This document shows positions 1-51,924 of a DNA stretch of 51,924 nt, one piece after another (positions within the stretch are counted from its first letter, which is position 1; each line of letters opens with the position of its first letter). Made by a program: the position numbers and the translations under genes. Source of the DNA: Bacillus sp. J37 (GTDB taxonomy: Bacteria > Bacillota > Bacilli > Bacillales > Bacillaceae); NCBI RefSeq assembly GCF_000518865.1, contig NZ_JAEK01000035.1, positions 1 to 51,924 of the forward strand, in the 5' to 3' direction. Below the pieces are notes generated by a model, which did no database searches, had not been told where the DNA came from, and saw only the letters and a program-made list of their open reading frames with translations.

Positions 1-157
1 TTTTTTTCAACCAACTCTATGTTCTCACTACTTAATTCAACCACTTCCCCTCGTTTTTCAACCACTTTTTCCTTTTATTCGATCACTTCCTCAGAAGATT
101 ACGCTATCATTTTATTTTTTCAACCAACTCTATGTTCTCACTACCTGATTCAACCAC
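1..157. repeat. Spaced TTCAACCAC motif array with a 113-bp direct repeat
   Basis: The nonamer TTCAACCAC, or a one- to two-base variant, starts at 6, 36, 57, 78, 119 and 149, so the spacing is 30, 21, 21, 41 and 30 nt. A longer block of about 40 bp (from about 2 and again from about 115) is a near-perfect direct repeat with a 113-bp period. On the minus strand the motif reads GTGGTTGAA. The array touches the window edge and may continue upstream. It lies downstream of the minus-strand gene at 195-362. Function unknown; it does not look coding. Confidence 0.7.
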
Positions 158-170
158 ATAAACAAACAAA

Positions 171-192
171 AAGGGCCAAACCGGCCCTTTCC
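171..192 (-). terminator. Rho-independent terminator after the 55-aa gene
   Basis: The inverted repeat AAAGGGCC / GGCCCTTT with a short loop lies immediately after the stop codon of the minus-strand small gene and is followed on that strand by T-rich sequence. It closes the two-gene minus-strand unit at 195-631. Confidence 0.7.
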
Positions 193-194
193 TG

Positions 195-362
195 CTACTT
201 GTTCTCTACTCTTTGTTTTGATTTAATCGGTTGCCCTTTTTTGGCATTTTTTGCTTTTGTTTGAATAACCGGATCAAAATCCTGACCTAGTTCTAAATCA
301 TTGTTATTCACACCATTTTTGGTTTTTTGCTCAGGGTTGTTTTGTTTTGAACGCTTTTTCAT
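195..362 (-). CDS. Small hydrophilic protein, 55 aa, unknown function
   Basis: A 55-codon minus-strand frame starts with MKKRSKQNN and is very rich in Lys, Asn and Gln, with no hydrophobic segment. Its ATG overlaps the TGA stop of the upstream DUF2524 gene (ATGA overlap), which indicates translational coupling, and a terminator follows directly. Composition is reminiscent of minor small acid-soluble spore proteins, but I recognise no specific family, so a spore role is only a guess. The coupling and the terminator make a real gene likely. Confidence 0.65.
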   Translation of the reverse strand: MKKRSKQNNPEQKTKNGVNNNDLELGQDFDPVIQTKAKNAKKGQPIKSKQRVENK

Positions 363-631
363 CGTTCTGCATCTCCTTTTAAAATCATTTCATTTTGTAC
401 TTGCTGAAGCTGCAGTCTCATACGATAAAGCTGGTCTTGTTGTTGATCATTTGCACTCAGTGACAGATGATTAATATCATTTACTGCATTTTCTAATCCT
501 TGCAGTGCTTTTGTATATTCAGATGCATTATAGTGTTCTTGTTGTGAGCCGATTTTATATTGCTCACGTGCATATTCGATTGCGTCCGTACAGCGTTGAA
601 GATATTCGTTAACGGATTGTCTTGTTGCCAT
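359..631 (-). CDS. ytzC: DUF2524 family protein (YtzC-like), 90 aa
   Basis: A short, entirely polar, helical protein matching the Bacillus YtzC/DUF2524 family in size, sequence character and position beside ytqA. The start at MATRQ is preferred over an upstream in-frame ATG ten codons earlier because GGAGG lies 8 nt ahead of it. The Gln/Leu-rich C-terminal half (about residues 55-85) has heptad-like spacing suggesting a coiled coil. It is the first gene of a two-gene unit with the 55-aa gene. Function is not known to me; the family assignment is from recall. Confidence 0.75.
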   Translation of the reverse strand: MATRQSVNEYLQRCTDAIEYAREQYKIGSQQEHYNASEYTKALQGLENAVNDINHLSLSANDQQQDQLYRMRLQLQQVQNEMILKGDAER

Positions 632-811
632 ATGTCTCTCCTCCAAACGATATGAAGTCAATAATGCTTCATCAATACTATTGTTCGCAAAACAGTAAAA
701 AAATTGTGCTTAAATAATTGGTAAGTATTGAGCCATTCTGTCTTTCTTTATGCTGACATGGTAAAATGTTTAAATGGAAAATTAGGAATGACCTATAAGG
801 AGGTATCTTAC

Positions 812-1774
812 TTGAACCAATCCTCTGGATTCGAATACGCGTCAGATAATAAGCGATATCATACATGGAATTATCACTTACGAAACCATTTTGGACATAA
901 AGTATTTAAGGTTGCTTTAGATGGAGGCTTTGATTGCCCAAATCGTGATGGCACGGTTGCCCATGGCGGGTGTACATTTTGCAGCGCTGCAGGCTCCGGT
1001 GATTTTGCCGGGAATCGAGCTGATGATCTTGTTACTCAATTTCATACAATTAAACAAAAAATGCACAAAAAATGGAAAGATGGGAAATATATGGCTTACT
1101 TTCAAGCCTATACAAATACTCATGCACCCCTAGATGTGTTAAAAGAAAAGTTCGAATCTGTCTTAAATCAAGAAGATGTTGTCGGTCTTTCAATTGCTAC
1201 CCGGCCAGACTGTTTACCGGATGATGTTGTTGAATACCTTGCCGAATTAAATGAACGAACATATTTATGGGTTGAGCTCGGTTTACAAACAGTTCACGAA
1301 CGGACAGCTCTTCTTATTAATCGGGCACACGACTACCAATGCTATGTAGATGGAGTCAAAAAATTACGTAAACATGGCATACGTATTTGCTCTCATATTA
1401 TTAATGGATTGCCCCTTGAAAATGAAGAAATGATGATGGAAACAGCTAGATCTGTTGCCCAATTGGATGTACAAGGGATAAAAATACATCTTTTACACTT
1501 GCTAAAAGGGACACCAATGGTAAAACAATATGAAAAAGGAAAGCTTGAATTTCTTACACAAGAGGAATATGTCAAATTGGTATGTGATCAGTTAGAAATC
1601 ATCCCTCCTGAAATGATTGTTCATCGAATAACTGGTGACGGTCCTATCGATCTAATGATTGGCCCGATGTGGAGTGTGAATAAATGGGATGTATTAAATT
1701 CAATCGATGCAGAATTAAAACGTCGAAATAGCTATCAAGGGAAGTTTTATCAAAAAGCTGAGGTACAACTATAA
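812..1774 (+). CDS. mnmL: Radical SAM enzyme MnmL (YtqA) for mnm5s2U tRNA modification
   Basis: A 320-aa radical SAM protein of the YtqA/TIGR01212 family. The iron-sulfur cysteines are C42, C54 and C57 (C-x11-C-x2-C), the wide spacing typical of Elp3-like enzymes, followed by the GSGDFAGNR segment. Published work in B. subtilis and Streptococcus assigns YtqA to converting cmnm5s2U to the nm5s2U intermediate at the tRNA wobble position in bacteria lacking MnmC. I place the start at a TTG with AAGGAGG 8 nt upstream; this removes 28 N-terminal residues of the longest frame and matches the YtqA length. The stop overlaps the mnmM start (TAATG), so the pair is coupled. Confidence 0.9.
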   Translation: MNQSSGFEYASDNKRYHTWNYHLRNHFGHKVFKVALDGGFDCPNRDGTVAHGGCTFCSAAGSGDFAGNRADDLVTQFHTIKQKMHKKWKDGKYMAYFQAYTNTHAPLDVLKEKFESVLNQEDVVGLSIATRPDCLPDDVVEYLAELNERTYLWVELGLQTVHERTALLINRAHDYQCYVDGVKKLRKHGIRICSHIINGLPLENEEMMMETARSVAQLDVQGIKIHLLHLLKGTPMVKQYEKGKLEFLTQEEYVKLVCDQLEIIPPEMIVHRITGDGPIDLMIGPMWSVNKWDVLNSIDAELKRRNSYQGKFYQKAEVQL

Positions 1775-2346
1775 TGAAGCTTCAACGAATTTTACCATTT
1801 GCAAAACAACTATTAGAAAAAGCTGTATCTAAAGGTGATATCGTAGTAGATGCAACGATCGGAAATGGACATGACACGGTTTTCCTAGCTAAGCTGGTTG
1901 GAGAAACAGGCAAAGTATATGGCTTTGACATTCAAGAACAAGCAATAATAAACACCCGTGAACGATTAATGACCGAATACCTCATGGAGCAAGTTACACT
2001 TGTTCAGCAAGGTCATCAGCATATTAACTCTGTCATATCAGACGAGCATAAAGGAACCATTTCAGCTGCAATGTTTAACCTTGGATATTTACCAGGAGGG
2101 GACCAAACCATTGTAACGGTTCCTGACACAACCATTTCTGCGGTTCAACAATTATTAAGCCTGTTGAAACCTGAAGGAATCATCGTCATTGTTATTTACC
2201 ACGGACATGAGGAAGGTCAAATTGAACGAGATGCTTTAATGACATTCGTCAAAACAATCGATCCCCGTGACGCTCACGTCCTCCAGTATCAATTTATTAA
2301 CAAGAATAATTATCCACCATATATCGTTGCCATTGAGAAATGTTAA
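1774..2346 (+). CDS. mnmM: tRNA nm5s2U methyltransferase MnmM (YtqB)
   Basis: A 190-aa class I SAM-dependent methyltransferase. Motif I, DATIGNGHDT, is at residues 26-35, and the NLGYLPGG substrate-side motif is at 102-109. The family (YtqB, formerly annotated rRNA methylase) methylates nm5s2U to mnm5s2U in wobble positions of tRNAs such as Glu, Gln and Lys. The ATG overlaps the mnmL stop by one base, so the two steps of the pathway are co-translated. Length equals the family norm. A shared bidirectional terminator follows and separates it from convergent ytpB. Confidence 0.92.
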   Translation: MKLQRILPFAKQLLEKAVSKGDIVVDATIGNGHDTVFLAKLVGETGKVYGFDIQEQAIINTRERLMTEYLMEQVTLVQQGHQHINSVISDEHKGTISAAMFNLGYLPGGDQTIVTVPDTTISAVQQLLSLLKPEGIIVIVIYHGHEEGQIERDALMTFVKTIDPRDAHVLQYQFINKNNYPPYIVAIEKC

Positions 2347-2375
2347 AAGGCGCTTTTTCCAAAAGAGCGCCTTTT
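2345..2375. terminator. Bidirectional terminator between mnmM and ytpB
   Basis: A perfect 10-bp stem (AAAAGGCGCT / AGCGCCTTTT) with an 11-nt loop lies between two convergent genes. The A and T flanks make it usable in both directions. Confidence 0.85.
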
Positions 2376-2378
2376 ACA

Positions 2379-3470
2379 TTACATTGCTTTTTGTGAATGT
2401 TTTTTCCAAGAAAATTTTTGAATTGTACGATAGGCTCTACCGTTAAAGTAAAAGAAGAAACTTGTCATGCCCCCAACTTTTATTAACCTTTTTGCCATTT
2501 TATTAAGCTCTTTGTGAGTGGCCACTTTATCGTCTGATAAATAAACACCTAATAAACCCCGATTAATTAATTTATGAAAATTTTCATGAGGAATACCGCT
2601 TAACTGATGATCTGCTTGTTCTACAAAATACTCTAACCTCTCCATCATGGTTGCTTCTGAATCATAGTAACTGCAAAAATTTAAGTCACCACCCAGCTCA
2701 TCTTCCTCTTGATCAATTAAGTAATCGAGTAAAATATGAAGACCTTGAATATATGGAAAATAACTATCTCTTATTTGTTGTGCTTGTTTTTCCTCAAAAT
2801 TTTCGTGGAAAGCATACGCAACTAAGCAAAAGATGCCAAGTGTTGATCCGGTACATGCTGAAAACTCATACCATTTCATCTCGGGAAGACTGTTTTTATG
2901 ATTCTCAAACCAATTTTCAAGTCTTGGAACACGCTCATCTTTTTTCACATGCTTATGTACCTGCAGATCGCAATAATAGCGTGAAAGCTCCAGTAAATAC
3001 TTTGATATCATCGGATAGTGCTCTAACTCAGAAAGAACGTTTTGACATGTTTGAACTAAACGGTTCAAATATCCACCATCATCTTGATCTACTCTATATT
3101 TATAGTACTCCTTGCAAGGTGCACCACATGTTAATGCATCAAGCATAGATTGGTGTAACATACGAAAATCAACTGGATCTAACGATGTACTTCGATCACA
3201 TAAATTATCTAAGTAATCGCTTATTGTTTGATATGCTACAATAAACTCGATACATTGTTGTTTATGGGGACCTGATATCATAGCTAATATGCCCCCACCC
3301 TCACAGTGGAATTCTTTGTCCTGGATACTGTTTAAAGCTTGAATTCTCAATTCCTGATTCGGTATTCTTTCAGCTTGATCTCTCCACTGTCCAATATAAA
3401 AGTGAACAATCGGAAAGATCTCTCTATATACTTTGGTCATTAATTTTATCGGGTGCTGCGGTACTGTCAA
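2379..3470 (-). CDS. ytpB: Tetraprenyl-beta-curcumene synthase (YtpB, DUF2600)
   Basis: A 363-aa protein matching the YtpB/TpcS family, which cyclises all-E heptaprenyl diphosphate (C35) to tetraprenyl-beta-curcumene, a precursor of the sesquarterpenes (sporulenes) of Bacillus spores. Acidic motifs typical of the family are visible, including DYLDNLCDRS near residue 90 and QEEDELGGD near 250. I choose a TTG start (MTVPQHPIKLM) because AGAGGTG precedes it at good spacing and the N-terminus then aligns with B. subtilis YtpB; the longest frame starts 4 codons earlier at GTG. It lies 70 nt downstream of ytpA, likely one transcript. Confidence 0.88.
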   Translation of the reverse strand: MTVPQHPIKLMTKVYREIFPIVHFYIGQWRDQAERIPNQELRIQALNSIQDKEFHCEGGGILAMISGPHKQQCIEFIVAYQTISDYLDNLCDRSTSLDPVDFRMLHQSMLDALTCGAPCKEYYKYRVDQDDGGYLNRLVQTCQNVLSELEHYPMISKYLLELSRYYCDLQVHKHVKKDERVPRLENWFENHKNSLPEMKWYEFSACTGSTLGIFCLVAYAFHENFEEKQAQQIRDSYFPYIQGLHILLDYLIDQEEDELGGDLNFCSYYDSEATMMERLEYFVEQADHQLSGIPHENFHKLINRGLLGVYLSDDKVATHKELNKMAKRLIKVGGMTSFFFYFNGRAYRTIQKFSWKKHSQKAM

Positions 3471-3539
3471 AGGGAGTGTCACCTCTTATTTCTTTTTTTC
3501 AATCAGCTCTTGTCACATGAAGTCGACAACGTTTAAACA

Positions 3540-4340
3540 CTAAGTCACGGACTCAGAATGGCTATCAAAAAAACGTTTAGCTGTTTCAAAAACCAGCTCT
3601 CTTTCAGGCTCACTAAAGATTTCATGATAGAGCCCTTTCCATTCCTTATAATTTTTCTCCAGTAAATCCACTTTGTTAAACCACTTTTTCACTAGTGATT
3701 TATCAACAATTTTGTCTTCTCCTCCTTGCATAAGAAGCAGGGGAACTTGTTGAAATTTTCCAACCTGATTTTGAGCTTCTTCCATAGCTTTTATCAACTC
3801 ACGATACCATCTTACGGAAACCTTTGTCACATATAAAGAATCGTTTTCATCTAGCTCCTGTACTGATTTATTACGAGTGGCAATCTCTACGCTTAATTTT
3901 GAATCAACTTTAAACGAAGGTGCGATCAAATTTAATCCTTTGGAAGCCAGTTCTAAAGCTTTGCTTGGTTTAAACAAAATTCCCAAACAGGGAGACGATA
4001 AAATAACTGCTTTTATTTCATGATGCTTTTCTTGTAGAGCCCTAATAACTACCAGCCCACCCATGCTGTGTCCTAATAAAAATAAAGGCACTCCGAACTT
4101 TTTCGCTTCAGTTAGCCAAATATTCACTTCTTTTATATATTCATCAAAAGATTTGATATGTCCTCTTCTTCTTGTCGAAGTTCCTTGACCAGGTAAATCT
4201 CCCATTACCACATGGTAACCTGACAATCGCCACATTTCTACCAACCATTTGTAGCGACCATGATGTTCTGCTGCTCCATGAATAATCACGATAACTCCTT
4301 TTACAGGTTCAATCTCAGCTTTCCATTTCCACAATTCCAC
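3540..4340 (-). CDS. ytpA: Lysophospholipase / alpha-beta hydrolase YtpA
   Basis: A 266-aa alpha/beta hydrolase of the monoacylglycerol-lipase-like family. The nucleophile elbow GHSMG is at residues 90-94 (Ser92), the predicted acid is Asp209 in GGEDK and the base is His239 in LYHE; the oxyanion-side HGAAEH is at 21-26. B. subtilis YtpA is a phospholipase implicated in making the lysophospholipid antibiotic bacilysocin. It has no signal peptide, so it is cytosolic or peripheral. The gene starts with GTG and is followed by ytpB, the same order as in B. subtilis. Confidence 0.88.
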   Translation of the reverse strand: MELWKWKAEIEPVKGVIVIIHGAAEHHGRYKWLVEMWRLSGYHVVMGDLPGQGTSTRRRGHIKSFDEYIKEVNIWLTEAKKFGVPLFLLGHSMGGLVVIRALQEKHHEIKAVILSSPCLGILFKPSKALELASKGLNLIAPSFKVDSKLSVEIATRNKSVQELDENDSLYVTKVSVRWYRELIKAMEEAQNQVGKFQQVPLLLMQGGEDKIVDKSLVKKWFNKVDLLEKNYKEWKGLYHEIFSEPERELVFETAKRFFDSHSESVT

Positions 4341-4413
4341 TACCTACTTTCACTTTCTTCTTTGTCTACTGATATAATAAATAAAGAATTCCCAACTGAA
4401 AGGAATGAAAAAC

Positions 4414-4926
4414 ATGATCTATCCTTATAAAGAAAAAAGTCCAAAGATCTCTGCTTCAGCTTTTATTGCAGACTACGTTACAATTACAGGCGATGTTGAG
4501 ATTGGAGATGATTCCAGCATTTGGTTTCAAACAGTTATTCGTGGTGATGTTTCCCCTACCGTTATAGGAAAACGTGTAAATGTTCAAGATTTATGCTGTC
4601 TTCATCAAAGTCCAAACAAACCACTTATCCTTGAGGATGATGTTACCGTTGGACATAGTGTTATCCTACATAGTTCAATTATTCGCCAAAAAGCATTAAT
4701 TGGAATGGGATCCATCATTTTGGATGGTGCAGAAGTAGGTGAAGGAGCTTTTATCGGAGCAGGCAGCCTTGTCCCTCCCGGAAAAAAAATCCCTCCTAAC
4801 ACACTTGCTCTAGGTCGACCTGCGAAGGTTGTCAGAACATTAACATCAGAAGATCTGTTAGACATGGAAAGAATTCGTCGTGAATATGTTGAAAAAGGTC
4901 AATATTACAAAGCAATTCAATCTTAG
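4414..4926 (+). CDS. ytoA: Gamma-carbonic-anhydrase-like left-handed beta-helix protein YtoA
   Basis: A 170-aa protein built of hexapeptide repeats (left-handed beta-helix, roughly residues 10-140). The three histidines expected for the gamma-carbonic anhydrase metal site are present at H64 (LHQSP), H81 and H86 (GHSVILH), so a bound metal is plausible; physiological activity of YtoA-type proteins is not settled. I use the second ATG (MIYPYKE), which has AAAGGA at proper spacing and matches B. subtilis YtoA; the upstream ATG sits on top of the ribosome site. Monocistronic, with a hairpin directly after it. Confidence 0.88.
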   Translation: MIYPYKEKSPKISASAFIADYVTITGDVEIGDDSSIWFQTVIRGDVSPTVIGKRVNVQDLCCLHQSPNKPLILEDDVTVGHSVILHSSIIRQKALIGMGSIILDGAEVGEGAFIGAGSLVPPGKKIPPNTLALGRPAKVVRTLTSEDLLDMERIRREYVEKGQYYKAIQS

Positions 4927-4931
4927 AAAAA

Positions 4932-4970
4932 CACGATTTACCGCCAAGAATGGCGGGAATCGATGTCTTT
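4932..4970 (+). terminator. Terminator-like hairpin after ytoA (AAGAAT-loop family)
   Basis: The inner stem CCGCC/GGCGG closes an AAGAAT loop, and an outer CGATT/AATCG stem extends it, followed by a T-rich tract. The loop and architecture recur at 31447-31490 with different stem bases (see findings). Confidence 0.6.
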
Positions 4971-5279
4971 TCTTATCCTTTAAACCTTTAGTATAGTTAA
5001 ACTTTTTTAAAGTATAAGTAATAAAAACCTCTTCTGAGTAAGGGATTGGTGTTTTTTCTTCAATTCCTTACTATGTTTCCATTATTAATGATCCCCATAT
5101 ATTTAATACCACTCATCCACCTTTTAAACTAAGCATATTTCATTTAAATATTTTCGCTTTTCATCAACAAACATTAATTTTGTGAATATTATGTGAAGGA
5201 ATTTTTTACATTTTCTTATTATTAACTAAATAATTCTCTACTAAAATAATAGAAAAGGGGTAAATAAAGGAGCGTCCAA
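4971..5279. other. Intergenic region with a 12-bp stem-loop
   Basis: No gene is visible. An inverted repeat at 5037-5048 and 5061-5072 (12 pairs including one G-T, 12-nt T-rich loop) could form a hairpin, but no T-run follows it, so it is not a clear terminator. The remainder is AT-rich leader sequence before the PAP2 gene; I could not define a convincing promoter. Confidence 0.5.
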
Positions 5280-5831
5280 ATGAAGACAAAGCTGATGACC
5301 AACATGTACAATTTCGAATGCAGGCTTTTTCGAAGTGTTAATCGTCATTTCGATCAAAAAATGCTGAACATCTATTTTCGAAACATCACACACCTAGGTG
5401 GAGCCATCTCAACGATTGCAGTTTGTTTATTTCTCGTTTTTTTCACAAAAGACCTTTTACAAATCATTGGTATAACATGTGCAATCTCTCTTCTATTCAG
5501 CCATTTACCGGTTGCACTGGTGAAAAAGTTATATCCAAGAAAACGGCCCTATCTTGCTTTGCTTGAGACTAAGGTACCTGCAAATCCTTTAGAAGATCAT
5601 TCCTTTCCATCCGGACATACAACAGCCATTTTTTCTGTAATTATTCCTTTCATTTTATTTATGCCTCAGCTGACAGTCATTCTATTGCCAATGGCCATTA
5701 GTGTCGGCCTTTCAAGAATGTATCTGGGCTTGCACTATCCTTCTGACGTGTTAGTAGGCTGCATATTGGGAAGTTCTGTTGGATTTCTAAGCTACACAAT
5801 CATAACCAGGTTCTTTATATTGCCTTTGTAG
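5280..5831 (+). CDS. PAP2-family membrane phosphatase
   Basis: A 183-aa integral membrane protein with the complete PAP2 signature: K-x6-RP at residues 82-90, PSGH at 110-113 and SR-x5-H-x3-D at 145-156 (R146, H152, D156). Several hydrophobic helices surround these motifs. The family hydrolyses lipid phosphates such as undecaprenyl pyrophosphate, phosphatidylglycerophosphate or phosphatidate; the substrate cannot be read from sequence. AAGGAG precedes the ATG. A GT4 glycosyltransferase starts 63 nt downstream in the same direction, suggesting a joint role in a lipid-linked sugar or glycolipid pathway (inference). Confidence 0.85.
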   Translation: MKTKLMTNMYNFECRLFRSVNRHFDQKMLNIYFRNITHLGGAISTIAVCLFLVFFTKDLLQIIGITCAISLLFSHLPVALVKKLYPRKRPYLALLETKVPANPLEDHSFPSGHTTAIFSVIIPFILFMPQLTVILLPMAISVGLSRMYLGLHYPSDVLVGCILGSSVGFLSYTIITRFFILPL

Positions 5832-5894
5832 CGTGTAAAAAATAGTGCCTCATATTAGGGTACCTTTCATTTATGTGTAATTGGAGGGATTGCA

Positions 5895-7034
5895 TTGAGA
5901 ATAGCTATTTTCACAGATACTTTTTCACCTGATGTTAACGGGGTTGCAAGAACCTTAAAACGTTTTACAGATCATCTTGAAGAGCATGGCTATGAATATA
6001 GAGTTTTTGCACCTGTTAGTACAAAGGAAAGCATGTTTTCTAGCCATATCCATCGTTTCACAAGTTTACCTTTCTTCCTTTATCCTGAATGCAGATTAGC
6101 ACTCCCAAACATGCTGCATGTTAAAGCTGAGCTACAGCGCTTCAAACCGGATTTAATTCATGTGGCTACTCCATTTAACATTGGTATTTGCGGATTGCAT
6201 TATGCCAAAAAGCTTGGTATTCCTATTGTAGGATCTTATCATACCGATTTTGACCAATATTTAGAGTATTATGATTTTCAGTTTTTATCGAAGGTGTTAT
6301 GGAAATACATGCATTGGTTCCATAAACCTTTGCGAAAGATATTTGTACCTTCGAATGAAACATTGGAACAATTAAAACGAAAAGGCTTTTCAAATCTTCG
6401 AATTTGGGGAAGAGGTGTTGATTGCAATTTATTTCATCCAAACTATCAAAACGAAAAAATTCGTAATAAATATCATATTAAAGAAAAATATATTCTATCT
6501 TATGTAGGCAGATTAGCACCGGAAAAGGATATTAAGACATTAATGGAGATCACAAAGAAACTTCCTAAGCATTTCCAAGAAAATGTTCACTGGTTAATTG
6601 TTGGAGATGGACCGGCTAAAGAAGAGATGCAAAAAATTGCTCAGCATAACCTGACATTTGTGGGATATGTAAATGGTGTAGAACTCGCTGAAATCTACTC
6701 ATGTTCTGATGTGTTTGTGTTTCCATCCCCGACTGAAACATTCGGAAATGTTGTTTTAGAAGCATTGGCTTCGGGAACACCCGTTATTGGGGCAAACTCA
6801 GGTGGAGTAAAAAACATTATTAAACCGTTGGAAACCGGATATTTATGTGAACCTAAAAATACAGAGCAATTTATAGAAGCAATTATTCATTTATTACAAG
6901 ATTATTCATTTCGTAACAAAATGGGAGAAGCTGCTCGTGAGTATGCCTTAACTCAAACTTGGGATCATATATTTGACGGTTTATTAAAGGAATATGAAGA
7001 TGCATTAGAGGAAAAAAACATTCGTTATGCATGA
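5895..7034 (+). CDS. GT4-family glycosyltransferase
   Basis: A 379-aa retaining GT-B glycosyltransferase. The N-terminal domain begins MRIAIFTDTFSPDVNG with the usual GVART loop, the donor domain has GRLAPEK at 205-211, and the catalytic E-x7-E motif is E281/E289 (ETFGNVVLE). The sequence resembles mannosyl- or glucosyl-transferases acting on lipids (PimB/MgtA-like), but donor and acceptor are unknown. The start is TTG with GGAGG 7 nt upstream; the first residues then form the standard first beta-strand. Probably co-transcribed with the PAP2 gene; a terminator follows. Confidence 0.85.
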   Translation: MRIAIFTDTFSPDVNGVARTLKRFTDHLEEHGYEYRVFAPVSTKESMFSSHIHRFTSLPFFLYPECRLALPNMLHVKAELQRFKPDLIHVATPFNIGICGLHYAKKLGIPIVGSYHTDFDQYLEYYDFQFLSKVLWKYMHWFHKPLRKIFVPSNETLEQLKRKGFSNLRIWGRGVDCNLFHPNYQNEKIRNKYHIKEKYILSYVGRLAPEKDIKTLMEITKKLPKHFQENVHWLIVGDGPAKEEMQKIAQHNLTFVGYVNGVELAEIYSCSDVFVFPSPTETFGNVVLEALASGTPVIGANSGGVKNIIKPLETGYLCEPKNTEQFIEAIIHLLQDYSFRNKMGEAAREYALTQTWDHIFDGLLKEYEDALEEKNIRYA

Positions 7035-7038
7035 ACAA

Positions 7039-7060
7039 AGAGGAGCATCATTGCTCCTCT
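7039..7060. terminator. Terminator between the GT4 gene and the ytkA-like gene
   Basis: A perfect 9-bp stem (AGAGGAGCA / TGCTCCTCT) with a 4-nt loop lies at the junction of convergent genes and overlaps the 3' end of the minus-strand lipoprotein gene. Confidence 0.75.
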
Positions 7061-7533
7061 TCATGATCATGATGATGTTCAGGTGTTTCACTTTTCTTAT
7101 CCTCTTTTGGCGAAGAATCAGTATCACTATCACCTACCAGAATTTGCATCGAAGGCATAATATGGTAGCCCTCTGCATTTGTATGGGCAATAATTTCATA
7201 TTGCCCATCAGACTTATACGTATAATCGATCGTATATTTTCCTTTACCTGTTGAATGAGCAGTTATTTTTTCAGATTCTTCATCACGTTTGATTTCAAAC
7301 TCAACATCTGCATCGTCCACAAATTCCTCACATAGAGTAACCACTGCTGAAATTGTTTCTTTCTTTCCCTTTTCAACTTGTTCATTAGCTATAATTTGAA
7401 CTTCCGGAGCCAAAACCTCATTTGTCTTGTTCATGCTTTCCTGATCAGACTCATTTGCTTGAGACTGACTTTGACAGCCACTACTTATAGCTATTCCTAT
7501 AACTAAAGATATCCCGATAAGAAATGACTTCAT
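7048..7533 (-). CDS. ytkA: YtkA-like domain lipoprotein with His-rich tail
   Basis: A 161-aa lipoprotein: hydrophobic signal peptide and lipobox ending at Cys20 (ISSGC), a Ser/Gln/Glu linker, then a YtkA-like (FixH-type, PF13115) beta-sandwich domain at about 45-130 (EVQIIANEQVEKGKKE through MPSMQILVG). The tail HHHDHEEE is metal-binding in character. In B. subtilis ytkA lies near dps; here it sits between the GT4 gene and metK, so local order differs. Function of the domain is unknown; the tail suggests divalent metal binding outside the membrane (inference). The symbol is by family resemblance. Confidence 0.75.
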   Translation of the reverse strand: MKSFLIGISLVIGIAISSGCQSQSQANESDQESMNKTNEVLAPEVQIIANEQVEKGKKETISAVVTLCEEFVDDADVEFEIKRDEESEKITAHSTGKGKYTIDYTYKSDGQYEIIAHTNAEGYHIMPSMQILVGDSDTDSSPKEDKKSETPEHHHDHEEEQ

Positions 7534-7692
7534 TTATATCCTCCTGCATTTTTCTATATTAACTATATCATTGACATCCCCAATAATGACTACAAAAGAA
7601 TTGCGATTTTTTGAACAATTCAAGACCTTTTCAATATACACCATTAAACGATTGTTTCCAAATATTAGTAAGAAAAATAAAGTCTTGGCATG

Positions 7693-7728
7693 AAAAAAGA
7701 ATGACCCAATACAGGCCATTCTTTTCAT
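7693..7728 (-). terminator. metK terminator
   Basis: On the minus strand AAAGAATGGCC and GGTCATTCTTT pair as an imperfect stem with a short loop, followed by a T-run. It lies directly downstream of the metK stop codon. Confidence 0.75.
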
Positions 7729-7734
7729 CAACTA

Positions 7735-8931
7735 TTACTTAAGCGCAGCATTACTAAGTGCTTCAGCTTTATCTGTTCTTTCCCATGGAAGATCTAAGTC
7801 ATTTCGACCAAAATGTCCATAAGCAGCCGTTTGCTTGTAGATAGGACGTCTCAAGTCAAGCATTTTAATGATTCCCGCAGGGCGTAGATCAAAGTTACTG
7901 CGAACAACTTCCACCAATACTTCTTCCGAAACTTTTCCTGTTCCAAATGTATCAATAGATATAGATACAGGTTGTGCTACACCAATTGCATACGCTAATT
8001 GAACTTCACACTTTTCAGCTAATCCTGCAGCAACAATATTCTTTGCAACATAGCGAGCAGCATATGCAGCAGAACGGTCAACTTTTGTTGCATCCTTACC
8101 TGAGAATGCTCCACCACCATGACGCGCATATCCGCCATAAGTATCAACAATGATTTTACGACCAGTTAGACCTGCATCACCTTGTGGTCCACCAATTACG
8201 AAACGACCAGTAGGATTAATAAAGTATTTAGTGTTTTCATCAATTAATTCTTTAGGAACAACTGGATTGATTACATATTCTTTAAGATTACGTTGAATTT
8301 GTTCCAACGTAACTTCAGGATGATGTTGAGTAGAAATAACAATTGTATCAATACGAACCGGTTTATTATTTTCATCATATTCAACCGTTACTTGTGTTTT
8401 ACCATCTGGACGAAGATATGGAAGAATCTCTTCTTTACGTACCTCTGTTAAACGGCGGGATAATTTATGAGCTAAAGAAATTGGCAGTGGCATTAATTCC
8501 TTCGTTTCGTTACAAGCAAATCCAAACATTAACCCTTGGTCACCGGCACCGATTGCTTCAATTTCTTCATCAGACATTTGTCCTTCACGTGCTTCCAGTG
8601 CTTGGTCAACACCCATTGCAATATCTGCTGATTGCTCGTCAATAGAAGTTAAAACAGCACATGTTTCTGCATCGAAGCCATACTTTGCACGAGTATATCC
8701 GATATCTTTAATTGTTTCACGAACAATTTTAGGAATATCAACATACGTACTTGTTGTAATTTCTCCAGCAACCAGTACTAAACCTGTTGTAACAGAAGTT
8801 TCACACGCTACACGTGCGTTAGGGTCCTTTGAGATAATTGCATCAAGAATTGAATCTGAAATTTGGTCACAAATCTTATCTGGATGGCCTTCTGTTACAG
8901 ACTCAGAAGTAAATAGACGTTTTTTAGACAT
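7735..8931 (-). CDS. metK: S-adenosylmethionine synthetase
   Basis: A 398-aa MetK, making SAM from methionine and ATP in the cytosol. The family motifs are clear: GHPDK at 15-19, GAGDQG near 120 and the glycine-rich GGGAFSGKD loop near 262. Near-identical to B. subtilis MetK throughout. The start MSKKRLFTS is chosen over an in-frame ATG seven codons earlier, because that ATG lies inside the GGAGG-containing ribosome site. It is monocistronic, preceded by a SAM-I riboswitch and a strong sigma-A promoter, so high SAM should terminate its transcription. Confidence 0.97.
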
Positions 8932-9102
8932 AGTTAAAAGCTTCCTCCTCATATATGTTCATTCAGTTGATCCGGAACTCTTCCCAAAGTTTGACCTTTA
9001 GAAAATCACGTTGGCATATTTGTGAACAGAAGTATTATGTACCTTTACCACAATGCTTGTCCTGGTAAAACTCTAATGAAGAAAATACTTATTTCTGTTA
9101 TC

Positions 9103-9133
9103 AAAAAAACCTTTCCCCTATGAGGAAAGGTTT
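9103..9133 (-). terminator. Riboswitch-controlled terminator in the metK leader
   Basis: On the minus strand a perfect 10-bp stem (AAACCTTTCC / GGAAAGGTTT) is followed by TTTT, 21 nt past the 3' strand of aptamer P1. Its 5' arm is also complementary to 9148-9157, which overlaps the P1 3' strand. That gives the expected mutually exclusive antiterminator (GAG-C-GAAAGG with CCTTTC-CTC). Confidence 0.9.
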
Positions 9134-9154
9134 GTTATCGTTCATCGCCTTTCG

Positions 9155-9491
9155 CTCTTATCGATCAAGGGCTTTCGCCTTGCTTCAGGTTAGCACCTTT
9201 GCGTCGGAAAATGTCGCCGGGAGTGCATCTTTAAAACATAGTTCCACAGATTGGGACTTTTTTGCCTACGCAAGCTTACACTTGCTTAGAATGATGCTAT
9301 GCATCATTCTTGACCTAATAAAAACACAACATGAAGCAAAACGAGTTTCGTTTCATAACGTGCTTTTATTAGGTCAGGCAAAAAACTGCTAATACTGGTA
9401 ACTATATAATTAGTGCGCATTCGCCGCTTTCCTTTGATAGCAGGTTGCTGGGTTTCATAGGGCCTGTCCCTCCACCAGCTCGGGATAAGAG
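9155..9491 (-). promoter_or_regulatory. SAM-I (S-box) riboswitch with a ~245-nt insertion in P3
   Basis: On the minus strand the 5' half (9491-9443) has P1 CTCTTATC, the GGTGGAGGGACAGGCCC core and TGAAACCCAGCAACC. The 3' half (9197-9155) has GGTGCTAACC, a GAAA-capped P4 and the P1 complement GATAAGAG. P1 pairs perfectly over 8 bp. A normal S-box aptamer is about 100-120 nt with a short loop between CAACC and GGTGC; here that loop is 245 nt (9198-9442). The terminator and antiterminator directly follow, so the regulatory platform looks intact. Expected role: SAM binding stabilises P1 and causes termination upstream of metK. Confidence 0.92.
9258..9385 (-). repeat. Multi-hairpin element inside the riboswitch P3 arm
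   Basis: The outer inverted repeat TTTTTTGCCT / AGGCAAAAAA (9258-9267 and 9376-9385) encloses three hairpins: a 5-bp stem at 9270-9285, a perfect 10-bp stem at 9288-9310 (GCATCATTCT arms) and a roughly 30-bp imperfect stem at 9311-9376. On the minus (transcribed) strand most mismatches of the long stem become G-U pairs, suggesting it is maintained as RNA. Confidence 0.7.
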
Positions 9492-9508
9492 AATCCGTTC
9501 AAGGTCAT

Positions 9509-9537
9509 ATCATAGCGCACTAAGTTAATGGTGTCAA
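9509..9537 (-). promoter_or_regulatory. metK: metK sigma-A promoter
   Basis: On the minus strand TTGACA (9537-9532), a 17-nt spacer and TATGAT (9514-9509) form a near-consensus vegetative promoter. It places the transcript start around 9500, just upstream of the S-box P1 strand. Confidence 0.88.
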
Positions 9538-9751
9538 CAGAAATCGACAGTTATTCGATATGAATCTTCTTAAGCTTTAAGTAAATCTTAAGAATAGTAT
9601 TCCCCTCATATAATGAAATATGAAATTAGTTACAAAATATAGTATGTACAATTTTTTTAAAAAGCTCTCACAATTAGTATGTTCTAATAATATAAATGTG
9701 TTATACTATTAGTTAACAGGAAATAATTTTTTCAGAAAGAAGGGTATGGGG

Positions 9752-11338
9752 ATGAATGTAACTGATTTCACAAATGGCCTTATTCAGCTTGTAAATGGGG
9801 AAAATGCGAAGCATAATTTATCTGTATCACAGCTTGTTGAAAAAGTACTCGAAAAAAAAGAAGGTGTTCTTACTTCTACAGGGGCAATAAGAGCTACGAC
9901 TGGAGCATATACCGGAAGATCTCCTCAGGACAAATTTATAGTAAAAGAAGCTACTACTAAAAACATCATTAATTGGGGTACAGTAAACCAACCTATTTCT
10001 TCGGAAGTATTTGATCAGCTTTATAGCAAAATGATTTCATACTTAAAAGAACGGGATGAAATATTTATTTTCGATGGTTTTGCCGGAGCTGATATTCGAT
10101 ATCAACTTCCATTAAAAGTCATAAATGAATTTGCATGGCATAATCTTTTTGCCAGTCAGCTCTTCATTCCTAATAATGGCGAAGAAACGAACACAAATGA
10201 ACAACCTTTTACCATTTTGTCAGCTCCCCATTTTAAGGCAAACCCAGAAGTAGATGGTACAAAATCCGAAACCTTTATTATTATCTCTTTTGAGAAGAGA
10301 ACAATTTTAATTGGGGGCACAGAATACGCTGGAGAAATGAAAAAATCCGTATTTTCTGTGATGAACCTTTTATTACCTGAAAACAACATTCTTCCTATGC
10401 ATTGTTCGGCAAATGTTGGATTTGAAGGGGATGTCGCTTTATTTTTTGGTTTGTCCGGAACAGGAAAAACCACACTTTCTGCTGATCCTAACCGACGGCT
10501 CATAGGTGATGATGAACATGGATGGTCAACGTCTGGAGTGTTTAATATTGAAGGCGGTTGCTACGCAAAATGCATTAACTTAACAAAAGAAAAGGAACCT
10601 CAAATATATAATGCTATTCGATATGGATCTGTACTTGAAAATGTTGTGATTGATGAGTTCACCAGAGAAGCAGATTATAGTAATCCATTCTACACAGAAA
10701 ATACGCGTGCAGCTTATTCACTTTCAGCTATTGACAAGACTATAGTTCCTAGCATCGCAGGTCATCCGCAAACAATAGTCTTTTTAACTGCTGATGCATT
10801 TGGAGTTCTTCCTCCAATTAGTAAATTATCAAGAGAACAAGCAATGTTTCATTTCTTAAGCGGATATACAAGTAAATTAGCTGGTACAGAACGAGGTGTA
10901 ACAGCACCGGAAGCTACATTTTCAACTTGTTTCGGCTCACCATTTCTTCCGCTTGAAGCAACGAGGTATGCGAATATGTTAGGACAGAAAATTGATGAAC
11001 ATAATGTTCAGGTGTTTCTTGTTAATACAGGATGGACAGGTGGAGCATATGGTGAAGGAAAGCGAATGAAACTGCATTACACTCGATCAATGGTCCAGGC
11101 AGCAGTTGAGGGAGATCTTGACCATATTGAAACCGTGAAGGATGAAGTATTCGGACTAAATATTCCGATTCATGTCCCAGGTGTTCCAGATGATGTCCTG
11201 CAACCTCATAAAACATGGAATTCGCAAAAAGAATATTTTTTAAAAGCCAATGAGTTAGCTACAAAGTTTAAAGACAACTTCAAAAAATTCAAACATCTAT
11301 CAGCACATATTGAAAAACTAGGTGGACCAATTGTTTAA
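9752..11338 (+). CDS. pckA: Phosphoenolpyruvate carboxykinase (ATP)
   Basis: A 528-aa ATP-dependent PEP carboxykinase that converts oxaloacetate to PEP in gluconeogenesis. Visible motifs are [12 protein letters not shown] (47-58, oxaloacetate loop), the P-loop GLSGTGKTT (233-241) and the metal-site IGDDEHGW (251-258). Full length for the family. I use the ATG at MNVTDF, with GAAGGG 7 nt upstream; an ATG two codons earlier is too close to that site. It is divergent from metK with about 210 nt between the two promoters. In B. subtilis pckA is repressed by CcpN on glucose; I could not define a CcpN site here. Confidence 0.96.
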
Positions 11339-11360
11339 GTGAATATTGCTCAAACGCTTA

Positions 11361-11398
11361 AGAGGGCTGTCTCATTTAAGAGAGGTCCTTTTTTTATA
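11361..11398 (+). terminator. Probable pckA terminator
   Basis: An imperfect stem (AGG...TCTC with GAGA...CCT) is followed by a run of seven T. The stem has internal mismatches, so this is a moderate call. Confidence 0.5.
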
Positions 11399-11526
11399 GA
11401 GCTTTACTGTAATCGAACTTCTACCCTGTTAACCCTTAAATCAATATTTTCAAGATTTATGGACAAACTTTAACTTGTGGGAGTGATCACATTTTGGGAA
11501 AAAAATATTGAACAAAACTTCTAAAA

Positions 11527-11996
11527 ATGCTATTTCTATTTGGAATCATTTCTTTGTTTAAAATTGTAAGAAAGCCGCCCATGAAGGACTGTTAATTATC
11601 TTTTTATTTAAAGGTTATATCTCATCTATCTTGGATCACCTTCTAACGAAACGTGGATATATCAAATATCCTACGAATCTATTCGAATCATTTGATTAAG
11701 CTTATGATTATTTGTTGTTCCCAATCACCTGTGTTTTCTATAATCAGGTAACTAAAACGTCAAAGAAACCAATGATTTTTATCAAAGTTTTATTATTCAG
11801 TATACCAATGTCGATTATAGAACATTTGCTTGAAAAGAACACGACTCTTATGACCTTTAGACGTGGCTGGAATAGCTTTCACAGTTTTCTCTCAATCACT
11901 AGTACGTTTCTAATTGTTAGGGGTTTTATTGCAATGGTGAGGAAAGCTGATAATACACCTGTCGCAGAAAATGAAGCAAAAGGGGATCCTCTGTAA
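11527..11996 (+). pseudogene. CBO0543-family membrane protein, inactivated
   Basis: Three pieces in two frames together give one member of the CBO0543 multi-pass membrane family. Piece 1 starts at the ATG at 11527 (MLFLFGIISLFK) and runs to MKDC. A one-base loss near 11590 shifts frame, and the sequence resumes as LIIFLFKGYISS through KYPTNLFESFD. An in-frame TAA at 11697-11699 follows, and the rest (YDYLLFPITCVFYNQ onward, with GWNSFHSF and FLIVRGFIAMVRK) is open to 11996. The 94-aa terminal frame alone would lack the first helices. Reading through both lesions reproduces the family pattern, so this is a decayed gene unless sequencing errors explain both. Confidence 0.75.
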
Positions 11997-12015
11997 ATCC
12001 CCTTTATAAGAAACA

Positions 12016-12258
12016 TTAATTCGTTGAATTCAAGTTAATTAAACGATACGTTAAAATCGTATTCGTATTCGATAATTCTATTTTTTGGACAATAGCTTGT
12101 CCTGTCATTTCGCCGCTTTTTGTTTTTCTTACTTCTACCGGGATATCAATTGGATAAATACGGTACCCTTCTTTTAATAGTTCAAATGTATTTTCATCTA
12201 TACGGGTTTCTCTACCTTTTGTAACAATCATTGTATTAAATTCCACTGGCATTCCCAA
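12016..12258 (-). CDS. ytmB: DUF2584 family protein YtmB
   Basis: An 80-aa protein matching B. subtilis YtmB (DUF2584), beginning MGMPVEFNTMIVTKG and containing the conserved GYRIYPIDIPVEVRKTKSGE segment. A predicted small all-beta cytosolic protein of unknown function. GGAGG lies upstream of the ATG. It follows ytmA on the same strand with 61 nt between them, the same neighbourhood as in B. subtilis. Confidence 0.88.
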   Translation of the reverse strand: MGMPVEFNTMIVTKGRETRIDENTFELLKEGYRIYPIDIPVEVRKTKSGEMTGQAIVQKIELSNTNTILTYRLINLNSTN

Positions 12259-12319
12259 TGTGAATTCCTCCTCTTCTTACTGTTTGGACACTTCCATCAT
12301 ACCATCATTGCTTTTATCA

Positions 12320-13111
12320 TTAAACGTGAATGTGCTGTTTTTTCATCCATAAACAAAGCTTTTGGAGTGTTTCTCGATTAATACTTGGCGGAAAGTAGTG
12401 TGTATACTCTTCAAAATACCAGCTCTCTACCTGTTTTCCTAACTCATTTAGACGTTTCTCAAGTCTGTAGGCATGTTCAACAGACACATTTTTATCTTGT
12501 ACTCCATGTATTATTAAGACCGGTGCATGCAACCTTTCCAACTCATATAAAGGTGTTCTCCATTTATACCTTTTAGGATACTTTGAAGGTGTACCACCGA
12601 TGACTCTCTTCATCATTCTACGTAAATCTTCTCTTTCTACATAGGTTAAGCTCATATCAGATACTCCTCCCCATGTAACTATTGAACATAGCTTTTCCGC
12701 CACGATTCCGGCTAATAAAGCCATTACGCCTCCTCTTGAAAAGCCGAATGCATGAATACGTTCTTTATTTACTTTGGAATGGTTTTTCAAAACTTCTATG
12801 GCTGAAATTGCATCATAACGATCTTCCCCGGCAAAATCTTCATTTCCTTCTCCACCTTGGTTCCCCCTATAAAACGGTGCCATAACGACAAATCCCTCCG
12901 AGGCAAATTGAACAATTCTTCCAACCCTTACCATTCCAACATTTTTTATCCCGCCACGAAGGTATAGCAGTCCATCATATGTACCCTCAAGTTTTGGCTC
13001 TGCAAGCAGCCCTTTAATCTTCAACCCATTCGACAGATATGTCACAATCCATATATTTATTTGTGGACTAGGGGATGGAAATTTGACTTTACTTATCACT
13101 TTACCATTCAT
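12320..13111 (-). CDS. ytmA: Prolyl-oligopeptidase-type alpha/beta hydrolase YtmA
   Basis: A 263-aa S9-like alpha/beta hydrolase. The predicted triad is Ser125 in GFSRGG, Asp206 in HGVQDK and His238 in YTHYF; RGGIKNVG near 52 and YRGNQGG near 81 form the oxyanion side. There is no beta-propeller and no signal peptide, so this is the catalytic domain alone, likely an esterase or small-peptide hydrolase in the cytosol; substrate unknown. I prefer the ATG at MNGKV to the GTG three codons upstream, as GAAAGAG is then correctly spaced. Same strand and order as ytmA-ytmB of B. subtilis. Confidence 0.82.
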   Translation of the reverse strand: MNGKVISKVKFPSPSPQINIWIVTYLSNGLKIKGLLAEPKLEGTYDGLLYLRGGIKNVGMVRVGRIVQFASEGFVVMAPFYRGNQGGEGNEDFAGEDRYDAISAIEVLKNHSKVNKERIHAFGFSRGGVMALLAGIVAEKLCSIVTWGGVSDMSLTYVEREDLRRMMKRVIGGTPSKYPKRYKWRTPLYELERLHAPVLIIHGVQDKNVSVEHAYRLEKRLNELGKQVESWYFEEYTHYFPPSINRETLQKLCLWMKKQHIHV

Positions 13112-13181
13112 CTTTTTCACTCTTTCTTTCTTCTCTCATTGACTTTTTAAACCTTGTACTTTATTACTTTACCCAATTTAA

Positions 13182-13279
13182 TGTGAATCATTTTTTCTAG
13201 GCATTCACACATTTTTAAAAATAATCATAAATTATCCTATATCCGATAGTATTTAATCTTCATATTGTAACGAAGATTA
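13182..13279 (+). promoter_or_regulatory. Two inverted repeats upstream of ytlA
   Basis: TGTGAAT / ATTCACA (13182-13188 and 13203-13209) and the perfect 8-bp pair TAATCTTC / GAAGATTA (13254-13261 and 13272-13279) lie in the ytlA leader. They could be operators or RNA stems. No TPP or other known riboswitch core is visible. Confidence 0.4.
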
Positions 13280-13333
13280 TCTTTTATTGTACAAAAATCA
13301 GTGATGCTGTGCATCAAGGAGGTTAAAGTTATC

Positions 13334-14320
13334 ATGAAAAGACGATTAGCATGGGTTTGCATTGCATTCCTTCTTCTTTTTTCATTTACTGCCTGCAGCC
13401 AAAACAAAACCGAAACCATCCGACTAGCTGAAGTGACTCATTCAATTTTCTATGCACCCTTATATGTCGCAATGGCAGAAGGTTTTTTTGAAGAAGAGGG
13501 TCTTAATGTGGAATTAACCACTACGTGGGGCGGAGACAAAACAATGACAGCCCTCTTGTCTGACGGAGCGGATATTGCATTGGTCGGATCTGAAACTTCT
13601 ATCTATGTTCATGCCCAGGGCTCAAATGATCCAATTATCAATTTTGCCCAACTTACCCAAACAGATGGGACGTTTCTCGTAAGCCGGGAAAAGATCGAGT
13701 CATTTGATTGGGAGCAGTTAAAAGGAAGCACCTTTTTAGGTCAAAGAAAAGGCGGAATGCCTCAGATGGTCGGGGAATTTGTATTAAAGCAACATGGAAT
13801 TGATCCTCGTTCAGACCTTGAGTTAATTCAAAATGTTGATTTTGCTAATATCCCCAGTGCCTTTGCATCTGGAACAGGTGATTATGTTCAATTATTTGAA
13901 CCAACAGCAAGTATCTTTGAAAAAGAAGGTACAGGTCATATTGTTGCTTCCTTTGGAGCAGAATCGGGCAGTGTTCCTTATACAACCTTTATGAGCAAAC
14001 AAAGCTTCTTAGATGATAACGCAGAAACAGCTAAAAAATTTACAGCTGCCATATATAAAGCACAACAATGGGTAGAGGAAAAAAGCGTTGAAGAAATTGC
14101 CGCATCCATTGCCCCTCAATTTGAAGATACAGAGCTTGAAATTATTGAAACTGTTGTTGAAAGATATAAGGAACAAGGATCTTTTTCAACAAATCCTATT
14201 TTAGAAGAAGATGAATGGAATAACTTACAAGACATTATGGACGAAGCAGGAGAACTTCCGGGGCGTGTTGATTATGAAACACTTGTCAACACATCTTATG
14301 CTGAAGAAGTTACTAATTAG
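13334..14320 (+). CDS. ytlA: ABC importer substrate-binding lipoprotein (NMT1/SsuA-like) YtlA
   Basis: A 328-aa lipoprotein: signal peptide and lipobox ending at Cys21 (FTAC), then an NMT1/THI5-like periplasmic-binding fold (IRLAEVTHSIFYAPLYVAMA near 30, GGDKTMTALLSDGADIALVG near 70). Relatives bind thiamine-pyrimidine precursors, alkanesulfonates or taurine; the ligand here is not determined by the sequence. AAGGAGGT precedes the chosen ATG; the longest frame adds 11 unlikely residues. First gene of a three-gene importer with ytlC and ytlD. Confidence 0.85.
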   Translation: MKRRLAWVCIAFLLLFSFTACSQNKTETIRLAEVTHSIFYAPLYVAMAEGFFEEEGLNVELTTTWGGDKTMTALLSDGADIALVGSETSIYVHAQGSNDPIINFAQLTQTDGTFLVSREKIESFDWEQLKGSTFLGQRKGGMPQMVGEFVLKQHGIDPRSDLELIQNVDFANIPSAFASGTGDYVQLFEPTASIFEKEGTGHIVASFGAESGSVPYTTFMSKQSFLDDNAETAKKFTAAIYKAQQWVEEKSVEEIAASIAPQFEDTELEIIETVVERYKEQGSFSTNPILEEDEWNNLQDIMDEAGELPGRVDYETLVNTSYAEEVTN

Positions 14321-14335
14321 GAAGGAGAAACCTTT

Positions 14336-15106
14336 ATGTCATTTTTACTTGTCGAAGATGTTCGTCATATATATTTAACAAAGGACAGTGCAACTGTAGC
14401 ACTTGAAGGTATTCAACTGGCTGTGGAGGAAGGGGAGTTTATCTCCTTCCTTGGACCAAGTGGGTGTGGAAAAACAACATTGCTTTCTATCATCGCCGGC
14501 CTTATTAAACCTGTCCAGGGTAAAGTGAAGATTGCCAATTCCCTTATTACAAAGCCGGATTCTGCTATCGGTTACATGCTTCAACAGGATTATTTATTTC
14601 CGTGGAAAACAATTGAAGAAAATGTTACGTTAGGTCTAAAAATTACAGGGAGAAAAACATTTGAAACCACAAAATCAACTTTAGAAATGCTAAAAGATAT
14701 GGGACTTGATCAAGTAGAAAAGCAGTTTCCCCATCAATTATCCGGCGGTATGAGACAACGGGCGGCTTTAGTTCGAACGTTAGCAACTGATCCTAAAATT
14801 TTACTGCTTGATGAGCCCTTTTCAGCACTTGATTATCAAACAAAATTAAAACTTGAAGACTTAGTTGTCAAAACGTTAAAGGATTTTAATAAAACTGCCC
14901 TTCTCGTTACACACGATATTGGAGAAGCTATTGCCATGAGCGATAGAATTTTTGTTTTTTCTGCAAGACCCGGAAAAATAAGAAAAACATATGTAGTACC
15001 TAAAGAATTAAGAGATCTTACACCATTTCATGCAAGACAGCACCCTACATTTTCTACATTATTCCAACAAATATGGAAGGAGTTAGATCAATATGAAACA
15101 GAATGA
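14336..15106 (+). CDS. ytlC: ABC importer ATP-binding protein YtlC
   Basis: A 256-aa nitrate/sulfonate/taurine-type ABC ATPase. Walker [10 protein letters not shown] is at 40-48, the Q-loop near 83, the signature LSGGM at 135-139, Walker B LLLDE at 156-160 and the H-loop histidine in LLVTHD near 190. It starts 16 nt after ytlA with AAGGAG and its end overlaps ytlD by 14 nt. It energises the YtlD permease; the complex sits on the cytosolic face of the membrane. Confidence 0.92.
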
Positions 15107-15908
15107 AAGCATTGAACTCCTTCATCGGAATTATAAGCGTAATGTAGCACGGGAAAAGATGTGGGTAAAGTTTTATCAGCTCCTAATTTTCATCAGTTTT
15201 TTCAGCCTTTGGGAGCTTGCAAGTCGAAGAGATTGGATTGACCCTCTTCTATTTAGCTCTCCTTCTAAGGTCTGGAATTTGTTTATAACGAAAATTACGG
15301 ATGGAACACTTCTTCCACATATCGGAGTTACGTTATTCGAGACGGTCTTAGGATTTCTCTTAGGAACCTTGCTTGGCGCTATTCTTGCCGCATTGCTATG
15401 GTGGTCTGCCAGATTATCAAAAATTCTTGATCCTTATCTTGTTATCTTAAATGCTATGCCTAAAGTAGCTTTAGGACCAATACTAATTGTCGGTCTAGGG
15501 CCGGGCTTTGTATCCATTATTGCAATGGGAACGATTATATCAGTTATTATTACAACCATTGTTGTGTATACCTCTTTTAAAGAAGTGGACACCAACTATA
15601 TCAAGGTTCTCCAAACATTTGGTGCTAATAAAATACAGATTTTTAGGGAGGCTATCCTGCCTGCCTCTTTTCCAACGATTGTGTCTACTTTAAAAGTTAA
15701 TGTGGGTTTATCATGGGTAGGAGTCATCGTTGGAGAGTTTCTCGTCTCCGCAAAAGGGCTGGGATATATGATTATATATGGTTTCCAAGTATTTAACTTT
15801 ACGCTTGTTCTATTGAGCCTATTGATTATTGCTGTCTTTGCGACAATTATGTATCAAGGTGTGGAACTTGTAGAAAAAAAGCTTGTAAGATCAGAAAAAA
15901 GAGGCTGA
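15093..15908 (+). CDS. ytlD: ABC importer permease YtlD
   Basis: A 271-aa BPD-type inner-membrane permease with about six hydrophobic helices and the EAA cytoplasmic loop ([19 protein letters not shown] near 170-190) that docks the ATPase. Belongs to the SsuC/TauC-like group. The ATG lies inside the 3' end of ytlC with AAGGAG upstream, so translation is coupled. The stop codon lies inside the 5' arm of a terminator-like palindrome. Confidence 0.9.
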
Positions 15909-15958
15909 ATGAGACGATCCCGTTAACGGGATTTGTCACATGTCGCCTCTTATTTTTA
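15898..15958. terminator. Nested palindromic terminator between ytlD and ytkD
   Basis: A perfect 16-bp palindrome (15917-15932, ATCCCGTTAACGGGAT) is enclosed by an outer AAGAGGC / GCCTCTT stem and followed by a T-rich tract. The outer 5' arm includes the end of ytlD and the 3' arm runs into ytkD, so it serves two convergent genes. Confidence 0.65.
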
Positions 15959-16421
15959 TTCTTTTTTCTACTTCTTGTAAACTTTTTTGTAAAACATCGT
16001 CTTTCATAATAAAGCTATATTGCTTGTTTGTTTGGATATTTCCCGGAAGTTTATCTAATAAAACAGGCCCATATGTTTCAAAATATCCGTCTTGTTTTTC
16101 AAGTCTTTCGACTCTAGCAAAATAAATATTTTTCACAATGATTTTTTCTTTCCCTCTTACTTTATATTGTCCAATGTATTCAATGTTGTGTACAATTCCA
16201 CCAGTTTCCTCTTTTACCTCTCTAATCGCCGCTTCAAGCGCAGTTTCATTTGCTTCCACCTTACCGCCCGGAAACTCAATCCCTCGATCAGAATGCTTTG
16301 TTAATAGCCATTTCTGCTTGTGTCTGCATACAACCCAAACATGCTTAGGTTCTTTTGAAAACGGATGATCGTCAAATGACAATAAAACCTCATTGTGATA
16401 ATAATCAATAAATCGGTACAT
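15936..16421 (-). CDS. ytkD: Nudix hydrolase YtkD (nucleoside triphosphatase)
   Basis: A 161-aa Nudix protein. The Nudix box is at about 53-74: G-x5-E (G53...E59) and REVKEETG (67-74), with the metal-binding glutamates intact. B. subtilis YtkD hydrolyses (d)NTPs including 8-oxo-dGTP and is antimutagenic. The N-terminal sequence (YYHNEVLLSFDD) and length match YtkD. GAGGG precedes the ATG. Convergent with the ytlACD operon. Confidence 0.88.
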   Translation of the reverse strand: MYRFIDYYHNEVLLSFDDHPFSKEPKHVWVVCRHKQKWLLTKHSDRGIEFPGGKVEANETALEAAIREVKEETGGIVHNIEYIGQYKVRGKEKIIVKNIYFARVERLEKQDGYFETYGPVLLDKLPGNIQTNKQYSFIMKDDVLQKSLQEVEKRIKIRGDM

Positions 16422-16488
16422 AGTTGATCCCTCAATTTTTCCTTATCTATTCAAATCTTATCACAATGTCAAATCTATGTGTAAGAGT

Positions 16489-16821
16489 TTATTCTTGTTC
16501 ATCAATTTTTGACATAAGCTGTTGAGAACGGATATGTTCCCTTGCTTCTTCATCACCTAGCTCATATATCATTCGATAGATTTTTTTATGCGTATCATCA
16601 ATCGCATCATTTTCTCGATCATAATGATATTGCACATATGGCGTATGCGAGCGAAGAAATCCTTGAAAATCCGCAGAATAGACTTGGTCAAAATACTCAC
16701 GCAGTTGAACGATTTCTTCGTCTGTTGCTTCAATCTTGAAATCCCATGCAGAAACAGTGCTTAATTGAGAGATTTGCCCACTCCCAACCGTAATATAATA
16801 TGTCTTCTTTGTTTGATCCAT
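16489..16821 (-). CDS. Conserved Bacillaceae protein, 110 aa, unknown function
   Basis: A small acidic protein that I recognise only as a conserved Bacillus family; some databases label relatives hydrolase, which I cannot support from motifs. It has a beta-rich N-terminus (TYYITVGSGQIS) and a helical acidic middle containing YDRENDA. I choose the ATG at MDQTKK because GAAGGAGT lies 7 nt upstream; the longest frame starts at a GTG within that site. It lies upstream of ytkD on the same strand with 67 nt between. No signal peptide or membrane helix. Confidence 0.75.
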   Translation of the reverse strand: MDQTKKTYYITVGSGQISQLSTVSAWDFKIEATDEEIVQLREYFDQVYSADFQGFLRSHTPYVQYHYDRENDAIDDTHKKIYRMIYELGDEEAREHIRSQQLMSKIDEQE

Positions 16822-16966
16822 GATGCCCACTCCTTCTTTTTATTCCTTCCATTAGCTTTTGCCCTTATGTATTGCATTATTCTCTATGTCGATAAGATAG
16901 AATAGAACATTCATTAAAAGTTAAGGATAAATTAAATACAGGTATACTATGAATGGAGGATAAAAA

Positions 16967-17179
16967 GTGGATCATCAAATCTTTTTTAATTCTGATCACA
17001 GTCAGTTTCGAGCTGACGAAGAAGATGTTTTAGCATACGTTCAATCCATTATTCGCCATACAAATAAACAGGAAATTCTCAATTGGGTAAAAGAACTGCC
17101 TGAACAGGAAATTCAGTCAATGATCATCCCTTTTATGACAGAAAAGATGTCCAAAGAGATAGCTGAAAAAGAGTATTAA
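16967..17179 (+). CDS. Small conserved protein (DUF6154-like), 70 aa
   Basis: An acidic helical 70-aa protein with GTG start and GGAGG 8 nt upstream. Its pattern (DEEDVLAYVQSII...ILNWVKELPEQEI) resembles the DUF6154 family of short Bacillus proteins; the assignment is from memory and tentative. Its TAA stop codon is also the first triplet of a dispersed repeat element shared with the 3' end of glgP. Function unknown. Confidence 0.7.
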   Translation: MDHQIFFNSDHSQFRADEEDVLAYVQSIIRHTNKQEILNWVKELPEQEIQSMIIPFMTEKMSKEIAEKEY

Positions 17180-17336
17180 GAACAAAAGCGCAAGCGCCTT
17201 GATCAGCCTCGGGCAAATAAGACGCAAATGAATAGAAGACGTTCTTTGTCTTCAATTCATTTGTGGCTAGGCGCTGGAGCTGGATGTCGAAGCGCTTATC
17301 CACAGTTCAAGAATTTTATAATTTCCTGGTAAACGA
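17177..17336 (+). repeat. Dispersed modular repeat, copy 1 (short form)
   Basis: About 160 bp starting exactly at a stop codon (TAAGAACAAAAGCGCAAGCG) and ending around TAAACGA. It matches the reverse complement of 42353-42581 nearly base for base except for an internal segment of about 70 nt present only there. Internal stems: AATGAATAGAAGAC with GTCTTCAATTCATT (one mismatch), and outer AAGCGC with GCGCTT. Confidence 0.9.
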
Positions 17337-17340
17337 TAAA

Positions 17341-17380
17341 GAAGGGACTGTTCCTTTTATCTTCATGGGACAGTCCCTTC
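17341..17380 (-). terminator. dps terminator
   Basis: A perfect 11-bp stem (GAAGGGACTGT / ACAGTCCCTTC) directly downstream of dps on the minus strand, followed by TTTATC. Confidence 0.85.
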
Positions 17381-17388
17381 TTACTCAC

Positions 17389-17829
17389 TCACTTACCTAA
17401 GAATGACTTTAACATCCAATTATGCTTTTCCAACCCTTGGTGAATAGCAAGAAGCATATCGCCTGTCGTTTCATCTCCAACCTCTGCTGCTAAATCCATA
17501 CCTTCTTTTAATTCCTCTGCAAGTTTACTAAAATCTTCAAAAATGCTTTGAACCATCTGTTGTGCTGATTCGTTTCCTTCAGCTTCATTAACAGAAGAGA
17601 TCTCTAAGCATTCTTTCATTGTTGCTACCGGTTTACCATCAAGTGCTAATAATCGTTCCGCTAACTCATCAATATGAATAGCTGCTTCATTGTAGAATTC
17701 TTCAAACTTTTCATGTAAGGTAAAGAAGTTTTCTCCTTTTACAAACCAATGATAATTATGTAATTTCACATACAACACTGTCCAATTGGCTATTTGTTTG
17801 TTTACTGTTGCGATTAAATTGTCTGACAT
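17389..17829 (-). CDS. dps: Dps-family ferritin-like DNA-protection/iron-storage protein
   Basis: A 146-aa Dps/miniferritin forming dodecameric shells that oxidise and store iron. The intersubunit ferroxidase ligands are at the canonical spacing: H27 (NYHW), H39, D54 and E58 (DELAE). AAGGAGG precedes the ATG. In B. subtilis dps (ytkB) is induced by general stress through sigma-B; a sigma-B-like promoter is visible here at 17863-17887. Confidence 0.92.
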
Positions 17830-17862
17830 TATTTATTCCTCCTTTTGCATCTAGTATATATT

Positions 17863-17887
17863 TACCCCAAATAGTTTGCTCTAAAAC
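17863..17887 (-). promoter_or_regulatory. dps: Putative sigma-B promoter of dps
   Basis: On the minus strand GTTTTA (17887-17882), a 13-nt spacer and GGGGTA (17868-17863) match the sigma-B consensus GTTTAA-N12-14-GGGTAT, about 35 nt upstream of the dps start. Consistent with known sigma-B control of dps in B. subtilis. Confidence 0.6.
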
Positions 17888-17988
17888 CTTGTGGTTAAAC
17901 ATTAAATGACTCACAGGTAATTTTTCATGATAAAATTAGAAAAACAAGACTAACAGCCAAAAGTGGAAATCAATGTCTTTTCTTTAAT

Positions 17989-18029
17989 TTTCATCCTTTG
18001 AATAAGCGAAACATTCTTAAAGGATGAAA
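17989..18029 (+). other. Stem-loop in the ytzI leader
   Basis: A perfect 11-bp inverted repeat (TTTCATCCTTT / AAAGGATGAAA) with an inner GAAT/ATTC pair forms a stem about 30 nt upstream of the ytzI start. It is not followed by a T-run, so it is an RNA leader structure or operator rather than a terminator. Confidence 0.5.
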
Positions 18030-18061
18030 GAAATAGCTGCTCGGAAACAGGAGGAAATACA

Positions 18062-18220
18062 GTGAAAGTTGTTTTTATTATTTGTATTATTATAGTTATT
18101 ATTGTTCTTTTATTAAGTGTTTTGACCACAAGTAAAGCTTACCAATACAAACATACAATTGATCCTATGAAAAAATCTGATGATGAAGAAAATAAAGAAC
18201 AAAGTAACGAGGAAAATTAA
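18062..18220 (+). CDS. ytzI: YtzI-family small membrane protein, 52 aa
   Basis: Too short for usual ORF cut-offs. A GTG start with AGGAGG upstream encodes MKVVFIICIIIV..., one N-terminal transmembrane helix (residues 3-22), then LTTSKAYQYKHTIDP, which matches the Bacillus YtzI family, and an acidic, polar cytosolic or external tail. A terminator follows immediately. In B. subtilis ytzI lies in the same dps-luxS neighbourhood. Function unknown. Confidence 0.82.
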   Translation: MKVVFIICIIIVIIVLLLSVLTTSKAYQYKHTIDPMKKSDDEENKEQSNEEN

Positions 18221-18242
18221 AAAACACGCATTTGCGTGTTTT
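18221..18242. terminator. Terminator between ytzI and ycgQ
   Basis: A perfect 10-bp stem (AAAACACGCA / TGCGTGTTTT) with a 2-nt spacer between convergent genes. Confidence 0.85.
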
Positions 18243-19213
18243 TAATATTTTTCGTATACGTATGGTGTTTCCGGTTGTTCGATAACTTCAATACTAGATA
18301 CATCAATGGAAGGCAATGTCCACTCCTGATAGTTTGTCGTTGTAAGTGTCCCCTCTAGTTTCACCCACTTATCATCGCCATATTGACTTGCTTCTGGGAA
18401 TGATGCAAGTGTTCCAAAAACAGAAGCATCGGCCACACAGCAGGATAATCCAAACCTTGCGATAACAAACTGATTTTCATTAAAGTCTTGCTCACGAAAG
18501 ACAAACCCTACTATCTCCACCTTTTTCCCAACAAATTTCTCAGGGCTTTGGTCGATAATGGTTGTCATCGCAATATAGTTCTCTTCAGTAAATTGAATAG
18601 ATTCCATTTCCAGCATCTCTTTTTCTAACTGAGCATAAATATCCACAGGACGCTCTTGAATTTCAAACCCCTCAGGATGCTCTAGAGGTACTTCAGGAAT
18701 ATTACTGGAAGACTCTAAAACCTTATCACCTATTCTCTCATCTAGCTCCTCCATATAAGCCTCGGGATCATTTAGATATGCTTCAGCTTTTTCTGTTCCA
18801 GTACCGCCTTCCTCCACAGGCTGAGTATCTGCCGTTGCAAAGGATTTAAAACCTCGTTTAGCAGCAACTGAACTATCTAATATAACCTCCGGAAAAAGAA
18901 AACCAGTTACGATCGGAATGATAAACAATAGATAAACGAAAATTGAACGAACTGGAGTAGATGGGGCCGTATGATCGATTCCACAATCACAATAAAGCTC
19001 TGCTTGTTTCTTTGACCCGCTTCTCCATATTTGAATAACTCCTAAAATTAAAAAGACAACGATCGCAAAATACATAAAGGGCATCATTTTAGGTGCGATA
19101 AAATTGACCATGTTTCCTGTAATGAGCAATTTTATCATTAATAATGTAAAACCAATTAAGATGATGCCGCGAATATATACTTGAAAACGGTATTGACTAT
19201 GTTGATTATCCAC
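18242..19213 (-). CDS. ycgQ: TIGR03943/DUF1980 family membrane protein (YcgQ-like)
   Basis: A 323-aa protein with two N-terminal transmembrane helices (about 14-32 and 41-60), a cytosolic YCDCGIDH cysteine/histidine segment near 75, a third helix near 92-110 and a large extracytoplasmic domain (about 160-320) ending in the conserved FGLSCCVADASVFG and TLPSIDV stretches. It always pairs with the DUF318 permease, as here (15 nt after the ycgR-like gene), so the two probably act together. The family is linked to metal or thiol homeostasis by context; the substrate is unknown. Confidence 0.82.
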   Translation of the reverse strand: MDNQHSQYRFQVYIRGIILIGFTLLMIKLLITGNMVNFIAPKMMPFMYFAIVVFLILGVIQIWRSGSKKQAELYCDCGIDHTAPSTPVRSIFVYLLFIIPIVTGFLFPEVILDSSVAAKRGFKSFATADTQPVEEGGTGTEKAEAYLNDPEAYMEELDERIGDKVLESSSNIPEVPLEHPEGFEIQERPVDIYAQLEKEMLEMESIQFTEENYIAMTTIIDQSPEKFVGKKVEIVGFVFREQDFNENQFVIARFGLSCCVADASVFGTLASFPEASQYGDDKWVKLEGTLTTTNYQEWTLPSIDVSSIEVIEQPETPYVYEKY

Positions 19214-19228
19214 CTTGGGCTGCCTCCC

Positions 19229-20233
19229 TTATAGAAAAATTGCTTGATAAATGATGACCGTGACATAAACAACGACCGTAACAACACCGATGAATGCAGC
19301 GACAAACTTTGCTTTAAAAAAGGCAAAGAGCATAATGGTATTTTTCAGATCAATCATTGGTCCGTAAACTAAAAAGGCAAGCAACGAACCCGTTGTAAAG
19401 GTTCCTCCGAAAGTTGCTGCTACAAATGCATCTGCCTCAGAACATAATGATAAAATATATCCGAATCCCATCATGATAGCCGGAGAAAGAAATTCACTGC
19501 TGCCAAGCTCTGTTAATAGTGTTCGATCAAGAAACGTTTGGAAAAGACTAGCAATAAATGCCCCAATAATTAAAAATTTACCCATTTCAAAAAATTCATC
19601 ACTGGCATGAAACAAAGTAGATTTTAACTTTCCTACCTTCTCCTCACTCCCTAACTGAACAGTGGTCGTTAATTCTTCCTTTGTCCATTTTAGTTGATTT
19701 CGATTCTTAAAAATGAGGTACATGATAAACCCGATGATTATGGATAACACAAATGCCAGTCCCATTCTTGCATAGGCAATATGCAGCTGTGAAGAAAAAG
19801 CATAGTAAGTTGATGCAAACACCACAGGATTTAAAATTGGAGCACCTACTAAAAAGACTACTCCTACATGCAAAGGCATACCCTTTTTCATTAATCTTCT
19901 TACAATTGGAACAATCGCACATTCACAGATAGGAAAGATTGCTCCAAGTAAGGCAGCAGGTAATAAAGCTAGAATTGCATTCTTAGGCAATACCCGTTTA
20001 ATAAAATCCTCTGACACAAATGTTTGAATAAGCGCCGAAACAAAAACTCCTAATAGAATAAATGGTATGGCTTCTAGTAAAATACTCAAAAACATTGTAT
20101 TAACAGTCAAAAGTTGAGAGGGAATATTCCACTCAATCTCATGGAAATCAACGAATAAAAACAAATAAAAAAACAAGCCTATTAAAGCTAGTGCAAGAGA
20201 CTCTCTCAAAAAAGGGAATATTGTTCGATTCAT
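19229..20233 (-). CDS. ycgR: DUF318/UPF0718 permease (YcgR-like)
   Basis: A 334-aa permease with about eight hydrophobic helices. The paired family signatures AIFPICECAIVP (near 112-123) and LSLCSEADAFVAA (near 262-274) each contain a membrane-embedded cysteine. First gene of a two-gene unit with the YcgQ-like protein. It faces folE2 across 208 nt of divergent intergenic DNA. The transported species is not known to me; neighbouring genes point to metal economy but do not prove it. Confidence 0.84.
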   Translation of the reverse strand: MNRTIFPFLRESLALALIGLFFYLFLFVDFHEIEWNIPSQLLTVNTMFLSILLEAIPFILLGVFVSALIQTFVSEDFIKRVLPKNAILALLPAALLGAIFPICECAIVPIVRRLMKKGMPLHVGVVFLVGAPILNPVVFASTYYAFSSQLHIAYARMGLAFVLSIIIGFIMYLIFKNRNQLKWTKEELTTTVQLGSEEKVGKLKSTLFHASDEFFEMGKFLIIGAFIASLFQTFLDRTLLTELGSSEFLSPAIMMGFGYILSLCSEADAFVAATFGGTFTTGSLLAFLVYGPMIDLKNTIMLFAFFKAKFVAAFIGVVTVVVYVTVIIYQAIFL

Positions 20234-20441
20234 ATTTGAACTCCTAACCTATTATTCTTTGTACTATATCATACTAGTTTTCAAAAAGGATTATGACCGA
20301 TAACTTTGAAATCCTTTGGTCCCTTTTCTACATTTTTTGATTACTTACGACACTTTAAGACAATCGGTGAGATTTAATCGTTGATGTTTTCTATCGACAT
20401 ACAGTATACTCTCAATATCGAGTAAGTGAGAGGGGATCAAG

Positions 20442-21347
20442 ATGACAAGAAAGATTAACTTACCACCCAAAAAAGAACGTCATAAACTTTTTGGCTCCGT
20501 CGAACCAGGAGTAAAGCTGAAGCCAACTGAAAAAGACAAAATGCCTGATCTACAAAATACGAAAAAAGATTTTCTTTTTACTATAGATGCAGTTGGAATT
20601 AGTAATGTAAAGCACCCTATTATCATACATTCTAGTTTACTTCCAAAACAACAAACAACGATTGCAAATTTTAAAATGACAAGTAAAATTTCTCATGATT
20701 CAAAAGGAACGAATATGAGTCGTTTTACCGAACAATTAGAACAGTATCGTCAAAATGGAGGTTTTCAACTTACTTTAACAAATCTCTATGACTTTACAAA
20801 AGAGCTTGCGGAGCGCCTTAAACAACAAGATGCTAGTATTGAAGTATCTTTCCCATGGTTTTATGAAAGAAAAGGCCCTAGTTCAGAGTTGGTAGGACTC
20901 AATCATGCTGAGGCTACAATTTCTGTTTCTTATGAGCAAGGTATTGGGTTTACGAGCGCTGCCTCTTTAAAATGTGCTGTTACCACTCTCTGTCCTTGTT
21001 CTAAAGAAATTAGTGAATATTCCGCTCATAATCAACGTGGATTTGTCACAATGAATATTGAGTTTACGAATGACTACCATGAGGAAATTGACTGGAAGGC
21101 TGCATTATTAGAAGCTGCTGAAACAAATGCTAGTGCAATGATTCACCCTGTATTAAAACGTACTGATGAAAAAGTTGTAACAGAAACAGCGTATGAGAAC
21201 CCTCGATTTGTGGAGGATATGGTTAGATTAGTAGCTGCTGACTTATATGAACTGGATTTTGTTCAAGCTTTTTCAGTTGAATGTCGGAATGAAGAATCTA
21301 TTCACTTGCATGATGCCATTGCAAATTTAAGTTATCGTAAAGATTAA
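20442..21347 (+). CDS. folE2: GTP cyclohydrolase FolE2 (type IB)
   Basis: A 301-aa FolE2 that converts GTP to dihydroneopterin triphosphate at the start of folate synthesis. The conserved Cys motif CPCSKE is at 184-189, with C178 and the catalytic-side region HAEATISVSYE near 155. FolE2 works with several divalent metals and replaces zinc-dependent FolE1 when zinc is scarce; in B. subtilis (yciA) it is Zur-repressed. I looked for a Zur box upstream and did not find a convincing one. GAGAGGGG precedes the ATG. Confidence 0.92.
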   Translation: MTRKINLPPKKERHKLFGSVEPGVKLKPTEKDKMPDLQNTKKDFLFTIDAVGISNVKHPIIIHSSLLPKQQTTIANFKMTSKISHDSKGTNMSRFTEQLEQYRQNGGFQLTLTNLYDFTKELAERLKQQDASIEVSFPWFYERKGPSSELVGLNHAEATISVSYEQGIGFTSAASLKCAVTTLCPCSKEISEYSAHNQRGFVTMNIEFTNDYHEEIDWKAALLEAAETNASAMIHPVLKRTDEKVVTETAYENPRFVEDMVRLVAADLYELDFVQAFSVECRNEESIHLHDAIANLSYRKD

Positions 21348-21354
21348 ATAAATG

Positions 21355-21388
21355 AAGGGGCTGTTTCTATAAAAAGAAACAGCCCCTT
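21355..21388. terminator. Bidirectional terminator between folE2 and luxS
   Basis: A perfect 14-bp stem (AAGGGGCTGTTTCT / AGAAACAGCCCCTT) with a 6-nt loop, flanked by stop codons of convergent genes. Confidence 0.9.
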
Positions 21389-21393
21389 ATTCA

Positions 21394-21867
21394 TTATCCA
21401 AATACCTTTGCTAACTCTTCTTTATCCTGTTCAAGCCAGAAACGCATTAAACGTTTTGCCCCTTCGAGATCATGAAGTTTTGCTTGTCCACATTGCGTTT
21501 CATTCGCAGCAGGAATTTCCGTTACTTCAACAGCCGCTTTTAATGTGTCCTCCAGTAAATCAATAATTTCAGTCACTTCAGGCTTACCACTTACAACTAA
21601 ATAGTAGCCTGTTTGACAACCCATTGGTGAAATATCAATAATATCGAAGTGATCATATTTCTCAGCATGTTCACGAATATTGAATGCCAATAAATGTTCC
21701 AATGTATGAATTGTATCAGGCTTCATCGCTTGTTTATTCGGCTGACAAAAACGAATATCAAATTTATTTACTTCACCATCACTACCCACTTTATGAACAC
21801 CACAGTGGCGAACATATGGAGCCTTTACAGCGTTATGATCTAATTCAAAGCTTTCAACTGAAGGCAT
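21394..21867 (-). CDS. luxS: S-ribosylhomocysteine lyase (LuxS, AI-2 synthase)
   Basis: A 157-aa LuxS that cleaves S-ribosylhomocysteine to homocysteine and DPD, the autoinducer-2 precursor, as part of SAM recycling. The metal ligands are H54 and H58 (HTLEH) and C126 (CGQAK); the catalytic Cys84 lies in PMGCQTGYY. Full length with no lesions. It complements metK elsewhere in the window in the activated methyl cycle. Confidence 0.96.
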
Positions 21868-22011
21868 ACTCTTTCACTCCTATAAAAAATAATAAGTCCT
21901 AATTCTTAATCATTGTATCATAGCTAAAGTTAATAGCGTATGATAACCTCTTTTAGTATAGTAAATAGGAATAAGGCGATTAGACAATTTTATTGGAAAA
22001 GAAGGTCAATT

Positions 22012-22239
22012 ATGAAAAATATATTTATCCTAATCATTCGGTTCTATCAAAAATTCATTTCACCAATTAAACCTCCAACTTGCCGCTTCTATCCTACCTG
22101 CTCACACTACGGTATAGAGGCTATTCAACGCTTTGGAATCCTTAAAGGAGGATATTTGACGATCAAACGGATTTTGAAATGTCATCCTTTTCACCCGGGC
22201 GGCATAGATCTTGTACCTGAAAAGAAAAAGGAGAATTAA
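22012..22239 (+). CDS. yidD: YidD-like membrane protein insertion factor YtjA
   Basis: A 75-aa protein of the YidD/DUF37 family, peripheral to the membrane and thought to help YidC-dependent insertion. The conserved [14 protein letters not shown] core contains both cysteines, and the [12 protein letters not shown] tail is typical. I use the internal ATG (MKNIFILII) with AGAAGG upstream, which gives the standard length; the longest frame adds 24 unrelated residues. Its 3' end overlaps the convergent ytiB stop by 4 nt, so no terminator separates them. Confidence 0.88.
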
Positions 22240-22799
22240 GCTTCATATCCATTCACAACAACATCTAATTTTCCTGTTGAAGGATCAATAACAAGGCCAT
22301 GTACTGGAATACCACTAGCAAGGAATGGATGGTTTTTAATCGTTTCTACACTATCACGCACACTGTCTTCAACGTTATTGAATCCTTTTAACCATTGATC
22401 TAAATCAACCCCGGCATACTTAACTGTGTCAATTTTCTCTTTATCCACACCTTTTTCGATAGCTTTAGAAAGAAATGATTCTGGACTGATTTTACTCATC
22501 CCGCAATCATGGTGACCAATGACACAAATTTCATCTGCCTTTAATTCATATACAGCAACCAATATACTTCTCATAATACTTCCAAATGGATGTGCTACAA
22601 TTGCACCTGCACTTTTTACAATTTTCACATCACCATTTCGCACATTCATTGCTTGAGGAAGCAGCTCAACTAATCTAGTATCCATGCAAGAAAGAACTAC
22701 AAGCTTTTTCTCTGGAAATTTCGTTGTCTCAAACTTTTCGAATTCTTTATTTGCTACAAACTTTTCATTATGTGCTAAAATTTCATCTACGATTCTCAT
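22236..22799 (-). CDS. ytiB: Beta-carbonic anhydrase YtiB
   Basis: A 187-aa beta-class carbonic anhydrase interconverting CO2 and bicarbonate. Zinc ligands are C38 and H96/C99 (HHDCG), with the D40/R42 dyad in the SCMDTR motif. GGAGG precedes the ATG. B. subtilis YtiB occupies the same position between ytjA and a Zur-controlled gene. Bicarbonate supply is relevant to MenB chemistry, but no direct link is claimed. Confidence 0.92.
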
Positions 22800-22892
22800 G
22801 TTCTATCTCCTCCATATAAAAAATAAACTTTTAAATAAATATATCATATCTATTGAGTTATCACTAATTTTAGGTTAAGATATTACTTGTTC

Positions 22893-22997
22893 AAATCGGA
22901 ATAGTTACTATTTATTGACTGGAAAATAAAAAATGGTTCTCAAATCGGAATGATTAAGATATAATAATGAAGGCTTAATCGTAATCATACTGATTTA
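22893..22997 (+). promoter_or_regulatory. Zinc-regulated promoter with three Zur-like boxes
   Basis: Three 22-nt segments resemble the Bacillus Zur operator (AAATCGTAATNATTACGATTTA): 22893-22914 and 22942-22963 with about 3-4 mismatches each, and 22976-22997 with about 4. The middle box overlaps a promoter with TTCTCA (22937-22942), a 17-nt spacer and TATAAT (22960-22965), so Zur binding would block RNA polymerase. The next start codon, at 23018, belongs to the zinc-binding lipoprotein. Confidence 0.75.
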
Positions 22998-23017
22998 TTG
23001 AAAGGAGATCACGAAAA

Positions 23018-24088
23018 GTGAAAAAATACTTACTATCATTAAGCACTGTGTTCTTTATATCTAGTATACTAGTTGGTTGCAACAGTAATGGAGATACATC
23101 CTCCTCCCAATCTGCAACTGATTCGGATACACTAAAAATTTACACAACACTGTACCCTCTAGAGGATTTCACCAAAAAAATTGGTGGAGATTTAGTTGAA
23201 GTTGAAAACGTCATTCCTCCAGGTGCCGATGCACATACATTTGAACCATCTACAAAAGATATGGTAAATATTGCGGAAGCAGATGGTTTTATCTATTCAG
23301 GTGTAGGATTTGAATCCTTTGCTGAAAAAGCACAAGAATCACTTAAGGATGAAGATGTGACATTCATTAGTGCAGGTGAAGGTATCGAACTATTAGATCA
23401 AACAGAACATGCACATGACGAAGCTGCTGATGAGGAAGAACATGCTCATGATGAAGCAGAGCATTCTCACGGTGAAGTTGCTAATGAGGAAGAACATACT
23501 CATGACGAAACAGAGCATTCTCATGATGAAGCTACAACAGAAGAGGAACATGTGCACGATCACGGGGATACAGATCCACATGTATGGATTGACCCAATTC
23601 TTTCTATTCAATTAGCAGAGAACATTAAAAACGCATTAACAGAATTACATCCTGATGGAAAAGAAACATTTGAAAATAACTTTGAAGCTTTGAAAACACA
23701 ATTAAATGAATTAGATCAATCTTTCTCAGAAGTGGTCAACAATGCGAGCAAAAAAGAAATTCTTGTTTCTCATGCTGCATATGGGTATTGGGAAAGCCGT
23801 TATGGCATTGAACAAATTAGTGTTTTAGGTTTGTCTCCAACCCAGGAACCTTCACAAAAGGAATTACAAACAATCATTGAAACGGCTAAAGAACACGATA
23901 TTAAATATATTATTTTTGAAACGAATGTAAGTAGTAATGTAACTGATATCGTACAGTCAGAAATTGGTGCAGAAGCATTAACTTTAAACAATTTAGAAAC
24001 ACTTACTGATGAAGATATTACTAATAAAGAAGATTACTTTAGTATTATGAAGAAAAACATTGAAACATTAGAAAAGGCACTGAACTAA
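23018..24088 (+). CDS. Zinc-binding lipoprotein (ZnuA/AdcA-type) with long His-rich loop
   Basis: A 356-aa cluster A-I solute-binding lipoprotein. The lipobox ends at Cys21 (LVGC). H73 and H188 flank a His/Asp/Glu-rich loop at 131-182 made of imperfect HxHDE repeats, the hallmark of zinc rather than manganese binders. GTG start with GAAAGGAG upstream. No ATPase or permease is adjacent, so it must use a transporter encoded elsewhere, or act as a zinc scavenger. Zur-like boxes precede it. In B. subtilis the corresponding slot holds Zur-controlled ytiA (alternative L31). Confidence 0.88.
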   Translation: MKKYLLSLSTVFFISSILVGCNSNGDTSSSQSATDSDTLKIYTTLYPLEDFTKKIGGDLVEVENVIPPGADAHTFEPSTKDMVNIAEADGFIYSGVGFESFAEKAQESLKDEDVTFISAGEGIELLDQTEHAHDEAADEEEHAHDEAEHSHGEVANEEEHTHDETEHSHDEATTEEEHVHDHGDTDPHVWIDPILSIQLAENIKNALTELHPDGKETFENNFEALKTQLNELDQSFSEVVNNASKKEILVSHAAYGYWESRYGIEQISVLGLSPTQEPSQKELQTIIETAKEHDIKYIIFETNVSSNVTDIVQSEIGAEALTLNNLETLTDEDITNKEDYFSIMKKNIETLEKALN

Positions 24089-24094
24089 GTAATA

Positions 24095-24124
24095 AGTGAG
24101 CGTGATCTACGCTCACTTTTTTTT
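24095..24124 (+). terminator. Terminator of the zinc-binding lipoprotein gene
   Basis: A perfect 9-bp stem (AGTGAGCGT / ACGCTCACT) with a 5-nt loop and a run of eight T. Confidence 0.92.
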
Positions 24125-24213
24125 GTTTATTATTAGCAAAACTAGAAGAATATTCTTTAGAAAATAGTGGACACTATGGTTGATTACGACAAGAGTGGAA
24201 AGAAAGGCGGATC

Positions 24214-25572
24214 ATGATGGATGATTTAGTTTTAGCACGTTCACTGTTCGGAACAACCATGGGTTTTCATATTATTTTTGCAACACTGGGGGTTGGGCTT
24301 CCCTTAATGATATTATGTGCGGAGCTGCTTTTCCAAAAAACAAAGGACCAGGATTATGCCGTCATGGCTAAACGTTGGACAAAAGGTCAAGCTGTTCTAT
24401 TAGGCGTTGCTATACCTACAGGAACAATTGCCGGTGTTCAACTTGCATTATTGTGGCCGGGCTTTATGGAGGTTATTGGTAGAGTTATGTCCTTACCATT
24501 TCAAATTGAGATATATGCCTTTTTTATAGAAGCCTTGTTTATGTCTATTTATGTATATGCCGCTGATCGTATTTCACCTAAAATGCGGATTTTTAGTGTC
24601 ACACTTGTCCTTATTGGAGCTAGTGCCTCAGCTGTATTAATTACAAATGTTCATGCCTTTGAAGGAACTCCTGCAGGGTTTCGAATTGAAAACGGAGAAA
24701 TTGTTGATGTCGATCCATGGGCGGCTTTTTTTAATCCAAGCTTCTTTATTTCAGCTGCACATGTTGCAGTTTCGGCCTACATGACCGGTGCATTTATGAT
24801 TAGTACGATTGCCGCTTTTAAAATGTTAAAAAACAAGCGTAACGAACGAGTCTATCTTTTTCATCGCAAGGCTCTCATGCTTAGCTTGATTGTTGGTGGG
24901 ATTTTTTCTCTTTTAACTGCTCTTAATGGTCACGAATCCGCACAAATGCTCCATGAATATCAGCCGGAAAAACTCGCTGCAGCAGAGGGTCTTTTTGAAA
25001 CCCAGGACCATGCTCCATTAGCTATCGGGGGGTTCACCGATCGCGAGACACAGGAAATAAAATTCGCAATTGAAATACCATGGGCCTTAAGCTTTCTTGC
25101 AGCCAATAGCTTTGATACAGTTGTCATTGGCTTAAATGACTTTCCAGAAGAATATTGGCCACCGTTATTTGTTCATACATTATTCAATGGTATGGTACTC
25201 ATCGGCAGCTTTCTCATATTTTTATCGATCGCCGGATTTATTTGGCATAAATTCTTAAAGAAACAGCATTTCCCAAAACTATTTATGTATGCTTTCGTCA
25301 TTGCAGGTCCTCTCTCTCTCCTTTCCATTGAGTTCGGTTGGATATTTGCTTGTACAGGGAGGCAGCCATGGGTTATCTACCGAATATTAGCGACTGAAGA
25401 TGTGGTCACAGGCTCTACCCAAATCGGAATTTTATTTTTACTCTTTTCACTTATTTATGTTATTTTAGCAATTGCTGTTTTGGCCGTTCTAAAATATTAT
25501 TTCAAACGTCATCCTGTTGAGCACGAGCTTGACGGTGGAAACCTACAGCAAAATCCTGTAAGTATTACCTAA
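24214..25572 (+). CDS. ythA: Cytochrome bd-type quinol oxidase subunit I (YthA)
   Basis: A 452-aa CydA-family subunit with about nine transmembrane helices. Conserved features: H19 in MGFHIIF (haem ligand side), the helix around ALLWPGFMEVIG, NGHESAQ before the short Q-loop, and the GRQPW motif near 390. The short Q-loop groups it with the cyanide-insensitive/YthA branch rather than the CydAB of E. coli. It reduces O2 using menaquinol, matching the men operon in this window. Two adjacent ATGs are possible starts; the choice changes one residue. Confidence 0.9.
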   Translation: MMDDLVLARSLFGTTMGFHIIFATLGVGLPLMILCAELLFQKTKDQDYAVMAKRWTKGQAVLLGVAIPTGTIAGVQLALLWPGFMEVIGRVMSLPFQIEIYAFFIEALFMSIYVYAADRISPKMRIFSVTLVLIGASASAVLITNVHAFEGTPAGFRIENGEIVDVDPWAAFFNPSFFISAAHVAVSAYMTGAFMISTIAAFKMLKNKRNERVYLFHRKALMLSLIVGGIFSLLTALNGHESAQMLHEYQPEKLAAAEGLFETQDHAPLAIGGFTDRETQEIKFAIEIPWALSFLAANSFDTVVIGLNDFPEEYWPPLFVHTLFNGMVLIGSFLIFLSIAGFIWHKFLKKQHFPKLFMYAFVIAGPLSLLSIEFGWIFACTGRQPWVIYRILATEDVVTGSTQIGILFLLFSLIYVILAIAVLAVLKYYFKRHPVEHELDGGNLQQNPVSIT

Positions 25573-25592
25573 TCTAAAAGAGGTGGAACAAT

Positions 25593-26633
25593 ATGACCGC
25601 AGATTCGTTACTCGCAATCACTGTACTATGGGGATTCGTTTTTATCTATGCTGTAATGGCAACGATGGATTTTGGAGCAGGCTTTTGGTCGATGATTTAT
25701 ATTAATAAAGAAAAAACAAATGCAACCAACATCGCAAACCGTTATCTATCACCAACTTGGGAAGTAACCAATGTTTTTATTGTTGCGATTGTTATTGCAC
25801 TTGTCAGCTTTTTTCCTGGCGCCACCTTTATACTTGGAACAGTATTATTGATTCCAGGAAGTTTCATTTTAATTTTGCTGGCACTGCGCAGTGGATTTTT
25901 AGTATTTTCTCATATAGCAAAGGATTATGAAAAGGGGCTAACTTACGTTTCAGGAATATCCGGATTTATTATACCTGCCCTTCTTATGCTTGTTTTACCT
26001 ATTACTCATGGTGGTTATATAGAGCAAATGAATGAAGTTCATCAACTAAACTTTGCAGCGTTGTTTACTAGCCCGAATATATATGCCTTTATGGGGTTTG
26101 CCATAAGTAGCACACTTTTTTTATCATCATTATTATTAGCTGATTACTCGAATGTTGCAGATGAACTGGAAGCATATCGGGTTTATCGAAGAGATGCCCT
26201 GATCCTAGGTCCCATCTCATTGTTAATGGCCTTTTTGATCATGATTACTCTACGGATTGAAGCAAATTGGTTATATACAAATATGCTTGACTATTTGCCA
26301 TTTTTAATCGGGTCTGTTCTTCTTTTTATCCTTGCAGGTGCTGCACTATTCATTCCCTCGGCGAGACATAAGGGACGAATTGGACGCCCAAGACTTGCAG
26401 TTATCGCAGTAACTATACAATATCTCCTAGCGAGTTATGCATACGGAAGGGCCCATTTACCATATATGATTTATCCTGATGTAACTATTGAATCCGGCTT
26501 TACACACCCAAATACATTTAGAGCTTTATTTGTAACATATATTGTAGGTTTTCTTATTTTATTTCCAGGGTTTGTTTACTTTTGGAAGCTGTTTATGAAG
26601 GATAAGCGCTATTTAAAGCAAAATGAATCATAG
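25593..26633 (+). CDS. ythB: Cytochrome bd-type quinol oxidase subunit II (YthB)
   Basis: A 346-aa CydB-family subunit with about eight to nine hydrophobic helices, beginning with the family-typical FVFIYAVMATMDFGAGFW and NRYLSPTWEVTNVF segments. AGAGGTGG precedes the ATG and the gene starts 20 nt after ythA, so the two are co-translated. It forms the oxidase with YthA in the cytoplasmic membrane. Confidence 0.9.
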   Translation: MTADSLLAITVLWGFVFIYAVMATMDFGAGFWSMIYINKEKTNATNIANRYLSPTWEVTNVFIVAIVIALVSFFPGATFILGTVLLIPGSFILILLALRSGFLVFSHIAKDYEKGLTYVSGISGFIIPALLMLVLPITHGGYIEQMNEVHQLNFAALFTSPNIYAFMGFAISSTLFLSSLLLADYSNVADELEAYRVYRRDALILGPISLLMAFLIMITLRIEANWLYTNMLDYLPFLIGSVLLFILAGAALFIPSARHKGRIGRPRLAVIAVTIQYLLASYAYGRAHLPYMIYPDVTIESGFTHPNTFRALFVTYIVGFLILFPGFVYFWKLFMKDKRYLKQNES

Positions 26634-26702
26634 ATCCATGTATAAGAATGACATTTTGGTAAAAAATAAAAACGATATCATTGCGTTAGGGGGAAATGAA
26701 TA

Positions 26703-26888
26703 ATGAAGGAAAGCCTTATTGAGTCATTTCGTCATGAAGTTAAACATTCTAATGCAGATTCTTTTCCTATGTTTGTCGATTCTTTTACAAATTTATGGGA
26801 TTATGAATTTGGTTCATTAGATGATCTTCCACAGGACGTGGATGAGTTAGTAGCTGATCGCGCAATTGAATATGGGTTAATGGAATAA
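26703..26888 (+). CDS. Small acidic protein, 61 aa, unknown function
   Basis: An acidic 61-aa protein with an aromatic-rich middle (DSFTNLWDYEFGSLDDLP) and no membrane segment. The ATG has a G-rich site (AGGGGG) 8 nt upstream. It follows ythB by 69 nt on the same strand and is closed by a strong terminator, so it is probably the last gene of the oxidase transcript. I do not recognise the family. Confidence 0.65.
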   Translation: MKESLIESFRHEVKHSNADSFPMFVDSFTNLWDYEFGSLDDLPQDVDELVADRAIEYGLME

Positions 26889-26918
26889 AAACATAATGAT
26901 GTTGTTTAATACTTAATC

Positions 26919-26948
26919 ATCCCGGCATTAATGCCGGGATTTCTTTTT
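26919..26948 (+). terminator. Terminator after the ythAB unit
   Basis: A perfect 10-bp stem (ATCCCGGCAT / ATGCCGGGAT) with a 2-nt apex, followed by TTCTTTTT. Confidence 0.9.
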
Positions 26949-26993
26949 AGGTTATTTTCGTAAACTTTGTTGATGTGCACGAAGATTGAGATG

Positions 26994-27123
26994 GTTGATA
27001 GGAGCTCCAGGCTGCTCCCTTTCCGTTGGTGAGCATGAGCCCCCTCCTCATCGCTAAGCGCCTGCGGTGTCTCACCTGTCCATTAGCTCCCACAGGAGTC
27101 TCGCGCCTTCCGATCCTATCAAC
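26994..27123. repeat. 130-bp intergenic element with 10-bp terminal inverted repeats
   Basis: The ends are GTTGATAGGA (26994-27003) and TCCTATCAAC (27114-27123), perfect inverted repeats. The GC-rich interior, read on the minus strand, contains GAAGGCGCGAGACTCCTG, GACAGGTGAGAC and GCAGGCGCTTAGCG. It resembles a GC-rich dispersed repeat that I recall from many Bacillaceae intergenic regions. No coding potential. Confidence 0.8.
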
Positions 27124-27157
27124 TTACATAGATTTTTTCAAAGTACATATAAAACAA

Positions 27158-28063
27158 TCAACTTTGGAAAAGATTCTTTTTTGATGTAGTCTTTGAAAGC
27201 TTTTTCTGTGCTCGTTTTTTTGCTACTAGACCATGCTTTGGAGAAAATAAGAAGGCTAGAGCGAAAAGGACTCCTGTAGAAGTTGCCATAGCACCTGCTA
27301 TTGACACATTAAGAATAGTAGCCATGTAATATCCACTTATCGCCGAAAACACACCAATACCGGCACTAATAAAGAGCATGTTGATCAATTTATCTGTTAG
27401 CAAATAAGCTGTTGATGCCGGAACAATGAGCATAGCAACTACTAGTATTGCCCCAACACTATCAAAGGAGGCGACAGTTGTTATCGATAACATTCCCATT
27501 TGCAAATAATGAATAAACAGAACAGGGATTCCAATTGCAACAGCCATTTCCGGATCAAATGAGCTAATTTTAAATTCTTTGTAAAAGAAGATGATGATAA
27601 GCAGGTTGACTATAAAAACAAAAGATAAAAGCCAGACTGCTTTTGGCCCTAATTCCATCCCATTCCATTCCACTGTATCCCAAGGAATAAATGTGATCTC
27701 CCCCATCAATGCATGGTCTACATCTAGATGAATATTTCCTGCAAACAACGACAGCAGAATGACCCCGATTGCAAAAAGTGATGTAAACACAATTCCAATT
27801 GCAGCATCGCCCTGAACCCCTTTTCCACTTAACACCTGTACAAGCAATGCTGTTAACAACCCAACTACTATTGCACCGATTAATAATGAAGGACCATCTA
27901 AACTGCGGCTTACTAAATATCCGCCAACAATACCCAATAAAACAGTATGTGAGATCGCATCCGCTAACATCGCCATTTTTCTTAATACGAGAAAACAACC
28001 AATCATCGCACAAGTAATACCTACTAATGAACCAGTGATGATAATCCATGCATCATAAGTCAT
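27158..28063 (-). CDS. mntD: Manganese ABC transporter permease MntD
   Basis: A 301-aa ABC-3 family permease with about eight to nine helices and the conserved mid-protein sequence KEFKISSFDPEMAVAIGIP that precedes the metal-transport core. It overlaps the end of mntC by 11 nt. Together with MntC it forms the membrane channel fed by MntA and powered by MntB. Same gene order as B. subtilis mntABCD (ytgABCD). The Lys-rich tail (KKRAQKKLSKTTSKKN) is cytosolic. Confidence 0.9.
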   Translation of the reverse strand: MTYDAWIIITGSLVGITCAMIGCFLVLRKMAMLADAISHTVLLGIVGGYLVSRSLDGPSLLIGAIVVGLLTALLVQVLSGKGVQGDAAIGIVFTSLFAIGVILLSLFAGNIHLDVDHALMGEITFIPWDTVEWNGMELGPKAVWLLSFVFIVNLLIIIFFYKEFKISSFDPEMAVAIGIPVLFIHYLQMGMLSITTVASFDSVGAILVVAMLIVPASTAYLLTDKLINMLFISAGIGVFSAISGYYMATILNVSIAGAMATSTGVLFALAFLFSPKHGLVAKKRAQKKLSKTTSKKNLFQS

Positions 28064-29375
28064 TTATCATCATCCTCCGATCACTAATTGCTGACTCGGG
28101 CAATAATAATGGTACACGATCATGAATGCGCAAGAGCCTCAACAGCTGATCCTTTGGTTCATTTGAGATAGATGCTAAATGAAGATCCTCTCTCGTTTTA
28201 AGCTCAAGGTGAGCAAACTCCATTTCATGCATTAAATACATTTCATACAAACGCTGTTGCAGGACAAGTTCAAATCCAGCTTCAATCCCCTTATCTGTTA
28301 ACATCCATTTCCCTGTCTTCGCTCTGCTAATGTACTCTTTCTTTTCCAACACACTTATCGCATATTGAAAAAGGCTCGATGAAACCTTACGTTTTATAAG
28401 AATTTCATCTTCTGTAATGTCACCAAGGTTTCCCCCTTCTGCAACATCATAAAAGCTTAGAAATATTTGTTCTACCGCTGTTCTTTTTCTAAGGGACAAT
28501 AGTTTAATGGCCTTAGCAAGTAACCCCCGCTTTGGTGAAAACACTAATGAAATGATAAACATGATCGTAGCAGCCACAATAATAAGTGGGCCTGTTGCCA
28601 TTCCTTCCATAATCGTACTCAATAATGTACCCATTACACCGGAAAAACCGCCAATAAAACCTGAAATAATGATCATGGAACTTAATTTCTCAGTCCAATA
28701 CCTTGCACTAATGGCCGGAGTGATAAGCATAGCCGCCATTAATACAACTCCAACTGTTTGTAATCCGATGACTACGGAACAGACAATTAATAAAAGTAGT
28801 AGACCATTAAAAAATGCAGACGGTATTCCAATTCCTTTTGCAAATTGAGGATCAAATGTAAGTAACTTAAACTCCTTATAAAAGATAGCAGTTATTGCTA
28901 ATAATATGAAGGCAATCATCATAATTAATTGAACATCAGCCCCTACCATGGAAGCTGCCTGCCCAAAAATAAAGTCATCCAGCCCACTTTGATTTCCTGC
29001 ACCATTATGCTGAATATAGGTTAGAAGAACAATTCCAAATCCAAAAAATACAGAAATAATAATCCCAAGAGCAGAATCTTCTTTTATTCTTGAATGGTTA
29101 ATCATCACTTGAATGATAAAAGAAGATATTAACCCTGCAACCACTGCACCGATTAAAAACCAAATCAGTGATTTGGAACCATATAGTAAATAGGCGATAC
29201 AAACTCCCGGTAATGCTGAATGTGCCATGGCATCTCCTATTAAGCTCTGCTTTCTTAATAATGTAAAGCTCCCAACAACGCCACTGGTCATTCCTAGGAG
29301 CATTGTACCAAGTAAAACCCATTGGGTATTAGGATTTTGAAGTTGTAACATAAGTTCTCCAAGCATTTCCTTCAC
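28053..29375 (-). CDS. mntC: Manganese ABC transporter permease MntC with C-terminal winged-helix-like domain
   Basis: A 440-aa protein. Residues about 1-285 are an ABC-3 permease (KEFKLLTFDPQFAKGIGIP is the counterpart of the MntD motif). Residues about 300-440 form a soluble cytosolic extension with a winged-helix look (GGNLGDITEDEILIKRK, LEKKEYISRAKTGKWMLTDKGIE), resembling DtxR/MntR-type domains. B. subtilis MntC has the same long form, so this is a family trait and not a new fusion. A sensing or gating role is plausible but unproven. Confidence 0.9.
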   Translation of the reverse strand: MKEMLGELMLQLQNPNTQWVLLGTMLLGMTSGVVGSFTLLRKQSLIGDAMAHSALPGVCIAYLLYGSKSLIWFLIGAVVAGLISSFIIQVMINHSRIKEDSALGIIISVFFGFGIVLLTYIQHNGAGNQSGLDDFIFGQAASMVGADVQLIMMIAFILLAITAIFYKEFKLLTFDPQFAKGIGIPSAFFNGLLLLLIVCSVVIGLQTVGVVLMAAMLITPAISARYWTEKLSSMIIISGFIGGFSGVMGTLLSTIMEGMATGPLIIVAATIMFIISLVFSPKRGLLAKAIKLLSLRKRTAVEQIFLSFYDVAEGGNLGDITEDEILIKRKVSSSLFQYAISVLEKKEYISRAKTGKWMLTDKGIEAGFELVLQQRLYEMYLMHEMEFAHLELKTREDLHLASISNEPKDQLLRLLRIHDRVPLLLPESAISDRRMMINDL

Positions 29376-29430
29376 TCCTATTTTTCTAAAGGGGTATTCC
29401 CTAAAATATCAATTTCCCTTATTGGTGTAT

Positions 29431-30180
29431 TTATTTCCCTTCAACTACTACAGATTGTTCTTGTAGAAATGTAAGTTTTCCACCATAGGTTTTTTGCAGA
29501 TTATGGATTGTAAAGGTCTCTTTCGTTGGGCCAAAAGCAATCTTTCTCATGTTTAATAGAAGAACCCAATCAAAGTACTCTTCTACCGTTTGTAAGTCAT
29601 GATGAACAACGAGAACAGTCTTGCCTTTCGCTTTTAATTCATTTAACAGAGCAATGATCGCCTTCTCAGTTGCTGCATCTACTCCTACAAACGGTTCATC
29701 CATAAAGTAAACATCAGCATCCTGTGCTAAAGCTCTTGCTAAAAATACCCTTTGTTGTTGCCCGCCGGAAAGCTGGCTTATTTGTCTATTTTCAAATTCA
29801 AGCATTCCTACCTTTTTTAAACACTCTTTTGCAAAGTCTACATCCTTTTTACCGGGACGTTTAAACCAACCGACATGCCCATATCTCCCCATTAGTACAA
29901 CATCAAGGGCATCAGTTGGAAAGTCCCAATCAACAGAGCCTCGCTGCGGAACATATCCTACGCGTTTACGCTGCTTTTTATATTGTTCACCAAAGATAAT
30001 CACTTCACCGGATGCAGTTGGGATTAAGCCTAAGACCCCTTTAATTAAGGTAGATTTACCGGCCCCGTTAGGCCCGATAATTCCAATTAATTTTCCTTCC
30101 GGAACTTCAAAAGTTACTTCCTGTAAAACAGGTTTTTGGTGATAAGCTATTGTTAAATTTTCAACTGTAACAGGATTCAT
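29431..30180 (-). CDS. mntB: Manganese ABC transporter ATPase MntB
   Basis: A 249-aa ABC ATPase of the metal-import (ZnuC/MntB) group. Walker [10 protein letters not shown] is near 36-44, signature LSGGQQQR near 140, Walker [10 protein letters not shown] near 159 and the H-loop LVVHHD near 195. It lies 55 nt before mntC and 121 nt after mntA, with an RNA hairpin in the mntA-mntB gap. Confidence 0.92.
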
Positions 30181-30251
30181 CCATTACACCAACCTTACTT
30201 TTCATATTCATAGAATAATCGTTTAATCTACATATCTAGTAAAAATACAAC

Positions 30252-30288
30252 GATAGCTAAGAATAGATGCAAACCTGTCCTTAGCTAC
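30252..30288 (-). other. Hairpin in the mntA-mntB gap
   Basis: TAGCTAAG / CTTAGCTA is an 8-bp inverted repeat around an 18-20-nt loop. On the mnt-coding strand it is not followed by a good T-run, so it is more likely an mRNA-stabilising or processing hairpin that sets the MntA:MntB ratio than a full terminator. Confidence 0.5.
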
Positions 30289-30300
30289 ATGCTCTTTTTT

Positions 30301-31251
30301 TTATTTTAAAGAAGATACAATCGTGTCAACATTATGTTTGAACATACCGATGTATGTTCCCTCTTCTGTTCCTTCCTCGCCCATTGCATCAGAGAAAAGT
30401 TCACCACCGATGACAACTTCGTGACCTTGTTTTTTTGCACCTTCTACTACAGCACTAATTGACTTTTCCGATATACTACTTTCAATGAAGACTGCTTTGA
30501 TGTTTGAATCTACTAATGTATCAACAAGACTTTGAACATCCTTTAAACCGTATTCCGAGTCAGTACTTAGCCCTTGTAAACCCATTACTTCTAAATCATA
30601 TGCATGACCGAAATATTTGAATGCATCATGTGCTGTAACAAGGACACGACCCTCTTTGGGAATTGTTTGAATTTGTTCCTTAGCATATTGGTCCATTTCT
30701 TCTAATTCTTGTTTGTAATTTGCTGCATTTTCTTTAAATAATTCTTCATTTTCCGGAGAATGCTTTGTTAATTCTTCCTCTACAGAATCAACTGCATGAA
30801 TCCAAGCTTGGATATTAAACCAAACGTGTGGGTCGTGAGCGTTTGAATCATCATCTGCTGTTAGAAGCATATCCTCTGGAATTGTTTCCCCAGCAGCTAC
30901 TATTGTTTTATCTTCTGACATTTTTTTGAAAATCTCTCCCATCTTACCTTCTAGATGAAGTCCATTATAAAAGATCATGTCAGCATCATTTAGTTTTTTA
31001 ATATCACCTTGAGAAGCTTGGTAGAGGTGTGGATCAACTCCTGGCCCCATTAATGAAGTCACTTCTACTTGATCTCCACCTACATTCTTGACTACGTCTG
31101 CAACTTGACCCGTTGTGGTTGTCACTTGGATTGTTTCACTAGAACTCTCATTTCCATCGTTTGAATCTCCACTTCTTTGACCACTGCCACATGCCGTTAA
31201 TAGAAATACTGTTAAAATACTGATTCCTACACCTGCCAACCATTTTTTCAC
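30301..31251 (-). CDS. mntA: Manganese-binding lipoprotein MntA
   Basis: A 316-aa cluster A-I solute-binding lipoprotein; the lipobox ends at Cys21 (LLTAC). Metal-site residues: His in PHLYQ (near 75), His in DPHVWF (near 140), Glu/Asp later (FIESSIS, FSDAMGEEG). It lacks the His-rich loop of the zinc binder at 23018, consistent with manganese. I choose the GTG at MKKWLAG because GGAGGA lies 7 nt upstream; the longest frame begins within that site. First gene of mntABCD; an MntR-like box lies about 130 nt upstream. Confidence 0.92.
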   Translation of the reverse strand: MKKWLAGVGISILTVFLLTACGSGQRSGDSNDGNESSSETIQVTTTTGQVADVVKNVGGDQVEVTSLMGPGVDPHLYQASQGDIKKLNDADMIFYNGLHLEGKMGEIFKKMSEDKTIVAAGETIPEDMLLTADDDSNAHDPHVWFNIQAWIHAVDSVEEELTKHSPENEELFKENAANYKQELEEMDQYAKEQIQTIPKEGRVLVTAHDAFKYFGHAYDLEVMGLQGLSTDSEYGLKDVQSLVDTLVDSNIKAVFIESSISEKSISAVVEGAKKQGHEVVIGGELFSDAMGEEGTEEGTYIGMFKHNVDTIVSSLK

Positions 31252-31384
31252 CTTTTTCTCCTCCATTCACTTTTTTATGATGAAACGTTAGAACTTCTCC
31301 TAGGTCAAAAGTAGTCTATGTTGTTTTTTTAGGATGCGTGCCATTTTTTTTACTATTATCACCTTTTATTCATATAACTAAAAA

Positions 31385-31401
31385 AGTTTCCTTAGTGCAA
31401 C
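31385..31401 (-). promoter_or_regulatory. mntA: Putative MntR operator of mntABCD
   Basis: On the minus strand GTTGCACTAAGGAAACT resembles the Bacillus MntR operator (TTTGCNNNAGGGAAAC-type sites of mntA and mntH). Its position upstream of mntA supports manganese-responsive repression. The exact promoter elements are not clear. Confidence 0.6.
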
Positions 31402-31446
31402 AATAAAGCATTATAAAATTTATGTCAACTATGTTTTCACGATTAG

Positions 31447-31490
31447 AAAATCATCAGCTTCCACCAAGAATGGTGGAAGCTGATGATTTT
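31447..31490. terminator. 19-bp perfect hairpin (AAGAAT-loop family)
   Basis: The arms at 31447-31465 and 31472-31490 pair perfectly over 19 bp around an AAGAAT loop. It lies between the mntA promoter and the menC terminator. The outer A/T ends make it a terminator in either direction. It shares loop and architecture with the hairpin after ytoA. Confidence 0.75.
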
Positions 31491-31524
31491 CCTTATACTT
31501 AATATTGTTTATTTTTTATCAGTA

Positions 31525-31570
31525 CAAAAAAAAGGATAACTTCCTATATAAATGATAGGCCAGTTATCCT
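31525..31570 (-). terminator. men operon terminator after menC
   Basis: On the minus strand AGGATAACT / AGTTATCCT (31570-31562 and 31541-31533), extended by an inner CCTAT/ATAGG pair, is followed by nine T. It ends the menFDHBEC transcript. Confidence 0.88.
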
Positions 31571-31738
31571 AATTGAGCAGAAAGAGAAACTTCACTTATA
31601 TGATTTGTTTTCTTTCAGTGTAAAGTATACGGTTTTTAAAAAAATTTTTAAAATCATGATTTTTCATTTATACAGTCAATTCATAAATGAAAATCAGTTT
31701 TTCACTTAGATAACATTCAATTTTAGAAATACAAAAGT

Positions 31739-32848
31739 CTATTTTGTTAGTGTAGTTACTGAAGAGGTGTATTTCTTTAAAACTTCTCTGTTAATGTCAA
31801 AGCCTATTCCCGGTCCAGCAGGGACAGGGATTTTGCCTTTTACTGTTTTTATTTCCGGTAAAACGATGTCTTGTTCCCAATATCTGGAGAATGAAGAGAT
31901 GTCACCTGGAATTGTAAAGTTTGGTAATGATGCTAACGCAATATTGTGTGCACGGGATATACTTGTTTCCAACATTCCGCCACACCACATGGAAATTCCA
32001 TTTTCCTGACATAAATCATGAATTTTCTTTGATTCTGTTAACCCACCGACACGACCGGGTTTAATGTTCATTATTTTACAGCTGCCAAGTTCAATCGCTT
32101 TTCTCGCATCTTCACTTGTTACTATGCTTTCATCTAAACAAATTGGAGTTGTTATATTCTCTTGAAGCTTTGCATGATCAATAATATCATCTGCTGCCAA
32201 AGGCTGTTCAATCATCATTAAGTTAAATTGATCAAGCTCTTTTAAGTGATCAAGATCATCTAACGTATAAGCTGAATTGGCATCAGCCATTAATGGAAGA
32301 TCTGGAAACGTCTTTCGGATTTCTTGCAACAGTTGAATGTCCTGTGCAGGTGAAATCTTTATTTTAAATCGTTTGTATCCCTCTTCATGGTAACGGGAAA
32401 TTTGGTCAATCATACTTGAAATTGAAGTAATACCAACGACAACTCCACATTCTATCTCGTTTCTTGACCCTCCTAAAGCGGATGATAAAGAGATGTTTTT
32501 CTTTTTAGCATAAATATCCCATATGGCTCCTTCGAGAGAAGCTTTGGCCATTTGATTTCGTTTCACTTTATGAAAAATGAACTGCAGTTCCTCCGGATGT
32601 TCAAATGGTTGAGAAATTGTTAATGGAACCAAAATATCTTTTAACAGATGAAAACATGTTGAAGTCGTTTCCTCTGTATACCAGGGAGTTGAAAATGCTA
32701 CTACTTCTCCCCATCCGCTTATTCCTTCAGAATCCATAACCTCTACTAATATACTGTCACGGTCTGTTACATGGCCTATGCTTGATGTAAATGGGTTTTT
32801 TAACGTTTGCGTAATATGGTGTAGTGTTACTTTTTCTATTTTGATCAT
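31739..32848 (-). CDS. menC: o-Succinylbenzoate synthase
   Basis: A 369-aa enolase-superfamily enzyme that dehydrates SHCHC to o-succinylbenzoate in menaquinone synthesis. Catalytic features: the KxK motif K162/K164 (FKIKIS), metal ligands D189 (ADAN), E214 (IEQP) and D239 (LDES), and the general-acid lysine in MNIKPGRVGG. Belongs to the Bacillus MenC/NSAR-like branch, some members of which also racemise N-acylamino acids. Last gene of the operon; its ATG overlaps the menE stop (ATGA). Confidence 0.93.
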   Translation of the reverse strand: MIKIEKVTLHHITQTLKNPFTSSIGHVTDRDSILVEVMDSEGISGWGEVVAFSTPWYTEETTSTCFHLLKDILVPLTISQPFEHPEELQFIFHKVKRNQMAKASLEGAIWDIYAKKKNISLSSALGGSRNEIECGVVVGITSISSMIDQISRYHEEGYKRFKIKISPAQDIQLLQEIRKTFPDLPLMADANSAYTLDDLDHLKELDQFNLMMIEQPLAADDIIDHAKLQENITTPICLDESIVTSEDARKAIELGSCKIMNIKPGRVGGLTESKKIHDLCQENGISMWCGGMLETSISRAHNIALASLPNFTIPGDISSFSRYWEQDIVLPEIKTVKGKIPVPAGPGIGFDINREVLKKYTSSVTTLTK

Positions 32849-34299
32849 TTCAAAAATCCTTTTAATTTTCTTCTCAATAGTTTATTTGAAGCATTTCTTG
32901 GAAGTTCATCCAAAAATGTAATTCCCTTAGGTACTTTGTAGCGTGCAAGATGGTTTTGACAGTACATTAAAAGTTGATCATGACTAATCGTTCTATTTGA
33001 AACAATAAAAGCATATGGAACTTGTCCCCATTTCTCATCATCAATTCCTATAACACCGGCATCAACAACTGCTTGATGTGATAATAAAACATTTTCGATT
33101 TCTGCAGGATAAACATTTTCGCCACCTGATATGATTAAATCTGATCGTCTGTCCAGTACAAATAAAAACCCGTCTTCATCAATGTAACCTTGGTCACCAG
33201 TATGAAACCAACCTTCTGTAAATGCCTTTTGGGTGGCTTCTTCACGATTCCAATAGCCTTTTGTGATATTTGGACCCTTTACAAGGATTTCTCCTTCTTC
33301 ATATGCAGAACAGTCTTCCCCATCTTTTATTATTTTCATTTGACAGGAAAACAATGGTTTACCAGCTGAACCCAGCTTTTTAATACTGTATTCAGGTGAA
33401 AGTGTAACAATTTGTGATGCTGTCTCTGTCATCCCATATGTTTGAAATACTGGAATTTTCCTTTCAATGGCCTTTTCAAGCACTCCTCTTGGAACTGGTC
33501 CTCCCCCTGCTAACATACAGCGAAAAGTTTCTGGATATTTTTCATTGCCTAACTTATCCAGCATTTGGTTAAGCATTGTGGTAACGACAGATACAATTGT
33601 TACTCCTTCTTCCATAATTGCTCGATTCATTTTTTCCGCATTGAATCGTTCGAACAATACAATTCCAATACCATAAATCACACTTCGAAACAAAATAGAT
33701 AACCCGCTAATATGAAACAAAGGCACAGACAATAACCAACGGTCATCCGAATTAATGCCAAGGTTGAGGGCAGAGCCAATTGAACTTGACCAATGATTCC
33801 CAAAAGTTTGCATAACACCTTTTGGATGACCTGTTGTTCCCGAGGTATACATAATCGTTGCGACTTGATCTGTTGTATACCCTTCCGTTAAATAATCAAT
33901 TTCCAGGCTATTTTTTTTATGTAATTTCTCAACGATTATTACATTTATCTCTTCAAAAACTTGAAATAAAAATTCCTCATGACAAATTAAATGCTTTGCC
34001 TCAACATCTGACAGTTGCCACGCAATTTCCTTCCTAGTCAGCCGGTTATTTAATAAAACAGCTACAGCACCTATAGAGAAAATAGCATGAATAATCTCAA
34101 TCATCTCAACACTGTTTTTCATTAATACTCCAACATGCTCACCTTTTTTCACATTTAACGATATTAATTGATTTATTTGTAGTTGAACACGTTGATATAG
34201 CTCACGAAAAGTCAAATCAACTTCATCTGTTTTGATAGCTAAACGATCAGGAGTAAGTTCAGCCCGCTGCTTTAACCAATTAGGATAGGATTGATTCAT
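32845..34299 (-). CDS. menE: o-Succinylbenzoate-CoA ligase
   Basis: A 484-aa ANL-superfamily adenylate-forming ligase. It has the P-loop MYTSGTTGHPKG near 150, YGMTET near 290, WFHTGD near 368 and a C-terminal lid with the PRNASNKLLRR lysine. It activates o-succinylbenzoate with ATP and CoA. AGGAGGT precedes the ATG. A strong hairpin with T-run separates it from menB, so part of the transcripts may end before menE. Confidence 0.94.
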   Translation of the reverse strand: MNQSYPNWLKQRAELTPDRLAIKTDEVDLTFRELYQRVQLQINQLISLNVKKGEHVGVLMKNSVEMIEIIHAIFSIGAVAVLLNNRLTRKEIAWQLSDVEAKHLICHEEFLFQVFEEINVIIVEKLHKKNSLEIDYLTEGYTTDQVATIMYTSGTTGHPKGVMQTFGNHWSSSIGSALNLGINSDDRWLLSVPLFHISGLSILFRSVIYGIGIVLFERFNAEKMNRAIMEEGVTIVSVVTTMLNQMLDKLGNEKYPETFRCMLAGGGPVPRGVLEKAIERKIPVFQTYGMTETASQIVTLSPEYSIKKLGSAGKPLFSCQMKIIKDGEDCSAYEEGEILVKGPNITKGYWNREEATQKAFTEGWFHTGDQGYIDEDGFLFVLDRRSDLIISGGENVYPAEIENVLLSHQAVVDAGVIGIDDEKWGQVPYAFIVSNRTISHDQLLMYCQNHLARYKVPKGITFLDELPRNASNKLLRRKLKGFLK

Positions 34300-34323
34300 A
34301 AAATTACCTCCTATATTGAAAAA

Positions 34324-34351
34324 AGCTTGATGAGATAAAAATCATCAAGCT
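34324..34351 (-). terminator. Internal terminator-like hairpin between menB and menE
   Basis: A perfect 10-bp stem (AGCTTGATGA / TCATCAAGCT) with an 8-nt loop; on the operon strand it is followed by TTTTTT. It lies in the 70-nt menB-menE gap. Confidence 0.8.
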
Positions 34352-34369
34352 GTTTCAGTAGAATATTGC

Positions 34370-35188
34370 TTAAGGAAAACGCGGGAATTGTTTAAAGTCT
34401 GGAGAACGCTTTTCTTTAAATGCGTCACGACCTTCTTTGGCTTCATCAGTCGTATAATAAAGTAACGTTGCATCCCCGGCAAATTGTTGAATACCAGCCA
34501 GTCCATCTGTATCAGCATTAAATGCTGCTTTTAAGAAACGAATAGCTGTTGGACTTTTTTCTAAGATTTCCTCACACCATTTTACTGTTTCTTCTTCTAA
34601 TTGCTCTAGAGGAACGACTGTATTAACTAGTCCCATATCCATTGCTTCTTGTGCACTGTATTGTCTGCACAGATACCAAATTTCACGCGCTTTTTTATGC
34701 CCTACGATACGTGCAAGATATCCTGAACCATATCCAGCATCAAAGCTTCCCACTTTAGGGCCTGTTTGTCCAAATACAGCATTGTCAGCTGCAATTGTTA
34801 GATCACAAACAATATGGAGTACATGTCCACCACCAATTGCATAACCTGCTACCATCGCAATAACCGGTTTCGGAATGACACGGATTAAACGTTGTAAATC
34901 AAGAACATTTAAACGCGGAATTTGGTCATCCCCTACATATCCGCCATGTCCGCGGACCTTTTGATCTCCACCAGAACAGAATGCTTTTCCACCTTCACCT
35001 GTTAAAATAATAACCCCTACATTTTGGTCATCACGTGCATATGCAAATGCATCAATTAATTCCATAACTGTTTTTGGTGTAAAAGCATTATGTACATGTG
35101 GACGATTAATTGAGATTTTTGCAATTCCATTATATGTTTGATAGATAATTTCTTCATACTGACGTTCTGTCACCCATTCAATTGCCAT
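34370..35188 (-). CDS. menB: 1,4-Dihydroxy-2-naphthoyl-CoA synthase
   Basis: A 272-aa crotonase-superfamily enzyme that cyclises o-succinylbenzoyl-CoA. Oxyanion-hole regions are [11 protein letters not shown] near 70 and [10 protein letters not shown] near 115; the catalytic-side [16 protein letters not shown] is near 140. It lies in the centre of the operon between menH and menE. Length and motifs are normal. Confidence 0.96.
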
Positions 35189-35212
35189 GTTTATAGCCTC
35201 CTAGTTTAAAGA

Positions 35213-36013
35213 TTAGTCCTCATTTAAGAACTCAATTACTATTTTACCAAAAATTCGCGGTTGTTCTACATGAATTGCATGTCCTGCCTGATTAATTTCT
35301 TTTATAACAGAATAAGGTAATAATTCATGCATTCTTTTAGCTATCTCACAAAACTTTTGATCCAATTCACCACAGATAAGTAAAACTGGAATACGGAGCT
35401 TTGGAAGTGAATCCCACCACGATGGCTGAGAGCCTGTCCCCATTCCAAGAAGACTATTAGATAAGCCTATCTCACTATTCAATAAACGCTGTTTTCTTAG
35501 TTTGCTTTTTTTCGAATCTGACAACATCATTTGTGAGGAAAAAAGCGGAATTTTCTCCCACTTTTCAACAAAGCGGGAAATTCCTTCTCTTACTATTTCA
35601 TCTGCAAGGGCTTGATCCGATTTGATACGGCGATTTCGTTCATCATAAGTATTCAACCCTGGTGAACTGCTTTCCAATACAAGTTTTTTGACACGATGAG
35701 GGTATAATACAGCTAGAGACAATGCTAATCTTCCTCCCATAGAATACCCAATAATATGTGCTTTATCGATAGTTAAACGATTTAAAATCTCTATGATATC
35801 CTCAACTACTTCTTCCATTTCATATCTTGATGAATCTGATGGATGATCTGTTTTTCCATGCCCAAGGATATCGATGCAGATTAATTGATAATCACGAAAG
35901 TCGTTTATGAGATGTTGCCAATTCAAGGAAGAACCTGTAAAGCCATGTAAAAACACTAACGGCTCTCCCTTCCCCACAATTTCAACATGGTATGAAACGC
36001 CTCTTATTTTCAT
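35213..36013 (-). CDS. menH: 2-Succinyl-6-hydroxy-2,4-cyclohexadiene-1-carboxylate synthase (MenH)
   Basis: A 266-aa alpha/beta hydrolase-fold enzyme (YtxM in B. subtilis) that eliminates pyruvate from SEPHCHC. It shows HGFTGSS (oxyanion loop, near 23), the nucleophile GYSMGG near 88, Asp in CGELDQ near 215 and His in GHAIHVEQP near 245. The ATG overlaps the menD stop by 4 nt. Confidence 0.92.
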   Translation of the reverse strand: MKIRGVSYHVEIVGKGEPLVFLHGFTGSSLNWQHLINDFRDYQLICIDILGHGKTDHPSDSSRYEMEEVVEDIIEILNRLTIDKAHIIGYSMGGRLALSLAVLYPHRVKKLVLESSSPGLNTYDERNRRIKSDQALADEIVREGISRFVEKWEKIPLFSSQMMLSDSKKSKLRKQRLLNSEIGLSNSLLGMGTGSQPSWWDSLPKLRIPVLLICGELDQKFCEIAKRMHELLPYSVIKEINQAGHAIHVEQPRIFGKIVIEFLNED

Positions 36014-37761
36014 TGTTTCAACACTTTTCTTATTTCCTGGGAAACATGATCTAACAATTCCCGATGAATATTGACACGGGTCGAACGATCTGTCTCGATT
36101 TCAATCACCTTTAGGCCTTTATTTGACCATTTATCCCGGAAATACGTATGCAGTTCATCCCAGCTATTAATTTTTTCATACTCTCCATGATACATTTCAA
36201 CTACTTTAGAAAAATCGATGCCAATGGGTGTTCCATATAATGTTTCAAAATGCTTTTCTTCCTTCGATTGAGGAAGAAAAGAGAAAATTCCTCCACCATC
36301 ATTGTTTACCAATATAATGGTTAGATTAAGATTGTTCATCTTGGCGGCCAGTAAACCATTGAAATCATGAAAGAATGATAAATCTCCTATTAAAAGAAAA
36401 GCAGGTTCTGTTGAAGCAGCACTAATACCTAGGGCAGTAGATACAACACCATCAATTCCATTTGCTCCCCTGTTTGCGAGAACACTTATCTCTTTATCCG
36501 TATTCCTAAAAAATGTATCAACATCCCTAATTGGCATACTACTCCCAACAACTAGACGACTACCATCAGGAAGAACATGCTGAAGCTCCCTTACAATCTT
36601 TCCTTCAAATAAGTCATCGATATGCCCCAGCTCATGCCCAATCATATCTTGAAAAATAGTATTGGAAAGAATCCAGTCATCATAGAACGAATTTGAAACA
36701 CATTCTTCTAAGATATCAGATAAATCCTCACAGAATTTAGTATGATTGCAAACAATCATATGGGCAGCATTTAATGTAGGATCACGATATTCCTCACTTG
36801 GATCAACAATAATCTGTGTGATATCCGGATTATTTTTCAGCATTAGCATCAATGGCTTGGAAACAGGCATAGGTCCAAAACGAATAATAAGTTCAGGCTT
36901 AAGAATATTGATTATTTCCGGATCTTTCAAAATAGAATCATATCCTTCAATTATTCCCTGTTTATCACTTTTACCAGATCGTAATTGAGAGAGAGGATCC
37001 GCCAAGATAGGGTATTTCAGCTTACGGGACAATTCTTTAACAGCTGTAATAAATTCGGGATCATTTTGTTCTGCACAAATGATGAGCCCCTTTGCTATAC
37101 CCTTCATGATATCTGCAATATCCTTTATTTGACTTTTTGCTAGTTGTGGTAAACCTTGTATCGTATGTAAATAACTTGGTCTGTCATCTTCTGCTTCCCA
37201 CAGATTTGGCACACTTAAATTCGGAATTAAAGGTTCTCTAAATGGAAAATTCAGATGAACAACACCTGCAGGATGTGATGCAGAAATAGCAAAAGCTCTT
37301 CCAGCTATCGTTCTGACATACCGATACATCCCAACTTCTTCTTCAGGCAATGCGACATCAACAAACCATTTTGGGTAATGACCATACATTTGAACCTGAT
37401 CAATCGCTTGAGGAGCCCCTACGTCCCGTAACTCATGAGGTCTATCAGCTGTTAAAACAATTAAGGGAACTCTTGCGTAACGGGCTTCAACGATAGCCGG
37501 ATAGTAGTTAGCCGCTGCCGTTCCAGATGTACAAACAAGCACAACAGGCTTTTTCTTTTCCTTAGCCAAACCAAGGGCAAAAAAACCTGCTGATCTTTCA
37601 TCAATATTCATGTAACAAGAAAGTTTAGGATGCTCTGCCATTAACATGGCTAATGGAGTAGAGCGAGAACCAGGGCTAATCACCGCCTTGTTAACTCCTA
37701 AGCGTGTTAGTTCATCAACAAAACTAGCGACAAATCTTGTTAGGGAATCACTAGTCTTCAT
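36010..37761 (-). CDS. menD: SEPHCHC synthase (MenD)
   Basis: A 583-aa thiamine-diphosphate enzyme that condenses 2-oxoglutarate with isochorismate. The N-terminal domain has SPGSRSTPLA near 30 with the downstream catalytic Glu in NIDERSAGF (E55 region); the C-terminal cofactor domain has IGDLSFFHDFNGLL and the NNDGGGIFSFLPQ tail of the Mg/TPP motif. It overlaps menF by 11 nt and menH by 4 nt, so menF-D-H are translationally coupled. Confidence 0.95.
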   Translation of the reverse strand: MKTSDSLTRFVASFVDELTRLGVNKAVISPGSRSTPLAMLMAEHPKLSCYMNIDERSAGFFALGLAKEKKKPVVLVCTSGTAAANYYPAIVEARYARVPLIVLTADRPHELRDVGAPQAIDQVQMYGHYPKWFVDVALPEEEVGMYRYVRTIAGRAFAISASHPAGVVHLNFPFREPLIPNLSVPNLWEAEDDRPSYLHTIQGLPQLAKSQIKDIADIMKGIAKGLIICAEQNDPEFITAVKELSRKLKYPILADPLSQLRSGKSDKQGIIEGYDSILKDPEIINILKPELIIRFGPMPVSKPLMLMLKNNPDITQIIVDPSEEYRDPTLNAAHMIVCNHTKFCEDLSDILEECVSNSFYDDWILSNTIFQDMIGHELGHIDDLFEGKIVRELQHVLPDGSRLVVGSSMPIRDVDTFFRNTDKEISVLANRGANGIDGVVSTALGISAASTEPAFLLIGDLSFFHDFNGLLAAKMNNLNLTIILVNNDGGGIFSFLPQSKEEKHFETLYGTPIGIDFSKVVEMYHGEYEKINSWDELHTYFRDKWSNKGLKVIEIETDRSTRVNIHRELLDHVSQEIRKVLKQ

Positions 37762-39163
37762 TCACAACTCCTCCTAGTGCAGACATCATAGGTTTTAGTT
37801 TTATTTTTGTTTCAAGATATTCCGATTTTGGATCCGATTCTTCAACAATCCCGCATCCGGCAAAAAGGGCAGCATTTTGTCCCTCCAACAATCCAGATCG
37901 AAGAGCAACAACAAATTCACCATTGTCTTCATGATCAATCCAACCTAATGGACCGGCATACCAGCCACGATGCATCGGCTCTAATTCCCTAATCTTCTCA
38001 ATAGCCTTCCATTTTGGGAACCCTCCTAACGCCGGAGTTGGATGGAGTTTCTCTACCATAGATAAGAAAGAAAAACCTTCTCTTGCATAACCCTTCACAG
38101 GAGTAAAAAGGTGCTGAATATTTTTCGATTTAAATAAAGCAGGCGACTTTGGCGTGATAACGTCAAAGCAGCAACTTTCTATAGCAGATTTTATCATTTT
38201 TACAACGATCGCATGCTCCAGTAAATTTTTATCATCATGTAATAATCGCTGTCCTAAATTATCATCCTCTTGTTCTGTTTTTCCTCTTTTGATTGAACCT
38301 GCCAGACAAGTCGAGAGAACTTCATTGTCTTTCTTTTTAATTAATCTTTCAGGTGTAGCTCCGACAAAATGTTGAGGTCCGTTTTCAAACTCAAAAATAT
38401 AACTGGTTGGCTGTTCCTGTTGTAAGTTGTAGATGACTTGATACGGGTTAATTTTGTCTGAAAACTTGAGGTGAACCTCTCGTGCAAGCACCACTTTATC
38501 CATTTCTTTTGACTTTATATTGTTTGTTGCCTTTTGAATGGCTTTTAGCCACTCCGATGTTTTATATTCAATGGTTGAGAATTCGTTACCTTTTTCACAA
38601 TCTAGTTGATAAGGAAGAGCCGGACCAAATTCAAATGAACGTTCAAAATGTTTAAGACACATCGTGAGTTCATCATGTGGTGTGACTAATTTATTTATCG
38701 TTATATAGCTTTTCTGATCAATGACAGAAAGCATATGTTTAGGTAACACGAACTTTGCTTCTGAGAAATTATTCCATAGTAGACTTTTTTCTTTAAGCGG
38801 GTCAAATGAAAAGCCCCCAAATAAGATAGGTCCTATACCTACTTGATTTGTTTCATTCGATACAATGACCTTTTTAAAGCGCTTCCATTCTTTTTCTATA
38901 TCCTGAAAACGTTCTTTATTTGTCAGATTATTTTCAATTACCAATTCATTTCCTAAACCTACCATTGTAAAATCACGATTAGGTGTTGACCAAAAATATC
39001 GCTCTCCAAGGAAAAGATCTTCACCGGAAGCAAAGAAATGAAGGGGGTCCATTGCGTCCACTTCTTTAATGCAGCTGACGATTACTGATTGTTTCGTTCG
39101 CCTTGCATCTTCCAATGCCTGTTGAATGAATTCTTTTAATGTATGGTCCAAAGTAGTTATCAA
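37751..39163 (-). CDS. menF: Menaquinone-specific isochorismate synthase (MenF)
   Basis: A 470-aa chorismate-utilising enzyme, converting chorismate to isochorismate as the first step of menaquinone synthesis. The C-terminal chorismate-binding domain shows KVVLAREV near 240, FVGATPERL, LAGSIKRG, HPTPALGGFP and the GCGIVEESDPKSE magnesium site near 445. TTG start preceded by GGGGGATAAG. First gene of the operon, 40 nt downstream of a clear sigma-A promoter. Confidence 0.93.
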   Translation of the reverse strand: MITTLDHTLKEFIQQALEDARRTKQSVIVSCIKEVDAMDPLHFFASGEDLFLGERYFWSTPNRDFTMVGLGNELVIENNLTNKERFQDIEKEWKRFKKVIVSNETNQVGIGPILFGGFSFDPLKEKSLLWNNFSEAKFVLPKHMLSVIDQKSYITINKLVTPHDELTMCLKHFERSFEFGPALPYQLDCEKGNEFSTIEYKTSEWLKAIQKATNNIKSKEMDKVVLAREVHLKFSDKINPYQVIYNLQQEQPTSYIFEFENGPQHFVGATPERLIKKKDNEVLSTCLAGSIKRGKTEQEDDNLGQRLLHDDKNLLEHAIVVKMIKSAIESCCFDVITPKSPALFKSKNIQHLFTPVKGYAREGFSFLSMVEKLHPTPALGGFPKWKAIEKIRELEPMHRGWYAGPLGWIDHEDNGEFVVALRSGLLEGQNAALFAGCGIVEESDPKSEYLETKIKLKPMMSALGGVVNED

Positions 39164-39197
39164 TCTTATCCCCCCGACACCAAAAATTGCTTATATT

Positions 39198-39226
39198 AAG
39201 ATACACCTAGCTAGAAGGTGTGTCAA
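39198..39226 (-). promoter_or_regulatory. menF: men operon promoter with embedded palindrome
   Basis: On the minus strand TTGACA (39226-39221), a 17-nt spacer and TATCTT (39203-39198) form a sigma-A promoter. The spacer is largely occupied by the inverted repeat ACACCT-N7-AGGTGT (39203-39221), well placed for a repressor. Confidence 0.75.
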
Positions 39227-39443
39227 TAGGTTAACCCTGTACTAACCTTATTATATATCTTGATGTACAAGATTAAAATGAAAACGTCTCGGATGAGTAT
39301 TCATTTTATAGGTACAACTGGTAAAATAAGGCCCTTTGTTACTTTTTTAAGTATTCTTGATGAAATTTTTTACAATCATGTTTTTCTTTTTACTGTCCAT
39401 AATAGGTATAGAACCATTTCATCAAGGAAGGAGCGTGGATGGT

Positions 39444-40199
39444 ATGCTAAGTTCACAACAAGTAGAAACCTTCCGTTCACAGCTTACGCAAATGAAAAAG
39501 GAAATTGACGAGCGTTTTGAAATGAATGGACATTTTGGATTAGAAGAGGGTCATTTTCATGAATCCGTTGGTGAACTATCCAGTTATGATAATCATCCAG
39601 GTGATGAGGGAACAGAACTATATGAGAGAGAAAAAGATATCGCACTAAATGAACATACGGAAGAGGAAAAATTAGACATTGAACGAGCGTTACAGAAGAT
39701 TGAAGATGGAACATATGGAAAATGTGAAGTATGTGGAATTGATATACCCCTGGAACGCCTTGATGCCATACCTACAGCCACTACTTGTAAGGAGCATGCA
39801 CCTGAACAAATTGTTTCTCATAACCGTCCGGTTGAGGAAGGTGTTTTAATGCCTCCCTTTGGAAAATTTGATTATGATGATCAAGATGAAAATGTGGCAT
39901 TTGATGCAGAAGACGCCTATCAAATTGTAAACAGTTACGGCTCTTCGGAAACACCATCAGATTTTAATGATCCACAAGATCATTATAATGATGTCTACAT
40001 GGAATCAAATGATCCTGATGGATATGTTGAGGATTACGAAAACTTTATTGGAACTGATATTGAAGGAAAAGAAATTACGATCTATCCATCCAATCAGCAT
40101 CAGCAATATGAAGATATGTTAGATGAAGAAGGTCTAATGACGAGTTTTGGAGATCTGCCTCCATATGAGAAGGATCCATATACTGAGGAAGAAGTATAA
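39444..40199 (+). CDS. yteA: YteA-family TraR/DksA-type zinc-finger protein
   Basis: A 251-aa protein of the sporulation-associated YteA family (TIGR02890). An N-terminal coiled-coil (about 1-35, MLSSQQVETFRSQLTQMKK) leads into a DksA-type C4-like finger: CEVC near 94-97 and CKEH in the second half, so the last ligand is His rather than Cys. The acidic C-terminal part (about 120-251) is rich in Asp, Glu, Tyr and Asn. I start at the ATG with AAGGAG upstream; the longer frame adds 29 mostly hydrophobic residues. A terminator follows. Confidence 0.85.
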   Translation: MLSSQQVETFRSQLTQMKKEIDERFEMNGHFGLEEGHFHESVGELSSYDNHPGDEGTELYEREKDIALNEHTEEEKLDIERALQKIEDGTYGKCEVCGIDIPLERLDAIPTATTCKEHAPEQIVSHNRPVEEGVLMPPFGKFDYDDQDENVAFDAEDAYQIVNSYGSSETPSDFNDPQDHYNDVYMESNDPDGYVEDYENFIGTDIEGKEITIYPSNQHQQYEDMLDEEGLMTSFGDLPPYEKDPYTEEEV

Positions 40200-40213
40200 A
40201 CAATAATACCAGT

Positions 40214-40240
40214 AAAGAGAACAGAAATTGTTCTCTTTTT
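40214..40240 (+). terminator. yteA terminator
   Basis: A perfect 10-bp stem (AAAGAGAACA / TGTTCTCTTT) with a 5-nt loop and a trailing T-run. Confidence 0.88.
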
Positions 40241-40370
40241 TGTATGACAAACCTTCTCAACATTCATGTTACATTTCCTTCCAGATTGCTTGCATTTTTC
40301 TATTCTTCCATTTTAAATATTGAAATTTCAGAATAAAAAGATATATAATGCCATAAGGAGGATTGATCAT

Positions 40371-41336
40371 ATGCATCTATTAGAGAAAATCAGTAAAACA
40401 GCAGGAAATACATTCGCCATTTGGGTCATTCTTTTCGCTATGTTGGCCTTTTTTATTCCAGGAGGATTCACATGGATAGCTCCACACATTTCCTTACTAC
40501 TCGGAATTATCATGTTTGGAATGGGACTGACATTATCATTAAAAGATTTCAAAGCCGTTTTTCAAGCACCCAAAAGTGTAATAATTGGAGTGGTAGCTCA
40601 GTTCACAATCATGCCTTTATTAGCATTTTTATTAGCAACAATTTTTCAGTTACCACCTGAAGTGGCTGTAGGGGTGATATTAGTAGGATGTTGTCCCGGT
40701 GGAACTGCCTCAAATGTTATGACTTTTTTAGCAAAAGGAAATACAGCATTGTCCGTTGCTGTTACATCTATTTCAACCTTACTTGCTCCTATTTTAACAC
40801 CTGCTCTAACTTTATTATTTGCAAGTAAATGGCTCCCGGTATCAGCTGGCTCGCTATTTTTATCTATTGTTCAAATTGTACTTGTTCCAATCATTTTAGG
40901 AATTATTGTTAATTTATTATTTAAAAAGCAAGTTGAAAAAAGCATTTCAGTTTTACCACTTATCTCTGTTATCGGGATTGTTGCGGTTGCCTCAGCAGTT
41001 GTAGCAGTGAATTCAGCTAAGATCGCTGAAACAGGCTTATTAATCTTCTCCATCGTTGTCTTACACAATGGATTGGGTTTACTAATAGGTTTCTTATTAG
41101 CAAAAGCATTAAAATTAAATTTTGCGGATCAAAAAGCTGTCTCAATTGAAGTAGGAATGCAAAATTCAGGTCTTGGTGCCGCTTTAGCAGTTGCTCATTT
41201 CTCACCGCTTTCGGCAGTACCTAGCGCCATTTTCAGTGTGTGGCATAACATTTCAGGTCCACTCCTCGCTACATGGTGGGGAAAAAGAACCACTAAAGGC
41301 AATTCGGAAAATAACGACTCTTCGTTTAAAGCATAG
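40371..41336 (+). CDS. yocS: BASS-family (bile acid:sodium symporter-like) transporter
   Basis: A 321-aa membrane protein with nine to ten hydrophobic helices. Family signatures: FGMGLTLSLKDF near 45, VGCCPGGTASNVMTFLAKGN near 105-124, and VEVGMQNSGLG-like SIEVGMQNSGLGAALA near 262. Length and sequence fit B. subtilis YocS; relatives carry pantoate/ketopantoate or other organic anions with sodium, so the substrate is open. AAGGAGG precedes the chosen ATG. Flanked by terminators, so monocistronic. Confidence 0.85.
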   Translation: MHLLEKISKTAGNTFAIWVILFAMLAFFIPGGFTWIAPHISLLLGIIMFGMGLTLSLKDFKAVFQAPKSVIIGVVAQFTIMPLLAFLLATIFQLPPEVAVGVILVGCCPGGTASNVMTFLAKGNTALSVAVTSISTLLAPILTPALTLLFASKWLPVSAGSLFLSIVQIVLVPIILGIIVNLLFKKQVEKSISVLPLISVIGIVAVASAVVAVNSAKIAETGLLIFSIVVLHNGLGLLIGFLLAKALKLNFADQKAVSIEVGMQNSGLGAALAVAHFSPLSAVPSAIFSVWHNISGPLLATWWGKRTTKGNSENNDSSFKA

Positions 41337-41341
41337 TATTG

Positions 41342-41369
41342 AAAAGGAGCATTCTTGCTCCTTTTTATT
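41342..41369 (+). terminator. Terminator of the BASS transporter gene
   Basis: A perfect 10-bp stem (AAAAGGAGCA / TGCTCCTTTT) with a 4-nt loop and T-rich tail. Confidence 0.88.
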
Positions 41370-41455
41370 TTTGTATCTTCCAATATTTTCATAACCTAGT
41401 AAAATAGAAGATGAATAAAAAAATATACTGTTCTTTACATATGGAGGGAATTCTA

Positions 41456-42250
41456 GTGAACGCTCATGAAATTGATTATATTTTGCATGGCGATGATATG
41501 CAGTGTGTTGAAATTGAGTTAGATCCAAATGAAAGTGTTGTTGCTGAAGCTGGTGGAATGATGATGATGGAAGATGGCATCGACATGGAAACCATTTTTG
41601 GAGATGGAGATAATAGCCAAAAAGGCTTTTTAGGCAAGCTTGTTGGTGCCGGTAAACGGGTTCTTACCGGTGAGAGTTTGTTTATGACAGTGTTCACAAA
41701 CAAAGGAGTGGGCAAAAAAAGAGTGTCGTTTGCCGCCCCTTATCCTGGAAAAATTATCCCTGTTGACCTAAGTGAAATGGGTGGAAAAGTCATATGTCAA
41801 AAAGACTCCTTCCTATGTGCAGCAAAAGGTGTTTCTATTGGAATAGACTTTCAGAAAAAGCTGGGTACAGGGTTCTTTGGTGGAGAAGGCTTCATCATGC
41901 AAAGTCTCGAGGGTGATGGCTTAGCATTTATGCATGCTGGTGGTACAATTATACGCCGTGACCTGCAACCGGGTGAAAAATTACGAATTGATACCGGTTG
42001 TTTAGTAGCACTTACAAAGGAAGTTGACTATAATATCGAATTTGTCGGAAAAGTTAAAACGGCATTTTTGGGTGGAGAAGGATTGTTCTTTGCAACAGTC
42101 CAAGGTCCTGGGACTGTTTGGATTCAAACGCTACCATTCAGCCGACTTGCAGATCGTGTTATCGCAAGTGCACCTTCTGCTGGCGGTGGAGATTCACGTG
42201 GTGAAGGCAGCATTCTTGGGGGATTAGGCCGCTTATTAGATGGGGATTGA
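41456..42250 (+). CDS. TIGR00266/AIM24 family protein
   Basis: A 264-aa beta-rich protein of the AIM24/TIGR00266 family, glycine-rich throughout, with the typical [20 protein letters not shown] opening, [23 protein letters not shown] and [18 protein letters not shown] blocks. It is predicted to form a trimeric double beta-sandwich; function is unknown in bacteria. The start is a GTG with GGAGGG 7 nt upstream; the longest frame adds 15 residues with no ribosome site. A terminator follows. Confidence 0.88.
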
Positions 42251-42283
42251 TGGGAAAGGCGCTGGAACTGGACGCCGACACTA

Positions 42284-42301
42284 AGTACAAGGTTTGTACT
42301 T
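42284..42301. repeat. Short palindrome and partial repeat remnant
   Basis: AAGTACAA-GGT-TTGTACTT is a perfect 8-bp hairpin. Just before it (42255-42277) GGCGCTGGAACTGGACG resembles the right-hand part of the dispersed modular repeat, suggesting a degraded partial copy. Confidence 0.5.
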
Positions 42302-42323
42302 ATTTACCTGATAATAACATGCA

Positions 42324-42353
42324 AAAAGGTGCTGACCTGCAGCACCTTTTTTT
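42324..42353 (+). terminator. Terminator of the AIM24 gene
   Basis: A perfect 10-bp stem (AAAAGGTGCT / AGCACCTTTT) with a 7-nt loop and T-run. It abuts copy 2 of the dispersed repeat. Confidence 0.88.
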
Positions 42354-42581
42354 CGTTTAGAAACCATAAAATTCTTTGAACTGTGGATAAGCGCTCGACA
42401 TCCAGCTCCAGCGTCTAGCCCCGAAGCACAGGACGTGCAAGTGCAGTCATTGCGACAGGATGTCGCGTTATTGACTGCCTCTAGGGTCTAGATGCAAATG
42501 AATTGAAGACAAAGAACGTCTTCTATTCATTTGCGTCTTATTTGCCCGAGGCTGATCAAGGCGCTTGCGCTTTTGTTCTTA
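42353..42581 (-). repeat. Dispersed modular repeat, copy 2 (long form)
   Basis: On the minus strand it begins with the glgP stop codon (TAAGAACAAAAGCGCAAGCG) and is near identical to 17177-17336, but carries an extra module at about 42420-42494. That module folds as a nested hairpin: outer GCAGTCA/TGACTGC (42443-42449, 42472-42478) and inner GCGACA/TGTCGC (42452-42457, 42461-42466). Confidence 0.9.
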
Positions 42582-44984
42582 CATTTTTACTCCGATAGAC
42601 TCAATGTTCCAAATACCGTCAGCATAATTTTGTATTGTCCGGTCACTCGAGAAAAAGCCTGAGTGTGCTACATTAATAAGTGCCTGTTCAAGCCATTTCC
42701 CTCTATCTTGATAGGCCGTACCAACCTTTTCCTGAATATCTATATATGAAGCAAAATCACGTAATACAAAGTATTGATCATTTTGCACAAGTAAGGAATC
42801 TGCGATTGCCTCAAATTCTCCTTCATCCTCAGAAAAGAAACCATTCGTTAATTGGTCAATGACCTGTCTAATTCGTAAATCATGATGATAATATTCCATT
42901 GAACGATATCGTCCATTTTCTTCATATTTGAGTACTTCAGGGGCTGTTAATCCAAATGTAAAAATATTACCTTCCCCAATTTCCTCCATGATCTCAATAT
43001 TTGCACCATCCAATGTCCCGACAGTTAAAGCTCCGTTCATCATGAACTTCATATTTCCTGTTCCTGAAGCTTCCTTACTAGCAGTTGATATTTGCTCACT
43101 CACATCTGCCGCCGGAAAAATATCCTCAGCAAGAGAAACACGATAATTCTCCATAAACACAACTTTAATAGTCTGCGAGACTCTCGGGTCATTATTCACT
43201 TTTTCTGCCAGTGAGTGAATAAGCTTAATAATTTTTTTTGCATAATAGTACGTAGGTGAAGCCTTGGCTCCAAAAATAAACGTGCGTGGTTGAATTGAAT
43301 AATTTGCATCCTCTTTTAAGCGGTTATATAAATACATAATATGCAATACATTTAGGAGCTGCCTTTTATAAGCATGAAGCCTCTTAACCTGAACATCAAA
43401 AATCGAATCAATATCAACTTGAATTCCGTTTTTATCAGCTATTTTTTTCGCAAGGATTTCTTTGCGCTTTCTTTTCACCTGTGCAAATCGTTCCTTTAGT
43501 TCAGGATGATAGACATGTCTTTTTAAATCTATTAATTTCTCAGGTTGTTTTATCCAATCCTCACCAATTGTATCGTTTATTAATGATGTTAGCTCAGGGT
43601 TTGCCTTTAGCAGCCATCTGCGGTGAGTAATTCCATTCGTTTTATTGTTAAACTTTGTGGGATAAACCTCATAAAATGATTTCATTTCTCTGTTTTTCAG
43701 AATGTCAGAATGGATTTTTGCTACACCATTGATACTGTTACTTCCAACTATAGCAAGATGTGCCATCTTCACTAATCCATGTGCAATGATGGCCATATGT
43801 TCAATCCGCCCCCACTCTCCGGGATAACGATCCCAGAGCTCTGCACAAAATCTTTCATTTATTTCTTCAATAATCATATAAATTCTCGGCAACAATGGTT
43901 TAAATAAATATATTGGCCATTTTTCTAATGCTTCTGCCAAAATTGTATGATTCGTATATGATACTGTGTTTGTTGTGATATGCCAGGCATCTTCCCATGA
44001 TAAATCTTCTTGGTCCATAAGAATTCTCATTAACTCAGGGACCGCCATAGCAGGATGAGTATCATTAATATGAATGGCTACATACTGATGAAGGTCTCTT
44101 ATATTTGAGTTTTCTTTTTTATAAGATTTAACGATACTTTGAAGACTTGAAGAAACAAGAAAATACTGTTGTTTTAAACGAAGTATCTTTCCTTCATCAT
44201 GAGTATCATCCGGATATAAAAAGTCGGTAATCGCCTCTGTTTCACGCTTGTATGATAAGACATCCTGATTTGGTCCGAAAGAAGCCGGTTCAGCATTCCA
44301 AAGTCTTAATGTATTCACTGTGTCGACTCTATACCCTACAACAGGCATATCATACGGAACTGCTAAAACTTTTTGATCTGCAACATGCCTAAAAGAAAGT
44401 GTCCCATCATCAACAGCTGTCTCAATACTTCCCCAGAAGGATATTTCTACTGCTTCATCAGGTTTTCTCACTTCCCATACATTCCCATGTCTTAACCATT
44501 GTTCTGGCAGCTCAACCTGATAACCATCAACAATTTTTTGATCGAATAGACCATGCTTATATCGGATTCCATATCCATGACCAGGAAGATTTAATGTTGC
44601 GAGAGAATCCAGGAAACATGCTGCAAGCCTTCCTAACCCACCATTACCAAGTGCTGGATCTGATTCACATTCTTCAATTTCCTTTAAGCTAATGTTTAGA
44701 TCATTTAATCCTTCTTCTACTATTTCTTTTATTCCTAGATTTAAAAGATTTTGACCTAACAAACGTCCCAATAAAAATTCAATTGATAAGTAATACACTT
44801 GTTTTTTGTTTTCTGATCGATACAATTCATTTGTTTCAATCCACTTTGAACTAATGTATTCTCTCACCATATTCCCTAATGTATGGTATTGATCACGTTT
44901 TGTGGCTTCTTCAAAACCTTTGCCGCACATGCTTTCAAGCCTTTTTAGAAAATTGTCTTTAAAGCTGTCTTTACTAGAGAACAT
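42579..44984 (-). CDS. glgP: Glycogen phosphorylase
   Basis: An 801-aa GT35 phosphorylase that releases glucose-1-phosphate from glycogen, using pyridoxal phosphate. The PLP-lysine region [14 protein letters not shown] and [12 protein letters not shown] lie in the C-terminal domain; [15 protein letters not shown] is near 110. I start at MFSSKDS, where AGGAG is 8 nt upstream and overlaps the glgA 3' end. Last gene of the glg operon. Its TAA is also the first triplet of a dispersed repeat; I see no separate terminator there. Confidence 0.95.
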
Positions 44985-46419
44985 GACTTTCACTCCTAGT
45001 CATTAAACCAGCATAGAGCCGGTCATACTTTAATGCAGATCTTCCCCAACTATAATCCTGTGTCATGGCTGTCTTGACAATACGTTTCCATACTTCCTCT
45101 TGTTGGTAGAATACAATAGCTCTATTAATGGTGAAGAGCATATCATGTGCATTAAAATTCCTAAATGTAAACCCATTTCCTTCTCCACTATCTTCCCGAT
45201 ATGAGGTCACAGTATCATTTAAGCCACCAGTTTCTCTAACGATTGGAATTGTTCCATACCTTAAGGCGATTAATTGTCCTAACCCACACGGCTCAAATTT
45301 TGACGGCATGAGAAAAAGGTCCGAGCCTGCATATATTTGATGTGCAAGCACTTCATCAAAACCTATGTATGCCTTAAACTTAGATGGGTATACCCATTCC
45401 ATATGTCTGAAATAATCCTCAAAAGCCTTATCACCGGTTCCAAGCACGATAACTTGAACATCCTGACTTAGCACTTCGTCAAGTACTCGTTTGACTAAAT
45501 CAAGGCCCTTTTGCTTCGTTAATCTTGTCACCATTGAAATAATTGGTGTTGATTCATTTTCTGGCAATCCCAATCTCTTTTGAAGCGCTAATTTATTTTT
45601 CATTTTTTCAGTTAAAGTGTCTACACTATATGGCACTGTAATATTTTGATCAGTTTCAGGGTTGTATAGTTTATCATCTATTCCATTTACAATTCCCAGT
45701 AATTTTTCATGATGAGATCGCAATAATCCATCCAAATTTTCTCCGTAATAAGCTGTTTGTATTTCATCTTTATATGTTGGACTAACAGTCGTAATGAAGT
45801 CTGCTGAATGAATTGCACCTTTCATAAAACTAATATTTCCGTGAAACTCTAAATCATAAAAATGCTCATCTCCCAAATTCAAGAGTTCACCAAGTACACT
45901 ATATGGAAATATACCTTGAAATTGAAGATTATGGATCGTAAATATGGTTTTGATATCTCTATACAAATCCTGCTCAAGATAATCTACTTTTAACAAATAA
46001 CTAATCATGCCCGTGTGCCAGTCGTGTGAATGGATGATATCCGGCTTGAAATCAATCACCTTCAGTGCTTCTAAGACACCTCGACAAAAAAATGAAAAAC
46101 GTTCTGCATCATCATAGTGTCCATATAATGAATCACGATAAAAATAATATTCATGATCTAAAAAATAATACGTAATTCCTTCATATTCCAAGGTTTCAAT
46201 TCCACAATATTGCTGTCTCCAACCAACTGGAACCTTTAATTCCTCTACTTTTGTCATGGCATCTCGATATGTTTCTGATATTAAGCTATATTTAGGTAAA
46301 ATAACTCTTACATCATTTCCTAGCTTTACTAATTCCTTTGGCAATGCACCTGCAACATCAGCTAATCCTCCTGATTTTACAAACGGTACACATTCTGATA
46401 CAGCAAATAATACGTTCAC
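44974..46419 (-). CDS. glgA: Glycogen synthase (ADP-glucose)
   Basis: A 481-aa GT5 glycogen synthase that elongates alpha-1,4-glucan from ADP-glucose. The ADP-glucose-binding [10 protein letters not shown] is at 15-24 and the C-terminal catalytic Glu lies in [11 protein letters not shown] near 375. Its start overlaps the glgD stop by 4 nt and its end overlaps glgP, so glgD-A-P are coupled. Confidence 0.95.
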
Positions 46420-47444
46420 GAGTTCATCATCGCTCCTTGAATGGTTCTTTTTCTTAAAATAGTCGGGGCATTGGTCGTACCTGTTATATTTGAATAATCT
46501 AGAATCTTTACGTCTTTATCTGTAATGATATTTTCTAAGAAACAATGATTCCCAATCTGTGTCTTCTGCATAATCACACTATTCTTCACAACTGTATCTT
46601 TTCCAATATGGACACCTCTAAAAATAATACTGTTTTCGACATGCCCTTCTATTCTGCAACCATTGGCAATTAATGAATTCTTAACCATTGCACCTTTACC
46701 ATATTTAGTTGGCGGCTCATCTTTTGCTTTCGTTAAAATTGGACGGTTCTTGGTGAAAATTTCATTCCAAATTGTTGGGTTTAGCATATCCATACTATGT
46801 TTATAGTAATTTTCCATAGAGTCAATAACCGCTGCATATCCCTGGAATTCATAATCACATATTGTCCAATGATGATGGTTTTCTTCAATTACTTCAGCTA
46901 GTGTTTTACACCCTGTTTTTTCTTTATCATGAATAAGATCAATAAGAAGTCTTGTTGACATAATATACATTTGCAAAGGCTTTCCATCTTTACGAACCTC
47001 GGTAATGTCACATCCATTATTGAGATGTCGCTTTAATACCTGTTGGAAGTCAATGTTACAAACCGTATAGCTGTTTGTTATGACCGCATATTCCTGTGTG
47101 CTTCTTAAAAAGAAATCAATATGATCTGAGAATTGACGAAATGATCCGAATTCATCATACTCGTTGTGCAGATGTGGTGATGGAAAGAAAAATAATCCAT
47201 CTTTCTTTCGATTAAGATCCCACTGTTTACCAGACCCTAGATGATCCATCAATGAACGGTAAGAATATTTCGGAAAGATTGCAACACTCTCAATCTCAGA
47301 ATTCACCATATTTGAGAGAACAAAATCAATTAACCGATATCTGCTTGCAAAAGGTACTGCTGCTAATGAACGATGGTTGGTTAAGTCTTCAATTTCCGGT
47401 TTATGTGCTGTAGCATCGATAATTCCCAATAATTTGTTGCTCAT
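46416..47444 (-). CDS. glgD: Glucose-1-phosphate adenylyltransferase subunit GlgD
   Basis: A 342-aa GlgC-like protein with a degenerate pyrophosphorylase domain: the N-terminus [17 protein letters not shown] lacks the GGxGxRL nucleotide motif of GlgC, while the LbH repeats at 240-335 ([16 protein letters not shown]) are retained. In Firmicutes GlgD is a non-catalytic partner that strongly activates GlgC. It lies 125 nt after glgC and overlaps glgA. Confidence 0.93.
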
Positions 47445-47569
47445 ATCAAAAACTCCCCTTTGTAGAAATAGGTTTGCTTATCCATCATGCAGGGTATTAA
47501 TAAATAGATAAAGACAAGATACTTAATAATTAAAAAGCTCCCTATTCCAAACTATTTTGTCATAATCTC

Positions 47570-48736
47570 TTAGTTTACTTTGTCCTCTACCATCGCTTTA
47601 ATTTCTTCTATAATATCTTCTGTTACTAGTAGAATTTCATCTGAGTTCGTATCAGGGCAAATAACCGTTCCATTTGGTATTTCAATGCCGCTTGGTACAA
47701 TTGCGTTTTCAATAAAAACATTTTCACCGATAACACAATCCGGCATGAGAACAGAATTCTTTACCACTGTATTTTTACCAACAGTAACACCCTGGAATAA
47801 GATTGAATGATTAACATTCCCCATAATGACACATCCATCGTTTACAAACGAATCTGTTACAACTGCATCTTCTGAAATAAACTGTGGTGGATGGTTTGAA
47901 TTAACTGTGTATATTTTCCAATCGCGGTCAAATATATTTAACTCTGAATCATCATTTAGTAAATCCATATTAGCTTCCCATAAACTTTTAACAGTGCCTA
48001 CATCCTTCCAATACCCTTTAAAAGGATAGGCAATGACATTGCGCTTTTCATCTAGCAACAGCGGAATAATATCTTTTCCAAAATCATGACTTGAATATTG
48101 ATTTCGTTCGTCCATCTCTAAGTATTCTTTTAAAATAGACCATTTAAAAATATAGATACCCATAGAAGCTAAATTACTTTTTGGGTTAGCTGGTTTTTCA
48201 TCAAATTCAACTACCTGCATCTTCTCATTTGTATTCATAATGCCAAAACGACTCGCCTCTTCCCAGGGAACCTCTATAACGGAAATTGACGCATCAGCAT
48301 TTTTTTCAATATGATAGTCTAGCATTTTTGAATAATCCATTTTATAAATGTGATCCCCTGACAAAATTAATACATATTCAGGATCATATTGTTTGATATA
48401 GTTTATATTTTGATAGATTGCACTAGCAGTACCTTTATACCATTTCATTTCTGAGGATTCAGAATAAGGGGGCAGAACGGTTACTCCACCATTCTTTCTG
48501 TCTAAGTCCCATACACTGCCGATCCCTATATATGAATTCAAAACGAGCGGCTGATACTGTGTTAAGACCCCAACAGTATCAATGCTAGAATTTGTACAAT
48601 TACTTAGTGTAAAATCAATAATTCTATATTTTCCTCCGAATGGAACAGCCGGCTTTGCCAGATTTTTTGTTAATGAGCTCAATCGGCTCCCCTTACCCCC
48701 TGCTAGTAACATTGCGACGCACTGTTTTTTTCCCAT
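47570..48736 (-). CDS. glgC: Glucose-1-phosphate adenylyltransferase
   Basis: A 388-aa enzyme forming ADP-glucose from glucose-1-phosphate and ATP, the committed step of glycogen synthesis. [10 protein letters not shown] at 10-19 is the nucleotide loop; [10 protein letters not shown] and [12 protein letters not shown] are the sugar-phosphate motifs; LbH repeats form the C-terminus. I start at MGKKQC, with GAGGGGAG upstream; the longest frame adds 16 residues. The gene begins inside glgB (44-nt overlap). Confidence 0.95.
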
Positions 48737-50615
48737 GTTTATTCTCCCCTCTTTTTTTGACTGCACGTAGAATAACTGCTCCATATGGTGGAATTGTCAT
48801 GGAAATATGATAAGGTCTTCCATGAAATTCTTCTTCCACCGCTTTTATATTTTTTGGATTCGTTTGGCCAGATCCTCCAAACTGCATTTCATCACTATTT
48901 ATGATCTCTACATACTCGGTATCTACTGGGACTCCAACTTTGTAGTCATGATAAACAACCGGCTTAAAATTCAATACCACGACAAGTAGTTCATTTTCTT
49001 TTTTACTTTTCCGAATAAAAGAAAAAATACTTTGTTCCCGGTTATTCACATCAATCCACTCGAATCCTTCATCTGAATGATCTAATTCAAAGAGCGGCTT
49101 TTGTTTTGAATAGATAGAAAGAAGTTGTTTAAAATAGACTCTCATTTTATTGTGCATTTCATAATCTTCCAGAACCCAATCTAGTTGCTCTAAGTCTTTC
49201 CACTCATCATACTGACCAAACTCACCTCCCATAAATAATAGTTTTTTACCTGGATGTGTAAACATAAATCCATATAGGAGCCTTAATTGGGCAAACTTCT
49301 GCCAATAATCACCCGGCATTTTATTCAATAAAGATTTTTTTCCATGGACAACTTCATCATGGGAAAAAGGTAAAATGAAGTTTTCAGAAAAAGCATAAAC
49401 AAGGGAGAATGTTACTTTATGGTGGAGTTCTTTTCTACTCTCTGGAGAGGCCTCCATATAAGATAAAATGTCATTCATCCAACCCATATTCCATTTGTAG
49501 TTAAAGCCAAGACCATCAGACGAGGTAGGAGCGGTAACCATTGGCCAATCAGTTGAATCCTCAGCAATCATTAAAATATCCGGATCTTTAATAAATACTG
49601 CTTCATTTAATTTCTTTAAAAAAGAAATGGCATAAGGATTTTCCACTAATTCATTAGAATTTGGCCAATACAACATATTTGCAACAGCATCAACTCTAAA
49701 ACCGTCAACATGGAAGTACTCAATCCAAAACAATGCATTTGAGATTAGGAAGCTTTGTACCTCAGTTTTTCCCAGATCAAAATTTGCAGTTCCCCATATG
49801 TAGTTTTCACGATCATGTTCATGTGCATATTCATATGTTGGTTGCCCATCAAACATATAAAGTCCATGAGCATCTTTGCAAAAGTGTCCTGGAACCCAAT
49901 CAATAATGACACCTATATTTTCTTCATGACATGCATTAATAAAATACATTAGATCCTTTGGTTTTCCAAAACGACTTGTTGCGGAAAAATAACCTGTACC
50001 CTGATAACCCCATGAGCGATCATAAGGATGTTCTATAATTGGAAGAAGTTCAATGTGTGTAAAACCATGTTCCAATACGTATGGTATAAGCATTTCAGAT
50101 AATTCCTGATAACTGTATAACTCTTTTTCATCGTTTAACTTCCAAGAACCTAAATGAACTTCGTATATGGCTAAAGGCCGATCATACGGTTGCCTTTGCC
50201 GTTTCCTTCTCTTCCATTTTTGATCAGTCCAATTAAATCCTGTTAAATCAGCTACAACTGATGCTGTGTTTGGTCTTACTTCAGATTGAAAGGCATATGG
50301 ATCTGCCTTTAATAAAGTTTCGTCACTAGAAGTGATAATTTCATATTTATAAATCTCACCTTCTTCAATTCCTTCAATAAATAAGTTCCATATACCCTCC
50401 TCACTCATCTTTTTCATTTGATGATTATTCCTATCCCAGTTGTTAAAATTGCCTACTACACTAACTTGTTTTGCATGTGGAGCCCAGACACAAAAGGAAG
50501 TACCTTTCTTACCATTTTGCTCTGTAAGATGTGCTCCAAATACACGAAAACTTTCAAAAGACTGTCCCTCATGAAATAAATGAATATCGTAGTCTGTTAG
50601 AGACGTGACGGTCAC
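48693..50615 (-). CDS. glgB: 1,4-alpha-glucan branching enzyme
   Basis: A 640-aa GH13 branching enzyme. The N-terminal CBM48 domain is at about 20-110; the catalytic barrel has the nucleophile Asp in [12 protein letters not shown] near 310, the acid Glu in [10 protein letters not shown] near 355 and [10 protein letters not shown] near 425. First gene of glgBCDAP. I prefer the internal GTG ([10 protein letters not shown]) because GAAAGGG is 8 nt upstream; the longest frame is 3 codons longer. The last 14 codons lie over the glgC start. Confidence 0.94.
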
Positions 50616-50989
50616 TGAAGTCACCCTTTCTCTTATTATTATCTATGCTAAAGATTCAATACTTACAAATGAATCCCTTTAATGAAAACGTTCTTTTTTC
50701 CGACATAAACCAACAAGGACTCATGATAATTTTTTTATTATTATTCTTTTAAAATTTAAGAGAAATTTTATATGTTAATAGGATGCACGAGGAAAATAGC
50801 TGGTATCCCTGTGATAGGAAAAAATTTAATCATTAGATATAATATCCAAATTCCTTACGAAACCGCTTTAATTAGGAAAAACCACCTAACCACACATGGC
50901 ATATTATTATATAAATAAAATAGTTTTTTCGACTTTTTGTTGGAATTTGTTGAATTTTTTTCAGGTAAAATAATGGTGTTTTTCTGAAT

Positions 50990-51415
50990 TTATGAAGGAT
51001 TTTCCGTGGAGGTAAAGAATAATTGAATGAAAAGTAAAATATTTTAGTAAAGCAATATTAGAGGTTTTACCTATAGTTTTTCTATGAAAGATTATATATG
51101 AATTTATAGAATAGTAATTTACAGGGATAAGTTTCATAGTGTGGATGAAGATATGTCGGTGGATTTACCTTTCTTAGGGGCTGTGGGGCTGTGGGACTGT
51201 GGGACTGTGGGGCTGTGAGACTGTGATGGTGATATAGGTTAGGGCCTTTGCCTTTTTAATTTTTTTAACAGCTATGAAGGATATTCCGGAGGGGTTAATT
51301 GTCTTTTTAGCACCTATGAAGAACATTGCTGAGGTGTAATTTAAGAGAATTGTCTTTCATAACGCCTATGAAGGACATTCTTGTCATTTTCTTCAAAAAG
51401 ACTTGTCTTTCATAA
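50990..51415. repeat. Degenerate TATGAAGGACATTC repeat family
   Basis: Copies start near 50992, 51273, 51315 and 51367. Units carry TATGAAGGAYATTC at one end and TTGTCTTTCATA at the other, which are complementary. The best pair, at 51351-51377, forms an 11-bp hairpin with one G-U and an ACGCC loop. Confidence 0.65.
51177..51228 (+). repeat. G-rich octamer tandem repeat
   Basis: Six head-to-tail octamers of CTGTGGGR (51181-51228, the last two degenerate) follow GGGG. Five G-runs of three or more bases separated by 4-5 nt meet the usual G-quadruplex rule on the plus strand. Confidence 0.85.
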
Positions 51416-51532
51416 GACATATAGATAAAGACCATTACTCACGATCCCGAGGCTTGTCTTTCAATTTGTTGTTATCACAAGAAGTTTATATAAAACTTTA
51501 AACTTCTTATTTAAAATTTAGATCAAAACAAA

Positions 51533-51560
51533 AAAAACACTGTTAATAAACAGTGTTTTT
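51533..51560 (-). terminator. Terminator of the tRNA cluster
   Basis: A 10-bp stem (AAACACTGTT / AACAGTGTTT) with a short loop lies just downstream of tRNA-Glu on the minus strand and is followed by a T-rich tract. Confidence 0.8.
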
Positions 51561-51564
51561 GATA

Positions 51565-51636
51565 TGACCCGTACGGGATTCGAACCCGTGTTACCGCCGT
51601 GAAAGGGCGGTGTCTTAACCGCTTGACCAACGGGCC
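51565..51636 (-). tRNA. tRNA-Glu (anticodon UUC)
   Basis: 72 nt on the minus strand. The acceptor GGCCCGT pairs with ACGGGTC, the anticodon stem CCGCC/GGCGG encloses the loop CTTTCAC (anticodon TTC), and the T-arm has GGTTCGAATCC. CCA is not encoded. Its wobble U is a substrate of the MnmL/MnmM pathway encoded at the other end of the window. Confidence 0.96.
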
Positions 51637-51660
51637 CTAAGACTAAGAAAATGAAAAAAC

Positions 51661-51751
51661 TGGCGGAGAAGGAGGGATTTGAACCCTCGCGCCGCTTACA
51701 CGACCTACACCCTTAGCAGGGGCGCCTCTTCAGCCACTTGAGTACTTCCCC
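51661..51751 (-). tRNA. tRNA-Ser (anticodon GCU)
   Basis: 91 nt on the minus strand, with the long variable arm typical of tRNA-Ser. The anticodon loop CTGCTAA gives anticodon GCT. The acceptor is GGGGAAG paired with CTTCTCC, and CCA is encoded. Confidence 0.96.
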
Positions 51752-51758
51752 AAATATA

Positions 51759-51833
51759 TGGCTCCGCAGGCAGGACTCGAACCTGCGACCGATCGGTTAA
51801 CAGCCGATAGCTCTACCACTGAGCTACTGCGGA
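51759..51833 (-). tRNA. tRNA-Asn (anticodon GUU)
   Basis: 75 nt on the minus strand. The anticodon loop TGTTAAC gives anticodon GTT, the acceptor TCCGCAG pairs with CTGCGGA, the T-arm has GGTTCGAGTCC and CCA is encoded. Confidence 0.96.
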
Positions 51834-51843
51834 ATAGTATAAA

Positions 51844-51920
<77 letters not shown>

Positions 51921-51924
51921 ATTT

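Follow-up and report, generated by a model that had tools for sequence, protein, structure and literature searches.

S-box (SAM-I) riboswitches act in their standard form as transcriptional off switches, in which SAM closes helix P1, the antiterminator is lost and the terminator acts, and their aptamer contains a pseudoknot of four pairs. The metK leader described here shares with this family, RF00162 in Rfam, the P1–P4 core, the motifs GCAACC and GGTGCTAA, the pseudoknot complementarity, the terminator/antiterminator arrangement and metK as the target gene, and it departs from the family in P3, which measures roughly 20 nt in the consensus and 245 nt in our case. Long stem-loops at tolerated sites of riboswitches, with the core left intact, have been described as "variable insertions" and are termed nonconserved in the part of that survey available to us (Barrick and Breaker, 2007, PMC2258182). 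The metK arm is likewise a stem-loop insertion at a tolerated site with the core kept, but the inserted structure recurs in conserved form from species to species, and three different S-boxes contain a similar module. The spermidine riboswitch is a close variant of SAM-I with one member located upstream of metK in Oceanobacillus damuensis (PMC10853860), and, as far as the available portion of that report goes, it resembles our leader in its SAM-I fold and in a J1/2 that is off the SAM-I consensus. However, the spermidine variant also alters the P3 internal loop, whereas the metK leader keeps the SAM-I sequences GCAACC and AAGGTGC, which argues for SAM rather than spermidine as the ligand. The J1/2 of the metK S-box (9483–9479, minus strand) reads CCGAG instead of the Rfam consensus aAGAG, and the ligand assignment is therefore not certain; CCGAG also occurs in 76 named metK leaders, but the pattern by which these were retrieved required it. 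A more distant parallel are the 5S rRNA expansion segments of bacteria and archaea, which, in the accessible part of their description, are also extra segments on a structured RNA of unchanged layout, albeit on an rRNA and not on a riboswitch (PMC7812874). Among the literature matches listed, which comprised titles and abstract openings and lay mostly outside the subscription journals, no conserved inserted domain common to several S-boxes was found.

The window analysed here comprises 51,924 nucleotides of the genome of Bacillus sp. J37, and the features of its metK leader, all on the minus strand, are collected in Table 1. A sequence-only reading of the window had described two S-box halves in the correct order, a perfect P1 across the gap between them, 245 nt separating CAACC and GGTGC, complementary stretches near the base of the inserted RNA and an antiterminator/terminator pair behind the aptamer, and all of this was confirmed. 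P1 is a perfect 8-bp stem of CTCTTATC (9491–9484) and GATAAGAG (9162–9155), exactly 245 nt (9442–9198) separate the end of CAACC at 9443 from the first base of GGTGC at 9197, and the complementary stretches are GGAAA (9432–9428) with TTTCC (9210–9206) and TATAGTT (9406–9400) with AACTAT (9243–9238). In the predicted folds, the antiterminator takes in the last bases of the P1 3′ strand and competes with the terminator. Across the arm, CAGG in L2 (9466–9463) is complementary to CCTG in J3/4 (9189–9186), positions that we take to be those of the pseudoknot between the P2 loop and J3/4. The S-boxes of metI and yitJ carry CTGG/CCAG at these positions, and two further S-boxes of the same genome carry CTGG/CCTG with one mismatch, so the middle pair tolerates variation. 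Among the 20 metK loci compared, the 5′ half is almost invariant. In the program's list of open reading frames, metK begins at an earlier ATG at 8952. Two side observations concern the surroundings of the arm. A nine-base complementarity exists between TTAGTGCGC on the promoter side (9523–9515) and GCGCACTAA in the arm (9418–9410); the corresponding pairing in the minimum-energy fold was set aside, as TTAGTGCGC is part of the promoter and probably absent from the transcript. Opposite the leader, the plus strand contains a 90-aa open frame (9120–9392), probably by chance.

Table 1. Features of the metK leader and gene (window coordinates).
Feature	Position	Strand	Basis
Putative sigma-A type promoter (TTGACA 9537–9532, 17-nt spacer, TATGAT 9514–9509)	9509..9537	minus	Consensus match only
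Whole SAM-I (S-box) aptamer including P3 arm	9155..9491	minus	Permissive Rfam search and motif reading
Aptamer 5′ half: P1 5′ strand, J1/2, P2, GCAACC	9443..9491	minus	RF00162 alignment
P3 arm, 245 nt	9198..9442	minus	Gap between the aptamer halves
Four-way-junction module at the distal end of the arm	9258..9386	minus	Predicted fold and match of covariance model R1
Aptamer 3′ half: GGTGCTAA, J3/4, P4, P1 3′ strand	9155..9197	minus	Sequence reading
Predicted antiterminator: GAG 9157–9155 and GAAAGG 9153–9148, able to pair with 9130–9122	9122..9157	minus	Fold of 9165–9117
Predicted intrinsic terminator: stem 9133–9122/9118–9107, T-run 9109–9103	9103..9133	minus	Predicted fold
Probable metK start: ATG 8931–8929, preceded by AGGAGG 8949–8944		minus	Start chosen by the ribosome site
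metK (methionine adenosyltransferase), the controlled gene	7735..8931	minus	Open reading frame; TIGR01034 metK, 631 bits, cut-off 309

At the curated cut-offs, an Rfam scan of the whole window returned only four tRNAs and missed the metK aptamer. (Four tRNA genes are clustered at the contig end, at 51565–51920 on the minus strand.) A permissive search of 8950–9700 did match RF00162, at 35 bits and an E value of 4.7e-6 against a cut-off of 44.4 bits, with the 5′ half aligned correctly and the 3′ part misplaced into the arm; it contained no second or uninterrupted S-box, and the matches of the permissive Rfam search inside the arm were below-threshold hairpins only. Ten RF00162 matches were found in the whole genome (5.34 Mb, 96 contigs), nine of them above the cut-off and metK the lowest. 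When 13 metK leaders were scored with RF00162, the eight with arms of 48–180 nt, whose aptamer halves are near-identical to those of the window, reached 57–69 bits with end-to-end alignments, and the five with arms of 221–247 nt reached 34–41 bits. As relatives with arms of up to 180 nt pass, the low score is best read as a consequence of arm length. Nothing points to a broken aptamer: the halves, P1, the pseudoknot complementarity and the expression platform are intact, and the features of the four-stem core (GCAACC, GGTGCTAA and the closing P1) are present. An assembly artefact was rejected, as the arm recurs at 95% identity in two further genomes (G003 and G006), and long arms also occur in genomes assembled into two to four contigs (G002, G003, G005, G007). 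Annotation at the Rfam cut-offs overlooks riboswitches such as this one.

The sequence-only reading had considered that the insert may be a long extended P3 arm, and the predicted structures bear this out. The region 9150–9530 folds better than 100 of 100 dinucleotide shuffles (z −6.7), and the arm is predicted to continue P3 through basal pairs, an internal loop, the GGAAA/TTTCC stem and further short stems into a closing stem that carries three hairpins. In this distal module, the closing stem (9385–9376/9267–9258) is T-rich on one side and A-rich on the other, and hairpins 1, 2 and 3 comprise 9375–9312, 9310–9288 and 9285–9270, respectively. At the base, TGCTATCAAAGGAAA and TTTCCGAYGCAAA are retained in most metK arms, among them the two shortest, but not in that of G010. 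In an alignment of eight of the 21 metK arms, chosen as long and holding most or all of the module, 95.1% of the pair cells contain standard pairs, and double changes occur in 9 of 72 pairs. Similarly selected metI arms (12 of 20) and yitJ arms (8 of 21), taken together, give 98.3% paired cells, double changes in 16 of 48 pairs and a covariation score of 0.268, compared with 0.096 in shuffles. The paired fractions and double changes were reached by none of 500 shuffles in either set, the counts of pair types by 3 and 4 of 500 for the two sets, and slid controls were at most 51% paired. Variants of the G-U type occur in 31 pair columns and of the A-C type in 9 (p 0.0007, in a test that is biased by the use of RNA rules in the structure prediction), which points to the transcribed strand as the one that folds. 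The two long stems of metI and yitJ carry a double change at 15 of their 31 pairs, helices 3–5 at 1 of 17 (p 0.003 by a Fisher test that takes no account of shared ancestry).

The long P3 arm is not unique to metK, since two further S-boxes of the same genome, which the sequence-only reading had missed, carry a similar module. Their arms measure 265 and 281 nt and resemble each other. The gene behind the 265-nt arm matches the NCBIfam model "methionine biosynthesis PLP-dependent protein" at 627 bits (cut-off 585), and the gene behind the 281-nt arm matches "bifunctional homocysteine S-methyltransferase/methylenetetrahydrofolate reductase" at 521 bits (cut-off 453); we take them to be metI and yitJ, respectively. 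Of the other seven S-boxes of this genome, five have measured arms of 18–51 nt and two, read by eye, have arms below 25 nt; the long arm is thus confined to three of ten S-boxes, and the genes of these three belong to one pathway. Twenty metI and yitJ arms of the genus align with each other at a mean column identity of 70%, and from their modules (12 metI and 8 yitJ, with no metK sequence) the covariance model R1 was built. R1 recognises the metK module of the window with 57.2 bits (E 3.2e-14), the next matches in the window being at most 15.7 bits, and among 11 metK sources it detects the module in 7 (69.8, 67.7, 65.5, 57.2, 56.1, 52.7 and 41.7 bits; E 1.1e-9 or better). It is marginal in an eighth (17 bits, E 0.015) and gave no match in the remaining 3 of the 11, among them the 224-nt arm of G013.

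When the 21 genomes that we assign to the genus Metabacillus were searched with R1, 19 had a match, and all matches listed lie within the arms of metK, metI or yitJ S-boxes, on either strand because hairpins match both; as 150 of about 3400–5800 first-look candidates per genome were scored, the negatives of this search are weak, and it missed the metK module of G003, which scores 56 bits directly. In 396 other genomes of the order, searched with stricter filters that also missed the metK module of the window's genome, a single match of 29 bits was obtained, which we rejected as a copy of the module, as it is a terminator-like hairpin without the surrounding S-box motifs; the negative outcome of this wider search is likewise weak. 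A 17-nt hairpin pattern, AGCAAGCGNNAGCTTGC, picked after the arms had been seen, has 11 matches in the 21 genomes, all 11 in arms (metK 5, metI 3, yitJ 3), and its reversed control has none. On the level of primary sequence, metK modules resemble those of metI and yitJ only weakly except in hairpin 3, which is identical at 19 of 19 positions between the metK arm of G002 and the metI arm of G014; a sequence profile of the metI/yitJ modules gave borderline metK matches that were no better than one elsewhere in the window, and the apex sequence of these modules is not retained in metK. It is thus the covariance model, together with the architecture and hairpin 3, that carries the claim of a shared module. 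From these, the three modules probably share ancestry, and convergence on a similar fold is the lesser reading.

The comparison with relatives changes the picture of an aptamer "split by an insertion": the 245-nt gap is real, but the accident that this wording implies is not, since a metK S-box with a P3 extension of varying length is present in all 21 Metabacillus genomes compared (the window's genome, G000, and 20 others). In the 20 others, the longer metK arms measure 244, 242, 221, 243, 246, 247, 224, 187, 180 and 143 nt, and the remaining ones 109, 95, 92, 89, 88, 86, 84, 70, 52 and 48 nt. The metI arms range from 21 to 287 nt (20 measured), the 21-nt arm in G010 being counted as metI by its aptamer, with no metI gene seen behind it on the stretch fetched; a second record of the G020 yitJ leader (L121, identical to L141) was left out of the metI counts, and no metI leader was found in G018. 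The yitJ arms range from 36 to 366 nt (21 measured). Arms of at least 200 nt are found in 8 of 21 metK, 16 of 20 metI and 12 of 21 yitJ leaders. A wider set of 76 named metK leaders, united by a common 51-base pattern, comes from several genera, including some Metabacillus; 73 of them were measurable, and three with a variant motif (L038, L070, L098) gave no length. Outside Metabacillus, the measured arms are mostly 23–65 nt long, and the longest belong to Bacillus infantis (88 nt), B. massilionigeriensis (100 nt) and Peribacillus tepidiphilus (161 nt).

In a tree based on metK and pckA, each of the three loci shows its own variation in arm length, independent of the other two, and two pairs of sister species differ strongly at metK: 224 nt in G013 versus 52 nt in G009, and 247 nt in G017 versus 48 nt in G011. 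The short arms of G009 and G011 retain the basal stem and the aptamer. As R1 recognises the module in the G017 arm, not in that of G013, only the G017/G011 pair shows loss of a recognised module, and we infer for both pairs that the metK arm was lost rather than gained. Long and short arms in sister species that both keep the aptamer argue against an essential role of the arm. The 21 genomes provide a series of arms at three loci, from 21 to 366 nt in length, through which the question of neutral versus functional expansion can be addressed.

We consider it likely that the metK leader is a functional SAM-off switch of transcription and that its arm is a P3 expansion domain that is tolerated, forms its own fold and is common to three S-boxes. 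Judging from what is known of the family and from the order of the parts, bound SAM would hold P1 closed, the metK antiterminator would be blocked and the terminator would end transcription. The 245-nt arm would fold on its own, join the aptamer halves as a short P3 does and point away from the SAM pocket. Its pairing may have been kept since an unpaired insert of this length would part the halves, and not for sensing; such a need for pairing would explain both the covariation on the transcribed strand and arms that come and go. The distal module could have spread by copying or recombination among S-box leaders, or could derive from an old palindromic repeat, and it may since have been trimmed or lost in some species. 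The arm presumably has no sensing role, and its simplest role would be none beyond folding. The graded metK arm lengths, from 48 to 247 nt in 21 of 21 genomes, speak for such an expansion. The metK case illustrates the extent to which an aptamer can naturally expand with its core sequence intact.

Less well explained by a spacer are the slow change of the metI/yitJ apex and of the short hairpins, which a mere spacer would not need, and the restriction of the long arm to three genes, and these points keep a functional accessory domain as a rival. In that case, a protein, a nuclease or a small RNA would read the apex and the short hairpins and jointly set stability or output of the metK, metI and yitJ leaders. 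We regard this as unlikely, although it would fit an architecture that three S-boxes of one pathway share and that occurs nowhere else among the matches listed for the 21 genomes, and also small hairpins that show fewer double changes than the long stems do. The long stems could also be substrates of RNase III, and a study of Staphylococcus aureus, in the part available to us, tabulates a SAM riboswitch leader among structured RNAs that were recovered together with RNase III (PMC3386247). Against this rival stand the many species that have a short arm in at least one of the three leaders, the difference in the metK arm between sister species and the absence of the metI/yitJ apex sequence from metK. 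Its more specific form, a dedicated Metabacillus S-box accessory RNA domain in the metK, metI and yitJ leaders that is read by a common trans-acting partner, appears quite unlikely to us; if it were true, the core genes of SAM and methionine biosynthesis would gain a second shared layer of control in addition to SAM sensing. The sequence-only reading had also suggested that the arm could add another input, slow folding or change the SAM response time, none of which is supported by the evidence here. As a timing device, the about 245 extra nucleotides would delay completion of the aptamer and give metK, metI and yitJ a response time that differs from that of S-boxes with short arms. That the long arms of the window's genome belong to three biosynthesis genes, the other S-boxes having arms of 18–51 nt or below 25 nt, would agree with this, but the arm is located upstream of both terminator and P1 3′ strand, and the decision window after aptamer completion would therefore not be lengthened; moreover, metK arm length varies fivefold among close species, which makes a timing function very improbable.

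A recent insertion of a mobile, MITE-like element that damaged the riboswitch is largely refuted, and we give it hardly any credence. The metK insert is rich in hairpins, its Rfam score is low, and a repeat did enter an arm elsewhere, as the yitJ arm of G006 shows, but the metK arm is common to many species, its pairing covaries, and the aptamer halves, P1 and the expression platform are in order. Within the genome that carries it, the arm matches, besides itself and its palindrome, just three stretches of 19–27 nt, all weakly, and with no second genomic copy past these short matches, a recent mobile-element origin of the metK arm was rejected. At yitJ, in contrast, growth of an arm by repeat insertion is seen. 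The 366-nt arm of G006 contains an extra piece of about 83 nt in hairpin 1 (L142:373–455) that is absent from the sisters G000 and G005, and this piece is a copy of a dispersed Metabacillus repeat with a 96-nt consensus, two predicted hairpins and the usual start TTAG. With at most 40 candidates scored per genome, the repeat has at least 43, 42, 41 and 29 matches in four genomes. The G006 arm has thus grown recently, and P3 arms are able to grow in this way. A similar module in three paralogous riboswitches, differences between sister species and the gain of a repeat together make the growth of riboswitch domains directly testable. An Rfam search of five repeat loci at an E value of 0.1 or better gave nothing beyond the S-box and one weak sRNA match. 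By eye, several of 20 fetched repeat copies are followed by a terminator-like inverted repeat, and the window itself holds a diverged copy of the roughly 96-nt repeat at 4924–5016 on the plus strand (profile match, E 1e-5).
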